Origin: Parafrankia irregularis
GTDB taxonomy: Bacteria > Actinomycetota > Actinomycetes > Frankiales > Frankiaceae
Length of the DNA stretch: 64,000 nt
Direction of reading: 5' to 3'
Assembly: GCF_001536285.1 (NCBI RefSeq)
Contig: NZ_FAOZ01000002.1
Coordinates: 372,001-436,000, forward strand
Numbering within the stretch: position 1 is the stretch's first letter; the number at the start of each line of letters is the position of its first letter. A program made the position numbers and the translations under genes. Below the pieces are notes generated by a model, which was not told where the DNA came from, did not search any database, and saw nothing but the letters and a program-made list of their open reading frames with translations. This document shows, one piece after another, positions 1-64,000 of this stretch.

Positions 1-1
1 G

Positions 2-742
2 ATCGCCCTGCACGCGGACGGCGACGGCCTGCGCATCAACGACCGCTCCGGCGCGACCCACCTGGACAGCCTGCGCGACGCCGTCCGCCTGCACGGCGCG
101 GACGTGGGTATCGCCCACGACGGTGACGCCGACCGCTGCCTGGCCGTCGACGCGCTGGGCGAGATCGTCGACGGTGACCAGATCCTGGCCATCTGTGCCG
201 TGGCACTCGCCGAGCGCGGTGAGCTGGGTAACGGCACCGTGGTCGTCACCATCATGTCGAACCTCGGGTTCCACCACGCGATGCGCGAGGCCGGAATCAA
301 CGTGGTCACCACCCCGGTCGGGGACCGCTATGTGCTCGAGGCGATGCGGTCGGGCTCGTATTCGCTGGGCGGCGAGCAGAGCGGCCATGTCGTCTTCCTG
401 CGGCACGCCGGTACCGGCGACGGGCTGTTGACCGCCCTGCAGGTTCTCGGCCGGATGGCGGAGAAGGGCCAGCCGCTCGACGAGCTGGCGAAGGTGATGA
501 CCAGGCTGCCGCAGGTCCTCGTGAACGTTCGCGGGGTCGACCGGTCGCGGGCCGGGACGTCGGAGGAGCTGCGCGCCGCGGTGGCGGAGGCGGAGGCGGA
601 GCTCGGGAACAGCGGGCGGGTGCTACTGCGCCCGTCGGGCACCGAGCCACTGGTCCGGGTGATGGTCGAGGCGCCGACCGACCAGCTCGCCCGTTCGCTC
701 GCGGACCGGCTCGCGGATGTCGTCCAGCGTGCCCTGCGCTGA
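2..742 (+). CDS. glmM: Phosphoglucosamine mutase, C-terminal part (cut by window edge)
   Basis: This is the last 246 residues of the enzyme that converts glucosamine-6-phosphate to glucosamine-1-phosphate on the way to UDP-GlcNAc. The frame is open to the window edge, so the N-terminal half with the phospho-serine loop lies upstream. Visible motifs are the metal-binding loop DGDADR (about residue 40 of the fragment), the sugar-binding loop GGEQSGH (about 123) and the C-terminal phosphate-binding loop [11 protein letters not shown]. It sits directly ahead of glmS, which makes its substrate; that pairing is common in actinobacteria. The gap to glmS is about 180 bp and glmS has its own promoter-like box, so the two need not be one transcript. 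Confidence 0.95.
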
Positions 743-912
743 ACTGGCCCGTCCTGCGTCCCTGAACTCGCCCGTCCTGCGTCGGCGGGCAGGCGTGACG
801 GGGATCTTCCAGGCGGCGGATGCGCCAACCCGCTGTGACGGGACGCGCGCGGCTTCCGTCCGACATCCGCGGTGTCCCAGTGGTCTATGCGCGGTACCCG
901 GACCGGACTGCG

Positions 913-918
913 TACGCT
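913..918 (+). promoter_or_regulatory. Candidate -10 box of glmS (leaderless start)
   Basis: TACGCT lies 7 nt before the glmS ATG, and no purine-rich ribosome site sits between them. Transcription from this box would begin at or next to the start codon. The -35 region is not convincing. This is inferred from spacing only. Confidence 0.4.
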
Positions 919-925
919 GAGCAAC

Positions 926-2866
<1,941 letters not shown>

Positions 2867-2869
2867 GAC

Positions 2870-2895
2870 CGTGCCCCGGCCGTGGCCGGGGCACG
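2870..2895 (+). terminator. glmS terminator hairpin
   Basis: A perfect 11-bp GC-rich stem (CGTGCCCCGGC / GCCGGGGCACG) with a 4-nt loop starts 4 bp after the glmS stop. There is no U-run, as is usual in high-GC actinobacteria. Confidence 0.7.
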
Positions 2896-2901
2896 CCCGG
2901 G

Positions 2902-2956
2902 GCTCGCGGTACCGGAGCGGACGCGGGGCTCGCGATTCCGCTCCGGTACCGAGCCG
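2902..2956. terminator. Large bidirectional hairpin between glmS and padR
   Basis: A perfect 15-bp inverted repeat (2907-2921 with 2937-2951) is extended by about 5 bp across a 2-nt bulge. It lies between the convergent ends of glmS and the PadR gene and could stop transcription from both sides. Confidence 0.65.
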
Positions 2957-2994
2957 GCTTTCGGGCGCCGCCTGGTGACGACGCCGTCGAACGG

Positions 2995-3882
2995 TCAGCT
3001 CAGATCCTTCGTGGGCCGATCGGACGGGTTCCCGTCGCCGTCGCTGTCGGTCGAGCCGGACTGTGCGGTGCCGGTCGTGCCCGCGTCACCGTCGGTCTGC
3101 GTTGCCGCCTCGGGGCCGGCCGGTTCCCCGGCGAGGATGCGGTACAGGTTCCGACGGGTCTCGGTGAGCAGCTCCCGGGCCGCGGCGATCTGGCTGGCAT
3201 CGCCGGCCTGGGCGACCTGCACCACCGCCGCGCCGACCCCGAAGGCCAGGTTCCGCAGCGCGGACACGTCGTCGTTGGCGCTCGCCGCCGCGGTCTCCCA
3301 CGGCTTGGGCACGTCGCCACGGGCCTCGACGTGGGCCCGGCCCGCGTCGGTGAGGTGGAACACCCGGCGCCCGTCCCGCTCCTCGGCGCGGACCAGGCCC
3401 TCGTCGGCGAGCATCGACAGCACGGGGTAGACCGAACCGGGGCTCGGCCGCCACATGCCACCGCTGCGGTTCGCGAGCTCGCCGATCATCTGGTACCCGT
3501 GCATGGGCTCCTCGGCGAGCAGTGCGAGCAGGGCCTCGCGGACGTCGCCGCGGCCAACCCGTGCCCCGCGGCCGAAGCCGGGGCCGGGCGGAAAACCGCG
3601 GCCGAACGGCCAGCCGCCCCCGGGCCCGCCCGGTCCGCCGGGACCGAACGGCCCGCCTGCGCCGCCTCGCCCACCGCGGCCGCCGCGGCCGCCATGCCCG
3701 CCACGGTCACCTCGGTCGCGTGGCCCGGGGCCGCCGTGCATACGGCTGTGGCGCTCACGGGTGGGGTCGCAGTTCGTTTCGGTGAAGGCCGCCTGGTAGG
3801 CGGCGTCGATCAGCCGGGAGGCGCCGAACCTGCGCCAACCCTCCCAGCCGGCTTCCCATCCTGGAATCGCGTACGAACTCAT
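2995..3882 (-). CDS. PadR-family transcriptional regulator with Gly/Arg-rich N-terminal region
   Basis: A DNA-binding repressor-type protein of 295 residues. The winged-helix PadR core is seen at about residues 105-200 (ALLALLAEEPMHGYQMI ... GSVYPVLSMLADEGLV ... RRVFHLTDAGRAH), followed by a helical dimerisation region. Between an unusual 47-residue N-terminal segment and the core lies a Gly/Arg/Pro-rich stretch built on repeated GGRG/GGPG. The ATG at 3882 was chosen because AAGGAG sits 6 nt upstream; a second ATG abuts at 3885. An internal ATG at 3741 (MHGGPG) would give the more usual PadR length but has no ribosome site. Its operator candidate lies in its own 5' region. The target is unknown; neighbours suggest autoregulation or control of the divergent SWIM gene. 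Confidence 0.85.
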   Translation of the reverse strand: MSSYAIPGWEAGWEGWRRFGASRLIDAAYQAAFTETNCDPTRERHSRMHGGPGPRDRGDRGGHGGRGGRGGRGGAGGPFGPGGPGGPGGGWPFGRGFPPGPGFGRGARVGRGDVREALLALLAEEPMHGYQMIGELANRSGGMWRPSPGSVYPVLSMLADEGLVRAEERDGRRVFHLTDAGRAHVEARGDVPKPWETAAASANDDVSALRNLAFGVGAAVVQVAQAGDASQIAAARELLTETRRNLYRILAGEPAGPEAATQTDGDAGTTGTAQSGSTDSDGDGNPSDRPTKDLS

Positions 3883-3903
3883 CATGATCTCCTTGATCTT
3901 GGG

Positions 3904-3942
3904 TCGCGTAGTCTCGCGTAAGCTCACGATATATCGCGATCG
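3904..3942. promoter_or_regulatory. Candidate PadR operator
   Basis: A perfect 10-bp palindrome CGATATATCG (3927-3936), continuing into CGATCG, sits in a locally AT-rich patch. Next to it are two copies of TCGCGTA (3904, 3914). It lies between the PadR gene and the divergent SWIM gene. ATAT-centred palindromes are typical PadR sites; the assignment is inferred. Confidence 0.4.
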
Positions 3943-3996
3943 GACGCCTGGCAAGACCGTCTCCCACCTGGCCGGCGCGCACGCGCGTCGGTTCCG

Positions 3997-4002
3997 TAGG
4001 AT
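3997..4002 (+). promoter_or_regulatory. Candidate -10 box of the SWIM-finger gene
   Basis: TAGGAT ends 6 nt before the ATG at 4009, and no Shine-Dalgarno sequence is present. This suggests a leaderless mRNA. Confidence 0.4.
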
Positions 4003-4008
4003 TAGAGA

Positions 4009-4554
4009 ATGATCATTTCGGCTTCCGAGGGTGACGGCCACGGCGAGGGTGCGGTCACCCCGCTCGAGGCCGCCTTCGAGGAACGTGCCTGTGCCCAGCG
4101 GGCCGGCACGGCCGTCTTCATGGAAGGCGTCAGCCTTGCTCTGCTCGGCCGGGTGGAGCAGCTCCGGATCCGTCCCACCAACGCGTCGGGCACCGTCGAT
4201 GACGACGGTCACCAGCAGGTCAGCCTGGTGGCTGGCGACGATGGCCCAGGCTCGACCTGTACGTGCTCCGACAGCGCGGGCGGCGTGTTCTGTCGCCATG
4301 CCGTAGCGGTCGCCCTGGTTGCCACCGGGTCGGCCGGAATGGCCGACGACGACGATGACGACGAGGAAGGCCACGGTGAGGAGCTCTTCGCCGACGATCC
4401 CGTGCACGCGGCCATCAGGGTCTTCCTGAGCCGCGTTCCGCGGGCCGAGCTGGTCGAGACACTCCTCGACGCCGCAGACGAGAGCGACGCCGTCGCCGAC
4501 GCGCTCTGGGAAGCCACCGTGGCCTGGCACGGCCGTCAGCACGGGGCTGCCTGA
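4009..4554 (+). CDS. SWIM zinc-finger protein
   Basis: A 181-residue acidic protein with a central SWIM-type zinc finger: Cys-Thr-Cys followed 9 residues later by Cys-Arg-His (about residues 83-97). The finger is followed by an Asp/Glu-rich linker of eight acidic residues (DDDDDDEE) and a helical C-terminal part. SWIM fingers occur in proteins that bind DNA or protein partners, and in actinobacteria they often stand beside Snf2-type helicases. No helicase of that kind is near it here. The substrate is unknown. Its ATG follows a TAGGAT box without ribosome site, so it is probably transcribed independently and divergently from padR. Confidence 0.7.
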   Translation: MIISASEGDGHGEGAVTPLEAAFEERACAQRAGTAVFMEGVSLALLGRVEQLRIRPTNASGTVDDDGHQQVSLVAGDDGPGSTCTCSDSAGGVFCRHAVAVALVATGSAGMADDDDDDEEGHGEELFADDPVHAAIRVFLSRVPRAELVETLLDAADESDAVADALWEATVAWHGRQHGAA

Positions 4555-4675
4555 GCGCAGCCCGCGAAACCGGGTCGCCCGCGCCGACTCCGCTGCCCTG
4601 CCGCCGGGCGGGTCGCCGCACCCGTACGACCGCCCGGGCGTGCGGGGGGCGTGCCCGAGGCGGGAGCATGGCGCC

Positions 4676-6346
4676 ATGCTCGAAGCGCACACCGTCGCCG
4701 ATGTGCGGGCCGCGGAGGCACCGCTGCTTGCCACGCTGCCCGCAGGTGCCCTCATGCAACGGGCTGTGTCCGGATTGGTGGCCCATGTCGGCCGGCGCCT
4801 GGGCCGGGTGTACGGGGCCCGGGTCGTCGTCCTCGCCGGTGGCGGCGACAACGGTGGCGACGCGCTGTGGGCCGGTGCCCGGCTCGCCGCGCGGGGCGCG
4901 GTTGTCCAGGCACTGGCACCGGGACGGACCCATCCCGAGGGCACGGCCGCCCTGCTCGCCGCGGGTGGCCGCCTGTACCGCACCGGTCCACCCGAGTCCG
5001 GCCCACGCGGTGCTGGTTCGGACGCCGCCGCTTCGGATGTTGCTGGTTCGGGTGCTGCTGGTTCGCGCGGTGGCGGTTCGCGTGCTGGCGATTCCCGCGG
5101 TGGCCCTTCCCGCGGTGGTGCGAGCCCTGACGGGCTGGGCGGTGACCGGGCCGCGGAGCTGCTCGCCTCGGCGGACATCGTGCTGGACGGCCTGCTGGGT
5201 ATCGGCGGCCGGGGCGCGCTACGCGATCCGTACGCGGCGCTCACCCGCCTGACACCCACCGCGCGCACGGTTGCCGTCGACGTGCCCAGCGGTGTCGACG
5301 CCGACACCGGCGCGGTGGCTGACGGCGCCGTGCGGGCCAGCAGCACGGTCACCTTCGGCACCTACAAGCGTGGTCTGCTGGTGGGACCCGGCGCGACGCA
5401 CACGGGCCAGGTCGAGCTGGTCGACATCGGGCTGACGCTGCCCGCCGCCGATCTGCGCGCGTTGCGGGACGGTGACGTGGCCCGGCTGCTTCCAGTGCCG
5501 CTGGCCACCGATTCGAAGTACACCCGGGGCGTCCTCGGGCTCGTCGGCGGCAGCGACCGCTATCCCGGCGCGGCCGTGCTGGCCGTCGGTGGAGCGTTGC
5601 GCGGGGGAGCGGGCTACCTCCGGGTGGCAGCGCAGGCGCGGGCCGCCGATCACGTCCTGCGCGCGCACCCCGAGGCGGTGGTGACGGTGATCGAGCCCGG
5701 GGACGCCGACGCGGCGCTCGGTGTGGGCAGGGTCCAGGCGTGGGCGATCGGGCCAGGCCTGCCGGCGGACGAGACCACGGGACGGCTCGTGACCGCACTG
5801 CTGGAGCGCACCGACGTCCCGCTGCTGGCCGACGCCGGCGCTTTGGAGCCACTCGCCGCCGTTGTCGCCGCCCGGCCCACCCTGCTGCGGGAGCGAACCG
5901 CCCAGGACGGGACGAACGAGGTTGTCCTGACGCCGCACGAGGGCGAATTCGCCCGCCTGGTCGCCACCGCCCTTGGCTGGGACGCCTCCGCTGTGCCGGC
6001 CCGCCTGGCCGCGGATCGGCTGGGCACCGTTCGCCGGGCAGCCGCCGAGCTTGGTGCGACGGTGCTGCTCAAAGGGGACCGAACCATCGTCGCCGGCGTC
6101 GGCGGCGAGTCGTTCGTCAACCTGACCGGCACGCCGTGGCTGGGAACGGCCGGGTCCGGCGACGTCCTCACCGGGCTGACCGGATCCCTGCTGGCCGCGG
6201 GTCTGGCACCGGTGTGGGCGGCCGCGGCGGGCGCCCACCTGCATGGCCTCGCGGCCGGGCGGGGCCCGCGCCCGCTGGCTGCCAGCGACATTCCGGCACT
6301 GCTCACAGTGGCCATCGGGGACCTGCTTGCTAGCGTCGAGGCGTGA
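4676..6346 (+). CDS. nnr: Bifunctional NAD(P)H-hydrate epimerase / ADP-dependent NAD(P)HX dehydratase
   Basis: This enzyme repairs damaged NAD(P)H: the N-terminal YjeF_N-type epimerase interconverts R- and S-NAD(P)HX, and the C-terminal ribokinase-like dehydratase restores NAD(P)H. The epimerase part shows GGGDNGGDALW (about residues 57-67) and AVDVPSGVDADTG (about 200). The dehydratase shows GVLGLVGGSDRYPGA, LTPHEGEF, LLKGDRTIVA and the catalytic GTAGSGDVLTG. The ATG at 4676 starts the conserved region. The protein has 556 residues. A Gly/Ser/Arg-rich insertion (about residues 110-152) interrupts the epimerase domain and is encoded by a degenerate 15-bp repeat. Its stop overlaps the alr start by 4 bp. 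Confidence 0.93.
   Translation: MLEAHTVADVRAAEAPLLATLPAGALMQRAVSGLVAHVGRRLGRVYGARVVVLAGGGDNGGDALWAGARLAARGAVVQALAPGRTHPEGTAALLAAGGRLYRTGPPESGPRGAGSDAAASDVAGSGAAGSRGGGSRAGDSRGGPSRGGASPDGLGGDRAAELLASADIVLDGLLGIGGRGALRDPYAALTRLTPTARTVAVDVPSGVDADTGAVADGAVRASSTVTFGTYKRGLLVGPGATHTGQVELVDIGLTLPAADLRALRDGDVARLLPVPLATDSKYTRGVLGLVGGSDRYPGAAVLAVGGALRGGAGYLRVAAQARAADHVLRAHPEAVVTVIEPGDADAALGVGRVQAWAIGPGLPADETTGRLVTALLERTDVPLLADAGALEPLAAVVAARPTLLRERTAQDGTNEVVLTPHEGEFARLVATALGWDASAVPARLAADRLGTVRRAAAELGATVLLKGDRTIVAGVGGESFVNLTGTPWLGTAGSGDVLTGLTGSLLAAGLAPVWAAAAGAHLHGLAAGRGPRPLAASDIPALLTVAIGDLLASVEA
5023..5124 (+). repeat. Degenerate 15-bp tandem repeat inside nnr
   Basis: About seven imperfect copies of a GGTTCG-CGC-GGTGGC type unit encode the Gly-Ser-Arg insertion of the epimerase domain. 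Copies drift from GGTTCG to GATTCC and CCTTCC. Confidence 0.65.
6331..6336 (+). promoter_or_regulatory. Candidate internal -10 box ahead of alr
   Basis: TAGCGT lies within the last codons of nnr, 6 nt before the GTG of alr. It has the same spacing as several other starts in this window. No good -35 was seen. Confidence 0.3.
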
Positions 6347-7482
6347 GCCAGTCGCACCTGCCGCGCGCGTACGCGGCCATCGATCTTGACGCTGTTCGCG
6401 ATTCGGTGGCGGCGCTGGTAGCCCGGGCACGCAACGCAACGACCATGGCCGTGGTCAAGGCGGACGGTTACGGCCACGGCATGGTGCCCTGCGCGCGGGC
6501 AGCGCTGGACGCCGGTGCGGGCTGGCTGGGCACCGCGTTCCTGGAGGAGGCGCTGGGCCTGCGCGCCGCCGGGATCAACGCCCCGATCTTCTCCTGGCTG
6601 GCCGCCCCGGGTGAGCGGCTGGCCGCCGGGCTCGCTGCCGACATCGACCTGTCCGCGTCGGCGACCTGGGCACTCGCCGAGCTTGCCGCAGCCGCGCGGC
6701 AGGTCGGCAGAGCCGCACGAGTGCACCTGAAGGTCGACACGGGTCTCGGGCGCGCCGGTGCCACCGCGGAGGACTGGCCGAACCTGTGCGATACGGCCGC
6801 GGCCCTGGAAGGGGAGGGGCTCCTCGACGTCGTCGGGGTCTGGAGCCACTTCGCCTTCGCCGACGATCCCGGCAACCCGACCGTCCAGTCGCAGATCGGT
6901 CGGTTCGGTGACGCGGTGGACGTGGCGCGCAAGGCCGGCCTGAACCCACAGATCCGGCATCTGGCTAACTCGGCGGCGACGCTGATCACCCCGGAGGCAC
7001 ATTTCGACATGGTCCGCCCGGGCGTTTCGGTGTACGGCCTGTCGCCCGGGCCCGAGGTCGGGCCGCCCTCGGCGTTCGGGCTGCGCCCCGCGATGACCCT
7101 TCGGGCCACAACCGCGCTGGTGAAGCGGGTCCCGGAGGGGACAGGGGTCTCCTACGCGCACCGGTACACGACGCGTTCCGAGACCAACCTCGCCGTCGTC
7201 CCCCTCGGCTATGCCGACGGGATCCCCCGCGCGGCGACCAACACGGCCGAGGTTCTGATCGGTGGGCGGCGCCGCCGCATCGCCGGCACCGTGTGCATGG
7301 ACCAGTTCGTGGTGGATGTCGGCGTCGACCCGGTGGCAGCCGGCGACGACGTCGTGCTTTTCGGGCCGGGCCACCACGGTGAGCCGACCTCTGACGACTG
7401 GGCCCGTGCGCTCGGCACCATCAACTACGAGATCGTCACCCGGGTCGGCGCTCGAGTCCCACGGGTCTACACCGGAGGCTGA
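6343..7482 (+). CDS. alr: Alanine racemase
   Basis: A PLP enzyme that interconverts L- and D-alanine for peptidoglycan. The fold-III barrel starts with the PLP-lysine motif AVVKADGYGHG (about residue 36). The C-terminal beta domain carries the catalytic tyrosine in GVSYAHRYTT and the VCMDQFVVDV motif. At 379 residues it is of normal length. The GTG at 6343 overlaps the nnr stop (GTGA), indicating translational coupling. A TAGCGT box 6 nt before the GTG could also give a separate leaderless transcript. Confidence 0.96.
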   Translation: MSQSHLPRAYAAIDLDAVRDSVAALVARARNATTMAVVKADGYGHGMVPCARAALDAGAGWLGTAFLEEALGLRAAGINAPIFSWLAAPGERLAAGLAADIDLSASATWALAELAAAARQVGRAARVHLKVDTGLGRAGATAEDWPNLCDTAAALEGEGLLDVVGVWSHFAFADDPGNPTVQSQIGRFGDAVDVARKAGLNPQIRHLANSAATLITPEAHFDMVRPGVSVYGLSPGPEVGPPSAFGLRPAMTLRATTALVKRVPEGTGVSYAHRYTTRSETNLAVVPLGYADGIPRAATNTAEVLIGGRRRRIAGTVCMDQFVVDVGVDPVAAGDDVVLFGPGHHGEPTSDDWARALGTINYEIVTRVGARVPRVYTGG

Positions 7483-7507
7483 TCCGGCCCGGCGGGCAGA
7501 CCGGATC
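7481..7507. terminator. Weak hairpin after alr
   Basis: GATCCGG and CCGGATC form a 7-bp stem around a 13-nt loop. It begins inside the alr stop and lies between the convergent alr and the small minus-strand gene. Confidence 0.4.
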
Positions 7508-7589
7508 GCAGCCCACGCACAGCTATCGGCGGCACCAGCGGCGCTGGCCGCCTCAACAGCGCGCTGGCCGCCCCGGTGACACTGACTGC

Positions 7590-7671
7590 GTCAGCAGCCG
7601 CAGCTGCCTCCCTGCGCCAGCCGCCGTAGCCGCCGGTCAAGCAGCTGTAGCCGCCGGTCAGCAGCCGCAGC
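7590..7671 (-). repeat. Partially duplicated 3' end of the Cys-tail gene
   Basis: Two exact 15-bp copies (7590-7604, 7657-7671) and two exact 14-bp copies (7626-7639, 7647-7660) of the DNA around the stop of the small gene lie in direct orientation. Read on the minus strand, the distal copy again encodes Gly-Gly-Ser-Cys-Gly-Cys-stop, in another frame beyond the real stop. Confidence 0.65.
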
Positions 7672-7990
7672 CGCCGCTGCCGCAGGAACCGCCGGAATCG
7701 CCGCCATGGGAGTGGCCGGTGGCGGCACCACCGAACATCCCACGCTCCATCCGGCGACGGACCGGCTGCGGGTTGGCCGCACGCTCGGCGGCCTGCTCGA
7801 TCTCCGCGCGCGTCGTCAACGTCAGCATGACCGGCCCGCCCGCGGCCGGGGCGGGGCCCGCCGCTCCCGCATCGCCGAGACCCGAGCCCAGCTCGCCGAG
7901 GTCGTCCTCGATGTCGTCATCGACCTCGAAAGCGCCGCCGCCGTACGCGGGCGACGTGGCCGGCTTGCTCTTGCGCCACCGCAACTTCAC
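7658..7990 (-). CDS. Small hypothetical protein with Gly/Cys/His-rich C-terminal tail
   Basis: Not recognised as a named family. It has 110 residues: a basic start (KLRWRKSK), a strongly acidic stretch (VDDDIEDDLGEL), an Ala/Gly/Pro linker, a helical segment (TTRAEIEQAAERAANPQPVRRR) of the kind that could bind a partner, and a tail with GHSHGGD and then GGSCGSGGCGC. The four His/Asp and three Cys residues could bind metal, or the tail could be a processed or modified peptide; neither is shown. GTG at 7990 is preceded by GGGGAGG, a strong ribosome site. Composition and ribosome site make it a real gene. It runs against alr and has no obvious operon partner. Confidence 0.6.
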   Translation of the reverse strand: MKLRWRKSKPATSPAYGGGAFEVDDDIEDDLGELGSGLGDAGAAGPAPAAGGPVMLTLTTRAEIEQAAERAANPQPVRRRMERGMFGGAATGHSHGGDSGGSCGSGGCGC

Positions 7991-8359
7991 GAGGCCTCCC
8001 CTGGTCACAACCGCATGGCCCGACGTGCTCAACGCTAGCGGAGGATCTGGGTCAGGTCCTTGTGGATCTTGTTGATCCTCTGTCGTCTTTCTGCCGGGTC
8101 GCGCCGGTCCTTCTCCTTGCGCGTCTGTGCAGGCCGACGGCCTGCGTGGCCGGATCGGCCCGGAGTGTCCGACGCGACGGACGCGTGGCGTGACACCCGA
8201 CGGGATGGCACCATCGGGCATACCGGTGCGTCGTGCCGCTATTGGTGCATGTGTGACGGGTGCGCGTGCGGCTTCCGGCGGGCTGATCCGGCCGGATGGG
8301 TCCAGCCGAGTGGACCCGGTGGAGTGGAGAGGTGGGCGGGCGATGGTGGGTGTGCGGCC

Positions 8360-9583
8360 GTGAGCGGTGGCACCGATGTCGGCGATGCCCCCGGTCGTTC
8401 CCACCGCTCCGGGCTGGCCGGGGTTCCGGCTGTCACGGGTGGCGTGGCCCGGGCGGCCGCGCGGGCTGCCGGGGCGGTCGTGGGATCCCGCGCCGCGCGC
8501 CGGGGTGGAACCGCCGGCATCGTCGGCGCGGTGCTGGCGGCGGGCCTGATCAGCGAGCGGCGCACGGTCCGTAGGCATCGCGCCGTGCCGGATCTACCGG
8601 ACGATGGCGGCGTCGGGCCCATCGGCGGGCGGGTCTCGACGGTCGTCACGGCGTCGGATGGCGTCGCGCTGTACGTCGAGGAGACCACCCAGGAGCCACG
8701 GCCGAGCGCGGCGGACGACGCCGGTGCGCCGACCCTGGTCTTCGTCCACGGCTTCTGCGTGAACAGCGACTCGTGGGTGTTCCAGCACCGTGCGCTGCGG
8801 GATCTGGGGCCGATGGTGTTCTACGACCAGCGGGCACATGGGCGCTCCGGGCCGTCCGAGGCAGGCAACTGCACCATCGACCAGCTCGCCGCCGACCTGC
8901 ACCAGGTGCTGACCGAGCGGGTTCCCACGGGGCCGATCGTGCTGATCGGCCACTCCATGGGCGGTATGACGATCATGGCGTTGGCGGGCACCCATCCCGA
9001 GCTGTTCCGGGACAGGGTGGTGGGGGTGGCGCTGCTGTCGACCAGCGCGGGCGAGCTGCCCCGGCTGACCTTCGGCGTGCCGTCACTGCTTGCCGGAGGG
9101 GTCCATCGGGTGCTGCCGCCACTGCTGGGTGGCATGCAGCGCGCGCCCGTGCTGTTCGAGCGGGCGCGTCGGCGTGGCAGTGACTTCTCCTGGGAGATCA
9201 CCCGCCGCATCGCCTTCGGCTCGACCGAGGTGCCGCCGTCGGTCGTCTCGTTCCTCGAGACGATGGTCGGGGACACACCGATCCCGGTGATGGCGGCGTT
9301 CATGTCCACCCTCCTCGACCATGACAAGGTAGCGGCCGTGGCGGGTCTTCGCGGCACCCCGACTGTCATCCTGGTCGGCGACGGTGATCTCATGACACCG
9401 GTCGAGCACAGCCGTGTCCTCGCCCGTCTGCTGCCCGACGCCGAGCTGCGGATCGAGTCCGGCCCCGGCCACGCGATCATGCTGGAATGCCCTGACGTCA
9501 CCAACGAGGTCATCCGCGGCCTGGTGGAACGTGTCCGGGTACCCGCGGCACCGGGTCCCCGGGCAAGTGAGCCCGTGACCTGA
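8360..9583 (+). CDS. Alpha/beta-fold hydrolase
   Basis: A serine hydrolase of 407 residues whose substrate cannot be read from sequence. The core starts at about residue 95 and shows the oxyanion motif VFVHGFCVNSDSW, the nucleophile elbow GHSMGG, the acid in VGDGDLMTP and the histidine in GPGHAIMLE. Before it lies about 90 residues with a short hydrophobic stretch (GIVGAVLAAGLIS) that may be a membrane anchor. The GTG start at 8360 is the first in-frame start that avoids a Cys/Arg-rich stretch upstream; its ribosome site is weak, so the exact start is uncertain. Position between alr and tsaE is conserved in many actinobacteria. Confidence 0.85.
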   Translation: MSGGTDVGDAPGRSHRSGLAGVPAVTGGVARAAARAAGAVVGSRAARRGGTAGIVGAVLAAGLISERRTVRRHRAVPDLPDDGGVGPIGGRVSTVVTASDGVALYVEETTQEPRPSAADDAGAPTLVFVHGFCVNSDSWVFQHRALRDLGPMVFYDQRAHGRSGPSEAGNCTIDQLAADLHQVLTERVPTGPIVLIGHSMGGMTIMALAGTHPELFRDRVVGVALLSTSAGELPRLTFGVPSLLAGGVHRVLPPLLGGMQRAPVLFERARRRGSDFSWEITRRIAFGSTEVPPSVVSFLETMVGDTPIPVMAAFMSTLLDHDKVAAVAGLRGTPTVILVGDGDLMTPVEHSRVLARLLPDAELRIESGPGHAIMLECPDVTNEVIRGLVERVRVPAAPGPRASEPVT

Positions 9584-9676
9584 GCGGTAGGCGCCCCGGG
9601 GTGCGCCGCCCGCCGCCCGCGCCGCACCGCCCGTGCTCGAACCGGCCGGGCCACGACCAGGAACGGACCCGACCCG

Positions 9677-10216
9677 ATGACCACGCCCGCCACGCCCGGC
9701 ACATCCGCCACGTCGGCGCAGCCGCCCTCCACGCCGGTCGCCCCGGAGATCGTGGCCGAGGATCCTGACGGCATGCGGGCGATCGGAGCGCGGCTCGCAC
9801 CGGTGCTGCAGCCCGGTGATCTGATCATTCTCGACGGTCCGCTGGGTGCCGGGAAGACGGTCTTCGTGCAGGGCCTTGCGGCGGGCCTGGGGGTTCGGGC
9901 GCAGATCACCTCACCGACGTTCGTCCTGGCCCGAGTCCACCCGGATGGCCGTCTGCCGCTGGTCCACGTGGACGCCTATCGGCTGGGCGGGGTGGCGGAG
10001 GTGGACGATCTCGACCTGGACGCCGACCTCGCACGGTCGGTCACCGTCGTCGAGTGGGGCTCCGGGTTGGTGGAGCAGCTGGCGGGTGCCCATCTGCGGA
10101 TCGAGATAAGCCGGCCCGCGGGTGACGAGGCGGGCGAGGTGCGGCGGGTGCGCCTGCGCCCAGCCGGGGCCGACTGGGCGCAGCGTCTGGCTTCGCTCGG
10201 CCTGGCGCCGCGCTGA
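9677..10216 (+). CDS. tsaE: tRNA t6A biosynthesis ATPase TsaE
   Basis: A P-loop ATPase that works with TsaB and TsaD to make N6-threonylcarbamoyl-adenosine at position 37 of ANN-decoding tRNAs. It shows the Walker A motif GPLGAGKT (about residue 55), the ITSPTF switch and HVDAYRLGG, then VEWGSGL. It has 179 residues including a Thr/Pro-rich N-terminal tail of about 25. In relatives it is followed at once by tsaB; here more than 2 kb and a TetR gene intervene. Confidence 0.94.
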   Translation: MTTPATPGTSATSAQPPSTPVAPEIVAEDPDGMRAIGARLAPVLQPGDLIILDGPLGAGKTVFVQGLAAGLGVRAQITSPTFVLARVHPDGRLPLVHVDAYRLGGVAEVDDLDLDADLARSVTVVEWGSGLVEQLAGAHLRIEISRPAGDEAGEVRRVRLRPAGADWAQRLASLGLAPR

Positions 10217-11029
10217 CCTGCACGTTCGTCCCAACCCGCGGAGGCAGCCCCTCCCTCCGCGGGCGTTAGCCGGCTGGTGCCATCGGCGGGACCGTGTGGA
10301 CGTCCGCTCGGCGGGGGACCTGCTCTGGTGCCTGTGTTCGTCCGGGTCAAAGTCGTCGACCTGTTGACGTCGGGTGGTCGGCTGCCGCGGTGGGCCGGTC
10401 GGCGCCTGCCGGGCGCCGTGCGATGCGGAGAGGAAGCGCCTCGCGGCGGCGTGCGGCGGCGCGACGCGGGCTACGTGCCGCGGGAGGCGGAGCCCACGAA
10501 GTAGTCCATGCCGTGGCGTCCTGAGAGTGCCCGGCGGCGGCCGGATCGGGGGACTGACCGGCGTCGAGGCCCTCGGGTGTGGTGAACCGGGCCGCCCGCC
10601 AGGGCGGCGCCCGCGCGGCCCGGGGTGGCCCGCCGGTGCCGTAGCACCTTTTCGGGTGGGCATGTTCGGGTAAGCGGGAAAGTGATTCCGGGAACATTCG
10701 GCCTTCTTGCCGGTAGTTAATCCCTGACGAGTTCCGGAATGAGGGCTGTCACCGCAGGTGAACCATGGCTCAGCACTCGGTGTCCTAGATCATGTTAAGA
10801 TCGCGTATCCCCCGGTTAATGCCTGGTCCAGGCCTGCTCCCCATACCGCCTCGTGGCTGGTTGTGTCGCGGCAAGCGGCCCGTAAGGACAAACAGTCAAC
10901 GTTCCGTAGTTGATGAGTTGTTCCGCTATATTGGCGGCGTAGGCGCGAAGTTCATGCATGCGGCGGCCCACCCGTGTCATGACCGCGAGGATCCGTTGAT
11001 GGCCAGTTGTGGCCGTGAGAGGGGCGCGC
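10217..11029. other. Intergenic region before the TetR gene
   Basis: About 810 bp with no convincing gene. The first 450 bp are GC-rich without features. The last 330 bp are less GC-rich and include an inverted repeat TCAAC-N8-GTTGA (10896-10913) close to a TATATT (10927-10932), a possible promoter and autorepressor site for the TetR gene. No tRNA or known ncRNA was recognised. Confidence 0.4.
10896..10932 (+). promoter_or_regulatory. Candidate TetR operator and -10 box
   Basis: The inverted repeat TCAAC-N8-GTTGA is followed after 13 bp by TATATT. It lies about 100 bp ahead of the TetR gene. This is pattern-based only. Confidence 0.3.
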
Positions 11030-11950
11030 GTGCGCAGCAGCACCGCTGTCGACCTTGTAGAGGCTCCGGCTGAGCGCTCGGCCCGGTCCCGTAGGACCCG
11101 AAGCGACTTCCTGGCCAGCCGGCGTGACCTTCTCGACGCGGTGGGGCGACTCCTCGCGCGCAACGGACGCCGTTTCAGCCTGGTGGATCTCGCGGCCGAG
11201 GCCGGAGTGTCGACGGCGACCGCCTACCGGCACTTCACAGACGTCCACGACGCGCTGGACGTCTACTACCTGCAGCTCATCGACGTCCTGGTGACCGACA
11301 TCCGGGCCCTGTCGACCGGTGACGACCACCTCGGCAACTTCGAGGTGGTCTGCGAGGTCTGGGTCCGCTCGGTCGCCCGGTGGGGGCGGGCCGCGGTGCA
11401 CGTGCGCTCCGCGCAGGGCTACCTCGCCCGGCTGCGGGGGCAGGACGACCTGGTCTCCAGGCTGCACGAGGTGCTCGCACCAGTGCTGGTCGGGCTGGCC
11501 GAGACCGGCGTGCTGCCGCCGCAGGAGGCCGAGTACGCGGTCCTGCTGTGGGCTTCGGTCTTCGACGAGCGTGTGATCGTCGATTTGCTGGACACCCTCG
11601 GATGGTCGGTGGAGCAGGTCGCGCAGAAGCTGACCGCCTCGGCGCTGCGGATGCTCGGCTACACCGGCTGGAGCCCGTTGCGCTCATCGTTCCCGCCGGC
11701 GCCCGGCGTTCCCGCGCACAGTCCGGCGGCACCGCAGATGCCCACCGTCGCGGCGCCGACCGTTGCGGCGCCTGCCGGCCCGCTGTCGGGCCCCGCTCGC
11801 CTGGGCCGTCCGCCGCGGACCACGGGCGTTGTCACCTCGTCGGTTCACGGCCGTGCGGGTCTGCCGCCGATCGCGGGTCTGCCGCCGATCGGCGTCGATC
11901 CGCGGATCCGGCACCGTCCCTCGGGTGGCCCGGCCCGCCGCAGCCACTGA
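11030..11950 (+). CDS. TetR-family transcriptional regulator
   Basis: A 306-residue regulator. The N-terminal helix-turn-helix is clear (FSLVDLAAEAGVSTATAYRHF, about residues 48-68), followed by a helical ligand-binding domain to about residue 205 and then a Pro/Ala-rich, probably disordered, basic tail of about 100 residues. The tail contains a short internal repeat (AGLPPI twice). The GTG at 11030 has GAGAGGGG 6 nt upstream; a GTG at 11009 is also in frame. The gene is embedded in the tsaE-tsaB-rimI-tsaD cluster, which is unusual. Target and ligand are unknown. Confidence 0.85.
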   Translation: MRSSTAVDLVEAPAERSARSRRTRSDFLASRRDLLDAVGRLLARNGRRFSLVDLAAEAGVSTATAYRHFTDVHDALDVYYLQLIDVLVTDIRALSTGDDHLGNFEVVCEVWVRSVARWGRAAVHVRSAQGYLARLRGQDDLVSRLHEVLAPVLVGLAETGVLPPQEAEYAVLLWASVFDERVIVDLLDTLGWSVEQVAQKLTASALRMLGYTGWSPLRSSFPPAPGVPAHSPAAPQMPTVAAPTVAAPAGPLSGPARLGRPPRTTGVVTSSVHGRAGLPPIAGLPPIGVDPRIRHRPSGGPARRSH

Positions 11951-12391
11951 GCCGGGTACACCGAGCCCGGCACACCGGCCGCCGACCGTCGGCTGGTTAT
12001 CCGTTGTGATTTCCCGGGCCGGCCGGCGGAGGGCGGACCGCTCCTCGCGCGGCGGCCGGCCGCGGTTCGTTCACGGCTCGCCCGCGTTCACTGGCGGCGT
12101 CTCGCACGGAATTCTCTGAATTTCCGCAGATATTCCTGACGGTCATATCCTTGTTTTCTGGCCGTGCCGGTGTGCGTGGATGTTCGGAAACGCGCTCCCG
12201 GTGGTCGGCGGAAATTCCTGCGGAAGGCGTCGGCCGGCCCGAGTTTCGGGAGCCGTAGGGAGTCGGAGCAGGCGCCCGGAGGTCCTGTACGCCGGCGGCC
12301 GGGCAGATGGTTCGGGTACGGATCGATCGGGCACCCGGGCGCCGGGCGTGCCGGGCGCCAGGGGCGTCCGGCGGGTCCGTAGGCTGGACAG
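11951..12391. other. Intergenic region before tsaB
   Basis: About 440 bp without a supported gene. It contains a short AT-richer patch around 12105-12160. TAGGCT at 12380-12385 lies 6 nt before the tsaB ATG. Confidence 0.4.
12380..12385 (+). promoter_or_regulatory. Candidate -10 box of tsaB (leaderless start)
   Basis: TAGGCT ends 6 nt before ATG 12392, without a ribosome site between. The same hexamer and spacing occur at guaA. Confidence 0.45.
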
Positions 12392-13201
12392 ATGCTGGTC
12401 CTGGCGCTGGACACCTCGACGGCGGCCTGTACGGTCGCGCTGGTCGAGCTGGGCGCACCGGCCTCGGTGGCCGTCGGGTCGGGGCCCGAGCGGGTGCTCG
12501 CGCAGAGATGCGTGTGGGATGCCCGCCGCCATGGTGAGCTGCTGGCGCCCATGATGAGCGCCGTGCTCACCGAAGCCCTGGTCCGGCCGCCCGACGTGGC
12601 CGCGGTCGTCGTCGGTGTGGGCCCGGGGCCCTTCACCAGCCTTCGGGTGGGCATGGTGACCGGGTCGGCCTTCGCGGCGGCGCTCGGTGTCCCGGCACAC
12701 GGCGTCTGCTCGCTGGACGGAATCGGCCTCGGGACGGCGGGCCCGGTGGGAGTCGTGACCGACGCCCGCCGTCGCGAGGTGTTCTGGGCTCGCTACCAGG
12801 ATGGAACGCGCCAGGGGGAGGCTGCCGTCGGCGCGCCCGCCGCCGTCGCGGCGGATCTGCTCGCTGCAGGGGTGCGCCGGGTGGTGGGTCCCGGTGTCGC
12901 GCTGTATCCCGAGGCCTTCGCCTCCTTCGAGCCGGTGACGCGCCTCGTCGGTGTGTCCGGTCAGCCCGACGCCGGTCCGGCCGGTCCGGCCGGACCGGCC
13001 GGTGAGTCGATCTGTCCGGCGCCGCCGCTACTCGTCCGGGTCGCGGCGGCGGCCATCCTCGATGGCCGTGCACCGGGACCGCTGGTGCCGCTCTACCTGC
13101 GGCGGCCCGACGCGGCCGAGCCTCGTCCACCCAAGTCCGTCACGGCGGCAACGGAGGCTGGGGCTGGCGACCCGGCGGCCGCCGGGGCGACGGCGGGTTG
13201 A
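12392..13201 (+). CDS. tsaB: tRNA t6A biosynthesis protein TsaB
   Basis: A catalytically inactive ASKHA-fold partner that forms a heterodimer with TsaD in t6A synthesis. Conserved features are LALDTSTAACTVAL at the N-terminus, HGELLAPMM and VGVGPGPFTSLRVGM (about residues 71-85). The protein has 269 residues; an Ala/Gly/Pro stretch near residue 200 is encoded by a perfect 26-bp DNA palindrome. Its stop overlaps the rimI start, so tsaB and rimI are coupled. Confidence 0.93.
   Translation: MLVLALDTSTAACTVALVELGAPASVAVGSGPERVLAQRCVWDARRHGELLAPMMSAVLTEALVRPPDVAAVVVGVGPGPFTSLRVGMVTGSAFAAALGVPAHGVCSLDGIGLGTAGPVGVVTDARRREVFWARYQDGTRQGEAAVGAPAAVAADLLAAGVRRVVGPGVALYPEAFASFEPVTRLVGVSGQPDAGPAGPAGPAGESICPAPPLLVRVAAAAILDGRAPGPLVPLYLRRPDAAEPRPPKSVTAATEAGAGDPAAAGATAG
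12977..13002. repeat. Perfect 26-bp palindrome inside tsaB
   Basis: The sequence is built from GGCCGG and GGTCC and reads identically on both strands (13-bp arms, no spacer). It encodes Ala-Gly-Pro repeats. Confidence 0.75.
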
Positions 13202-13752
13202 CCGCGGTGGCTGTGAGTCCGTCTCCAGGCACCGGCGACGTCGACCTGCTGCCCATGCGCTGGTGGCATCTGGCCGGGATCGCATCGATCGAGCGGCGGG
13301 TCTTCGACCTCGACCCGTGGTCGGCCGAGCTCTTCTGGTCCGAGCTTGCGCAGGGTGAGAGCCGGAACTATCTGGTGGCGGTCTCGGCCGGGTCGATCGT
13401 CGGATATTCGGGTCTCGCCCTGCAGGGGGACGAGTCCTACATCCAGACCATCGGTGTCGTGCCGGAGATGCGTGGCCGCCGTCTCGGAGCCCGGCTGATG
13501 ATCGCCCAGCTCCGGGAGGCTCGCCGTCGTGGTGCGCGCAGCTGCGGGCTGGAGGTCCGGACGGACAACGTCGCGGCCCGCGCCCTGTATGCCAGCCTGG
13601 GTTTCATGGATCTCGGTGTCCGCCGGGGCTACTACCAGCCTTCGGGCGGGGACGCGTATGTCATGAGGGCCCGCCCGATCGACACCGTCGGGTATGGGGC
13701 GTTGCTGGACCGCATCGAGGCCACGATCGCCCGGGACAGGGCGGCATCGTGA
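13198..13752 (+). CDS. rimI: Ribosomal-protein-S18-alanine N-acetyltransferase-like GNAT enzyme
   Basis: An N-terminal acetyltransferase of the GNAT fold. The acetyl-CoA-binding motif A is [16 protein letters not shown], followed by [19 protein letters not shown] and GYYQP, which match RimI. It has 184 residues. The TTG at 13198 overlaps the tsaB stop; GTG codons at 13207 and 13213 are alternative starts. Location between tsaB and tsaD is the standard actinobacterial arrangement. The S18 substrate is inferred from family and context. Confidence 0.88.
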
Positions 13753-13754
13753 CG

Positions 13755-13845
13755 GTTCGCACCGGGGCGGCGGTTCGCGCCTGGGCGGTGGGCCGAACCT
13801 GGGTGGCGGTTCGCTGGGTGGCCGGTCGCGCGTCGGCGCCGCCGG
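13755..13845 (+). repeat. GGTTCGC mini-repeats between rimI and tsaD
   Basis: Three copies of a GGCGGTTCGC-type motif, and one inverted (GCCGAACC), lie in the 112-bp gap. The motif is close to the repeat unit found inside nnr at 5023-5124. Confidence 0.5.
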
Positions 13846-13864
13846 TGGTGGTGGGAGGCGAAGG

Positions 13865-14887
13865 ATGACGAGCAGGGACAGCCCGCTCGTGCTTGGCATC
13901 GAGACGTCCTGCGACGAGACCGGGGTCGGCCTGGTCCGTGGCGGGGTCCTGCTCGCCGACGCGCTCGCGTCGTCGGTCGACGAGCACGCCCGCTACGGAG
14001 GTGTCGTCCCCGAGATCGCGGCCCGCGCGCACCTGGAGGCGATGGTCCCGACGATCGAGCGGGCGCTGGGCCAGGCCGGCCTGCGGCACCGTGATGTGGA
14101 CGCCGTCGCGGTGACAGCGGGACCGGGGTTGGCCGGGGCACTCCTGGTGGGCGTCGCGGCGGCGAAGGCGTACGCGCTCGCCCTCGGCGTCCCGCTGCAC
14201 GGCGTGCACCACCTCGCCGCCCACGTCGCCGTGGACACGCTGGAGCACGGCCCGCTGCCGCGTCCGTCCGTGGCACTGCTGGTCTCCGGGGGGCACAGCT
14301 CGCTGCTGCTGGTACCCGATCTCGCGACCGAACCGGTGGTGCCGCTCGGCGCCACGGTGGACGACGCCGCGGGCGAGGCCTACGACAAGGTCGCTCGCCT
14401 GCTCGGCATGCCGTTCCCGGGCGGTCCGCCGATCGACGCGGCGGCTCGGGCGGGACGGGCGGACATCCCCTTCCCCCGGGCCAAGGCCGGGGACGGAACC
14501 TTCGATTTCTCCTTCTCCGGCCTCAAGACCGCGGTGGCGCGCTGGGTCGAGGCACGGCGGCGGTCCGGGGAGCCGGTGCCGGTGGCGGACGTCGCGGCGT
14601 CGTTCCAGGAAGCGGTCGCGGACGTGCTGACCGCGAAGGCGGTCGCCGCCTGCCGTGCCCACGACGTCGACACGTTGGTGATCGGCGGCGGGGTCGCCGC
14701 GAACAGCCGGCTGCGGGCGCTTGCGGCCCTGCGGTGTGAGGCCGCCGGCATCACCCTGCGGGTGCCGCGGCCGGGCCTGTGCACCGACAACGGCGCGATG
14801 GTGGCCGCGCTCGGCTCGCTGCGGGTGGAAGCAGGTGTGGCACCGTCGTCGCTGGAGCTTGCGGCGACCTCCGCCCTGGCGCTCTGA
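13865..14887 (+). CDS. tsaD: tRNA N6-adenosine threonylcarbamoyltransferase
   Basis: The catalytic subunit that transfers the threonylcarbamoyl group to A37 of tRNA. The N-terminal [12 protein letters not shown], the metal-binding HHLAAH (about residue 117), [21 protein letters not shown] and C-terminal [10 protein letters not shown] are all present. It has 340 residues, the normal length. ATG 13865 is preceded by GGGAGGCGAAGG. It completes a local set with tsaE and tsaB; the L-threonylcarbamoyl-AMP synthase TsaC is not in this window. Confidence 0.96.
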
Positions 14888-14934
14888 GCGATCTCCGGAT
14901 GGCGATGCCGCCAGGGCTACTGCGAGGTTCCGCC

Positions 14935-14965
14935 CGGATCGCGGTCCTGCCTGGACCGCGATCCG
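14935..14965. terminator. Bidirectional terminator between tsaD and azoR
   Basis: A perfect 13-bp stem (CGGATCGCGGTCC with GGACCGCGATCCG) and a 5-nt loop lie between the convergent tsaD and azoreductase genes. Confidence 0.75.
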
Positions 14966-14998
14966 CCGGCGGAAGGTCCGGTCTGTGGCGGCGACGGC

Positions 14999-15637
14999 TC
15001 AGTCGCTCGTGGCGCGGCGCCGGGCGGCCTGCTCGGCGGAGTCGAGGGAAGCCGCGAAGAGGTCCTTGAACTCCGCGAGCGCCGGGTTGACCGGCGCGAG
15101 GGTCATCACGACGGTGATGAACTCGATGTTGTCGGCGCCGAGGGCTTCGAAGGCGTGCCGCAGGTAGGGAACCTGATGGTCCCAGCCCTCCTTGGGTGTG
15201 CCGGGCGCGTAGGAACCACCCTGAGCGGTCACGACGGTGACCTTCTTGCCTGCGAGCACACCGCCACCGGCCTCACCAGGCGTGGTGCGCCCCATGACGA
15301 TGATCTGGTCCAGCCAGGCCTTGATCGTCGACGGGTACGAGTAGTTGTACATCGGGACGGAGATCACGTACTCGTCCGCCTTCTCGACCTCGCCGAGGTA
15401 CTCCTCGCGGACCCGCACGGCCTCGGCCTGCTCCGGGGTGAGCTGCTCTGGGTCGGTGTAGCCGCTGGACACCAGTGTCCAGCTCAGGTGCGGGGGAGGG
15501 GTGGCGGCCAGGTCGCGGTGCGTTACCGAACCTTCCGGGTTGCGCTCGCGCCAGGCCTCGACGTACGCCGCGGCGACGCTTCGGGAGACCGACCCCTCCG
15601 GCGCGAAGCTGGAGTCGACGTGAAGCAGATTGGGCAC
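14999..15637 (-). CDS. azoR: FMN-dependent NADH azoreductase / quinone reductase
   Basis: A flavodoxin-fold NAD(P)H:quinone/azo reductase of 212 residues. Characteristic parts are the FMN phosphate-binding loop DSSFAPEGSVSRSV, the isoalloxazine-contacting PMYNYSYPSTIKAWLDQI and TAQGGSY. Such enzymes reduce quinones and azo dyes and help against electrophile or thiol stress. The GTG at 15637 has AAGGAG 7 nt upstream. It is divergent from a MarR regulator, a common pairing, with an operator-like repeat in the gap. Confidence 0.92.
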   Translation of the reverse strand: MPNLLHVDSSFAPEGSVSRSVAAAYVEAWRERNPEGSVTHRDLAATPPPHLSWTLVSSGYTDPEQLTPEQAEAVRVREEYLGEVEKADEYVISVPMYNYSYPSTIKAWLDQIIVMGRTTPGEAGGGVLAGKKVTVVTAQGGSYAPGTPKEGWDHQVPYLRHAFEALGADNIEFITVVMTLAPVNPALAEFKDLFAASLDSAEQAARRRATSD

Positions 15638-15837
15638 CGGGGAACTCCTTGATCGTCATTGCGTGGATCGGGGTGGCTACCGCGCGAGCGCCGGCCACGG
15701 CGCTCGCGCGGTGAGGAACGACTGGCGACGGGCTCCCGGGCAGACGCGGACACGTCGCCCGGGCGGCTCCGCGCCGGCATGGCACGCCTCTGCCTCTGTC
15801 TCTGCCTTCGCCCTGCCGCCTGTCGCGTAGATGTCCA

Positions 15838-15856
15838 TGCAGATGATTGCTCTGCA
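15838..15856. promoter_or_regulatory. Candidate MarR operator in the azoR-marR gap
   Basis: An inverted repeat TGCAGA-N7-TCTGCA lies in an AT-richer patch between the two divergent genes. MarR proteins usually bind inverted repeats of about this size. The assignment is inferred. Confidence 0.5.
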
Positions 15857-15933
15857 AAATAATCTGTGTCAACACCTATCTGTGTGGCAGACGAGTCGTT
15901 GATGATCGGCTAGGTGGCTGATCGGGGTACTGT

Positions 15934-16656
15934 GTGAGCGTGGAGCGGTCGTTGGGTGGTGCCTCCGCGGTGCCTTCGTCGGCCGATGCACGGTGCTCGG
16001 AGTCGGCTACGGACCGGCTGGAGATCGGCCCGCCTGCCGGTGGCTCCGGCTGTGCTCCGCGCCATGACTGCGGTTCGGCGGATGGCGCCGATCTTGATCT
16101 GCCTGCCAGCGTGCGTCACGACCTGCGGTGGATCGTGGGTCAGATCCACCACGGCTACCTGGCGGCCTCGGTGGCCGCGGTCGGTCAGCTCCCCGGGGGC
16201 ATGAAGGGGTTCTACGTCCTCGAATCGGCGGTCGAGGGGGTGGCCCACAACCAGATCGAGGTGGCCCGCCGCTTCAACATCGACCGGACCGTGATGGTGC
16301 GGCTCATCGACGAGATGGAGCGCGCCGGGCTGGTGGAGCGGCGTCCGGTGCCGACCGACCGGCGGGCGCGGATGATCGTCGCCACGGAGCTGGGTGTCGG
16401 TGAGTACCACCGGGCGCGGGGGGCGTTACGTGCCGTCGACGACCATGTCCTGGCGCCGCTGGCACCTGAGGACCGGGACGCCTTCGTCGCCTTCGCGCGC
16501 CTCGTCTCGGAGCATCTGGTCGCGATGGACCCGACCAAGGGGGCCGCGGCCTGTGTGGCCGCCGAGGCGACGATGAGAGCCGCGGCGGCGACCGAGGGTG
16601 GTGCCTGCGGGCCGGCCCCTGATGCCGCCGGTGGCGGGCCCCGGGCGCGGGGATGA
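15934..16656 (+). CDS. MarR-family transcriptional regulator
   Basis: A winged-helix regulator of 240 residues. The MarR core lies at about residues 60-190 with recognition region NQIEVARRFNIDRTVMVRLIDEMERAGLVERR and the wing PTDRRARMIV. There is a Ser/Gly-rich extension of about 55 residues before it and an Ala/Gly-rich tail of about 30 after it. GTG 15934 is used. Divergent position to azoR suggests it represses that gene in response to a quinone or oxidant, as in other azoR-marR pairs; this is inferred. Confidence 0.88.
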   Translation: MSVERSLGGASAVPSSADARCSESATDRLEIGPPAGGSGCAPRHDCGSADGADLDLPASVRHDLRWIVGQIHHGYLAASVAAVGQLPGGMKGFYVLESAVEGVAHNQIEVARRFNIDRTVMVRLIDEMERAGLVERRPVPTDRRARMIVATELGVGEYHRARGALRAVDDHVLAPLAPEDRDAFVAFARLVSEHLVAMDPTKGAAACVAAEATMRAAAATEGGACGPAPDAAGGGPRARG

Positions 16657-16669
16657 CAACCTGGGCGTG

Positions 16670-16960
16670 GTGACTACGACCTGGATGTGGGAGGCCCGGG
16701 CGGCGGAGGGCCGATTGGCCGACCTCGAGGCCTGGGCCCTGGGTGCCGTGCGCGGCCAGGAGGCGGAGATCTACCTGGGGCGCGAGGCGTCGGCGGGTCT
16801 TGTTGTGATCCTTCTGCACGTCGGTGGCGGTGGTCCGGAAGCTGACACGGTCGGGCCGCCGTTGCCGGACCCGCCTGTCGGGCTGGTGACAGGCACGGTG
16901 CACGCCTGGCAGTTCGAGCGGGCCGATTCCCGTCTTGACAGATCCGACCGTCTTGGTTGA
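16670..16960 (+). CDS. Hypothetical protein upstream of groES
   Basis: A 96-residue protein, not recognised as a named family. It begins [22 protein letters not shown] and has a beta-type segment ([19 protein letters not shown]), then a Gly/Pro-rich end. The pattern suggests a small alpha/beta domain. Start is GTG 16670 or the adjacent GTG 16667. It ends 22 bp before the CIRCE element and lies 13 bp after the MarR gene, so it may share that transcript. Its stop region contains the groES promoter. Confidence 0.55.
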
Positions 16961-16984
16961 CGTCCGTGGTGCGGGTGCTAAGTT
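16957..16984 (+). promoter_or_regulatory. groES promoter
   Basis: TTGACG (16957-16962) and TAAGTT (16979-16984), spaced 16 bp, overlap the start of the CIRCE operator. This arrangement lets HrcA block the polymerase. Confidence 0.55.
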
Positions 16985-17009
16985 GGCACTCGGCACTTGC
17001 GAGTGCCAG
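16983..17009. promoter_or_regulatory. CIRCE operator (HrcA binding site)
   Basis: TTGGCACTC-N9-GAGTGCCAG matches the consensus TTAGCACTC-N9-GAGTGCTAA at 16 of 18 arm positions, and the two changes preserve the symmetry. It lies about 80 bp before groES, indicating heat-shock control by the HrcA repressor. Confidence 0.92.
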
Positions 17010-17087
17010 CGACAGGCGCCTGTTCACCCGCGACGGCAGGCCGCCAGGGTCGCTCTCTCATCCAGCGAAGGAAGGGGGAGGTCGATC

Positions 17088-17396
17088 GTGACGACCACCG
17101 CCACCAAGGTTGCAATCAAGCCGCTCGAGGACCGGATCGTCGTCCAGCCTTCGGACGCCGAGACGACCACCGCGTCCGGCATCGTGATCCCGGACACGGC
17201 GAAGGAGAAGCCCCAGGAGGGGACTGTCCTGGCCGTGGGCCCGGGTCGTTTCGAGGACGGCAAGCGCGTCCCGCTCGACGTCAAGGTCGGCGACGTCGTG
17301 CTCTACAGCAAGTACGGCGGCACCGAGGTCAAGTACTCCGGCGAAGAGTACCTGGTGCTCTCCGCCCGGGACGTCCTCGCGATCATCGAGAAGTAG
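17088..17396 (+). CDS. groES: Co-chaperonin GroES
   Basis: The 10-kDa heptameric lid of the chaperonin. It shows [11 protein letters not shown], the mobile-loop region [19 protein letters not shown], the domed [17 protein letters not shown] and the C-terminal [11 protein letters not shown]. It has 102 residues. The GTG 17088 is preceded by GGAAGGGGGAGG, a very strong ribosome site. It forms a heat-shock operon with groEL1 under the CIRCE element. Confidence 0.97.
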
Positions 17397-19169
<1,773 letters not shown>

Positions 19170-19226
19170 CCCGTCCCGGCAGCAGCGGGTCGCCCACCCG
19201 CCGGCACTGGCGAGGTAGCACCGTGG

Positions 19227-19265
19227 CCGAGGCCCGGTCGGTCATCAGGACCGGCCGGGCCTCGG
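19227..19265 (+). terminator. groEL1 terminator
   Basis: An 11-bp stem (CCGAGGCCCGG with CCGGGCCTCGG) with further pairing inside (GGTC/GACC) lies about 60 bp after groEL1. Confidence 0.65.
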
Positions 19266-19538
19266 TCGTTCTCCGGTGGCGACCGCCGGTGTGCACGAGC
19301 GCCACCGGTGTGCACGAGCAAGCGTGTGCACGAGCAAGGTCGCGCCGGGCGCCACCCGGGTCAGGCACCCGACACCTGATCACGGGGTGCTCACCCGTCG
19401 CGGGTGGTCGCCGGGGATGGGTGGTGATGTCCGAACAGGGGGCAGCCAATCGGCCAGCCGGAGGCCGGGGAGTGCTTCTGTGGCAGGAGTGCTTCTGGAT
19501 CAGGGGAGTGCACCGGGGCCGTGGGGTCCCTGGAAACG

Positions 19539-19590
19539 CGAGATCCCCGGGCCCGTCCTGGCATGGCAGGGGACGGGCCCGGGGATCTCG
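19539..19590. terminator. Perfect 20-bp hairpin after the whiB gene
   Basis: The arms 19539-19558 and 19571-19590 are exact reverse complements of 20 bp around a 12-nt loop. It begins about 20 bp beyond the 3' end of the minus-strand whiB gene and can also stop readthrough from groEL1. Confidence 0.8.
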
Positions 19591-19610
19591 GTACTCGGTG
19601 ATCGAACCTT

Positions 19611-19943
19611 TCAGCAGGCCGGTGCGAGACCGGGCCGCGCCGTCGTGTGACGGGCCGCGCCTCGCCGGGTGCGCCCGGTCAGGACAGCCTCCCGTTCGGA
19701 CTCACTCATTCCACCCCAGACGCCGTACGGTTCCCGGGCCGCAAGGGCATGCTCTCCGCAGGCCCGGATGACCGGACAACGTGCGCAGATGGCCTTCGCC
19801 GCGGCTTCCCTCGCGGCTCGGGCCGGGCCGCGCTCGCCCTCGGGATGGAAGAAGAGCTCGGTGCTCTCGCCTCGGCAGGCGCCGTGGAGCTGCCACTCCC
19901 ACTTCTCCGCACCGGGGCCTGGAAGTCGTCGGACGTCGGTCAT
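19611..19943 (-). CDS. WhiB-family iron-sulfur regulator, WhiD/WhiB3-like
   Basis: A small redox-sensing transcription factor that works bound to the principal sigma factor. The four cluster ligands are Cys23, Cys53, Cys56 and Cys62 in the pattern C-x29-C-x2-C-x5-C. The stretch ELFFHPEGERGPAR and the G[VI]WGG turn with SESER are typical of WhiD/WhiB3. It has 110 residues, with a basic C-terminal region and an additional terminal Cys. Its place beside groEL1 and ahead of guaB matches whiB3 in mycobacteria. ATG 19943 lies behind a GGGGGGG ribosome site. Confidence 0.92.
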   Translation of the reverse strand: MTDVRRLPGPGAEKWEWQLHGACRGESTELFFHPEGERGPARAAREAAAKAICARCPVIRACGEHALAAREPYGVWGGMSESEREAVLTGRTRRGAARHTTARPGLAPAC

Positions 19944-20076
19944 AGGTCTGACCCCCCCTTTCGACCTGAGCGGCTGGCGCCGCGACTACCCGGTCACCGT
20001 AGCCGCCCGCCGTCGACTGGAGATCTTGGAATTTCACCCGGTCGGCCGGCGCCGCGCCCCGCTGCCGCCCGCTTTG

Positions 20077-20128
20077 CCCGGCATCTGGTCTGCCTGGCAT
20101 CTGGCCTGGTCTGCCTGGCATCTGGCCA
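20077..20128 (+). repeat. 21-bp direct repeat
   Basis: Two units starting GGTCTGCCTGGCATCTGG (20087-20107, 20108-20128), identical at 20 of 21 positions, follow a partial third copy at 20077. Confidence 0.75.
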
Positions 20129-20350
20129 CGGGTGGACTACCGCGATGTGATCCGCGCCTGAGCAGCCGTGACCCGCACGTGCACGGACGACGGCCGTCGG
20201 TGGCGCCGACAGGGAACGCGGGGACGGCACGACCCGGTCTGACCCGTGGACGCCCGACCGCCGGCACCGACGACGACGCGAGACCACCATCGATCACGGG
20301 TGCCTCGCGCTCCGCCGGCAGCATCGACCTACCCGCCAACCGGTCGCTAA

Positions 20351-20442
20351 CACGAGCTGACGTCGAACACGAGCCGACGTCGGGATTCACCTGGCTTGCC
20401 GGGAGAGGTTCGCCTGGACTTGCCGGGAGAAGTTCGCCTGGG
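20351..20442 (+). repeat. Two adjacent short tandem repeats
   Basis: A 17-bp pair (CACGAGCTGACGTCG type, 20351-20367 and 20368-20384) is followed by a 24-bp pair (CTTGCCGGGAGAGGTTCGCC type, 20395-20418 and 20419-20442), each with two or three differences. Confidence 0.65.
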
Positions 20443-20628
20443 AGAGCGCCAGCTGTTCAGGGCATGCGCGCCCGCCCGCCTGGCCTGGCCAGCGCGGACG
20501 AAGGGCGACTGGCATCTGTGCCGGCCAGGACAGGGCCCGGCCGGCATGCATGCGACATCGGTCGGCACGGGCTGGCTGGCCACGAGGCCCGCCAGCGCGA
20601 CCGCCTGGTCAGCGGGCGGCTGAGCAGG

Positions 20629-21036
20629 TCACCGCGTGTCCGCCTCGGACGCGGTGGAGGCCTCGTAGGCGCCATCCGCGAATCCGCGTGCGTAATCCCA
20701 GCTCACGTAGCAGGCGGGATCCGGAGCGTAGGCAGGCTCGTGCACCCGGGTGCGGCCCTCGTCGAGAAGGTGCCGCAGGTTCCCGGCAAGCAGGTCCCAG
20801 TCGAAGTAGTGCGGCTCGGCGCACCCCTCGCAGTCGACGACAAGTCCCCGGAAGCCACGCGGTTCGAGCAGCGTCCGGAAGACGTCGAGGTCGCCCAGCT
20901 CGGCGAGGATCTCTTCCCGCTCACGGAGGGACAGCGGTTCAAGCAGGTCCAGATCCTCGGCGGAATCGAGCTGCGCGAGCTCGGCCGCCGGGTCCTCGGG
21001 GTCGCCCGCGAAGGGGTCGAGGGGCTCGTTGCTCAC
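20629..21036 (-). CDS. DUF5319 family protein (Rv3412-like)
   Basis: A 135-residue acidic protein of unknown function, conserved next to guaB in actinobacteria. It begins SNEPLDPFAGDPEDPA, has an acidic helical region (LREREEILAELGDLDVF) and a conserved part VVDCEGCAEPHYFDWDLLAGNLRHLL, ending with YVSWDYARGFADG. The CEGC pair could bind a metal. GTG 21036 was chosen because TAGCGT lies 7 nt before it on the minus strand, giving a leaderless start; another GTG lies 9 nt upstream. In mycobacteria sigD lies nearby; no sigma factor is seen here. Confidence 0.82.
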   Translation of the reverse strand: MSNEPLDPFAGDPEDPAAELAQLDSAEDLDLLEPLSLREREEILAELGDLDVFRTLLEPRGFRGLVVDCEGCAEPHYFDWDLLAGNLRHLLDEGRTRVHEPAYAPDPACYVSWDYARGFADGAYEASTASEADTR

Positions 21037-23260
<2,224 letters not shown>

Positions 23261-23431
23261 GCCCTTTCCGTCATCGGTTCGGACCTGCGGCATCCGTGAC
23301 CGTGGGCCGTGAGATGGAAGCGGCCCGGTGATCCAGGCACCTGTCCAGCATCGTTCCTGCCGCGGCCAGCTGTCCGTCTGGTAGGCAGGGTGGTTGGCGG
23401 AACTACTTAGTTGACCAGGAGGCCGGACGCG

Positions 23432-24562
23432 GTGGCTGACGTCGAGATCGGTATCGGGAAGAACGCGCGGGTGGCCTACGGCCTGGACGCCGTGGGCATC
23501 GTTCCGTCGCGGCGAACCCGCGACCCAGCCGACGTCTCGCTCGGCTGGGAGATCGACGCCTACCGCTTCGGGCTTCCGATCGTCGCGGCGGCCGCCGACG
23601 CGGTCACCTCTCCCGCGTCGGCGATCGCCCTCGGGCGTCTCGGTGGGCTCGGGGTGCTGCACCTGGAAGGTCTGTGGACCCGGCACGAGGATCCCGAGCC
23701 GCTCCTGGCCGAGGTGGCGGCGCTCGGCGCCGAGTCCGGTGCGGTCGCCGCCACCCGGCGTCTGCGTGAGCTGTACGCCGCACCTGTGCAGCCCGAGCTC
23801 ATCGGCGCGCGGCTGCAGGAGATGCGGGAGGCCGGGGTCGTCACGGCGGCCGCGCTGCGGCCGCAGAAGCTGCGGTCCCTGTGCCCCTACGTGGTGGCTG
23901 CCGGGGTCGACCTCCTGGTCGTCCATGGCACGGCGGTGTCGGCGGAGCACCAGTCGCGTCGTACCGAGCCACTCAACCTGAAGCAGTTCATAGGACAGCT
24001 CGACATTCCGGTGCTGGTCGGCGGCTGTGCGTCCTTCTCCACGGCGCTGCATCTGATGCGTACGGGGGCGGCCGGTGTGATCGTCGGAGTCGGCGGCGGG
24101 CTGGGTGACGACACCGCCTCAACCCTCGGAATCGGTGTACCGCTGGCGACGGCGATCGCCGACGCGGCGGGTGCGCGAATGCGCTACCTCGACGAGTCCG
24201 GTGGTCGTTATGTCCACGTCATCGCCCACGGCGATCTCCGTACCGGCGGGGACGTGGCGAAGGCGGTGGCATGCGGAGCAGACGCCGTCATGGTGGATTC
24301 GCTGCTCGCGCAGGCGGTGGACGCTCCCGGCCAGGGCGCGGCCTGGTCGATGGAGATCCTTCATTCGGACCTGCCTCGTGGGCGCTGGGCACCGGTGGCG
24401 ACGTCACACTCCGTGGCGGAGATTCTCACCGGCGGTGGTGGCATTGCCGAGGATGGTGTGGCGAACATCGCCGGAGCGCTGCGCGCGGCAATGGCCACAA
24501 CGGGCTACGCGACGCTGAAGGAGTTCCAGAAGGCAGAGGTCATGATCGCGGCCGGAGGCTGA
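23432..24562 (+). CDS. guaB3: GuaB3-type IMP dehydrogenase paralogue
   Basis: A TIM-barrel protein of the IMPDH/GMP reductase superfamily, 376 residues, without CBS domains. It starts EIGIGKNARVAYGLD, typical of GuaB3. In the region corresponding to the IMPDH catalytic loop it reads GVGGGLGDDTASTLGIGVP, with no cysteine, so IMPDH chemistry is unlikely. The nucleotide-binding part ACGADAVMVDSLLA and C-terminal TTGYATLKEFQKAEV are conserved. A cyanobacterial GuaB3 has been reported to act as GMP reductase; the actinobacterial form is not settled. GTG 23432 has AGGAGG 9 nt upstream. It probably shares a transcript with guaB. Confidence 0.9.
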   Translation: MADVEIGIGKNARVAYGLDAVGIVPSRRTRDPADVSLGWEIDAYRFGLPIVAAAADAVTSPASAIALGRLGGLGVLHLEGLWTRHEDPEPLLAEVAALGAESGAVAATRRLRELYAAPVQPELIGARLQEMREAGVVTAAALRPQKLRSLCPYVVAAGVDLLVVHGTAVSAEHQSRRTEPLNLKQFIGQLDIPVLVGGCASFSTALHLMRTGAAGVIVGVGGGLGDDTASTLGIGVPLATAIADAAGARMRYLDESGGRYVHVIAHGDLRTGGDVAKAVACGADAVMVDSLLAQAVDAPGQGAAWSMEILHSDLPRGRWAPVATSHSVAEILTGGGGIAEDGVANIAGALRAAMATTGYATLKEFQKAEVMIAAGG

Positions 24563-24681
24563 GCGGGCCAACAGGGGTTGGGTCGATGGCGCGTGGCGCC
24601 CGCGCTGTCGACCCGGGCGCCTTGCGTGCGGTTCGTCGTGGCACCCTGGGATCCGTCCGTCTCCGGATCGAAGGATGACCG

Positions 24682-26193
24682 ATGCGCCTCGACGAGAACG
24701 GCCGCTGGGTCAGCGACGACGGCGCCTACGTTTGGGACGAACCCGCCCAGACCTGGCGGCTGGTGAACGCTGCGCCGCGTCCTGACGTGCCCGCGGCGGT
24801 TCCCTCAGCGCCCGAGGGAACCGCCGCTGGGTGGCGTGCCGAGGCCGCGCGCCCCGTTGCCGGCCACGCGGTGGGCGCCGCGGGCTCCGTGGTTGCGGCT
24901 GGTGAGAGCACCGCGGCCTTCCGTGCCCGCGTGGCGGACACGGCGTCCGCGAGTCCGGTCACCCGCATGTCCATCGATGCCTGGACCCCTCCCGAGGCGG
25001 GCCCGGCCGTTCCCGCGGCCGACCGCGCGACACCGACCGGTCCGATCTTCACCGGTGAGGCGTATACCGGGCCGACTCGGACTGCCTCGCCCTTCTCGGG
25101 CTACGGGAGCTCGACCGAGGCGCCGCGTGTCGGTGGGAGTCCCGCGGAGGTCGTGGGTACGAATCTGGTCAAGCCTGGACCGGTCGGTGCCGACCCGATT
25201 CAGGTCGATCCGGTCCGTGTCGATCCGATACGCACTGACCCGATCGTGCGTGTCGATCCGGTCGTCGGTGTCGATCCGACTCGCACCGATCCGGTCCGAT
25301 TCGACCAGGCGCGGGGCGACCAGGTGCGCGGCGCGCAGGGTGACAGCGGGCCGCGTCGCTCCGACGGTGCGGGCGCGGATCCGGCCCGGGTCGGTGGCGA
25401 CAGCACAGATCCGCTTCCGCTGCCCACGGCATCCCAGGGTGCCGCCGGCGGGTCCGCCTGGGCGGCGCCGGAGATCGCGCGTGATCCCGCTGAGCACACC
25501 GACGGCATTCCCCGGCGCACCGCGCCCGTCCGGCCGACGGCGACGACAGGCCCGGATGTGCGCTCGGACGCCGCCTCGGATCCGGGCGACGAGTGGATTC
25601 CCGACGCCGACGGCTGGTACGGCACCTCGGACACGCCCGGCGGCCGTGATCCCGGCGAAGGTCGTGAGGGTCGTGACCGTGCGGCGGCGCGGCGGCGCGG
25701 GACCAGGCCTCGTCCGGTGGGCGTGCTGGACTCGCACGGAGCCTGGGAGGCGGGCGGCGAGGGCGGCGAGCCCGGCTTCGACGGCGCTGCTGCGGGCGGG
25801 GTCGATCCGGCGCCGGGTCTCGCGGGCCTGACCGGGCGGATCGCGGCGATGCTGCGTCGGCCGACGGCGATCGCGATCGCGACCGCCGTCGTGCTCGTCG
25901 TCGCGCTCGGGGTGGCCGGCTTCGTCGTCCTGGGGGGCGGTGACGACAAGAGCACAACCGCGACCGGCTCCGCTGTACCGGAGGGTCGCTATGACGCCAC
26001 GGTCCGTCAGACCTACATCGACGCCTGCCTCGGTGTCAGCAACGGCAACGAGCGTTACTGCACCTGCACGCTGCAGAAACTGGAGGACAAGTACAGCCAG
26101 GAGCAGTATCTGGCCTTCAGCCGCGATGTCGAGTCCGAGGACTCCCAGCGCATCGTGCGCGAGGTCTACACGGCCTGCCGTACGCTGCGGTGA
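24682..26193 (+). CDS. Single-pass membrane protein with disordered cytoplasmic region and small Cys-rich outer domain
   Basis: Not assigned to a named family. Of 503 residues, the first 30 (RLDENGRWVSDDGAYVWDEP) form a WW-like motif. A long Pro/Ala/Asp-rich disordered part follows, with repeats of VDPVR/VDPIR (about residues 173-210). One membrane helix (AIAIATAVVLVVALGVAGFVVL, about 397-418) precedes an 80-residue C-terminal domain. That domain has four cysteines (ACLG, YCTC, ACRT), probably two disulfides on the outer face. Topology is cytoplasmic N-terminus, outer C-terminus. It lies 120 bp after guaB3 and before a longer protein of the same plan. Its role is unknown. Confidence 0.7.
   Translation: MRLDENGRWVSDDGAYVWDEPAQTWRLVNAAPRPDVPAAVPSAPEGTAAGWRAEAARPVAGHAVGAAGSVVAAGESTAAFRARVADTASASPVTRMSIDAWTPPEAGPAVPAADRATPTGPIFTGEAYTGPTRTASPFSGYGSSTEAPRVGGSPAEVVGTNLVKPGPVGADPIQVDPVRVDPIRTDPIVRVDPVVGVDPTRTDPVRFDQARGDQVRGAQGDSGPRRSDGAGADPARVGGDSTDPLPLPTASQGAAGGSAWAAPEIARDPAEHTDGIPRRTAPVRPTATTGPDVRSDAASDPGDEWIPDADGWYGTSDTPGGRDPGEGREGRDRAAARRRGTRPRPVGVLDSHGAWEAGGEGGEPGFDGAAAGGVDPAPGLAGLTGRIAAMLRRPTAIAIATAVVLVVALGVAGFVVLGGGDDKSTTATGSAVPEGRYDATVRQTYIDACLGVSNGNERYCTCTLQKLEDKYSQEQYLAFSRDVESEDSQRIVREVYTACRTLR
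25189..25311 (+). repeat. Degenerate repeat encoding VDPxR
   Basis: About eight imperfect units of the type GTCGATCCGGTCCGT encode Val-Asp-Pro-Val/Ile-Arg and variants in the disordered region of the membrane protein. Confidence 0.6.
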
Positions 26194-26422
26194 GAGTGTC
26201 CGTGTACAGTGTGATGATCCCGTTTACGGCCGGTTCACGTCTTATCGGTTCGGCGGCTCCCGGGGGGTCGTGGGAAAGGTCGTGGCCACATTCGCGGTCG
26301 CAGTCATGGCCTCACCGACGAGGGCGGTCGATGAGCGGAATCAATGAGGCGACAACGATGGGCGCGGGCTTGGCGCTGGCACGTGAGCCCAACCCTCGTG
26401 GCGGCAGGCGGGTGATTGATCC

Positions 26423-29400
26423 GTGACAGCAGGCAGCACGGACCGACCAGCCGGCGGTCGTCGCGACGATGACTTCTTCGCCGTCGAACGTGTCGGGGAG
26501 CCGGAGGAGTCGACCACCTACCGGCCGCCCGCGACCGCGGACGTCGGCTGGGATGTCACACCCTGGCGGGACGTCGACCGCGATGTGAGCGGCAGCTCCC
26601 CGCTGACAGGTGGTCCGGTCGTCGATGGTCCGATCGTCGGCGGGCCCATGGTCTCCGGTGGCATGTCGCCCGGTGGTGGTTCTGCGGTCGACGGCGGTCC
26701 TGCGGTCGGTGGCGGTCCCGTGGTCGGTGGCGCCGCACCTCGCAGCAGTGATCCGTTCGATGTCAGCTCCACCTGGAGCGGTGGCGTGCCGGCGGTCGAC
26801 GTCGGAGCAGTCCGACCGGATCTCGACCCACAGCGGCCGGCCACCGGCGGATTCCCGGTGCCTCCGAGCTACGGGCCGGCCACCCAGACGTATGTCGAGC
26901 CGACACCACCACCGCGGTACCCGACGGAGAGCGGGGCCTTCCCGCCGGTTCGTCCGATCAGCCCCGACACCGGATCGGTGCGTATCGGCGGCCCGGACCC
27001 GAGCACGTCCTCGCAGGGCTGGCTTCCTGCCGGTGACAGCACCGGTTCGTCGGGTGGACTCAACCCCGCCACCGGGAGCTTCGCTCTTCCGTCGGCCTAT
27101 CCGGCACGTCCCGCGGAGCAGCCCGCGCCACTGGACGGGCCGGGCCGCGGCGCCGAACCGGTCGGATACAACGGCTACCAGCCGCCTCGTCCGAACACGT
27201 CCGACCTGGCGCCGCCACAGGCGCAGAGCGGGCCGAGGAGCGGTGCGCCGCTGCGGCTCGATCAGACGGGTGGTTTTCCCAGGCCGGTGACCGGCTACCC
27301 GGCGCGGCCCGACAGCGGGGCCGGCGCGGCGGGTGCGGCTGGTACGGCGGGGCAGAACACCGTGGACCCCTGGAACGGGCACGGGTCGGGTGCGGGCCAG
27401 CAAATGGGGGCGTCCCTGCCGCCCCGCGAGACTTCATCGACCGGTGGTCACCTTCGGCCGGGCCCGCCGACCGGTGGTCACCAACGGCCGGGCCCGGCGG
27501 CCGGCGGCCAGCTGGGCCGCGATCCGCTGACCGGTGACCGTCCGCGGCACGGCCCGTCGACCGGCGGGCATTCCCAGCCGTCGCAACGACCTCACGATGG
27601 CTATCAGGGCCGTGCTGACACGGGCTGGAGTCAGCACACGCCGGCGCCGGCTGCCGGCCAGTACGGTTCGGCCGGCCTGGAGACGAGCTACCGCCTCGGC
27701 GGTCCAGGCGGCTATGGCACCGACCCCGGAGCCGTTCACGGGCCGAGCGGATTCTCCCCGACCCGCGGTGCGCCGACCGGTGGCCCGTCAACCGGTGGCG
27801 TGGCGGCCGCGCCACCGGCCGGGAGCACTCCTGCGCGCCCCCTGGCGGCGCAGGCCCCCACGGCGACGTCCGGTCACCATCCCGCTGTCGGGCGGGGCGA
27901 TCTGGAGCGGTCCGCACCAGGCACCCCGCCGCTCCGTTCCAGTCCGGCGGGCCTTGACCCCGGACCGGCGGGGTTGCCCGGTCAGCCGGGGTTGCCCGGT
28001 CAGTCGGCACCGTCCGGCCCGTGGCGTACGCCGGCGGCACGCCCGGCGGTCGAGGACACCATCACCACGGGACGGCCTCCGTACACAGGGGGCGTTCCGG
28101 CGCTGCCGCCGGGGCGTTCCGGCGGGGCGGGCGCGGAGTCGGGCGTAGTCTCCTCGTCCCCGGCGCCGCGGCCGGATGCCGGAGCCGGCACCGGTCCGCG
28201 GGCGGCAACGAGCCCGAAGGCCGGCCCGGTGACCAGACCGGGCAGGGAACGCCGTCCCGAGAGCGCGGTCGAGATGACGTCGCTGGTGACGCGCCGTGGG
28301 CGAGGGGGAGGCAAGCCCGACGCGAGCGATGATTCCGGGTGGCAGCCGTCCCGGTCGGTACGCCGGACGGGCGCACGGGGAGTGCCGGCTGACCGTCGGC
28401 GCACCCCGAATCCGGTGACGGACACCAACAGCCTGCAGGCGGTCTCCGCGCCTTCGCAGCGGCGAGGCCCCGGGCGTTCCGAGGAGAGCCCCGCCGACGC
28501 GGCCCCCACCGGTCGGTTCCGCGCGGCACGCGCGAACAAGGCCGCCACTGGTGCGCCGGAGGTCGAGGATCCGCCGTCACCCAATCGCCGGTCGGCGGCG
28601 CGCGGCGCCGGCAGAGCCGGCCGCGACGGCGACGGCGCGGGCCTGGCAGGCAGGTCGCGGGGGGATTCTGCCGACGGCGTCGACAGCCGGGGTGGCCACG
28701 GCGAGGCCGGCCGTGGCAGCCGCGGCGGTCGCGGCCGTGATGGCGGCACGGCGGGCGGTGGAGGTCGTGGCCGTGATGGCGGCACGGCTGGTGGTGGCGG
28801 TCGTGCCGGCAGCGGTAGCGCTGGCGGTAGCGGCACGGCCCGTGGCGGCGCCGCCGCCGATCGGCGCGCGACGCGTGCGGTCGGGGTGCTGGAACCGGCG
28901 GATTTCGACGACGAACCGGACGAGCCGAGCCTGCCGCAGGACCGGCTGGCCTGGCTGCGGCATGGGTGGATCGGCCCGCTTGGTATCGCGCTGGTGGTTT
29001 CGCTGCTGGTCGTCGGCCTCTACACCGTGCTCGTCGGCGGTGGCGGGGAAAAGTCGCCTCAGGGCGCGGAGACGACGACGAATCCCAGCTCGGCGGCGCA
29101 GGTCGCGACCTCACAGGAGGCGATCGCGGGAAAGGCCATGGTCAACGGGACCTGGCGGTGCCGTCTGCAGAATGAGAGCGCCACTAATGGCGACATGCTT
29201 GGTGACGTGCTCCCGGATGTGCTCGTCGTCCCTGCGGCGGGGCTGACATACACGTGGAACGATACGCCGGGAACGTACACGATATCGCCGTCTGAGGGCG
29301 ACCGGTCGGGTTCGAAGATCTCTCGGGTCGAGTTCACCGGCGGGCCGCTCGCCGGGGTGTCGGCCGATCATCTCCTCTCCGAAATGAACGGTGGCGCCGC

Positions 29401-29473
29401 CCAGGGAACGCTCTACCTGGCGCCCGTGGCGAACGATCCGAGCAAGCCGCGTCGGTACTGCTACGTGAACTGA
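26423..29473 (+). CDS. Large disordered membrane-anchored protein with small outer beta domain
   Basis: Not assigned to a named family. A 1016-residue protein, of which about 840 residues are Gly/Pro/Ser/Thr-rich and probably disordered, with local repeats such as TGGHxRPGP and GRDGGTAGGGGR. One membrane helix (PLGIALVVSLLVVGLYTVLV, about 852-871) leads to a C-terminal outer domain of about 120 residues with two cysteines (WRCRL, RYCYVN) and short beta-strand-like segments (GLTYTWNDTPGTYTI; VEFTGGPLAGV). The plan resembles the preceding protein. The N-terminus is acidic and contains DDDFFAVERVGEPEE. GTG 26423 is used. It may link the envelope to a cytoplasmic partner; this is conjecture. Confidence 0.65.
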   Translation: MTAGSTDRPAGGRRDDDFFAVERVGEPEESTTYRPPATADVGWDVTPWRDVDRDVSGSSPLTGGPVVDGPIVGGPMVSGGMSPGGGSAVDGGPAVGGGPVVGGAAPRSSDPFDVSSTWSGGVPAVDVGAVRPDLDPQRPATGGFPVPPSYGPATQTYVEPTPPPRYPTESGAFPPVRPISPDTGSVRIGGPDPSTSSQGWLPAGDSTGSSGGLNPATGSFALPSAYPARPAEQPAPLDGPGRGAEPVGYNGYQPPRPNTSDLAPPQAQSGPRSGAPLRLDQTGGFPRPVTGYPARPDSGAGAAGAAGTAGQNTVDPWNGHGSGAGQQMGASLPPRETSSTGGHLRPGPPTGGHQRPGPAAGGQLGRDPLTGDRPRHGPSTGGHSQPSQRPHDGYQGRADTGWSQHTPAPAAGQYGSAGLETSYRLGGPGGYGTDPGAVHGPSGFSPTRGAPTGGPSTGGVAAAPPAGSTPARPLAAQAPTATSGHHPAVGRGDLERSAPGTPPLRSSPAGLDPGPAGLPGQPGLPGQSAPSGPWRTPAARPAVEDTITTGRPPYTGGVPALPPGRSGGAGAESGVVSSSPAPRPDAGAGTGPRAATSPKAGPVTRPGRERRPESAVEMTSLVTRRGRGGGKPDASDDSGWQPSRSVRRTGARGVPADRRRTPNPVTDTNSLQAVSAPSQRRGPGRSEESPADAAPTGRFRAARANKAATGAPEVEDPPSPNRRSAARGAGRAGRDGDGAGLAGRSRGDSADGVDSRGGHGEAGRGSRGGRGRDGGTAGGGGRGRDGGTAGGGGRAGSGSAGGSGTARGGAAADRRATRAVGVLEPADFDDEPDEPSLPQDRLAWLRHGWIGPLGIALVVSLLVVGLYTVLVGGGGEKSPQGAETTTNPSSAAQVATSQEAIAGKAMVNGTWRCRLQNESATNGDMLGDVLPDVLVVPAAGLTYTWNDTPGTYTISPSEGDRSGSKISRVEFTGGPLAGVSADHLLSEMNGGAAQGTLYLAPVANDPSKPRRYCYVN

Positions 29474-29752
29474 GTGGTTCCCGGCCGGCACGGCGGCTGC
29501 CCGGCGGAGCGCACGCTGATGAGTGCGGCACCCGCTGTGCGGAATGCGAGTGCGAGGGCCGAGTATCGGCGCTTCGCGGATCGCGGCACAGATCATTGTT
29601 GGCGGCACGGATCGAACCTGCTGCCCTCCGTGAGGGCTTTCGGTAGAAGTCCGACATAAGGGGCCGCCTTGCGCACTGGCGTTCGCGGCGGAGTTGGAGT
29701 GGGATGGACCCGGTGAATTCCATTTTTTGGTCATGCGGCAGGATCGTGTGTC

Positions 29753-31225
29753 ATGTTCTGGTCTGACCGCGTTGCGGGTGCCAGGCGGCGGGACGCCGCC
29801 CAGGAGGTCTCGGTCAACGGAGGTGCCAGCCTCCCTGATCCGATCGGGTCGGCGCCGGAAACGGCACCGCCGGTCCTGGCTGCCCCGCGGGTCGAGATGC
29901 GTCCGGAGGGCTGGCGGCTGGTTGATCGTCGCGGCATTCTCAAGGCGGCCGGTATGGCCGCGGCCGCGGCGCCCGCGGCGGCCCTGCTGGCGGCCTGTGG
30001 CGGCGGTTCCGGTGGCGGCGAGGCCCGTAAGGTGCGCATCGGCATGGTCAGCCCGCGCACCGGGGCGTTGCGAAGCTACGCCGATGTGGACTCCCACGTC
30101 GTCGAAAGCATGAACACCATCTTCGCCGACGGCACCCGGGTCGGGCGCAACACGCTACCGGTGGAGATCTTCGTCCGGGACGGGCAGTCCGACCGGAACC
30201 GCGCGGCCGCGGCCGCGGCCGATCTGATCTTCGTCGACAACGTGGACATCGTCCTGGTCGGCGGCGGCGCGGACAACGTGAACCCGGTGTCCGACGTCTG
30301 TGAGGCGCAGGGCGTTCCCTGCCTTTCGACCTCGGTGCCCTGGGAAGCGTGGTTCTACAGCCGTGGCGGCAAGGCCGAGACACCGTTCTCCTGGACGTAC
30401 CACGTCTACTGGGGGATGGCGGAGCTCCGGGGGGCCTACCGGGCGATGTGGCGGGCGCTCGACGTCCCGCACAGCGTCGCCCTGCTACTCCCCAACAACC
30501 AGGAGGGCGAGGCCTTCAACAACGCCGCCTACGGGTTGTCGAAGCTCACCGACGATGGTTTTCAGATTGCCGGTACGCACCGCTACAACGTCGGCGACCA
30601 GTCGTTCGGTACGTTCGTGGACGGTATCGTCTCCAACAAGGTGTCGATAATCGCCGGCAACCCGAGCATCACCGACTTCTCGGCGTTCTGGAAACTGCTC
30701 AACGAGAAGGACTACAAACCGCACATCGTCACCCTGTCAAGCACCCTCCTCTTCCCGACGGATGTGGAGGCGCTCGGTCTCGCGGCCGACGGGTTCACGA
30801 CCGAGGTCGGCTGGTCGCCCAAGTTCCAGTACCGCAGCTATCTGACGAAGCGGACGGCCGAGGAACTGGCCAACGAGTTCGACATGGGCACCTGGTCCCA
30901 GCCGCTCGGTTTCATCCATGCACTGTTCGAGATCGTCGCCCAGGCGCTCGAGAGCGTCGACTCCATCGACGACCGCAGCGCGGTTGCCGCGGCGATCGCC
31001 GGAGTGCAGGCGAGCACGATCGTCGGCAACGTCAGCTTCAACAACGCCCCGAACACCGGAATCCCCAAGAACGTCGCGACCGTTCCGCTGGCCGGCGGGA
31101 AGTGGACGAAGCAGCAGTCCTCCAGCGTCCCCTATGCCCTGCATGTCGTCGAGGCCAACGGGCTGACGCTCGCCGCGGACGCCGACAGCACCCGGATGGT
31201 CGACCTGCAGAGCATTAACACCTGA
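29753..31225 (+). CDS. Tat-type lipoprotein, branched-chain-amino-acid-like ABC transporter substrate-binding protein
   Basis: A periplasmic-binding-protein type 1 fold of the LivJ class, 490 residues. A twin-arginine motif (RRGILKAAG, about residue 63) is followed by an Ala-rich hydrophobic stretch and a lipobox LLAAC, so the mature protein should begin at Cys82 and be lipid-anchored outside. The binding fold follows (VRIGMVSPRTGALRSYAD ... VLVGGGADNVNPV ... SVALLLPNNQEGEAFNNAAYG). There are about 60 residues before the RR motif, longer than usual; ATG 29897 would give a short signal but lacks a ribosome site. No permease or ATPase gene is adjacent, so it is an orphan receptor here. Confidence 0.85.
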   Translation: MFWSDRVAGARRRDAAQEVSVNGGASLPDPIGSAPETAPPVLAAPRVEMRPEGWRLVDRRGILKAAGMAAAAAPAAALLAACGGGSGGGEARKVRIGMVSPRTGALRSYADVDSHVVESMNTIFADGTRVGRNTLPVEIFVRDGQSDRNRAAAAAADLIFVDNVDIVLVGGGADNVNPVSDVCEAQGVPCLSTSVPWEAWFYSRGGKAETPFSWTYHVYWGMAELRGAYRAMWRALDVPHSVALLLPNNQEGEAFNNAAYGLSKLTDDGFQIAGTHRYNVGDQSFGTFVDGIVSNKVSIIAGNPSITDFSAFWKLLNEKDYKPHIVTLSSTLLFPTDVEALGLAADGFTTEVGWSPKFQYRSYLTKRTAEELANEFDMGTWSQPLGFIHALFEIVAQALESVDSIDDRSAVAAAIAGVQASTIVGNVSFNNAPNTGIPKNVATVPLAGGKWTKQQSSSVPYALHVVEANGLTLAADADSTRMVDLQSINT

Positions 31226-31243
31226 CCGGTGGACCACAGCTGA

Positions 31244-31293
31244 CTGGTGGCGGTGGTCCGCGGCTCCACCGAGCCGCGGCCCACCGCCACCAG
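31244..31293. terminator. Long hairpin after the binding-protein gene
   Basis: The arms pair over 22 positions with a single mismatch (CTGGTGGCGGTGG-t-CCGCGGCT against its complement) around a 6-nt loop. It lies 19 bp after the stop of the lipoprotein gene. Confidence 0.8.
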
Positions 31294-31345
31294 GTCGGCT
31301 TTCGGTTTACCGGCTCGTCCGCTTTCCACCATTCGAGAGATCCAC

Positions 31346-31397
31346 GACAACGGCGTGGGGGCGCTCCCGTGATCGGGAACGCCCCCACGCCGTTGTC
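31346..31397. terminator. Long hairpin after the conservon
   Basis: Two perfect 18-bp arms (31346-31363, 31380-31397) enclose a further 5-bp stem (TCCCG/CGGGA). It lies 39 bp beyond the 3' end of cvnD on the minus strand and serves as terminator of the conservon, or of both converging units. Confidence 0.8.
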
Positions 31398-31436
31398 AGC
31401 GTCGGGCACCGGGCCCGCGAATCCGTCGTCCGCGGG

Positions 31437-32033
31437 TCAGGTCCGTGCCGCCGCGCGCGACATCGTGTGCTCGACGACCGCGATCAGCGCGCTCTTGGTC
31501 GAGTCGCGGTTGCGCGCGTCGCAGGTGATGATCGGCACGGCCTGGCTGATCTGCAGCGCCTCCCGCACGTCCTCGATGGAGTGCCGAAGAACGCCGTCGA
31601 AGCAGTTCACCCCGATGACGAAGGGGAGCTGACGCTGCTCGAAGTAGTCGACCGCCGCGAAGCAGTCCGCGAGACGCCGGGTGTCCGCCAGCACGATCGC
31701 GCCGATCGCACCGCGGACGATGTCGTCCCACATGAACCAGAACCGGTACTGCCCGGGGGTCCCGAACAGATAGAGGATCAGGTCCTCGTCCAGGGAGACA
31801 CGGCCGAAGTCCATCGCCACGGTCGTGGTGGTCTTGTCAACGAGATGAGTGAGGTCGTCGACGTGTGCGCCGGCCTCGGTCATGACGGCCTCGGTGCGCA
31901 GCGGGACGATCTCGGACACGGAGCCCACGAACGTCGTCTTGCCGGCGCCGAACCCGCCCGCCACCACGATCTTGACCGATGTGGTGGCGACGGCGGAGTT
32001 GACCCGTCTGTGGTCAGAGCTTTCGAAGGCCAC
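31437..32033 (-). CDS. cvnD: Conservon small GTPase (CvnD-type)
   Basis: A Ras/MglA-like GTPase of 198 residues. The G1 loop is GGFGAGKTTF, the G3 region reads LFGTPGQ instead of the Ras DTAGQ, and a base-recognition region GVNCFDG precedes the helix with SIEDVREALQ. In Streptomyces, CvnD forms a membrane-associated complex with CvnA, B and C that is compared with eukaryotic G-protein signalling. GTG 32033 overlaps the end of cvnC by 20 bp, so the two are translationally coupled. It is the last gene of the set; no cytochrome P450 (CvnE) gene follows. Confidence 0.93.
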   Translation of the reverse strand: MAFESSDHRRVNSAVATTSVKIVVAGGFGAGKTTFVGSVSEIVPLRTEAVMTEAGAHVDDLTHLVDKTTTTVAMDFGRVSLDEDLILYLFGTPGQYRFWFMWDDIVRGAIGAIVLADTRRLADCFAAVDYFEQRQLPFVIGVNCFDGVLRHSIEDVREALQISQAVPIITCDARNRDSTKSALIAVVEHTMSRAAART

Positions 32034-32373
32034 TGAGAACCCTTTCGAGCAACGCGAGATCCGGCGCCTCATCGCGGTCCGGCTGCTGGTGGACGCGGAC
32101 GAAGCCTTCGTCCGCCATGTCGCCTACCAGGACGCGGGCGACCCCGAGAGGCACCCTCAGACCGGCGGCGATCTCAGCGATTGACCGCACCTGCCGGCAC
32201 ATGGCAGCGATGGTCTGCTGCTCCAGGTTGAGGCTTAGTGCCCGCTCCTCACCGAGCGGGGTTGTGAAGACGAGTGCCTCTATGGCGAGCTCGTAACGGG
32301 ACCGAGTCCGCCCACCGGTCATCGCGTAGGGGCGGACGACCGGTCCGGGCGCGTTCTCGGGATCGATGCTCAC
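32014..32373 (-). CDS. cvnC: Conservon DUF742 protein (CvnC-type)
   Basis: A 119-residue protein of the DUF742 family with a winged-helix-like C-terminal half. Recognisable parts are VVRPYAMTGGRTR near the N-terminus, SLNLEQQTIAAMCRQVRSIAEIAAGL in the middle and PLGVARVLVGDMADEGFV near the end. It is thought to join CvnB and CvnD at the membrane. GTG 32373 lies 25 bp after the cvnB stop. Confidence 0.93.
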   Translation of the reverse strand: MSIDPENAPGPVVRPYAMTGGRTRSRYELAIEALVFTTPLGEERALSLNLEQQTIAAMCRQVRSIAEIAAGLRVPLGVARVLVGDMADEGFVRVHQQPDRDEAPDLALLERVLSGLRKL

Positions 32374-32398
32374 CCTGACTCCCTGGACCTACCCACAT

Positions 32399-32821
32399 TC
32401 ACCGCGGAAGCGTTCCCTGCAGCTCGGCTCGCAGAGCCGGCGTGAGGACGTCCTTGGCACGGGTGACGAGCAATGCCATCTCGTAGCCGACAAGGCCGAT
32501 GTCACAGGACGGCGCGGCGAGTACCGCCATGCTGGCCCCGTCGCTGATGGCCATGATGAACAGGAAGCCGAGTTCCATCTCGACGACGGTCTGCGTCACG
32601 GCTCCGGCCTCGAACACCCGGGCGGCGCCGCCGGTGAGGCTCACCAGCCCAGAGGCGACCGCGGCGAGCTGGTCGGCCCGGTCCCGGGGGAAACCGTCCG
32701 AAACAGCCAACAACAGTCCGTCGGCGGAAACCACCACGGTGTGGGCGACGCCCGGAACCCGGTCAACAAAGTTGTTGATCAACCAGTTGAGGTTCTGAGC
32801 CTCGGTACTCACGGGTGTCAC
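32399..32821 (-). CDS. cvnB: Conservon roadblock/LC7 protein (CvnB-type)
   Basis: A 140-residue roadblock/LC7-domain protein, the class that regulates MglA-like GTPases. It contains LNWLINNFVDRVPGVAHTVVVSADGLLLA and LAAVASGLVSLTGGAARVF, both typical. GTG 32821 overlaps the cvnA stop by 4 bp and has AGGAGG 4 nt upstream. A second GTG at 32812 is possible. Confidence 0.94.
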   Translation of the reverse strand: MTPVSTEAQNLNWLINNFVDRVPGVAHTVVVSADGLLLAVSDGFPRDRADQLAAVASGLVSLTGGAARVFEAGAVTQTVVEMELGFLFIMAISDGASMAVLAAPSCDIGLVGYEMALLVTRAKDVLTPALRAELQGTLPR

Positions 32822-35800
32822 CGTTCCTCCTGCGCGTCACGTCGGGGGTTCCTCGTGGTGTCGACTCCGACATCACGTCCCTGCCGCACGCCCTGGTAGA
32901 AGCTGGCGAGCCGTCCACCGACAGCCTCTGGCGAGCGTGTCGTCGGCTCGGGGGGACGCCGGCGGGGCGCTGGTTCGGCGCTGCCGGGCACGAGATGGGT
33001 CATGGGAACTCGAACCGGTAGTCCGGACCGTGTGGTGCCGCCGGTGCTGGGCTGACGGAGCTGCTCCGCGGCCTTCCAGCCCTCGTCACCCGCCGAAGAC
33101 CAGGAGCCGTCGGCGGTCTGGCCGGCGGCCGGCCCGGTGGGGGTCAGACGCTGCGGCCCGGTCTGCGGCATCGGCCGCGGCGCCTGTGCCGCCGCGGGTG
33201 CCGGAATCCCGGCCCCTGGGCGGCGCATCCCCCGAGCGGGGGATTCGAGAAGGGGTTCGCCCCGCGTCGGTACCCGCGGTGCGGCCGCCGGTGGCATACC
33301 CGGTCGGGCTGGTGCCTGCGGCTGGGGCCGCCGTGGCAGAGGCGTCCCCGACACCGATGCGGCCGCTGGTCGGGCCGGGCCCTGACCGCGGACCGGGCCC
33401 GGGCGGACCGGGGCCTGCTGGCCGTTGGCCGCACCGTCGGCGGGCTCAGGTGTCCTGCGCTGGAACCAGGCCGAGACCGAATCGAAGATCGGCGTGGTGA
33501 GGGCGTCATCCCCCTCCTGCTCGTCCGCGACGATCTCGCCGGTGTCCTCTCCGCGCCCGAAGGCGGTCCGGGCGAGCGGGCCGCTCTGCGTCGGGTCCAC
33601 CCCCCGGTTGCTCCGGAAGGCCGCGGCGAGGTTCGGGCCGGTCTGGGGGAACGCGTCGTTCGGCTCGGGGCTGGGTCGGCTGGGCGCCCGGTTGAAGACC
33701 CCGCCCGGCCGCTGCAGAGCGTCGGTGTCCGGCTCGCTGTACATCTGGGTGGGGCCGGTGACCGGCCCGACGGGCAGCGGACCGGAGGGCGGTGCCTCGT
33801 CGTAGCGGCCATCCATGAGGGGGAAGCCGCCGGTGTCCGTGGAGAAGCCACCGGTGTCGAGGGAGTAGCCGCCGGTGTCTGTGGAGAAGCCACCGGTGTC
33901 GGCGAGGTCAGGGCCGGGCTCCGGTGCCTGTTCCAGCTCACGTCGCCCCGTTGGAGGCGCGTAGGCGCGGGGCTGCTCGCCGGAGTGCGGTCCGCCGTAG
34001 CCGGCGCCGTCGCGGTAGGGCAGCGGAAGCGGACCGGAGTTGAGGGCCTCCAGGGAGAACTCGCCGGAGTCCTCCGGGCCGCGCCCGTGCATCGGGTAGG
34101 AGCCGGTCGAGTCGCCGCCGCCTGGTTCGGCACCGGCGGGAGCCCGGTCAGAGGTGTTGTCCCGGTAGCCGCGAGGGTCACGCGCGTACTGGCCGTTGCG
34201 GTCGGACCGGTCGGATCGGTCGGACCGGGAGCCGTCGAACAGCGACGCCCCGCCGGGGGTGGCGAAGCCCCCGCTCGCCGGCTGCCCGAAACCGGGGTCC
34301 CGGCCGAGCCCGTTGCTGGCGGGCGCGTACGAGGAGCCGCCGGCCGCCGAGGCTGCCGCAGGATCCACGACGGGGCTGAAGTTCGTGGTCTGCAGGCCTG
34401 CTCCCAGCCCGTTGCGCTCGGGGGCAGGGGGTAGGGCGTTGCCGCGCGCGGGCGGGAGGGCGGCGGCGTCCCGACCACCCGTGCCCGGGCTGAGGGCGGC
34501 CGGGCGTGGGCCGCTCGGGGTGGCTCCGCTGTCACCGGTGACCAGCTTCGCTGGCAGCCGGACAACCGCGGTGATGCCGCCGGAGGCGGACTCGCGCAGC
34601 TGGACGCGGATGCCGTGCCGGCTGGCCAGCCGACCGACGGCGAACAGACCCATGGTCCGGGAGACGGAGACGTCGACGACCGGCGGGTTGGCGAGGCGGT
34701 CGTTGACCCGCTCGAGCTCCTTCGCGGGCATGCCGATGCCCTGGTCCTCGATCTCGATCATGGCGCCGGCACCCGGGCCGAGTGAGTGGCTGGAGACCAG
34801 GACGTCCGTGACCGGTGGGGAGTAGGACGTGGCGTTCTCGAGCAGCTCGGCGATCAGGTGGACGACGTCGCTCACACCGCTGCCGGCGATGGAGACCGGC
34901 GCGGCACCGGTCTGCTTGACCCGGGTGTACTGCTCCACCTCGGAGATGGCCGCGAGTACGACCTCGTTGACCGGGACGGGGTGGGTCCACCGCCGCGCGG
35001 TGTCCGTGCCGGCGAGAACCAGCAGCGACTCGTTGTTCCGCCGCATACGGGTGGCGAGGTGGTCGAGCTTGAAGAGGTTGGCGAGCTGGTCCGGGTCCTG
35101 CTCACGGTTCTCCAGATCGTCGATCAGGCGGAGCTGCCGCTCGACGAGTCCCTGGCTTCGCCGGGAGAGGTTCACGAACATCGCGTTGACGTTGTTCCGC
35201 AGGACGGCCTGCTCGGAGGCGAGCCGGACCGCCTCCCGGTGGACCGCGTCGAACGCCCGCGCGACTTCACCGATCTCCTCGTCGGAGTCGATACCGATCG
35301 GCTCGACGTCGTCGTTGAGGGTCTGATCACTGGAGTCGCGCAGTCGGCGGACGGCCTCGGGCAGCCGTCGGCCGGCGACGTCGAGTGCGGCCGTTCGCAG
35401 TGAGAGCAGCGGCCGGACCAGCGACCGGGCGACGACCACGGCCGCCAGCAGGGCGCTGGCGAGAATGAAGACGATCAGCAGACCGGAGAGCAGCGCGCCG
35501 CGCTGAATGCTGCCGCGCAGCTCGTCCACCCGATCATCGATGTCGTTGAACAGGGTGGCGTCCACCTCGGAGCTGAGGTTGATCCATTCCTGGGTGGCTC
35601 GAGCCCACTTCTCTGACGGCGGAGACGCGAGCTTTTGGCCAGTGGTGGCCTCGAGTATCTGCTCCGTGTAGAGATCAGTGCTCTTGATGTCCAGGCTCTC
35701 GTCGGGGTTGAGCTTCTCCCGGAAGCGGCTGAGCTGAGCGGGAGTCGCGTCTTCCTCGAACGCGCGGACCAACTCGATCCGCTGTGAGTGAGCGGTGAGG

Positions 35801-36618
35801 AACTCGCGGTAGTCATCGGTCGAGAATGGATCAGCGCTCAGGATGACGCTGTACGCGAGGGTCTGCGTCGTCGCGATTTCCTCGTTCGCGCGAACGAGGT
35901 GATCGGCGGCGTTGACGCTGCGCAGCAGCGTCGGATCGTCATTTCCCTGGGGGATCAGGACCACCAGGTCGATCAGGGAGGTGATCAGGGGCGAGTATGC
36001 GGCGCGCACCGAGCTCGGGTCCGCCATGGTGGTGCTGGCCTTGCGCAGGTTGGCCAGATGGCCCAGGGCGTTGGTGGTGTCACGCAGCGAGTTGCGGACC
36101 TCGGGCCCGAAGGACCCCTGGTGCCGCTTGACGATGTTCTGGTAGCTGGTGAGCGCGTCGTTCGTCGCCGTCTGCCGGGCGGCTACGGACGCCACGGCAC
36201 TGCTCCCGCTGCCGCCACCGCTGCTGCTGCCGCTGGAGGCGATCCTGCCGGCGGTGTAGGTCCGCTCCTCCTGCAGGGCGTGGACGAGGGTGGACGCCGA
36301 TCGGTTGATCTCGATGAGGTCGCGGATCCGGTTGACGTCCCGAGTGCTGGTCAGCACGGAGGCCGCCTGGATCGAGGAGTTGACCAGGATGGCCACGACG
36401 GGCACGGCGAGAATCGCGATCAGCTTGGTGCGTACCCGCCAGTTGGTCGGGTCGGTCACCGTCTGACGAAGGCCGCGCCCACCGGCTCGTTCCGGTCGTG
36501 GCGGCGTCGGGGGCTGGTCGCCGTGGTGTCCGTTGTCTTCCACGGACGAACCAGCGGCAGCCATGGGCGGCTGGTCTGTGGCCATGCCCGTGCTGCTGGC
36601 CATCGGTTGTCTGCGCAC
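32818..36618 (-). CDS. cvnA: Conservon sensor histidine kinase-like protein (CvnA-type)
   Basis: A 1266-residue membrane sensor. After a short cytoplasmic start come a first membrane helix (LIAILAVPVVAILVNSS), an outer nitrate/nitrite-sensor-like domain rich in helices, a second helix (LLSGLLIVFILASALLAAVVVA) and HAMP. Next is the conservon-type dimer region (FVNLSRRSQGLVERQLRLID) and an ATPase domain (ELLENATSYSPP, EDQGIGM). The last 500 residues are Pro/Gly-rich and probably disordered, with a DTGGFST repeat. The usual phospho-acceptor His of classical kinases is not obvious, as in other CvnA proteins. The start is uncertain: GTG 36618 (GAAGG close by) or ATG 36603. First gene of cvnABCD. 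Confidence 0.9.
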   Translation of the reverse strand: MRRQPMASSTGMATDQPPMAAAGSSVEDNGHHGDQPPTPPRPERAGGRGLRQTVTDPTNWRVRTKLIAILAVPVVAILVNSSIQAASVLTSTRDVNRIRDLIEINRSASTLVHALQEERTYTAGRIASSGSSSGGGSGSSAVASVAARQTATNDALTSYQNIVKRHQGSFGPEVRNSLRDTTNALGHLANLRKASTTMADPSSVRAAYSPLITSLIDLVVLIPQGNDDPTLLRSVNAADHLVRANEEIATTQTLAYSVILSADPFSTDDYREFLTAHSQRIELVRAFEEDATPAQLSRFREKLNPDESLDIKSTDLYTEQILEATTGQKLASPPSEKWARATQEWINLSSEVDATLFNDIDDRVDELRGSIQRGALLSGLLIVFILASALLAAVVVARSLVRPLLSLRTAALDVAGRRLPEAVRRLRDSSDQTLNDDVEPIGIDSDEEIGEVARAFDAVHREAVRLASEQAVLRNNVNAMFVNLSRRSQGLVERQLRLIDDLENREQDPDQLANLFKLDHLATRMRRNNESLLVLAGTDTARRWTHPVPVNEVVLAAISEVEQYTRVKQTGAAPVSIAGSGVSDVVHLIAELLENATSYSPPVTDVLVSSHSLGPGAGAMIEIEDQGIGMPAKELERVNDRLANPPVVDVSVSRTMGLFAVGRLASRHGIRVQLRESASGGITAVVRLPAKLVTGDSGATPSGPRPAALSPGTGGRDAAALPPARGNALPPAPERNGLGAGLQTTNFSPVVDPAAASAAGGSSYAPASNGLGRDPGFGQPASGGFATPGGASLFDGSRSDRSDRSDRNGQYARDPRGYRDNTSDRAPAGAEPGGGDSTGSYPMHGRGPEDSGEFSLEALNSGPLPLPYRDGAGYGGPHSGEQPRAYAPPTGRRELEQAPEPGPDLADTGGFSTDTGGYSLDTGGFSTDTGGFPLMDGRYDEAPPSGPLPVGPVTGPTQMYSEPDTDALQRPGGVFNRAPSRPSPEPNDAFPQTGPNLAAAFRSNRGVDPTQSGPLARTAFGRGEDTGEIVADEQEGDDALTTPIFDSVSAWFQRRTPEPADGAANGQQAPVRPGPVRGQGPARPAAASVSGTPLPRRPQPQAPARPGMPPAAAPRVPTRGEPLLESPARGMRRPGAGIPAPAAAQAPRPMPQTGPQRLTPTGPAAGQTADGSWSSAGDEGWKAAEQLRQPSTGGTTRSGLPVRVPMTHLVPGSAEPAPRRRPPEPTTRSPEAVGGRLASFYQGVRQGRDVGVDTTRNPRRDAQEER
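33818..33906 (-). repeat. 21-bp tandem repeat in the cvnA tail
   Basis: Four units of 21 bp encode DTGGFST, DTGGYSL, DTGGFST and DTGGFPL in a row in the disordered tail. Differences between units are few, suggesting recent expansion. Confidence 0.8.
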
Positions 36619-36803
36619 GTACCTTCGCAACCTCTCCGCCAGCCTCCCGGAACAGGTCGTACCAGGATGGCTCGGTATCGGGCCCGGATGTCCCTCACAA
36701 CGCACCTTAGCGGGACGTAGTGAGCATCCGAAAGGCGCCCACCGTACGCCCGTTGTGGGTCACGGGCCAGTTGTGGGCGGTTTGCGCCCGAGTTTGTCAC
36801 CGA

Positions 36804-36860
36804 TGCCCATCTCGGTGGGCACTGTGGGTCGAGCTGATCGATGGGTTGGCCGCATCGATC
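36804..36860. promoter_or_regulatory. Two adjacent operator-like inverted repeats
   Basis: A 6-bp arm repeat (N6 spacer) and an 8-bp arm repeat (N9 spacer), both perfect, lie 14 bp apart between divergent cvnA and guaA. They could bind a dimeric regulator of either gene. Confidence 0.4.
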
Positions 36861-37016
36861 GCGGGTGAGGACGTTCATGGACCTTTCGATGGGATCACGC
36901 ATCATGGACTTCGCGAGTCCTTCGCCGGTCGGTTCGTCCGGACGAGCCGAAGACGCCTCCAATGTGCCGCCGCCGGGCGACGCGTGCCACCCGGCACGCA
37001 TCCGCGTCGGCGTCCG

Positions 37017-37022
37017 TAGGCT
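37017..37022 (+). promoter_or_regulatory. Candidate -10 box of guaA (leaderless start)
   Basis: TAGGCT ends 6 nt before the GTG of guaA, with no ribosome site between. Confidence 0.45.
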
Positions 37023-37028
37023 TGATGA

Positions 37029-38633
37029 GTGAACGAGTCACCTCGTGGCAGCTATGGCTCCACCGATGCACATCCCGGATACGACACCGTTCTTGTGATC
37101 GACTTCGGCGCGCAGTACGCCCAGTTGATCGCTCGCCGTGTGCGTGAGTGCCATGTGTACTCGGAGATCGTCCCGTGGGATATGCCGGTCGCGGAGATCC
37201 TGGCTCGCCGTCCGGCAGCGTTGATCCTTTCGGGTGGCCCGAAGTCGGTCTACTCGCCGGGCGCCCCGCGGGTCGATCCGGCCCTCTTCTCCGCCGGGAT
37301 CCCGGTCCTCGGGATCTGCTACGGCCACCAGGTGATGGCCCAGGCGCTGGAGGGGACGGTCGCGCGTACCGGCACCGCCGAGTACGGGGCGACCCGCCTG
37401 CAGGTGAGCGACCCCGGAGTGCTCTTCGACGGGCTCGCCGTCTCCCAGCAGGTGTGGATGTCCCACGGTGACTCGGTGACGGCGGCGCCCCCCGGGTTCA
37501 GGGTGACCGCCTCGACCCCGTCGACGCCGGTCGCGGCGTTCGAGGATCCCGATCGTCGCCTCTACGGCGTGCAGTTCCATCCCGAGGTCGTCCACAGCGA
37601 GCGGGGGATGGACGTCCTGCGTCACTTCCTGCTCGCGGGAGCGGGCTGCCGGCCGTCCTGGACGATGCTCAACATCGTCGACGAGGCGGTCGCCGCCGTG
37701 CGCAAGCAGGTGGGCGGCGGTCGCCTCATCTGCGGTCTGTCTGGCGGCGTCGACTCGGCGGTGGCGGCCGCGTTGGTGCAGCGGGCCGTCGGGGATGCGT
37801 TGACCTGCGTGTTCGTCGACCACGGCCTGCTCCGGGCGGGGGAGGCCGAGCAGGTCGAACGCGACTTCGTCGCCTCGACCGGCGTCGAACTGGTGCACGT
37901 GAAGGCGGCCGACCGGTTCGCGGCGGCACTGGCCGGTGTCACCGATCCCGAGCAGAAGCGGAAGATCATCGGCCGCGAGTTCATCCGGGTCTTCGAGGAG
38001 GCCGCACGCGAGCTCGACGCGCGGGCCGAGGCCGAGGGCGCCAGGATCGGATTCCTTGTGCAGGGCACGCTGTATCCCGACGTCATCGAGTCGGGCTCGC
38101 CGACCGCGGCAAAGATCAAGTCCCATCACAATGTCGGTGGCCTTCCCGACGACCTGCAGTTCGCGCTGGTCGAGCCACTGCGCACGCTTTTCAAGGACGA
38201 GGTCCGCCACCTCGGCGAGGAACTCGGGCTCCCCGAGGAGATCGTCTGGCGCCAGCCTTTCCCCGGGCCCGGGCTGGCCGTGCGGATCATCGGCGAGGTG
38301 ACGCCCGAGCGGCTCGACATCGTGCGTGCCGCAGACGCGGTGGTCCGCGAGGAGATCCGCCGGGCCGGGCTCGACCGCGAGATCTGGCAGGTCTTCGCGG
38401 TGCTGCTCGCGGATGTTCGGTCGGTGGGGGTCCAGGGCGACGAGCGGACCTACGGTTGCCCGGTGGTTCTTCGTGCCGTGACCAGTGAGGACGCGATGAC
38501 GGCCGACTGGGCCCGGCTGCCTGCCGCGTTGCTGGAGCGCATCAGCAACCGGGTCGTCAACGAGGTGCCGCAGGTGAACCGGGTCGTCTACGACATCACG
38601 TCGAAGCCGCCCGGCACGATTGAGTGGGAGTAA
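37029..38633 (+). CDS. guaA: GMP synthase (glutamine-hydrolysing)
   Basis: It aminates XMP to GMP. The class-I glutaminase domain has the nucleophile loop GICYGHQ and the FHPEV histidine/glutamate. The ATP-pyrophosphatase domain starts with the P-loop [13 protein letters not shown] (about residue 236), and the C-terminal dimerisation domain ends KPPGTIEWE. It has 534 residues; the first 18 are a non-conserved extension. GTG 37029 has a TAGGCT box 6 nt upstream. It completes the IMP-to-GMP branch with guaB at 21.6 kb. Confidence 0.97.
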
Positions 38634-39240
38634 GGCGATCGGTTTCGGTGTGGCCGGTGGTCCGCCGGCTACACCGCTGGACCGTCGGCGGGCGGTCTTG
38701 GCGTCAGGTGTTGGGGGTTACATGTCCCAATATTGCGGTCGGGCGTCGATCGTCGTTGGTTTTGTGTCGTTTCGTGACTGTTTGTGGGTTCGCAGTGGCC
38801 CGTCGGCATGGTGCATGGGCGACGATGCATTCTGCGGATGTCCGTCTGGAGGCTCTCCGGGGGTTGACCTCGGTGCGGACTTCATAGACCTGTCCGGCCT
38901 AGTCCGGTGCCATCGTGAGCCACCCGCACTCGGTCGGGACATAGGTTTGGTTGCGCCGGCGGATGGTATTCCCGCTCGGATGTTCGAGGCGACTTCATAC
39001 GATCCCGGCGGCCGGTGTTTTGTGTCGGGGAGTCGCCGCTCGGTGGCGATAAACCTCCGAAGCGATCCGGTGATTCACCGTGGGGAACATAGCGAACCGG
39101 ACATTACGGATATTTAGTGGAGTATGAGGTGCTGCCTTCGGTTCACAACGGCGATCGCGTCGGAGTGGAACCGCCCGGTGTCGGGCTGGTCGCGGGCGGC
39201 TCGGTCGCCCGGACGAAGCGTCCCCTGCCGGCCGGCCGGT
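38634..39240. other. Long intergenic region between guaA and the ilvA leader
   Basis: About 600 bp, clearly less GC-rich than its surroundings from 38700 on. A hairpin GTGT-g-GCCGG / CCGGC-t-ACAC (38648-38674) may terminate guaA. Open frames exist but lack ribosome sites and actinobacterial codon bias. No known RNA family was recognised. Confidence 0.4.
38648..38674 (+). terminator. Possible guaA terminator
   Basis: A 9-bp stem with one opposed mismatch and a 7-nt loop lies 15 bp after the guaA stop. Confidence 0.4.
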
Positions 39241-39269
39241 TTGACTACGTCCGCGCCGCGGCGCACTCT
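39241..39269 (+). promoter_or_regulatory. Candidate promoter of the ilvA leader
   Basis: TTGACT (39241-39246), a 17-bp spacer and CACTCT (39264-39269) stand 6 nt before a GTG. The -35 is near consensus; the -10 keeps the A at position 2 and T at position 6. Confidence 0.5.
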
Positions 39270-39275
39270 AGAGGT

Positions 39276-39305
39276 GTGCCGCTGTTCCTCATGGTGATTA
39301 CGTAG
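39276..39305 (+). CDS. Probable leader peptide of a transcription attenuator
   Basis: A 9-codon frame starting at GTG reads Met-Pro-Leu-Phe-Leu-Met-Val-Ile-Thr-stop. It lies 6 nt after a promoter-like -10 and has no ribosome site, so it would be translated from a leaderless RNA. Its last codons are for valine, isoleucine and threonine, and it carries two leucine codons. It is followed at once by a hairpin and then a terminator ahead of the threonine dehydratase gene, whose pathway makes isoleucine. Ribosome stalling at these codons could therefore control read-through. The frame is short, so this depends on context. Confidence 0.55.
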   Translation: MPLFLMVIT

Positions 39306-39335
39306 GCGCGCGACCGCCCGAGAGGGTCGCGCGCC
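39305..39335 (+). promoter_or_regulatory. Attenuator pause hairpin
   Basis: A perfect 11-bp stem (GGCGCGCGACC with GGTCGCGCGCC), 9-nt loop, starts in the leader stop codon. A ribosome stalled on the Val-Ile-Thr codons would cover its left arm. The freed GAGGGT (39322-39327) could then pair with GCCCTT (39338-39343) of the terminator. Confidence 0.55.
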
Positions 39336-39368
39336 AAGCCCTTCCGCCCATCGGCGGGGGGCTTTTTT
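39336..39368 (+). terminator. Intrinsic terminator ahead of ilvA
   Basis: AAGCCC-tt-CCGCC, loop CATC, GGCGG-g-GGGCTT, followed by six T. A U-run terminator is rare in this window, and it stands before, not after, a gene. Confidence 0.8.
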
Positions 39369-39421
39369 GTTTGCCGCGGCCGCAGGGGTGAGGTGGCCGC
39401 CGAGCCACCAGGAGAGTGTCG

Positions 39422-40834
39422 ATGACATCACCATCAGTAAGAAGGCCGCCGGCTGATGGCGCCGGGTCGTCCCGCGCGGACGACCCGACCGACGCCGACG
39501 GCGCCGGAGAACGTCAGGGCGGGGCAACGGGGGCCCTCGCCCGGATCAGTCCGCAGTCAGCCGTGCCGGCGCCCGAACGCGCCCGAGGCACGCTGCCCGC
39601 CCGCCGCCCGTCCGGTGGGCGCACCGCTCCCCGCGCCCGCGGTTGTGACGCGGCCGGGCTGCGTCCCGCCGGCCTTGCTGGCAGCTTGGGACTGGCTGGC
39701 AGCTCGGGGCTGGCTGGCACCGCTGGGCTGGCTGGCAGCTTCGGCCTGTCCGGCGGTCCTGTCCGCGCTGGCGTTTCCGGCCTGCCGGTCGATCTCGCCG
39801 AGGTCACCGCGGCCGCCGGGCGGCTGGGCGGTGTGGCGCGTCGTACCCGGGTCGTGCCGGCGGCCGGGAGTCTGACCGGGCATGTCGGTGCGCCGGTCTG
39901 GCTCAAGTGCGAGCACGAGCAGCACACCGGTTCCTTCAAGCTGCGGGGCGCGTTCAACCGGATCGCGACCGCGGGGCCGCGGGCACGCGCGCGGGGAGTC
40001 GTCGCGGCGAGCGCCGGCAACCACGCCCAGGGCGTCGCCTTCGCGGCGGCTCATTTCGGCGTCGCCGCGACCATCTTCGTGCCCGAGGGCGCGAACCCGG
40101 CCAAGGTCGCGCGTACCCGTGCGCTGGGCGCCCGCGTCGAGCACGTACCGGGGGGCGTCGACGCCGCGCTGCGAGCCGCCGACGCCTACGCCGCCGCCAG
40201 CGGTGGCCTGCTGGTCCACCCGTTCGACGACGCGGCTGTCATCGCGGGCCAGGCAACGATCGGGCTGGAGCTCCTGGAACAGGTGCCGGAGCTCTCGACA
40301 GTGATCGTCGGGGTCGGTGGTGGGGGTCTGCTGAGTGGTCTGGCGGTGGCGCTCAGTGGCCTGCGGCCGGACGTACGCGTGATCGGCGTTCAGGCGGCCG
40401 CCGCGCCGGCGTTCGCGTCGTCCTTTCACACCGCCCGCCGTCTGGTCGTCCCACCGGGCGCTGCCGGTAGCGGCGCGGGCTGCCTCGCCGATGCCGGCCA
40501 GGCCGGGGCAGCCACGGGAACCGTGGCCGACGGCATGGCGGTCGGCGCGCCCGGCCGGCTTACCCTGGCACTGGCCGAACGGCTGGTGGACGACGTCGTC
40601 ACGGTCGACGAGGACGCGTTCTGGGAGGCGATGGTCGCGCTGCGGCGGTCGGGCCACCGGGTGGAGCCCGCGGGAGCCGCCGGCGTCGCGGCCCTGCTGC
40701 GGATGCCCGAGCTCGCGGGCGGTGTCACGGCGGTGGTGCTCTCCGGCGGCAATCTCGACCCCGCGGTGGACACCAGGGTGGCCGCGCTCGCGGCCGACGC
40801 GTCCGCCGGCGCTCGGACGAACGCGCCTGGGTGA
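39422..40834 (+). CDS. ilvA: Threonine ammonia-lyase (threonine dehydratase)
   Basis: A PLP-dependent fold-type-II enzyme that deaminates threonine to 2-oxobutanoate, the entry to isoleucine. The PLP lysine is in HTGSFKLRGAFN (about residue 169), the asparagine loop is SAGNHAQG, and the phosphate-binding Gly loop is GVGGGGLLSGLA. The catalytic core covers about residues 116-460; there is no C-terminal ACT-like regulatory domain. The first 115 residues are low-complexity, including GLAG repeats, so translation might begin later, but ATG 39422 has AGGAG 7 nt upstream. A serine/threonine dehydratase of catabolic type is possible; the attenuator ahead of it favours a branched-chain role. Confidence 0.85.
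   Translation: MTSPSVRRPPADGAGSSRADDPTDADGAGERQGGATGALARISPQSAVPAPERARGTLPARRPSGGRTAPRARGCDAAGLRPAGLAGSLGLAGSSGLAGTAGLAGSFGLSGGPVRAGVSGLPVDLAEVTAAAGRLGGVARRTRVVPAAGSLTGHVGAPVWLKCEHEQHTGSFKLRGAFNRIATAGPRARARGVVAASAGNHAQGVAFAAAHFGVAATIFVPEGANPAKVARTRALGARVEHVPGGVDAALRAADAYAAASGGLLVHPFDDAAVIAGQATIGLELLEQVPELSTVIVGVGGGGLLSGLAVALSGLRPDVRVIGVQAAAAPAFASSFHTARRLVVPPGAAGSGAGCLADAGQAGAATGTVADGMAVGAPGRLTLALAERLVDDVVTVDEDAFWEAMVALRRSGHRVEPAGAAGVAALLRMPELAGGVTAVVLSGGNLDPAVDTRVAALAADASAGARTNAPG
39661..39756 (+). repeat. Degenerate repeat encoding GLAGS
   Basis: About five units of the type GGGCTGGCTGGCAGC (15-18 bp) encode Gly-Leu-Ala-Gly-Ser in the N-terminal extension of the dehydratase. Confidence 0.7.
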
Positions 40835-40993
40835 CCGCGACTGGGCGACCGCGTCCGGGTGAAAGCATCCGGACCCGAACGCCGACCCGCGGGCCGCGCA
40901 TGGAAGTGTCGGACCCGCCCGGCATCATGGCGCTGTGGTTGAGCTGGCCACCGCGTCGGGCGGTTCGTCCGTCGAACGTACGATCGAGGTCTG

Positions 40994-43585
40994 ATGAGCA
41001 CTCTTTTCGACGACACCTTTGGCCCTGAATCGCTGGTCGACGGTCTGGCACCCCTTGGTGGCGCGGGCTCGCGGGAGGGTGCGGCGGCCGGCGGTGCGGC
41101 GCGCGGCGGGGCCGCCGGCGGCGGTCGGGCGTCGGGCGACTTCGGCCCGGCGGTGCTCGAGGCCGGGGCGGGTCGCCCCAGGCCGCCTCGGCTCGACCCG
41201 GGCGAACTGCTGGAGGGGCTCAACCCGCAGCAGCACGCGGCGGTGGTGCACGCGGGCGCGCCGTTGCTCGTCGTCGCCGGTGCGGGCTCGGGCAAGACCC
41301 GGGTGCTGACCCACCGCATCGCCTACCTGCTCGCGGCGCGTGGCGTGCGGCCGGGCGAGATCCTCGCGATCACGTTCACGAACAAGGCCGCGGGGGAGAT
41401 GAAGGAGCGCGTCGAGGCGCTCGTCGGCGGGCGGGCCAGAGCGATGTGGGTGAGCACGTTCCACTCGGCCTGCGTGCGCATTCTGCGCTCGGAGGCGGCG
41501 CGGCTCGGGTACGCCTCCTCCTTCTCCATCTACGACGCGGCGGATGCCCAGCGCCTGCTCACGTTGGTCACCCGCGATCTCGACCTCGACCCCAAGCGCC
41601 ACACCGCCAAGGCGCTCGCGGTGGCGATCAGCGCTCTGAAGAACGAACTCGTCGACTGGGAGACGGCCCGGGACCGGGCCGCGAGCCACATCGAGCGAAC
41701 CGTCGCCGAGGTGTACGCCTCCTACCAGCAGCGGCTCGCACAGGCGAACGCGCTGGACTTCGACGATCTGATCATGATGACGGTCAACCTGCTCCAGGCG
41801 TTCCCCGACGTCGCCGAGCACTACCGGCGGCGGTTCCGCCACGTGCTCGTCGACGAATACCAGGACACCAACCACGCCCAGTACGTCCTCGTCCGCGAGC
41901 TGGTCGGCCGCCCTGGTCCGGCCGGGAGCACGGGGGCGGGGGCCGAGTCGGCGGCGGTGGGCCAGCACGGCACGGGCGGCGAGGACGCTGCCGGGCTGGC
42001 GGGAGCGGAGTACGGCGGTGGCGGTCCGGTCCCCGCCTCCGGCGCCCTGCCGCCGGCGGAGCTGTGTGTGGTCGGGGACGCCGACCAGTCGATCTACGCC
42101 TTCCGCGGGGCGAACATCCGCAACATCGTCGAGTTCGAGCAGGACTACCCGAACGCGGCCGTCATCCTGCTGGAGCAGAACTACCGGTCCACCCAGACGA
42201 TCCTCTCCGCGGCGAACGCGGTGATCGCGCGCAACGCCCAGCGCAAGGCGAAGCGCCTGTGGTCGGATGCCGGTGACGGGGAGCGGATCGTCGGCTTCGT
42301 CGCCGACAACGAGCATGACGAGGCCGCCTTCGTCGCGGAGGAGATCGACCGGCTCAGCGACGACAAGCTCGCCCGGCCGGCGGATGTGGCGGTCTTCTAC
42401 CGGACGAACGCCCAGAGTCGGGTGTTCGAGGAGATCTTCATCCGGGTCGGGCTGCCGTACCGGGTGGTCGGCGGCGTCCGGTTCTACGAGCGCCGCGAGA
42501 TCCGTGACCTGCTCGCCTACCTGCGGGTGCTGGCGAACCCGACGGACACGGTGAACCTGCGGCGGATTCTCAACGTTCCGCGCCGCGGGATCGGTGACCG
42601 CGCCGAGGCGATGATCTCGGCCTTCGCGGAGCGCGAGCGCATCCCGTTCGCCGACGCACTCGCCCGGGTGGACGAGGTGCCCGGGGTGGCGACCAGATCG
42701 GCCCGGTCGGTCCGGGACTTCGTGGCGCTGCTGGGCGATCTGCGTGACCTGCTGCCGAGCGGCCCACTGGCCGTGATCGAGGCGGTGCTGGAGCGGACGG
42801 GCTATCTCTCCGAGCTCGTCGCTGAGGACACCATCGAGGCCCAGGGGCGGGTCGAGAACCTGCGGGAGCTCGTCGGGGTGGTCCAGGAGTTCACCGAACG
42901 GCGTCCCGACGGCAGTCTGGCCGAGTTCCTGGAGCAGGTCTCGCTCGTCGCGGACGCGGACCAGATCCCCGACGACGACGGCTCCGACGGCGTCGTCACG
43001 CTGATGACGCTGCACAGCGCGAAGGGCCTGGAGTTCCCGGTCGTGTTCCTCACCGGGCTGGAGGACGGTGTCTTCCCGCACCTGCGCACGCTCGGGGATC
43101 CGACCGAGCTGGAGGAGGAACGGCGGCTGGCGTATGTGGGTGTCACCCGGGCCAGGGCACGGCTGTACCTCACCCGGGCCCAGGTCCGCAGCGCCTGGGG
43201 GCAGCCGGCCTACAACCCGCCCTCCCGGTTCCTCGGCGAGGTTCCGGATGCGCTCGTCGAATGGCGCCGGCTGCCCGAGCCGGCTCCGGCCACCAACAGC
43301 GGGCGCTTCGCCGGCTCAGGCGCGGGCTCGGGCGGGGCAGGCGGCTTCGGTGGCGCCGGTGCGAGGCCGGTGAACTCCCCGTTCGGGGCGAAAAGCTCCC
43401 GGCCGGCCGCGCGCCCGATCATCGACCTGAATCCCGGCGACCGGGTCACCCATGACACGTTCGGCCTCGGGGTCGTCGTGGCGACGAGCGGAGTCGGTGA
43501 CTCCCGCCAGGCCAAGATCGACTTCGGCTCCGACGCCGGGACGAAGGATCTCCTGCTGCGGTACGCGCCGGTGGAGAAGCTCTGA
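40994..43585 (+). CDS. pcrA: ATP-dependent DNA helicase, UvrD/PcrA type
   Basis: A superfamily-1A 3'-5' helicase for repair and replication restart, 863 residues. Motif I is AGAGSGKTRV, motif Ia FTNKAAGEM, motif II VDEYQDTN, motif III VGDADQSIYAFRGA, motif IV EQNYRST, motif V LMTLHSAKGLEFPVV and motif VI AYVGVTRAR. The C-terminal Tudor-like PcrA domain (GDRVTHDTFGLGVVV) is present. Two low-complexity stretches are unusual: about 50 residues at the N-terminus and about 45 residues between motifs II and III. ATG 40994 follows GAGGT. Confidence 0.95.
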   Translation: MSTLFDDTFGPESLVDGLAPLGGAGSREGAAAGGAARGGAAGGGRASGDFGPAVLEAGAGRPRPPRLDPGELLEGLNPQQHAAVVHAGAPLLVVAGAGSGKTRVLTHRIAYLLAARGVRPGEILAITFTNKAAGEMKERVEALVGGRARAMWVSTFHSACVRILRSEAARLGYASSFSIYDAADAQRLLTLVTRDLDLDPKRHTAKALAVAISALKNELVDWETARDRAASHIERTVAEVYASYQQRLAQANALDFDDLIMMTVNLLQAFPDVAEHYRRRFRHVLVDEYQDTNHAQYVLVRELVGRPGPAGSTGAGAESAAVGQHGTGGEDAAGLAGAEYGGGGPVPASGALPPAELCVVGDADQSIYAFRGANIRNIVEFEQDYPNAAVILLEQNYRSTQTILSAANAVIARNAQRKAKRLWSDAGDGERIVGFVADNEHDEAAFVAEEIDRLSDDKLARPADVAVFYRTNAQSRVFEEIFIRVGLPYRVVGGVRFYERREIRDLLAYLRVLANPTDTVNLRRILNVPRRGIGDRAEAMISAFAERERIPFADALARVDEVPGVATRSARSVRDFVALLGDLRDLLPSGPLAVIEAVLERTGYLSELVAEDTIEAQGRVENLRELVGVVQEFTERRPDGSLAEFLEQVSLVADADQIPDDDGSDGVVTLMTLHSAKGLEFPVVFLTGLEDGVFPHLRTLGDPTELEEERRLAYVGVTRARARLYLTRAQVRSAWGQPAYNPPSRFLGEVPDALVEWRRLPEPAPATNSGRFAGSGAGSGGAGGFGGAGARPVNSPFGAKSSRPAARPIIDLNPGDRVTHDTFGLGVVVATSGVGDSRQAKIDFGSDAGTKDLLLRYAPVEKL

Positions 43586-43610
43586 GCCGAGGCCTCCGGC
43601 CACGCGGCCC

Positions 43611-43661
43611 CGGCCCCCGTGCTGCCGCGCCCAGCGCGGGCGGCAGCGGGGTCGGGGGCAC
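43611..43661. terminator. GC-rich hairpin between pcrA and the LytM gene
   Basis: Imperfect arms (CTGCC-gCGCG / CGCG-GGC-GGCAG, extended by CCCC/GGGG) lie between the two convergent genes. Confidence 0.5.
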
Positions 43662-43664
43662 GGC

Positions 43665-44525
43665 TCAGTACGTGACCCCGTGGCCCGCGAGCCAGGCGAG
43701 GGGGTCGACCTTCGTCCCGTACTGCCCGTTGAGACGGACCTCGAAGTGCAGGTGCGGGCCGGTGGATTTCCCGGTGTTCCCCTCCAGGCCGATCTGCTCG
43801 CCGGTGTCGACCTCCTGGCCGACCCGGACGTCGATGCGTGACATGTGGCCGTAGCTGGTCACCACGTTGTTCTCGTGCATGATCTGCACGAAGTTTCCGT
43901 AGCCGGTCTCCCAGCCCGCGTAGATGATCGTCCCGCGGTGTGCCGCGTGGATGGTCGTTCCGTGGGGAGCGCCGAAATCCACGCCGATGTGGTGGTTCGA
44001 GCCGCCGAATCCCTGGGTGACGCGGGCCTCGATCGGGCGAACCCAACGTGCCGCTGCCACCCGTTCCGCCTCCGCGGCGGCCGCGGCGTCGCGCTGGGCC
44101 AGCGCGACGGCTGCCACCCGGGTGGCGACCAGGTCCTTCGCCTCGAGCAGCTCGGCCATCCGGCGTTGGTCGTCGGACACCTCGGTGTCGATCGGCCCGC
44201 TCAGATCATCCGCGCCCGCCGTGGACACGACCTGCACGGTGCCGGACTGGCCCGCTGATGCTCCGCTCGCGGACGCCGCCAGCGTGCTGCCGGTCCGTCC
44301 CGGCTGGTGCTGGGCCGTGGTCTCGGAATGCGCGATGCCGGTGGCATTGATGAGCACGAGGCCGATGGTCGAGACGACCGCGGTGGCGGCGCCCGTACGT
44401 CGCAGCTGCACGGAGACGAAACCCGATCTTCCGGGTACGGACTCGTCCCACTCGTCGGCGACTGAGGCGTTCCGACGTGGGTGCGTTCCGTGCTCGGATC
44501 TCGGGAACGGCGGTCGTGTCAACAC
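43665..44525 (-). CDS. M23 (LytM) family peptidase, exported
   Basis: A 286-residue zinc endopeptidase-type protein acting on peptidoglycan or controlling amidases outside the cell. A hydrophobic segment (GAATAVVSTIGLVLINATGIAHS, about residues 45-67) ends in a plausible signal cleavage site. A coiled-coil-like helix (MAELLEAKDLVATRVAAVAL) follows. The C-terminal LytM domain has the ligands in NHHIGVDFG and HLHFEV, so all metal-binding motifs (HxxxD, HxH) are intact. GTG 44525 lies behind GGGGAG. The upstream region was checked for the c-di-AMP (ydaO) riboswitch often found before such genes in actinobacteria; no clear match was seen. Confidence 0.9.
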   Translation of the reverse strand: MLTRPPFPRSEHGTHPRRNASVADEWDESVPGRSGFVSVQLRRTGAATAVVSTIGLVLINATGIAHSETTAQHQPGRTGSTLAASASGASAGQSGTVQVVSTAGADDLSGPIDTEVSDDQRRMAELLEAKDLVATRVAAVALAQRDAAAAAEAERVAAARWVRPIEARVTQGFGGSNHHIGVDFGAPHGTTIHAAHRGTIIYAGWETGYGNFVQIMHENNVVTSYGHMSRIDVRVGQEVDTGEQIGLEGNTGKSTGPHLHFEVRLNGQYGTKVDPLAWLAGHGVTY

Positions 44526-44597
44526 GCACTCCCCTGGTCACAAGGCACCCGTCGGACGAACCAGCCGGGTGGGAGGGCCCTTAAACCGATGAGGAGG

Positions 44598-45644
44598 TTA
44601 CACCGTCTCTTTCTGGCAGATAGTTCCAACTAGCCGTAAAGATGTGGCACTTTCGGGCTGGTCAGTCGCCAGACCTGTCGCCGCCGTTGCCTGCGGCGCT
44701 CCCGCTACGGGTGCCGCCGGTGCTGGTGCCGGTGCCGGTACGGCTGGTGCCAGCACGGCTGGTGCCAGCACGGCTGGTGCTGGCGGCTGAGCCGGGGTGA
44801 GTAGACGGGTGGTCAGCTGCGCCACCGCGCCGCAGAACGGAAGACCGTGGTGCCCGACGCCGTCCACCAGGACGTTCTCGGTGTGCAGGTCGGGGTGGTT
44901 GAGCCTGGCCTCGTCCGGTCGCACCACCGTGTCCAGGCTGCCGGCGACGGCGACGAACCTGGTACGCAGGCCCGGGGCCGGTTCGGCGAGCTCCTCCAAC
45001 AGGGCGGACCCCGGCCGCAGCTGGGCCAGCACCCGGTACGCGACCGCCCTTGGCAGGCGGCTGGCGAGCCGGGTGCCGTTGTGGGGCGACGCCAGCGTGA
45101 TCAGGGTGCGCACGTACTCGTCCCCGCCGAGTCGCTGGACGTAGTACCGCGCCACCAGGCCGCCGAGCGAATGGGCGACGATGTTCACGTCCGGGTGCCC
45201 GTGCCGCCGGGCGGCCTGCTCGACCGCGGCCGCGAGCGCTTCGGCTGCGGCCTGGACGCTGGTCGCGAACAACGGCACGTCCACCGAGGTCACGGTGGTG
45301 AATCCGCGGCGGCGCAGGGAACGCTCAAGGCGCGCGAACACCGACCGGTTGTCCACCAGGCCGTGGACGAGCAGGACGGGCGTCCCGGCGGTCGCCGGAT
45401 CGCCGACGATCAGGCCGCGTTGGAGCGGGGTCAGGTCCGCCAGGCGGTAGCGGTCGGTGGGGCCTTCGTCGCGGCGCCGCCCGACCACGGCAGCCGGGTA
45501 GAGGGCTGCGTGCGTCGCGATACAGGCCGCCTCGACCATGAGGCCCTTCACACCGTCGAACTGCGTGGCCCCGAGTCGGGTGAACAGTCGGGTGTCGATG
45601 ACCGTCCCCTTCGTGAGGACCTGTCCTCGTGGCAGGTTGGGCAA
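44598..45644 (-). CDS. Alpha/beta-fold lipase/esterase
   Basis: A 348-residue lipase-like hydrolase. The oxyanion strand is VLLVHGLVDNRSVF, the nucleophile elbow AHSLGGLVARYYV and the probable histidine is in DGVGHHGLPF; LASPHNGTRLA is typical of class-2/PGAP1-like lipases. The C-terminal 60 residues are Ala/Pro repeats (APAVLAPAVLAPAVPAP), encoded by a 15-bp repeat. It follows the carboxyltransferase gene by 6 bp and is surely co-transcribed. The outermost start is TTG 45644, without ribosome site; ATG 45539 has GAAGGG 4 nt upstream and may be the true start (313 residues). Linked with a carboxylase, a lipid substrate is plausible. Confidence 0.82.
   Translation of the reverse strand: MPNLPRGQVLTKGTVIDTRLFTRLGATQFDGVKGLMVEAACIATHAALYPAAVVGRRRDEGPTDRYRLADLTPLQRGLIVGDPATAGTPVLLVHGLVDNRSVFARLERSLRRRGFTTVTSVDVPLFATSVQAAAEALAAAVEQAARRHGHPDVNIVAHSLGGLVARYYVQRLGGDEYVRTLITLASPHNGTRLASRLPRAVAYRVLAQLRPGSALLEELAEPAPGLRTRFVAVAGSLDTVVRPDEARLNHPDLHTENVLVDGVGHHGLPFCGAVAQLTTRLLTPAQPPAPAVLAPAVLAPAVPAPAPAPAAPVAGAPQATAATGLATDQPESATSLRLVGTICQKETV
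44701..44790 (-). repeat. Short tandem repeat in the lipase tail
   Basis: About three 15-bp copies of ACGGCTGGTGCCAGC (plus-strand reading) are preceded by GGTGCC repeats. Together they encode the Pro-Ala-Val-Leu-Ala tail. Confidence 0.7.
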
Positions 45645-45650
45645 ACGACG

Positions 45651-47099
45651 TTACTGAAAGCCAACCAAGCCTGTCGACCATTTGTCATGCCTTGCCGCAA
45701 GACGGACATCCGCGTCACGAAGAGTGAGGTCACGCAGAAGATCCGCGACCCGTAGTGCCAGCCCGGGCAGGTCAGCGTCACAGCGCTCCAGGACGGCATC
45801 GGCGAAACCCAGGGCGAGCAGGTCGTAGGGCCGCAGCCCCGCGCTGTCCGCCGCCGCCGCGAGGTCGATGCGCAGGGTCGTGGCCGCACCTTCGGGCGCC
45901 AGTGCGGTCAGGTACCCATCCGGCGAAACCAGGACGACATCGGCACAGGCCGCCGCGAGTGCCCCGCCGGAGCCGCCCTCACCGACGATGATCGAGATGG
46001 TCGGGGAAGGACAGGCGAGCACCGCAGCCATGGCCGCACCGATCTGGGGCGCGATTCCCGCGGCCTCGGCGGCCGGTCCGCAGGCCGCACCCGGGGTGTC
46101 AACCAGGGTCAGCAACGGCAGGCTGAGCCTGCCCGCGAGACGGGCCGCCCTCGAGAGCAGGCGGTAGCCGTCCGGCCCTGGCGCACCACCGCGCTGCGCG
46201 GCCACCGCCACTCCCACGGCGGCGAGCCCCGTGGGCAGCAGCCCGATCCGGGCCCGCACCGTCCGGTCCGGCCCAACCAGGTCGACGCCGGCCGTCAGCA
46301 GGTCGGCCAGGATCACGCCGGCGGGTCGGCGCGGCCCCTCCCTGGCCGCCAGCACCTGCTCCCAGCCGCTCCGGCGCGGGCCCGGTGCCTCACCCGCGAG
46401 CGGTGCCTGGCCGGCGGGAGCCTGGCCGACGGGTGGCCGATCGGGTGGTGCGACCGCGCGCAGTGCGTGGCCGAGCCAGCTGGCCACGGCCGACGGCTCC
46501 ACGGCGGCGTCCACCAGGCCGGCGGCCGCGGCGGCCAGTGCCGTGTGGCTGTCGCTGGGCGGGAGCGCGCCGGTCACGGCGGCCACGACTCTGGGCCCGG
46601 AGAAGCCAACCGTCGCGCCGAGGACCGCGCAGCGCAGATCGGCCTGGGAGCCGACGGTCACCCACATGCCGCCGGTGGTGGGCTGGTCGGAGACTGCGAT
46701 GTGCCCGAGACCCGCCGCGGCCAGCTGGCCGAGCGCGATGGACACCCGGGCCAGGCCGACCAGGCCGGCGACGCCTTCCTGCAGCCGGGTTCCGCCACTT
46801 CGCACGAGCGACACGAGCGGGCGGCGGGCCGCGATGGCCGCGTTCACCGCCGCGGTGAACGCGGTCGCGTCCGCCTCGCCGAAGCTGCCGCCGTGGATGG
46901 TGAAGTCCCAGACCGCGACCACGGCCGGTGTGCCCTCGACGGGGCCGGTGCCCCACCACAATGCCGGGCGGCCGTCGTAGTCCGGCCAGCCCAGGCGGTT
47001 GGGCGCCGCCGGGCCACCCGGCTGGCGGACCACCTCGGCCAGCAGGTCATGCCGCCAGTCCCGGGGCGGCGTGGTCGTCTCGCGTCGCGCCATAGCCAT
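45651..47099 (-). CDS. Fused acyl-CoA carboxylase carboxyltransferase (AccD-AccA type)
   Basis: Both carboxyltransferase halves of an acetyl-CoA-carboxylase-type enzyme are in one 482-residue chain. The N-terminal (beta-like) crotonase half has VVAVWDFTIHGGSFGEAD, RSGGTRLQEG and the oxyanion region TTGGMWVTVG. The C-terminal (alpha-like) half has LLTLVDTPGAACGPAAEAAG and IIVGEGGSGGALA. There is no zinc-finger of the AccD type at the N-terminus. It transfers CO2 from carboxybiotin to an acyl-CoA; which acyl-CoA is not clear, and no biotin carboxylase gene is close by. ATG 47099 has GGTGAAG upstream. It leads an operon with the lipase. Confidence 0.85.
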   Translation of the reverse strand: MAMARRETTTPPRDWRHDLLAEVVRQPGGPAAPNRLGWPDYDGRPALWWGTGPVEGTPAVVAVWDFTIHGGSFGEADATAFTAAVNAAIAARRPLVSLVRSGGTRLQEGVAGLVGLARVSIALGQLAAAGLGHIAVSDQPTTGGMWVTVGSQADLRCAVLGATVGFSGPRVVAAVTGALPPSDSHTALAAAAAGLVDAAVEPSAVASWLGHALRAVAPPDRPPVGQAPAGQAPLAGEAPGPRRSGWEQVLAAREGPRRPAGVILADLLTAGVDLVGPDRTVRARIGLLPTGLAAVGVAVAAQRGGAPGPDGYRLLSRAARLAGRLSLPLLTLVDTPGAACGPAAEAAGIAPQIGAAMAAVLACPSPTISIIVGEGGSGGALAAACADVVLVSPDGYLTALAPEGAATTLRIDLAAAADSAGLRPYDLLALGFADAVLERCDADLPGLALRVADLLRDLTLRDADVRLAARHDKWSTGLVGFQ

Positions 47100-47377
47100 A
47101 GATCTTCACCGGGGCGGGGGCGGGCGGCGCGCTGACGTGTGGGATCGCTCTCGCCCAGACCCGTGCTGCCCCGGGGCCGTGCTGGGTCGTCCGGAGTGAG
47201 CCTCTCCGCGAGCCTTCTGGATCCTCGCCGCTGGGCGGACGAGATTGTCGCTGCTAGTCGCGGACCGCGTCGTCGAGCGTCATATGGTTCGGAATAGTCT
47301 GGTCTGCTCTGCTCCTGGAGCGGTCGCATCGCGCGGGCCGGACAACGGCCGGATACAGGGCCAGGTAGAGGGGAGTC

Positions 47378-49123
47378 ATGCTCACACCGCTGACGGAGGA
47401 AGACCCGCGGCAGGTTGGTCGGTACCGGCTTCACAACCGGATCGGCGCCGGCGGCATGGGGACTGTCTACCTGGGTTTCACGCCCGCTTCCGAACCGGTC
47501 GCCGTGAAGGTCGCGGCCGCCGAGCTGTCAGAGGACGAGGAGTTCCGCTCCCGCTTCGAGCGGGAGGTGCGGGCCGCGCTGCGGGTCCGCGGCGGCGCCG
47601 TGGCGAGTGTGCTCGACGCGGACACGACCGCGTCACAGCCGTGGATGGTGACGGAGTACGTCGAAGGCGTGAATCTGGCCGACGCGGTCCGTCGGCGCGG
47701 CCGGCTGGAACCCCATCTGGTCCGTGGTCTCGCGGTAGGCCTCGCTGACGCACTGGTGGCGATCCACGCGGCGGGCGTCGTCCACCGGGACCTGAAGCCC
47801 TCGAACATCCTGCTCGCCTGGGACGGCCCCAAGGTCATCGACTTCGGTATCGCCCAGCTCACCGACAGCGCCACCCTGACCAGGAGCGGCCATGTCATCG
47901 GCACCCTGGCCTGGATGGCACCGGAACAGATGCGCGGTGAGTCGGCCGGAACACCCGCGGACGTCTTCGCCTGGGCAAGCTGCGTGACCTACGCGGCGAC
48001 GGGGCGCCATCCCTTCCACGCCGACGCCCCCGATCTGCTGGCGCAGCGCGTCCAGCGCGACGATCCCGACATCGACGGACTGCCGGGGTACCTCCGCGAG
48101 CTGGTCGCCCGGGCGCTGTCCAAGGAGGCGCGGGACAGGCCTGTTCCAGCGAGCCTGCTCGCCGCACTCGTCGGGCATGAGGTCCGCGGCGTGGCCGAGG
48201 CCGACCGGGCGGCCGGATCGATCCTGGAGCAGACCTGGACCGGCCCGTCCCCGGCATTCGGCATCCCGGAGGCGCCGACGCCACCGCGGCCGGGTGGCGA
48301 GCATCGTCGGGCGGAACGCCCGGTGACCGGTGGCTCGCCGGCGGGATCGTCGCCGCAGGGGCCCGGCCCGTTCGGTCCGCCGCCGCCGGCGTCGGCCTTC
48401 CGCGCGACGTCCGGCCCGGGGGTGGCCCGGCGAGGTCCGAGCGTGCCGGGCAGCCCGGCACGGCCGGTCCCGCCAGGCCCGCCAGGCCCGCCAGGCCATC
48501 CAGGCCATCCGGGGCAGCCCATTCAGCCGGTGCAGCCCGTGCCGCCCATACAGCCCGCGCAACCGGTGCCACGGAAGCCGCAGGTGTCCAGTCCCCTGGC
48601 CGCGCCGCCGGCCTGGGCTGGCTCGGGCGCCGACGGCACGCGCGAGCGCTGGGAAGGGGCTCGTCCCGGTGCGCCCGACTCCCGGGGCTCGGCCGATCCC
48701 ACCTTCCGCCCGGCTGACCCGATGCCTCCGGGAGCACCACCGGATCCCCGGTTGTGGCCCGCGGCGAGGGGCACGGGGGCATTTCCCCCGGAATCGCGTC
48801 CCCCTGCGTCGCCCGGGGCCGGCTACCCGCCCGCTGGTGCGTCCCCGGGGGCTGCGGCCGCGCGTCCTGCCGGAGTGCGGCTGATGCTGGCAGGGCTGCT
48901 TGAGCAGTGGAACCTCTGCGCGTTGCTCTCCCTCGCGCTGGGCATTCTGTGGATCTTCGGGGTGGGCAGTGTCGCCGCGGTGGTGCTGGGCCTCGTCGCC
49001 CGATGGCAGCTTCGCCGCCGGCGTCAGCGGGGATCTCTCGCGGCCACGGTGGGCATTGGTCTGGGCTGCCTCGGTATCGCCGCCACCGCGGTGGTCGGCG
49101 CTCTGGTCCGGGCGATTTTCTGA
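47378..49123 (+). CDS. Serine/threonine protein kinase with membrane C-terminus
   Basis: A Pkn-type (Hanks) kinase of 581 residues. The Gly-rich loop is IGAGGMGTVYLG, the ATP lysine is in VAVKVA, the catalytic loop is VHRDLKPSN and the Mg motif DFG (IDFGIAQL); GTLAWMAPEQ marks the P+1 region. The kinase domain ends near residue 268. A Pro/Gly-rich linker of about 225 residues with GPPGPPG repeats follows, then two membrane helices with a basic loop (RWQLRRRRQRG) in a DUF4190-like arrangement. There is no outer sensor domain such as PASTA. ATG 47378 has GAGGGGAG upstream; it is divergent from the carboxyltransferase. Confidence 0.93.
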   Translation: MLTPLTEEDPRQVGRYRLHNRIGAGGMGTVYLGFTPASEPVAVKVAAAELSEDEEFRSRFEREVRAALRVRGGAVASVLDADTTASQPWMVTEYVEGVNLADAVRRRGRLEPHLVRGLAVGLADALVAIHAAGVVHRDLKPSNILLAWDGPKVIDFGIAQLTDSATLTRSGHVIGTLAWMAPEQMRGESAGTPADVFAWASCVTYAATGRHPFHADAPDLLAQRVQRDDPDIDGLPGYLRELVARALSKEARDRPVPASLLAALVGHEVRGVAEADRAAGSILEQTWTGPSPAFGIPEAPTPPRPGGEHRRAERPVTGGSPAGSSPQGPGPFGPPPPASAFRATSGPGVARRGPSVPGSPARPVPPGPPGPPGHPGHPGQPIQPVQPVPPIQPAQPVPRKPQVSSPLAAPPAWAGSGADGTRERWEGARPGAPDSRGSADPTFRPADPMPPGAPPDPRLWPAARGTGAFPPESRPPASPGAGYPPAGASPGAAAARPAGVRLMLAGLLEQWNLCALLSLALGILWIFGVGSVAAVVLGLVARWQLRRRRQRGSLAATVGIGLGCLGIAATAVVGALVRAIF

Positions 49124-49578
49124 GAAGCCACGAGCGCGCTGGTGGCGTTCGTCTCGTCCGTAGGCTGATCAGCGCTCGGCTTAGTTGTGTGAGATCGGAC
49201 ATACCTGAGTCCGGCTCGGGGGTGTGAGGCCATCAGCGCTTCGCGCACGTCCAAGGGCGGTCACTGTCCGCCACGATGCGCACTGCTGCGTGGCGCCCCT
49301 TCGGGTTGTCGGTGTCGGCCGCCGCCGCGGGCTCGAATAGCGCAGGATCATGCCTGCCTGACGGCGGTTCTGCGCGGCCGACCACCGCCACGAAAGCGCC
49401 GTCGTCCGCAGTGGTGACCGCGTAGCGCAACGGCGTCGGTCGTGGCCCGGCGTCGGTCCGGAGGTGACCGGGATCAACTCAGGGTCACGGTCGAGGGTCG
49501 AGCGTCGGAGGGGCCTCGTCAGTAGGCTCGCAGGCGTTCTGTGCATCCCCTGACCGACCGCATCCGACTGGACGGACC
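49124..49578. other. Promoter region of sucCD
   Basis: About 455 bp without a supported gene. It contains a 20-bp near-palindrome (GCCAC-g-AGCGCGCT-g-GTGGC, 49128-49147) just after the kinase gene and two TAGGCT boxes (49159-49164, 49523-49528). The second would start a sucC mRNA with a leader of about 45 nt. Confidence 0.45.
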
Positions 49579-50745
49579 GTGGATCTCTTCGAATACCAGG
49601 CGAAGAAGCTTTTCGCCGAACATGGCGTACCGGTACCAACCGGGAAGGTTGCCACAACCCCTCAACAAGCGCGTGAGATCGCGACCGAGCTCGGCGGCAA
49701 GGTGGTCGTCAAGGCTCAGGTCAAGGCCGGCGGTCGCGGCAAGGCCGGCGGTGTGAAGGTCGCCGACGGCCCGGACGACGCCTACGAGAAGGCGTCGGCC
49801 ATCCTGGGGATGGACATCAAGGGCCACACGGTCCACTCCGTCCTCGTCGAGCAGGCGAGCAACATCGCGGAGGAGTACTACGCCTCCTTCCTCCTCGACC
49901 GTGCCAACCGCACCTTCCTGGCCATGGCCTCCCGCGAGGGTGGCATGGAGATCGAGGAGGTGGCGGCGACCAACCCGGCCGCCCTGGCCCGGATCCACAT
50001 CGACCCGCTGACCGGCGTCGACGCCGCGAAGGCCCGCGAGATCGCGGTCGCGGCCAAGCTGCCCGACGCCGCGCTCGACGGCGCGAGCACGCTGCTGGCG
50101 AAGCTGTGGGAGGTGTTCGTCAAGTCCGACGCCACCCTGGTCGAGGTGAACCCGCTGATCCTCACGGGTGAGGGCAACGTCGTCGCGCTCGACGGCAAGG
50201 TCACCCTGGACGAGAACGCGGACTTCCGGCACCCGGAGAACGCCGAGCTCGTCGACACGTCCGCGGTCGACCCGCTGGAGCAGAAGGCCAAGGAGAAGGG
50301 CCTCAACTACGTCAAGCTCGAGGGCCAGGTCGGGATCATCGGCAACGGTGCCGGCCTCGTCATGTCGACGCTGGACGTCGTGACCTACGCCGGTGAGGAG
50401 TTCGGTGGCCAGCGGCCGGCGAACTTCCTCGACATCGGTGGTGGCGCCTCGGCCGAGGTCATGGCGAACGGCCTGTCGATCATCCTGAGCGACCCGTCCG
50501 TCAAGAGTGTCTTCGTCAACATCTTCGGTGGGATCACCGCCTGCGACGCCGTCGCCAACGGCATCATCCAGGCGCTCGACATCGTCGGGAACGTCACGAC
50601 CCCGCTGGTGGTGCGCCTCGACGGCAACAACGCCGAGGAGGGCCGCCGGATTCTGAAGGAGGCCAACCTCTCGGTGGTCAAGCCGGTGGACACGATGGAC
50701 GGCGCGGCGAAGCTCGCCGCCGAGCTCGCCGCGGCCGCGGCCTGA
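49579..50745 (+). CDS. sucC: Succinyl-CoA ligase (ADP-forming), beta subunit
   Basis: It pairs with SucD to convert succinyl-CoA to succinate with formation of ATP or GTP in the TCA cycle. The ATP-grasp fold begins [36 protein letters not shown] binds nucleotide, [10 protein letters not shown] and [11 protein letters not shown] are typical of the beta subunit. It has 388 residues, normal length. The GTG start at 49579 gives the conserved N-terminus. It is 22 bp ahead of sucD. Confidence 0.97.
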
Positions 50746-50767
50746 CCTGGGTCGGAGGACACAACCG

Positions 50768-51640
50768 ATGGCTATCTGGCTCGACGAGAACAGCCGCATC
50801 GTGGTGCAGGGCATCACCGGCGGCGAGGGCAGCAAGCACACCCGGCGGATGCTCGCATCGGGCGCGAAGGTCGTCGCCGGTGTGAACGCGCGCAAGGTGG
50901 GGCAGCAGGTCGAGGGCGTACCGGTCTTCGGTTCCGTGGCGGACGCCATGGCCGAGACCGGCGCGAACGTATCCGTGATCTTCGTTCCGCCGAAGTTCAC
51001 CAAGGACGCCGCGATCGAGGCTGTTGACGCCGCGATCCCGCTGGCCGTGGTGATCACCGAGGGTGTGCCGGTTCACGACACCACCGAGTTCTTCGCGTAC
51101 TCGAAGTCAAAGGGCACGACCCGGATCATTGGGCCGAACTGCCCGGGAATCGCCAGCCCCGGCGTCTCGAACGCCGGCATCATCCCCGCCGACATCACTC
51201 CTGGTGGGCGGATCGGTCTTGTCAGTAAGAGCGGCACGCTGACTTACCAGATGATGTACGAGCTGCGCGAGTTCGGTTTCAGCACCTGCGTCGGTATCGG
51301 TGGTGACCCTGTCATCGGTACGACACACATTGACGCGCTCGACGCGTTCCAGGCAGACCCCGGCACCGACGCGATCGTCATGATCGGCGAGATCGGTGGC
51401 GACGCCGAGGAGCGCGCCGCGGCACACATCGAGGCGCACGTGACGAAGCCCGTGGTCGGCTACGTCGCCGGTTTCACCGCGCCGGAGGGCAAGACCATGG
51501 GTCACGCCGGGGCCATCGTCTCCGGCTCCTCAGGCACCGCGCAGGCGAAGAAGGAAGCTCTGGAGAAGGCCGGCGTGCGCGTCGGCAAGACCCCGAGCGA
51601 AACCGCGCGGCTGATGGCTGACATCATGCGGTCGTTGTAG
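50768..51640 (+). CDS. sucD: Succinyl-CoA ligase, alpha subunit
   Basis: It carries the CoA-binding Rossmann domain and the histidine phosphorylated during catalysis. [15 protein letters not shown] near the N-terminus, [12 protein letters not shown] and the phospho-histidine loop [17 protein letters not shown] (about residue 247) are present. It has 290 residues. ATG 50768 follows GGAGGACACAACC, a good ribosome site, and is coupled to sucC. Confidence 0.97.
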
Positions 51641-51648
51641 CACTGTTC

Positions 51649-51685
51649 GCGGGGGGTCTTCTTCCACCACGAGGGAGACCCCCGC
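51649..51685 (+). terminator. sucCD terminator
   Basis: GCGGGGGGTCT and AGACCCCCGC form a 10-bp stem with one bulged G around a 16-nt loop, 8 bp after sucD. Confidence 0.7.
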
Positions 51686-51859
51686 GTCTGGGCGGTCGAA
51701 GGAGTTTCCGGTCGCCGGGGGCGGGGCGCGGACGCGAACGAACGCGAACGCTTTCCGTCTCGCGGTCTTGCTGCGAGACTCCTGCTGTGGTCAGGATGGG
51801 CCGTGGGATGATGGTCGGCCCACCTGACCGACCGACCAGACGAAGTGGGGATTTCAGTC

Positions 51860-52546
51860 GTGGTACAGATCGGTGGTCGTAGTGTTGCGACCAACGACGT
51901 CGGGGTCATCGGCGCCGGCGCCGTAGCGTTCATCTTCAGTTTCGTGCCCTGGTTCTCCATCAAGAGCACCTACTACGGGGCCTCGTATTCCAATAGCGCC
52001 AACGGGTGGAGCACGGATCTCGGCGGCTATTTCTGGGGCTGGCTGGCCATCCTCCTGCTGCTCGCGGTCGCGGGTCTCACCGCGGCGCTGACCTTCGGGA
52101 ACGTCCGGCTGCCATCGCTGCCGCTGCCGCTGCCGCTCGTCCTGGCGGGTGCTTCGGGACTGTCGATTCTGTTGATCCTCATCCGCTGGCTTGCCTACCC
52201 GGACATCCCGAGCGGCATCAGCGGCGGCGCCTCGTTCGGTCTTTTCCTCGCGCTCATCGCGGCCATCGCCCAGACGGTGTTCAACGTGCTGAACCTGCGG
52301 GCGGGTACCGGAGTCGCGGGCAACCCGCCGGCACCGCCGACCAACTGGCCGGGGCAGGGCCAGCCGCCGTACGGCCAGCCGTACGGCCAGCAGCCGCCGC
52401 AGGGCTATGGCCAGCCCCCGCAGGGCTACGGCCAGCAGCCGCCGCAGGGTTACGGCCAGCAGCCCGGATACGGCCAGCCGCCGACCGGTGGCGGGTATGG
52501 CCAGCAGCCGCCGCAGGGCTATGGCCAGCCGCCGGCGGGCCAGTAG
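51860..52546 (+). CDS. Four-helix membrane protein with Gln/Pro/Gly/Tyr repeat tail (Rv0954/DUF5336-like)
   Basis: A 228-residue membrane protein. Four hydrophobic helices are seen ([76 protein letters not shown]). The cytoplasmic tail from about residue 160 consists of QPPQGYGQ repeats. In mycobacteria a similar protein (Rv0954) stands at the same place after sucCD. The function is unknown; such tails often mediate polar or septal localisation. GTG 51860 is preceded by GTGGGGA; GTG 51845 is also in frame. Confidence 0.75.
52376..52540 (+). repeat. Tandem repeats encoding QPPQGYG
   Basis: Repeated units of the type CAGCCGCCGCAGGGCTATGG (about 20-27 bp) encode the tail of the preceding membrane protein. 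Several units are nearly identical. Confidence 0.75.
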
Positions 52547-52609
52547 TTCGACCTGTGGGGCGCCGCTCGCATCCGGCGGCGCCCACCGGTACGTGGATCT
52601 GACAGCCAG

Positions 52610-53230
52610 GTGAGGCCAGTGGTGACGCCAGCGGGGGATCGGCCCACCCCGGATTCGGCCAGGGCCGGAATTCTGACCGGTGGGCTCCTGATACTCGTCT
52701 CCGGCTTCCTGCCCTGGTTCACTCCGGTCGACAGCTCCTACCGCTCGGCCGCTTCCTGCTGGTCACTCGGACCGGCGGCCGCAGCGGTGTTCGTGCTCGG
52801 CCTCGGTCTGATGTTCGCGGTCGTCCTGCCGCTCGTCGTCCGATGGTTCCCGTCGTCCCGGCCGTCGTCCGCACGCCTGGTGGCGCTCCGGGCGGCGCGG
52901 TCTCGGGTGGTGTGGCCCGGGGTGGTGCGGCGGCTGCGCCCGCCTCGGCTGACCGTCGGCCTGTCCGTCGCAGTGGCGGGTACGGCTGTGCTCGTGGTGC
53001 TGGCCGGGTGGCTGATGGCCCCGTCATTCACCGATCCAGCCCTGCCCGGCCCCGGGCGGGCCGCGGAAGCGGGTGTTCTCCTGCCCTGGCCCGGTAGCGG
53101 GCCGGCGATGCCTGCCGTACCCGGGGCCGGTTTCTACCTCGCGCTCGTCGGCACCTCGATCGAGCTGGCCGCCTGCGCCTGGGCGTCGCGGCGATCGGGG
53201 TTCGGGGCGGCCCTGCGCCCGGGCGGCTGA
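52610..53230 (+). CDS. Membrane protein, four hydrophobic segments
   Basis: A 206-residue integral membrane protein that appears related in layout to its neighbour: first helix GILTGGLLILVSGFLPWFTPV includes the same FxPWF pattern, followed by helices at about residues 56-78, 115-136 and 172-190. It has no repeat tail. The FLPWF start motif suggests that the two genes are diverged copies. GTG 52610 is the first start; GTG 52619 and 52622 are behind AGGTGAGG and may be used. The function is unknown. Confidence 0.65.
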   Translation: MRPVVTPAGDRPTPDSARAGILTGGLLILVSGFLPWFTPVDSSYRSAASCWSLGPAAAAVFVLGLGLMFAVVLPLVVRWFPSSRPSSARLVALRAARSRVVWPGVVRRLRPPRLTVGLSVAVAGTAVLVVLAGWLMAPSFTDPALPGPGRAAEAGVLLPWPGSGPAMPAVPGAGFYLALVGTSIELAACAWASRRSGFGAALRPGG

Positions 53231-53264
53231 CGTCCGGGCCGGCGCGGGCCTGTCCACGCGCGAC

Positions 53265-53321
53265 GTCCGTTTCGGTGCACCGCGTCTGTTTCGGGGCACC
53301 CAGTCTGTTTCGGGGCACCTG
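53265..53321 (+). repeat. Three 19-bp tandem repeats
   Basis: GTCTGTTTCGGGGCACC-type units at 53265-53283, 53284-53302 and 53303-53321; the last two differ only in their final 2 bp. They lie in the gap before perM. Confidence 0.85.
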
Positions 53322-53466
53322 GGTGGGGCCGGCGCGGAAAAAGACCCTACCGAGCTGCCGAGTTGGGCGCGTACCTACTGCGTGTCCTGTTACCGACGTG
53401 GGTCGTTCTTGGATATCTCGGCGTGTTGTCCCGGAAGTGGTCCTCCGGCCGTGCAAGCCTGCCGGC

Positions 53467-54948
53467 GTGGGTACTCCCGTGCAGAACTCCGGCACTGTCA
53501 CCGGGGTGAGCCCGGGAGGCCGGGCCGGAGCTCACGTGGTCGACGAACGGATCGCCCCGGGGCCACTCACGGCACTCTGGGCACGCCTCGGACGGCCCGT
53601 CGTGAGCGCCGTCGCGACCAGCGCCGCGGGGCTGGTCGTCATCCAGTTCATCGTGCTCGTCGTGTGGGGGACGGACACCAGCTCGGCGGCCGGTCCGGAC
53701 GATGCCGCCCGGGTCGGCGCTGACCTCTGGCTGCTCGCCCATGGCGCCACGATCCATCTTTCGGCCGGATCGGTCGACTTTCTCCCGGTGGGCTTGGCCG
53801 TGCTACCGCTGCTCGCCGCGACGACGGCGGGTCACCGGCGGGCGGCCGGCAACGTCGAGCGGCTGCCGGCATCGGCTCGTGGCAGGCGTCCGCGGGGTCC
53901 CCGGCCGGAACAGTCGGGGCAGCCAGGGGAGCCGGCACAACCAGGGCACCCGGCACAGCCAGGGGGGCCGGCGCAGACGGCGCGGTTGTCCCGGGCCGAG
54001 ATACCGCCGCCCTGGAGAGCCGTGATCCGTGATGTGACCCTCGTGGCGGGTACGCAGACTGTCTTCGTACTGGTGATCGCGCTGATCGTGTCCACACCGG
54101 CGGCGCGGCCGGACGTCTTCACCGTGGTGGTCGGAGCGCTGGCGTTCAGCCTGTCGGGAGCGGTGATCGGCGTGCTGTCCGGCTACGGGGCGCTGCGTTC
54201 GGCCTGGCGGGCACTGCCCGCTTCGGTGAGGGTGCCCGCCACGGCCGCGTTGACCGCGTTCACCTCGATGCTTGCCGCGGCGGCGTTCGGGGTGGCGCTG
54301 GTACTGGCCGCCACGCTGCCCGAGATCGCGGCGACAGATCGCGGGCTCGGCGCGGGAGTCGTCGGCGGGGTGGGCCTCGCGGCCATCCAGCTCGCGATCC
54401 TGCCGAATCTCGTCCTGTGGGCGCTGGCCTACACGCTGGGGCCTGGCTTCGCCGTCGGTGGCGGTTTCGTGCGGCCCGCCGAGGTGCAGTCGGGGCTGTT
54501 CCCGGATCTGCCGGTGTTCGCCGCGCTGCCGCCCGGTCCGCTGCCGCGTCCTGGATGGCTGGTGCTGGCGGTGGTTCCCCTCATCGCGGGGACGATGCTC
54601 GCCCTGTCGGTGCGGCGCGGGATGGTCGGGGCCCCCCACCGTGATCGGCTGCGGACGACCCTCGTGGCCGCGGGCGTGGGCGGGCTGCTGCTGATGGTCG
54701 TCACGCAGCTGTCCGCGGGCCGGCTGGGCAGCGGGTCGGCGAGGTTCGGGCCCTCGGGGTGGCTGGTGGGTCTGGCAGCGGCAGCGGAGCTCGCGGCGGT
54801 GGCTGTCGTGGTGTCCGGCGTCGCGGAGCTGGCGTCGCGGCGGGCAGGTCAGCCCTTCGAGGTCGGGTCGGTCCGGACCGCGTCACTGAAGCGGCGGCTG
54901 CAGTCCTCGAGCTCGGCGTCGGAACGGGCCACCCGCCGACATTCCTGA
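53467..54948 (+). CDS. perM: PerM-like multi-pass membrane protein (DUF6350)
   Basis: A large integral membrane protein, 493 residues, with about nine hydrophobic segments and a Pro/Gln/Gly-rich cytoplasmic loop (about residues 140-175). Position after sucCD and before purN, as well as size, match Rv0955 (PerM), which in mycobacteria supports cell division and persistence. GTG 53467 was chosen as the nearest start ahead of the conserved part; GTG 53506 is an alternative, and neither has a strong ribosome site. The last 100 bp overlap the 3' end of the opposite gene. Confidence 0.75.
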   Translation: MGTPVQNSGTVTGVSPGGRAGAHVVDERIAPGPLTALWARLGRPVVSAVATSAAGLVVIQFIVLVVWGTDTSSAAGPDDAARVGADLWLLAHGATIHLSAGSVDFLPVGLAVLPLLAATTAGHRRAAGNVERLPASARGRRPRGPRPEQSGQPGEPAQPGHPAQPGGPAQTARLSRAEIPPPWRAVIRDVTLVAGTQTVFVLVIALIVSTPAARPDVFTVVVGALAFSLSGAVIGVLSGYGALRSAWRALPASVRVPATAALTAFTSMLAAAAFGVALVLAATLPEIAATDRGLGAGVVGGVGLAAIQLAILPNLVLWALAYTLGPGFAVGGGFVRPAEVQSGLFPDLPVFAALPPGPLPRPGWLVLAVVPLIAGTMLALSVRRGMVGAPHRDRLRTTLVAAGVGGLLLMVVTQLSAGRLGSGSARFGPSGWLVGLAAAAELAAVAVVVSGVAELASRRAGQPFEVGSVRTASLKRRLQSSSSASERATRRHS

Positions 54949-55358
54949 TATTGGTGCAGGTCGTCGCCATGCCGTTCGTAGAAGACCCACATGCCGCTGG
55001 CGATGGTGAAGGCGATGAGCAGCGAGAGCGCGCCGAGCGCGAGCCCTATGGTGCCCGCCCCACCACCGGCACCGTCCCGGCGGGCCTCGGCCCGGGCCCG
55101 CATCCCGACCACGATGGCCGCGATGCCCAGCACGCCGCCGACGACCGCGAGGCTGGTGACCAGGGCCAGCGCACCGAGGGCAACGGCCCCTCGCCCGGCG
55201 CGGCGGCCGGGCGGCGACGCCTGGCCGGTGGCCTCGCCGCGGCGGATGAAGCGGGCGGCGAGCCGGTCGGGGTACGCGGGCTGTGTCTCGTGGTGGCCCG
55301 CCCACCGCGGGCCGGATCCCGGTGCGGAGGCAGGGTCGTGATCAGGCCGCTCGGACAC
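54849..55358 (-). CDS. DUF4190-like two-helix membrane protein
   Basis: A 169-residue protein: a polar N-terminal tail of about 55 residues, helix one (GAVALGALALVTSLAVVGGVLGIAAIVVG), a basic loop (MRARAEARRDG), helix two (GTIGLALGALSLLIAFTIASGMWVF) and a polar end with two cysteines (QECRR, EDCSRR). The helix-loop-helix pattern is that of DUF4190 and resembles the C-terminus of the kinase at 47-49 kb. GTG 55358 follows GGAGAGACG. The gene runs against perM and overlaps its end by 100 bp. Confidence 0.72.
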   Translation of the reverse strand: MSERPDHDPASAPGSGPRWAGHHETQPAYPDRLAARFIRRGEATGQASPPGRRAGRGAVALGALALVTSLAVVGGVLGIAAIVVGMRARAEARRDGAGGGAGTIGLALGALSLLIAFTIASGMWVFYERHGDDLHQYQECRRVARSDAELEDCSRRFSDAVRTDPTSKG

Positions 55359-55571
55359 CGTCTCTCCGTCTCTCCGTCTTTCCGCCCCGGCGCGTCTGGC
55401 GTCGCTGCGCGCGCCCGGTCGCCCGGCAGCTCCGCCGTCGTCTGCTCCCGGTGGTTCCCGCCACGCGCCTGGACGACATCGTAGGAGTCGTGGGCACGTG
55501 AACCGGGCTGGCGGGAAATGTCGGCCCTTTCCGGTACGGTCCCGCCCGGTTCATCGACGTCGGGAGGTCCC

Positions 55572-56216
55572 ATGCCCCGTCCCTCGAAGGCGCTGCGGGC
55601 CGAGTCGGCCCGCCTGCGTGGCCTCGGCTGGAGCTACCGCCGGATCGCGGCGGAGCTACGGCTGCGTCATCGTGTCAACGCCCGTGTCGCATACCGCCTC
55701 GCCCACGGGTGGACCCAGGAGGAGGTCGCTCACCAGTGGAACGAACGCTGGTCGGGGGCGGGATCCGTCGTCAAGACCGGAAAAGCGATCTCCTACTGGG
55801 AAGTGTGGCCGGGCCGGGGTGGGCGGGAGCCCTCCGCACGGACGTTGGCCCGGCTGGCCGAGCTCTACCACTGCCGGCCAGGTGATCTTCTGGACGGGAT
55901 GGACTGCGGCGATCTGGAGACCATGCCGGGGCGTGCGCCTGCGGCCGAGACTTCAGGCCGAGGTGTGAGCAGGTATCGGCACGAGGCCGGCGGGGCCTTC
56001 TCCGACTGTCGCGACGGGGCAGCCGGCGACGGGGCGGCCGGCGGCGGGGCGGGTGGTGGTGGTGAGGTGCCCGGAGCGCGGCCCGAGCGGCGGCGCGAGT
56101 CGTTCGGAGGCTGCGACGGCCCGGATCAGGACGTGGACTGGGTGCGCGCGCCAGCAGTGATGATGGTGCATCAGAGCGGCCCCGAGGACGCTGGCTGGGG
56201 CAGCCAGGCCGCCTGA
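55572..56216 (+). CDS. Helix-turn-helix DNA-binding protein
   Basis: A 214-residue regulator. The N-terminus (PSKALRAESARLRGLGWSYRRIAAEL) is followed by a Cro/C1-like helix-turn-helix (RLAHGWTQEEVAHQWNERW ... ISYWEVWPG ... PSARTLARLAELYHCRPGDLL, about residues 40-115). The rest is Gly/Ala/Arg-rich without known domain. This architecture is common in actinobacteria, often in developmental or antibiotic regulators. ATG 55572 has GGGAGG 4 nt upstream. It is upstream of the purN-purH gene by 150 bp, without evidence that it controls it. Confidence 0.75.
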   Translation: MPRPSKALRAESARLRGLGWSYRRIAAELRLRHRVNARVAYRLAHGWTQEEVAHQWNERWSGAGSVVKTGKAISYWEVWPGRGGREPSARTLARLAELYHCRPGDLLDGMDCGDLETMPGRAPAAETSGRGVSRYRHEAGGAFSDCRDGAAGDGAAGGGAGGGGEVPGARPERRRESFGGCDGPDQDVDWVRAPAVMMVHQSGPEDAGWGSQAA

Positions 56217-56367
56217 CCGGCGGCCGGCCCGGTGCGTTCCGTGCAGGTCCGGCGTGTCTGGAGCACCGAGAAAGTAGATTCGGACCGTCGTCGCTGGCCA
56301 TCGCCCGCGGATTCCCGAGCTCCCGGCCGGTCGACGTCGGCCGGCCGACCAGTTCACGGAGGGGTCT

Positions 56368-58752
56368 GTGCCCGCTCGTCTAGTCGTCCTTGCCTCGGGG
56401 GCCGGCACCACCCTGCAGGCAGTCCTGGACGCCTGTGCGGACCGGGCCTTCGGTGCGCAGGTCGTGGCCGTCGGGACGGACCGGGTGGGCACCGTCGCGC
56501 AGCGCAGGGCCGAGTCCGCCGGTGTGCCGGTGTTCACGGTGCGACTCGAGGACTGCGCCGACCGCGGCGCGTTCAACGAGCTCACCGCGGCCAGCATCGC
56601 CCGGTACGAGCCGGATCTGCTGGTTCTCGCCGGCTACATGAAGATCCTCGGCGCGCAGGTGATCCGGCGCTTTCCCACGGTGAACACGCATCCGTCGCTG
56701 CTTCCCGCGTTCCCGGGCGCCCACGCGATCCGGGACGCGCTCGCCGCCGGTGTGCGGACCAGCGGCGTGACGGTGCACTGGGTGGACGAGGGAGTCGACA
56801 CCGGGCCGGTGATCGCCCAGACGCCGGTCCCGGTGCGTCCCGGCGACGACGAGGACGCGCTGAGGTCACGCATCCAGGCCGTGGAGCGTGGCCTCTTCGT
56901 CGACACCATCGGCCGTTTCGTCCGTGGTGAGCTCTCATGGGAGGGCAGGGCGGCGGGTACGTCCGCACCGGGAGGCGCGGGCGCAGCCGGGGCACGTCCG
57001 GGGGCGGCGCGTTCGGGGGCGGGGGACGAGGTCGCAGCGGTGGAAGTTCATGCCAACGGAGGCGTTGTGGAAGGTTCAGGAGGGCTCATGTCGGGGGCGT
57101 CGACTACGGAGATCGGTGAGGGCGGCACCAGCGCGGCGACCGCGTCGGGCAACGGGCAGGCCGAGACCTCGAGCGAGGTGGTGGCGACCGGGCACCGTCG
57201 CCTGCGGCGTGCGCTCGTGAGCGTCTACGACAAGAGCGGGCTGGAGGAGCTGGCCGCCGCCTTCGTCGATGCCGGTGTGGAGGTGGTGTCGACCGGGTCG
57301 ACGGCCGACGCGCTGGCCAGGTTCGGCGTCGCGGTGACACCGGTGAGCACGGTGACCGGTTTCCCGGAGGTTCTCGGCGGCCGGGTCAAGACGCTGCATC
57401 CCCGCGTGCACGCCGGTCTGCTCGCGGACCTGCGCAACGCCGAGCATGCGGCGGTCCTCGCGGAGCTCGACATCGAGCCGTTCGACCTGCTGGTGGTCAA
57501 CCTCTACCCGTTCCGGGAGACGGTGGCCTCCGGGGCGACCGAGGACGAGGCGATCGAGCAGATCGACATCGGCGGGCCGGCGATGCTGCGCGCGGCGGCG
57601 AAGAACCACGCGTCCGTCGCGGTGGTGGTGTCGCCGGGCGACTACGGGGACCTGGCCGCCGCGGTCCGGGGCTCCGGCTACGACCTGCCCGCCCGGCGGC
57701 GGCTGGCCGCCCGCGCGTTCGCGCACACCGCGTCCTATGACGCCGCGGTGGCCTCCTGGTTCGCCAGTGTGCTGGCCCCCGACGAGACGGCGAAGGAGAG
57801 CGGCTGGCCCGACGTGCTGGCCGCGCAGTGGCATCGCACCAGCGTCCTGCGGTACGGCGAGAACCCGCACCAGCGGGCCGCGCTGTACGTGGGCGAGGAC
57901 GGCAGCACCGGCCTCGCGTCCGCGCAGCAGCTGCACGGCAAGCCGATGTCCTACAACAACTACACGGACACCGACGCCGCCTGGCGATCGGTGTTCGACT
58001 TCGCGGACCCGGCTGTCGCGATCATCAAGCACGCGAACCCGTGTGGCATCGCTGTCGCGGCGACGGTCGCGCAGGCGCACCGCAAGGCGCACGCCTGCGA
58101 CCCGGTGTCGGCGTTCGGCGGGGTGATCGCGGTGAACCGCCCGGTCAGCGTGGAACTGGCCGAGCAGATCGCGGAGATCTTCACCGAGGTCGTGGTCGCG
58201 CCCGACTACGAGCCCGGCGCGGTGGAGATCCTCTCCCGCAAGCCGTCGATCCGCCTGCTGCTGTGCGCGCCGCCAGCCCACCCGCGCGGTGTGGAGATGC
58301 GCCAGGTCAGCGGGGGCATGCTGCTGCAGTCCCGGGACGCGCTCGACGCCGCCGGCGACGTCACGTCGGGGTGGACGCTGGAGGCCGGCGCACCGGTCGA
58401 CGAGGCCACCCTCGCCGACCTCGGCTTCGCCTGGCGCGCCGTGCGCTCGGTGAAGTCGAACGCGATCCTGCTCGCCGCGGACGGGGCGACCGTCGGGGTC
58501 GGGATGGGGCAGGTCAACAGGGTCGACGCCGCGCGCCTCGCGGTGACGCGCGCCGGCGACCGGGCGAAGGGCTCGGTGGCCGCCAGCGATGCGTTCTTCC
58601 CCTTCCCGGACGGCTTCCAGGTCCTCGCCGACGCGGGTGTCCGCGCGGTGGTGGAGCCGGGGGGTTCGGTCCGGGACGAGGACGTGATCGCCGCTGCGCG
58701 GGAGTCCGGTGTGAGCCTGTACTTCACCGGGGTGCGCCACTTCGCGCACTGA
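56368..58752 (+). CDS. purNH: Continuous PurN-PurH frame: GAR transformylase joined to AICAR transformylase/IMP cyclohydrolase
   Basis: One open frame of 794 codons without stop. Residues 1-190 are PurN (10-formyl-THF-dependent GAR formylation) with the catalytic Asn106, His108 and Asp144 in NTHPSLLP and EGVDTG. Residues 191-275 are a Gly/Ala/Ser-rich linker. Residues 276-794 are PurH: the IMP cyclohydrolase ([16 protein letters not shown]) and the AICAR transformylase ([23 protein letters not shown]). GTG 56368 has GGAGGGG upstream. An in-frame ATG at 57088 has a perfect AGGAGG 4 nt upstream and would give PurH alone (554 residues). In relatives purN and purH are adjacent but separate. Confidence 0.9.
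57078..57090 (+). promoter_or_regulatory. Internal ribosome binding site and start for PurH
   Basis: AGGAGG (57078-57083), spacer GCTC and ATG (57088) lie in the linker of the purN-purH frame. It is among the best Shine-Dalgarno sequences of the window and argues that a separate PurH is made. Confidence 0.65.
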
Positions 58753-58958
58753 CGGCTCCGCTCCACGGGGGCGGCTGGCAGGTGCGGCGGGTGAATCGGT
58801 CCTGGGCCTGCACACCTGCCACGCCGGCCACCGCTGTCCCGGCCGAGGCGGGCACGGAGTCGTCGGGTGTCGGGCACACACTCCTCGAAGCGGCCGGCCT
58901 CGATGCCGTGTGCCGCACGCGCCTGCCCCGGGCCGGTCGAACGCGGCCCGGGCGGTGC

Positions 58959-59279
58959 TCAGGAGGTGGAGCCGACCTCCGCGGCGGCGCTCCCGCGACG
59001 GGTCACCGTCGGGCTGCCGTTCGAGGACCCGTTCGACTGGGCGGTCGCCGCCGCCCCGCCGGGAACATCCGCGGTCGGCACGTACCGCTGCGCCACCCAG
59101 TCGAGCGCCTCTCGCCAGCTCGCCCCGTAGAGGACGGAGATGCGGTCCGCGGTCTGGCGCGCGAGCGCCTGCACGAAGACCCGGTCATCGCTGTCGAGAT
59201 GGCGCGCGTCGCCGAAGGTCTCCCACGCCCGAAACATCAGTTCCTGAAGCTTCTTGCTGTGCGGCGAATCGTCTGCCAC
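58959..59279 (-). CDS. Hypothetical small protein
   Basis: A 106-residue soluble protein, not assigned to a family. The first 70 residues are helical and conserved-looking (SKKLQELMFRAWETFGDARHLDSDDRVFVQALARQTADRISVLYGASWREALDWVAQRYV, read in pieces), the last 35 are a Ser/Thr/Gly-rich tail. GTG 59279 follows GGGAG by 7 nt. It is convergent with the purN-purH gene. Confidence 0.65.
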   Translation of the reverse strand: MADDSPHSKKLQELMFRAWETFGDARHLDSDDRVFVQALARQTADRISVLYGASWREALDWVAQRYVPTADVPGGAAATAQSNGSSNGSPTVTRRGSAAAEVGSTS

Positions 59280-59913
59280 GTCGAACTCCCTACCAATTGG
59301 GGACCGCGGCGGCAGTCTCCCCTAGTCGCGCACGACGTGTGCACTCGGGGGGTCTAGATCGTTGGTGTCCGCGTGAGATGCGGGGATCGTCCGTAGTCAT
59401 CGCTGTTTGCCACTGTGGGGCGCGTGATCTGCCTGTGCTCTGGGCAGAGTGCCCCGGTCGTCGCCATCCGTGGGATGAGGGAGGGTCCGGGTGTGCGTCG
59501 CGGGAGTGTGATTCTGTTGTGTCTTGGTTGATGTCGATGCGAGCGGAGTTACACGAACAGGGCACCACGCTGGAGCCATCGCGCGACGGGAGGGGGGCCG
59601 GATGGCCCTGGCGAACGGGCCTCGGTCACTCCGAGGTGGCCACGGCTGCGAAGGGTCGGTTCGGTGGAGGTCTCGGGCCTGGTGAAGGTCCCGTGCTGAC
59701 GAAGCCGGCGAAGGTCCGGCGTGCGGCGGCACCATCCCCGGCCAGGTGGGTGGCTGCCTGCACGGCCGGATCGGCGGGCGCCTACTGTGTGGGCTCAGAT
59801 GGCGCGGAGGGTCAGGTCGCGCGCAGGCCCGGACCGGTGTACTCGGACCGAGCGCGTGGCGGGCCTCCGGGCAGGGCGTCGACGTCTGGCGTGGGTCGGG
59901 GAGGCGGGAGCAG
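59280..59913. other. Intergenic region before the DUF3017 gene
   Basis: About 630 bp. The first 250 bp are less GC-rich and probably hold promoters of the divergent genes. No supported gene, repeat or RNA was seen. Confidence 0.35.
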
Positions 59914-60681
59914 ATGACCGACAGCGCCCTGGGCGCGTGGGATCGGCCCCAGCGGGAGGACGTCGGGCAGCGGCCGGAGCGGCCGCGTTCCGCGTGGATG
60001 ACGCCGGCGGCTGCCTACCCCGACACGCGGCCCACGGCCGGTCCGGCTGCCGTGCCGCCCGACGGCTGGCCGGCCCGCCGGGATCTCGACCAGCCGCACC
60101 CGGGCGGCCGGTGGGCCGCCCCACTCCCGACAGGGCCGTCCTTCGGTGATCCCCACCTGTCCGGGGGCGACGGCCACGGCGAACGGCACGGTCGGTCCGA
60201 CCGGCCGGAACGGAGACCGTCGGGTGCCGCTCCAGTCGGCCCCGCTCCAGTCAGCCCTGGTCCGGCCAGCACCAGCCTCGGACCGTCGGGTGCAGGCCTG
60301 TCAGGTGCCGGTCCGTCGCGCCCTCGTCCGGACCGGAGTGGGCCGCCCCGCGCCGAGCGTCACGAGGGATCCGAGGGGCCGTCGGGCGGCCCCCGCTCGT
60401 CCGGACCGCCATCCAACGGCCGTTTCGGCAAGATGCTCTTCGTGGCCGTTCTCGGTGGCGTCACGCTGGGCCTGCTACTCGTCACCCAGGACTACTGGCG
60501 TCGTGGGCTGCTCACCGTCGGCGGTGTCCTGCTGGTGGCCAGTGCGCTTCGGCTGTGCCTGCCAACCCGCAAAGTCGGCATGCTGGCTGTCCGCGGGCGG
60601 CTTTTCGACACTGTCACCCTCGTTGTACTGGGCCTTGGTGTGATCGTCCTCACTCTGGAGGTCCCCCACGTCGGTGGGTGA
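59914..60681 (+). CDS. DUF3017 membrane protein
   Basis: A 255-residue protein. The first 165 residues are Pro/Gly/Ser/Arg-rich and probably disordered, with repeats of PAPVSPGP/GAGPSRP. The last 80 residues hold three hydrophobic helices (MLFVAVLGGVTLGLLLV; LLTVGGVLLVASALRLCL; TVTLVVLGLGVIVLTLEV), which is the DUF3017 domain. In streptomycetes a DUF3017 gene stands between purH/folD and mdh, as here; folD is absent. ATG 59914 was chosen for GGGAG upstream. The function is unknown. Confidence 0.8.
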   Translation: MTDSALGAWDRPQREDVGQRPERPRSAWMTPAAAYPDTRPTAGPAAVPPDGWPARRDLDQPHPGGRWAAPLPTGPSFGDPHLSGGDGHGERHGRSDRPERRPSGAAPVGPAPVSPGPASTSLGPSGAGLSGAGPSRPRPDRSGPPRAERHEGSEGPSGGPRSSGPPSNGRFGKMLFVAVLGGVTLGLLLVTQDYWRRGLLTVGGVLLVASALRLCLPTRKVGMLAVRGRLFDTVTLVVLGLGVIVLTLEVPHVGG

Positions 60682-61096
60682 GGCGGATCTGCCACCGAAA
60701 GCGGCAGCTGAGGTCACGGTTCGGGCTGTAACCAGGTGTGGGCCCCATCGGCGGCCACGAGTCGTCACCCCACGGCGACGTGGCGCACGTCGCCGTCCAC
60801 TGCCGTACCTGCGACTCGCGCGATAGCCTCGGCAGGTCATCGGAGACAACCGTGCACAGATAAGCGGGGCGAACCGCGCCTATGGCGAACCGTCAGGTAG
60901 CCCTGATACTCGGCGGCGGCATCGGGCCCGAGCCGACCGACGCTCCCGGGTGGCATGGCGAGCCTGCCACCGAGGCGATCGGAGCCAGGGCGGATCGGTC
61001 ACCTGAGACCTTCGCGCCGACGCGTACCGACCCCGCCGTGGGCACCGCCGCGATCGCTACCGCGATCATCGCGATATTGGGGAGCTGATCAGTCCA
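60682..61096. other. Leader and promoter region of mdh
   Basis: About 415 bp. A short frame (60882-61088) exists but is weakly supported. A GATAGCCT stretch at 60824-60831 is -10-like. GGGGAG at 61079-61084 is 12 nt from the mdh start, rather distant. Confidence 0.35.
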
Positions 61097-62029
61097 ATGC
61101 CGGGAAAAGTCACTGTCGTAGGAGCCGGTTTCTACGGTTCGACGACCGCGCAGCGACTGGCTGAGTACGACATCTTCGACAGCGTCGTCATCATCGACAT
61201 CGTCGAGGGCAAGCCGCAGGGCCAGGCGCTCGACCTCAACCAGTCCCGGTCGATCGAGGGCTTCGAGACCAAGGTCGTCGGCACCAACGACTATGCCGAC
61301 ACGGCCGGTTCGGACGTGGTCGTGATCACGGCCGGCCTGCCCCGTAAGCCGGGCATGAGCCGGATGGACCTCATCGAGGTCAACGCCAAGATCGTCCGTC
61401 AGGTGTCGGAGAGCATCGCGAAGACGTCGCCGGACGCGGTCGTCGTCGTGGTGTCCAACCCGCTCGACGAGATGACCGCGCTGGCCGCCAACGTCCTGGG
61501 CTTCCCGCGCTCGCGGGTGATCGGCCAGGCAGGCATGCTCGACACCGCCCGGTTCACCGATTTCGTCGCGGAGGCGCTGAACGTGCCGGTCGCGTCGGTG
61601 AAGACGCTGACGCTGGGCTCGCACGGCGACACGATGGTCCCGGTGCCCTCGCAGTGCACCGTCGACGGCAAGCCGCTGAGCGATCTCCTCCCGGCGGCGA
61701 AGATCGATGAGCTGGTCGACCGGACCCGTAACGGTGGCGCGGAGGTCGTCGCGCTGCTCAAGACCGGGTCGGCCTACTACGCCCCGTCCGCGGCCGCGGC
61801 GCGCATGGTGAAGGCCATCGCCGAGGACTCCGGCGTCGTGATGCCCGTCTGTGCCTGGGTGCAGGGCGAGTTCGGCATCTCCGACGTGTACCTCGGTGTC
61901 CCGGCCGAGATCGGCGCCGGCGGCGTGAAGAAGATCGTCGAGCTCGACCTCACCGACACCGAGCTGGCCGCGCTGAAGACGGCTGCCGAGGCCGTGCGCG
62001 CCAAGCAGGCGGACGTCGCCAGCCTGTAG
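61097..62029 (+). CDS. mdh: Malate dehydrogenase (LDH-like class)
   Basis: It oxidises malate to oxaloacetate with NAD+ in the TCA cycle. The dinucleotide-binding VTVVGAGFYGSTTA is at the N-terminus. The substrate loop GLPRKPGMSRMDL carries the arginine that distinguishes malate from lactate specificity, and the catalytic His-Asp pair is in GSHGDTMVP with the earlier aspartate in MLDTARF. It has 310 residues. ATG 61097 starts the conserved region. It follows DUF3017 by about 415 bp. Confidence 0.96.
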   Translation: MPGKVTVVGAGFYGSTTAQRLAEYDIFDSVVIIDIVEGKPQGQALDLNQSRSIEGFETKVVGTNDYADTAGSDVVVITAGLPRKPGMSRMDLIEVNAKIVRQVSESIAKTSPDAVVVVVSNPLDEMTALAANVLGFPRSRVIGQAGMLDTARFTDFVAEALNVPVASVKTLTLGSHGDTMVPVPSQCTVDGKPLSDLLPAAKIDELVDRTRNGGAEVVALLKTGSAYYAPSAAAARMVKAIAEDSGVVMPVCAWVQGEFGISDVYLGVPAEIGAGGVKKIVELDLTDTELAALKTAAEAVRAKQADVASL

Positions 62030-62064
62030 TTCTGTAGTTCGCCAGCCTGTCGCATGACTGCCCT

Positions 62065-62096
62065 GCCGGCCCACAGCCTGTGGTCTGTGGGCCGGC
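62065..62096. terminator. mdh terminator
   Basis: A perfect 12-bp stem (GCCGGCCCACAG with CTGTGGGCCGGC) and an 8-nt loop, about 35 bp after mdh. A second GGCCGG-rich palindromic stretch follows to 62130, near the end of the convergent flavoprotein gene. Confidence 0.75.
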
Positions 62097-62216
62097 GTTC
62101 TTCGGCCGGCCGGCGTTTTCCCGGCCGGCGCGTGCCCGCGCGCCGCGAGCGGTGAGCCGCGCGGCAGCACGTGGGCGGGATGGCGATGCGTGGATGGCGG
62201 TGCGGGGGGTGCGAGG

Positions 62217-63515
62217 TCAGCGCAGCCCGCGCACGGCCCGGCGGAGGGCGAGCCGGGCCAGCGAGGCGGCCGGGATCGTGCCCTTGCCGAGCCCGATCTC
62301 GACGAGGCTGTCGTAGAGATCGGTCCGTCGGCTTGCCGAGCGCACCGCCGCGTCCATCAGCGGGCGGTGCCGGCCGGCGAGATCGGCGAGCAGCGTGGTG
62401 TGCCGAAGATGCCGGCCGAGCTCGCGGTGCAGTGCCCGCCGATAGACCTGCCCCGCCGCCGGCCCCGGATCGGTGATCGCGGCCCCGCCGGCGAGTGATC
62501 CCGACAGCAGCGCGTAGTAGATGCCCTCACCCGTGAGCGGGTTGATGAGGGACGCGGCGTCGCCGGCGAGCAGCACCGGCCCGTCCGGCAGCCGGGGGCG
62601 ATGCGTGGACAGCGGCAGGTGGTGCGCGCGCAGCGTGCCGGCGTAGGCCGGTGTGTCCGGCAGCAGGCGGGCCAGGGTGCCGTGCAGGACGTCCTTCGGG
62701 GTCCCGGCGCTGTCCCGCAGCTGGGAGCGGAGCATGCCGTACCCGATGTTGGCCCGGCCGTCCCCGATGGGGAACGACCAGGCGTAGGCGGGCCAGCCCT
62801 CGTCCGTCATGTGGATGAGCTGCTCGGGTGGGCGGTCCTCCTTGGGCGCGTCCGCGTAGGCGCGGACGGCGATGGCGAGCCCCTCGGGCGGGTTCGGCCC
62901 GATGCCGAGCGCCCGGCGCACCGTCGAGTTCGCGCCGTCCGCACCGATCACGACCCGGGCGCGCAACGCACCGCCGTCGAGGGCGACCATGGCCGGTTTC
63001 CCGGGGCCGTCCGCCGGTATGACCTCCAGCGCCCGCACCCGCCGGCGGGTGAACAGCGCGCCACGAGCCCGCGCGGCGGCGACGAGCCGGGCGTCGAACA
63101 CCTCCCGGGGGATCACGTGGGTGGCCCGCTCGGACGGTGTCGCGACCTCGGCACCGCCCGGGGTACGCAGCCGCATGCGGTCCACCGGGTGGTACCCGCG
63201 GGTCACATCGGTGACGCCGAGCCCACGCAGGACGTCCAGGCCGTGCGGCGCGATTCCGTCGCCGCAGGTCTTGTCGCGGGGGAAGTCGGCGGCATCGAGG
63301 ATCATCACCCGGGCGTCGGGGCGTAGCTGCAGCGCCCGCAGCGCCGCCGCGCTGCCGGCCGGCCCACCGCCCACGACGAGCAGGTCCAGCGGCGGTTCGT
63401 GGGCCCCGCCTGCGGAGCTGCTTTGCGAGGCGGGGCGGGAGGGAGCTGGGACAGGCACGCCTGCCAGTGTGGCAGCCCGCACGAGGACGCTGGCCGGGCG
63501 AGGCTCGTGGAACAT
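62217..63515 (-). CDS. FAD-dependent geranylgeranyl-reductase family oxidoreductase
   Basis: A flavoprotein of about 432 residues. The FAD-binding DLLVVGGGPAGSAAALRA (about residues 43-60), FPRDKTCGDGIAP, the second FAD motif GADGANSTVRRALG and the third LAGDAASLINPLTGEGIYYAL are all present. Members reduce isoprenoid double bonds (menaquinone side chains, lipids) or are hydroxylases; the substrate cannot be read. ATG 63515 gives a 40-residue non-conserved start without ribosome site; a GTG near 63457 may be the true start. It is divergent from the serine hydrolase and convergent with mdh. Confidence 0.85.
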   Translation of the reverse strand: MFHEPRPASVLVRAATLAGVPVPAPSRPASQSSSAGGAHEPPLDLLVVGGGPAGSAAALRALQLRPDARVMILDAADFPRDKTCGDGIAPHGLDVLRGLGVTDVTRGYHPVDRMRLRTPGGAEVATPSERATHVIPREVFDARLVAAARARGALFTRRRVRALEVIPADGPGKPAMVALDGGALRARVVIGADGANSTVRRALGIGPNPPEGLAIAVRAYADAPKEDRPPEQLIHMTDEGWPAYAWSFPIGDGRANIGYGMLRSQLRDSAGTPKDVLHGTLARLLPDTPAYAGTLRAHHLPLSTHRPRLPDGPVLLAGDAASLINPLTGEGIYYALLSGSLAGGAAITDPGPAAGQVYRRALHRELGRHLRHTTLLADLAGRHRPLMDAAVRSASRRTDLYDSLVEIGLGKGTIPAASLARLALRRAVRGLR

Positions 63516-63527
63516 GGGGCCAGTTCG

Positions 63528-63533
63528 TAGAGT
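63528..63533 (+). promoter_or_regulatory. Candidate -10 box of the serine hydrolase gene
   Basis: TAGAGT ends 7 nt before ATG 63541. No ribosome site is present, so the mRNA may be leaderless. Confidence 0.4.
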
Positions 63534-63540
63534 GCGAAAT

Positions 63541-64000
63541 ATGGACGCGCTCCGACAGTTGAACCAGTGGCCGGTGGGATCAGTCTCGGCTGTCGTGCTT
63601 CGGCGTGCCGGTGACGCGGTCACGCAGGTCGGCGTCAGCGGCGATCCGGAGCTGCCGTTCCGCCTGGCTTCGGTGTCCAAGACGATGAGCGCGTACGCGA
63701 TGCTCGTCGCGGTCGAGGAGGGCGCTGTCGCGCTCGACGACCCGGCCGGGCCCGAGGGATCGACTGTCGCCCACCTGCTGGCACACGCGTCCGGCCTGGC
63801 GTTCGCCAGCAGCCGGGTACTGGCCAGGCCGGGTACCCGCCGCATCTACTCGAACTCGGGTTTCGACGAGCTGGGCCGCCATCTCGAACGGGTCACCGAG
63901 ATCCCGTTCGCGACCTATCTCGCCGAGGCCGTGTTCGAGCCGTTGGGGATGAAGACCGCGGCGCTGACGGATTCACCGGCCTTCGGGGTCACCGCGAGCC
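63541..64000 (+). CDS. Serine hydrolase of the beta-lactamase/DD-peptidase fold, N-terminal part
   Basis: The first 153 residues of a class-C-beta-lactamase-like serine hydrolase, cut by the window edge. The catalytic Ser-x-x-Lys is SVSK (about residue 46), the tyrosine motif is YSNSGF (about 103), and HLLAHASGL between them is typical. There is no signal peptide, so it is probably cytoplasmic and an esterase or peptidase, not a secreted beta-lactamase. The third motif (HxG/KTG) would lie outside the window. Confidence 0.85.
   Translation, partial: MDALRQLNQWPVGSVSAVVLRRAGDAVTQVGVSGDPELPFRLASVSKTMSAYAMLVAVEEGAVALDDPAGPEGSTVAHLLAHASGLAFASSRVLARPGTRRIYSNSGFDELGRHLERVTEIPFATYLAEAVFEPLGMKTAALTDSPAFGVTAS

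Follow-up and report, generated by a model that had tools for sequence, protein, structure and literature searches.

A candidate isoleucine-sensing leader-peptide attenuator ahead of ilvA in Frankiaceae, with a stop-anchored hairpin adjoining the predicted terminator

How is expression of ilvA adjusted to the supply of isoleucine in an organism whose threonine ammonia-lyase carries no ACT domain? The question is raised by the 64,000-nucleotide stretch of Parafrankia irregularis DNA analysed here (the window), where ilvA occupies 39422..40834 of the forward strand, on which the window features described below lie. Direct reading placed a -35 box, TTGACT (39241..39246), 17 nt upstream of a -10 element, CACTCT (39264..39269), followed after 6 nt by a GTG that opens a nine-codon frame (39276..39305; GTG CCG CTG TTC CTC ATG GTG ATT ACG TAG), which encodes MPLFLMVIT, carries a putative control codon, ATT for Ile, at 39297..39299, and is probably leaderless. 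A hairpin with a perfect 11-bp stem, H1 (39305..39335; 39305-39315 paired with 39325-39335), begins at the G of the TAG stop codon and is adjoined by an intrinsic terminator, T (39336..39368), whose hairpin (39336-39364) and six T (39363-39368; U6 in the RNA) were found by direct reading and by terminator prediction, which places a predicted terminator between leader and gene. A post-terminator segment (39376..39409) and a ribosome binding site, AGGAG (39410..39414), precede the ATG at 39422 that, judged from the sequence, is most likely the ilvA start; the alternative GTG at 39416 is absent in one homologous locus (L011). Promoter, frame, 11-bp hairpin and terminator with six U lie where the preliminary description had put them. 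Its near-consensus promoter stood for the -35 box and fell for the -10 element, as CACTCT has two of six matches to TATAAT; no sigma70-type promoter site was predicted in 38500-40000. The same arrangement, TTGAC followed by T or G and CAnnnT at a 17/18-nt spacing, was nonetheless present in 32/32 homologous loci.

To place the element in its family, we located IlvA in 34/35 Frankiaceae genomes (E <= 1e-60) and read the element in 32 of the 34 loci, always ahead of ilvA, the two loci without it being L039 and L040. A covariance model, R1, built from 29 of the Frankiaceae ilvA leaders matched 33/35 genomes with one strong copy each, the negatives being one genome each of genera g3 and g5; one genome (G026) had a second, weak match (E 0.0078), and in another (G011) the element was present on a contig where ilvA was not found. 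When 84,980 species genomes were scanned with a sequence pattern, 23 stretches were returned, 20 of them in Frankia, Parafrankia or related records. Three proteobacterial matches (L044, L047, L060), with neither promoter nor terminator, were discarded as chance. In all 32 loci an in-frame start codon lies 6-7 nt after the conserved -10 element, a spacing from which the putative 5' end of the transcript is placed here, and the frame is without stops up to the last codon. Insertions of 5, 15, 15 and 25 codons, all of them in frame, lengthen four of the leaders. The codon after the last residue is TAG in 29 loci and TGG in three; in the latter the frame reads on into H1 for another 4 to 6 codons. 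In alignment A2, H1 and T both covary, with 11/12 pairs changed on both sides and 0/500 shuffles as high, a count to be read with the fact that A2 was fitted to the structure. The leader peptide ahead of ilvA, probably of leaderless type, is borne out by conservation of frame, hairpin and terminator, and a locus that had lost the frame and kept the hairpins, named beforehand as evidence against it, was absent among the 32. That the hairpins merely terminate an upstream gene or stabilize the RNA, with an incidental frame and no regulation, would accord with guaA ending shortly 5' of the element in at least several genomes. The sequence 5' of the promoter, however, varies between Frankiaceae genera while the element remains with ilvA, indicating that T belongs to ilvA and not to its neighbour; since promoter and frame are also conserved in 32/32 loci, we regard this explanation as highly improbable.

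Which amino acid the leader would sense was sought in the codons before the stop. ATG-x-ATT occurs in 32/32 leaders, and Met and Ile are the only invariant residues near the peptide end. The Ile codon is always ATT, compared with 7/98 Ile codons in four large open reading frames of the window. The residue before Ile is A in 16 leaders, V in 6, I in 5, G in 4 and P in 1, and the last residue is Thr in 27, Asn in 3 and Ser in 2. Charging of Val, Ile and Thr tRNAs together, as initially proposed, is not borne out by this pattern, as the position of Val is free to vary and 5/32 leaders have another residue for Thr, Ile alone of the three being kept; the species sensed is most likely Ile-tRNA. Together, the conserved frame, the in-frame insertions and the invariant ATT point to a leader that would be translated and whose control codon specifies the pathway product.

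We then asked where related leaders occur. R1 matched 137/393 genomes of the class, 104 of them outside Frankiaceae. Sorted by downstream motif, the 80 rows fetched from 116 non-family class rows comprised 65 cimA, 5 ilvB, 3 leuS and 1 leuA leaders, 3 left unassigned (L104, L109, L145) and 3 apparently false matches (L144, L160, L161), which resembled coding sequence and were left out of the leader table. L104 shows a leader, M(M)FALVIIM and a stop, with H1 and T. The cimA-like frames tested were citramalate synthase above cut-off in 9/9 cases, and L136 was leuA. Although made solely from ilvA leaders, R1 matched 65/65 supplied cimA-leader loci over model positions 1-100. Each cimA leader carries 1-5 Ile codons (64 leaders counted, L150 being left out of codon and fold counts and L163 not being among the parsed leaders), and ATT makes up 85/155 of these codons vs. 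79/930 in the cimA frames. Like these, the ilvA leaders have a short ORF with Ile close to its stop, an H1 that lies at that stop and a T that adjoins it. A second model, R2, made from 65 cimA and 20 ilvA leaders, matched 46/396 genomes of the phylum (E <= 1e-4). The 40 rows fetched from 47 (own match apart) included 17 ilvB, 8 cimA, 1 leuS and 1 leuA leaders, with 13 left unassigned; in the genome of the window R2 found the ilvA leader only, the three further matches having E above 1. One R2 match, at L265, lies ahead of a frame that by its sequence appears prephenate-dehydratase-like. The leuA (L136, L284) and leuS (L133, L141, L159, L272) leaders are similar in geometry and place Leu codons ahead of the stop, as in MTNLLLT and MNRALLA; with Leu codons preceding leuS and leuA, the control codons change with the product. 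Of these six leaders, five have CTT as the last Leu codon and L284 has CTC, where the Ile leaders mostly have ATT.

These comparisons bear on the possibility that M-x-I-T-stop acts as an arrest peptide, stalling the ribosome on free isoleucine or 2-oxobutanoate in the way that TnaC stalls it on free tryptophan. The invariant Met and Ile, Thr in 27/32 and TAG in 29/32 leaders would suit such a peptide, but the stop is lost in 3/32, the residues flanking the Ile run differ among cimA leaders, and the leuS and leuA leaders have Leu in place of Ile, and we consider an arrest peptide very unlikely.

Within Frankiaceae, cimA was found above cut-off in 32/34 genomes, and R1 gave no match at cimA. A different conserved leader was seen at 28/30 Frankiaceae cimA loci (L176-L205, the own genome being L196; exceptions L180 and L183), many of them having GGCGGCGAACCCGTC...GTCGCGCG..CCGGTC..GACCGGGCGCGTG ahead of the start. 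Compared with Rfam at E values of up to 0.1, four of these loci gave no match; the leader is possibly a structured RNA.

Having identified these leaders, we examined the geometry of the two hairpins. In minimum-energy folds of 32 ilvA and 63 cimA leaders, H1 and T were predicted as two strong hairpins, distinct from each other, with a gap of 0-2 nt in 95/95 cases and of 0 in 64, although such folds favour short gaps. Counted from the first base of the nominal stop codon, H1 begins 1-3 nt downstream in 31/32 ilvA and 54/63 cimA leaders. In a second set of phylum loci the gap was 0-2 nt in 28 of 32 leaders parsed from 40 and 4-5 nt in the other four.

A classical three-hairpin attenuator would require the 3' arm of H1 to pair with the 5' arm of the terminator when a stalled ribosome keeps the other H1 arm occupied, be it by the 6-bp antiterminator that the preliminary description had offered (39322-39327 with 39338-39343) or by a similar pairing. 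Predicted folds with the 5' arm blocked do give short pairings in several loci, e.g. between CGGG and UCCG, and the proposed pairing itself appears in the folds of L008 and L009. We combined folding with the 5' arm blocked, shuffling of terminator arms, duplex energies (ORF, arm 1, loop and arm 2, each against both terminator arms) and E. coli controls. The 3' arm of H1 paired with the 5' arm of the terminator no better than in shuffled sequence, which leaves the 6-bp proposal unsupported. For upstream RNA against that arm in 94 leaders (62 of the 63 cimA leaders entering the z tests, one terminator arm being under the length limit), the mean z was +0.49 for 32 ilvA and +0.56 for 62 cimA leaders, about +0.5 overall; P fell below 0.05 in 1/94, and the mean P of the pairing gain against shuffled terminator arms was 0.75-0.86 by genus. 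The E. coli controls thrL, trpL, hisL, leuL, ilvL and pheL gave z of -0.6 to -4.0, negative in 6/6, so that the population shift of the 94 leaders is opposite in sign; as only 3/6 controls reached P below 0.05, the test has limited power when applied to an individual leader. The combination that came closest to a signal, arm 2 against the terminator 3' arm, gave a mean z of -0.54 in the ilvA leaders (22% of them below -1) and of -0.06 in the cimA leaders. The leader ORF against either H1 arm gave mean z between -0.11 and +0.40. A long-range pair proposed by RNAalifold, joining the Met-x codons to a post-terminator GGYCA, changed on both sides in two sequences at one pair and was broken in a few. 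No mutually exclusive antiterminator emerged from the 94 leaders. A ribosome at Ile or at the stop would, moreover, block the same arm of H1, which also counts against the three-hairpin scheme. Antiterminators are, on the other hand, reported for C. glutamicum ilvBNC (PMC11857589) and Corynebacterium ilvB-II (PMC10272879), and on balance we judge the classical scheme unlikely for this locus, though it deserves more weight than the other alternatives considered here.

Because no base-paired antiterminator was found, H1 and T may act as one terminator, and we think it probable that the element attenuates transcription of ilvA in response to charged Ile-tRNA, through a ribosome-gated tandem of stop-anchored H1 and T. 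The leaderless nine-codon ORF would be translated as it emerges from the polymerase. With ample Ile-tRNA the ribosome would finish fast and depart, H1 would fold against T, and transcription would stop. With scarce Ile-tRNA it would wait with AUU in the A site and its leading edge, placed from usual footprint sizes, within the H1 5' arm; H1 would then be only partly folded and more polymerases would read through into ilvA. H1 and T would in this way stack into a single tandem-hairpin terminator, and the ribosome, by melting H1, would set how efficiently it works. Since H1 would also be melted by a ribosome that has reached the stop codon, the model rests on dwell time. Three observations bear against it: T alone is predicted to be strong (-16.0 to -23.7 kcal/mol, thermodynamic and not kinetic energies), which makes the effect of losing H1 the weak point of tandem action; TGG shifts the stop into H1 in three of 32 loci; and changes of control codons in S. 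coelicolor ilvB were reported to be without effect (PMC1262725). As a precedent for tandem action, two hairpins 3' of M. smegmatis gyrA are described as terminating better than a single one (PMC8355165, citing other work).

Downstream of T, the segment at 39376..39409 can pair as GCGGCCGC with GTGGCCGC (H3) or as GGTGGC with GCCACC (H4). The two pairings are mutually exclusive, GGTGGC being common to both, and H4 ends beside the ribosome binding site. In 25 aligned loci 97.5% of H3 and 96.6% of H4 cells are paired; compensatory changes were not seen in these loci, the variation being one-sided (G-U) and no better than shuffles. H3/H4 could add control at translation. In L026 a palindromic insertion (around 1404-1521) lies between H4 and the ribosome binding site of ilvA, and the leader TAG of the same locus is replaced by TGG. 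The strong conservation of the segment would also fit an RNA bound by a protein or small molecule, with the frame secondary. Against such binding, H1 varies widely in loop length and sequence, and the window contains 0 Rfam families at gathering score, its best sub-threshold match being RF02883 (20.7 bits vs. a cut-off of 40); we consider this alternative highly improbable.

The relation of the leader to the enzyme was examined next. Pfam found only PALP in the window IlvA, with one weak collagen-repeat match below cut-off besides, upholding the earlier statement that it lacks an ACT domain. Its best NCBIfam match was TIGR01127 (positions 10-293 of 380, below cut-off), for which ilvA was the sole match in the own genome at E <= 1e-50, and 24 residues follow its SGGNLD motif. 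All 30 leader-bearing IlvA proteins that could be judged have 16-64 residues after SGGN-x-D, leaving no room for ACT; tail length could not be judged in L034 (masked stretch), L041 and L040, the latter a locus that lacks the leader (both at contig ends). The IlvA of G019, a Frankiaceae genome with an ACT domain and no leader, and five other no-leader IlvA have 93-98 residues there, and Pfam recognized ACT in 6/6 of these (5 above the curated score) vs. 0/3 leader-bearing proteins. TIGR01127, which spans the C-terminal regulatory region, was above cut-off in 62/108 class genomes and in 1/35 Frankiaceae genomes, namely G019. Upstream regions of 40 non-Frankia ilvA genes (one, L230, cut to 183 bases), drawn from 88 non-Frankia genomes with an IlvA match, contained 0 R1 elements; 32 of these 40 no-leader genes belong to the 62 TIGR01127 genomes and the other 8 genomes lie outside that sample. 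On tail lengths and Pfam results, leader and ACT domain are mutually exclusive where judged, a correlation over few independent events. The leader is present where the feedback domain of the enzyme is absent, a possible replacement of one layer of control by another.

Cumulatively, our findings suggest that the leader probably throttles the gene of the first isoleucine-synthesis enzyme when isoleucine is plentiful, and a candidate isoleucine sensor precedes both alternative pathway entry enzymes, cimA in many actinomycetes and ilvA in Frankia. If H1 and T really need no antiterminator, a ribosome can gate a terminator by other means than the textbook relay, and gating of this kind could account for earlier actinobacterial leaders that misfit the classical model. 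More tentatively, and with rather less confidence than we place in attenuation at ilvA, the leaders may form an Actinomycetota-wide class of antiterminator-less attenuators in which the control codons end before the stop, H1 starts in the stop and T adjoins (Ile ahead of cimA, Leu ahead of leuS and leuA, mixed ahead of ilvB), and which moved to or arose at Frankia ilvA, replacing lost ACT feedback. Throughout the class a waiting ribosome would weaken the two-hairpin terminator by melting its first half.

Leader-peptide attenuation likewise governs the E. coli ilvXGMEDA operon, where ilvL stands ahead of ilvX, ilvG, ilvM and ilvE. There, ilvA is a distal gene of the ilvL-attenuated operon, under branched-chain control, and ilvL combines a multi-codon Ile/Val/Leu sensor with an antiterminator. 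The Frankia ilvA leader differs from ilvL in serving one gene, in its one invariant Ile codon, in a start beside the -10 element and in that no antiterminator was found. In actinobacteria, leader-peptide attenuation is known, including leaderless and branched-chain examples (PMC1262725, PMC8079986, PMC11857589, PMC10272879, PMC13236596). The C. glutamicum ilvBNC leader and the ilvB-II motif (PMC11857589, PMC10272879) similarly have a peptide near the 5' end, branched-chain codons and a terminator, but differ in a reported antiterminator, a peptide usually of 15-17 residues and another target gene. In Streptomyces lividans, ilvL, leuL2 and trpL1 likewise combine a short leaderless peptide with hairpin(s) and a U-rich run downstream (PMC8079986), so that leaderlessness is not what makes our element unusual; neither an ilvA nor a cimA leader is described in the available part of that paper, in whose text 'ilvA' occurs 0 times. 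Actinobacterial leuS and ilvB leaders (Seliverstov et al. 2005, PMC1262725) are likewise short ORFs with control codons that overlap or adjoin a terminator, the leuS leaders differing in their described antiterminators; for several further pathways, that of threonine included, the authors report that they saw no conservation of RNA structure. Mycobacterial leaderless polycysteine ORFs are likewise described as amino-acid-responsive attenuators and differ in serving a cysteine operon. Partial open-access texts on ilvA, threonine dehydratase and Frankia (including PMC11857589) yielded no report of an actinobacterial ilvA leader, those on citramalate with leader peptide or attenuation yielded Methanothermobacter only, and the premature-terminator survey PMC2965389 contains 'ilvA', 'citramalate' and 'Frankia' 0 times. 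As far as open-access searches go, what the present element adds to these systems is Frankia ilvA as a target, the cimA leaders, a tandem arrangement in which no antiterminator signal was seen, and the exchange of leader for ACT domain.
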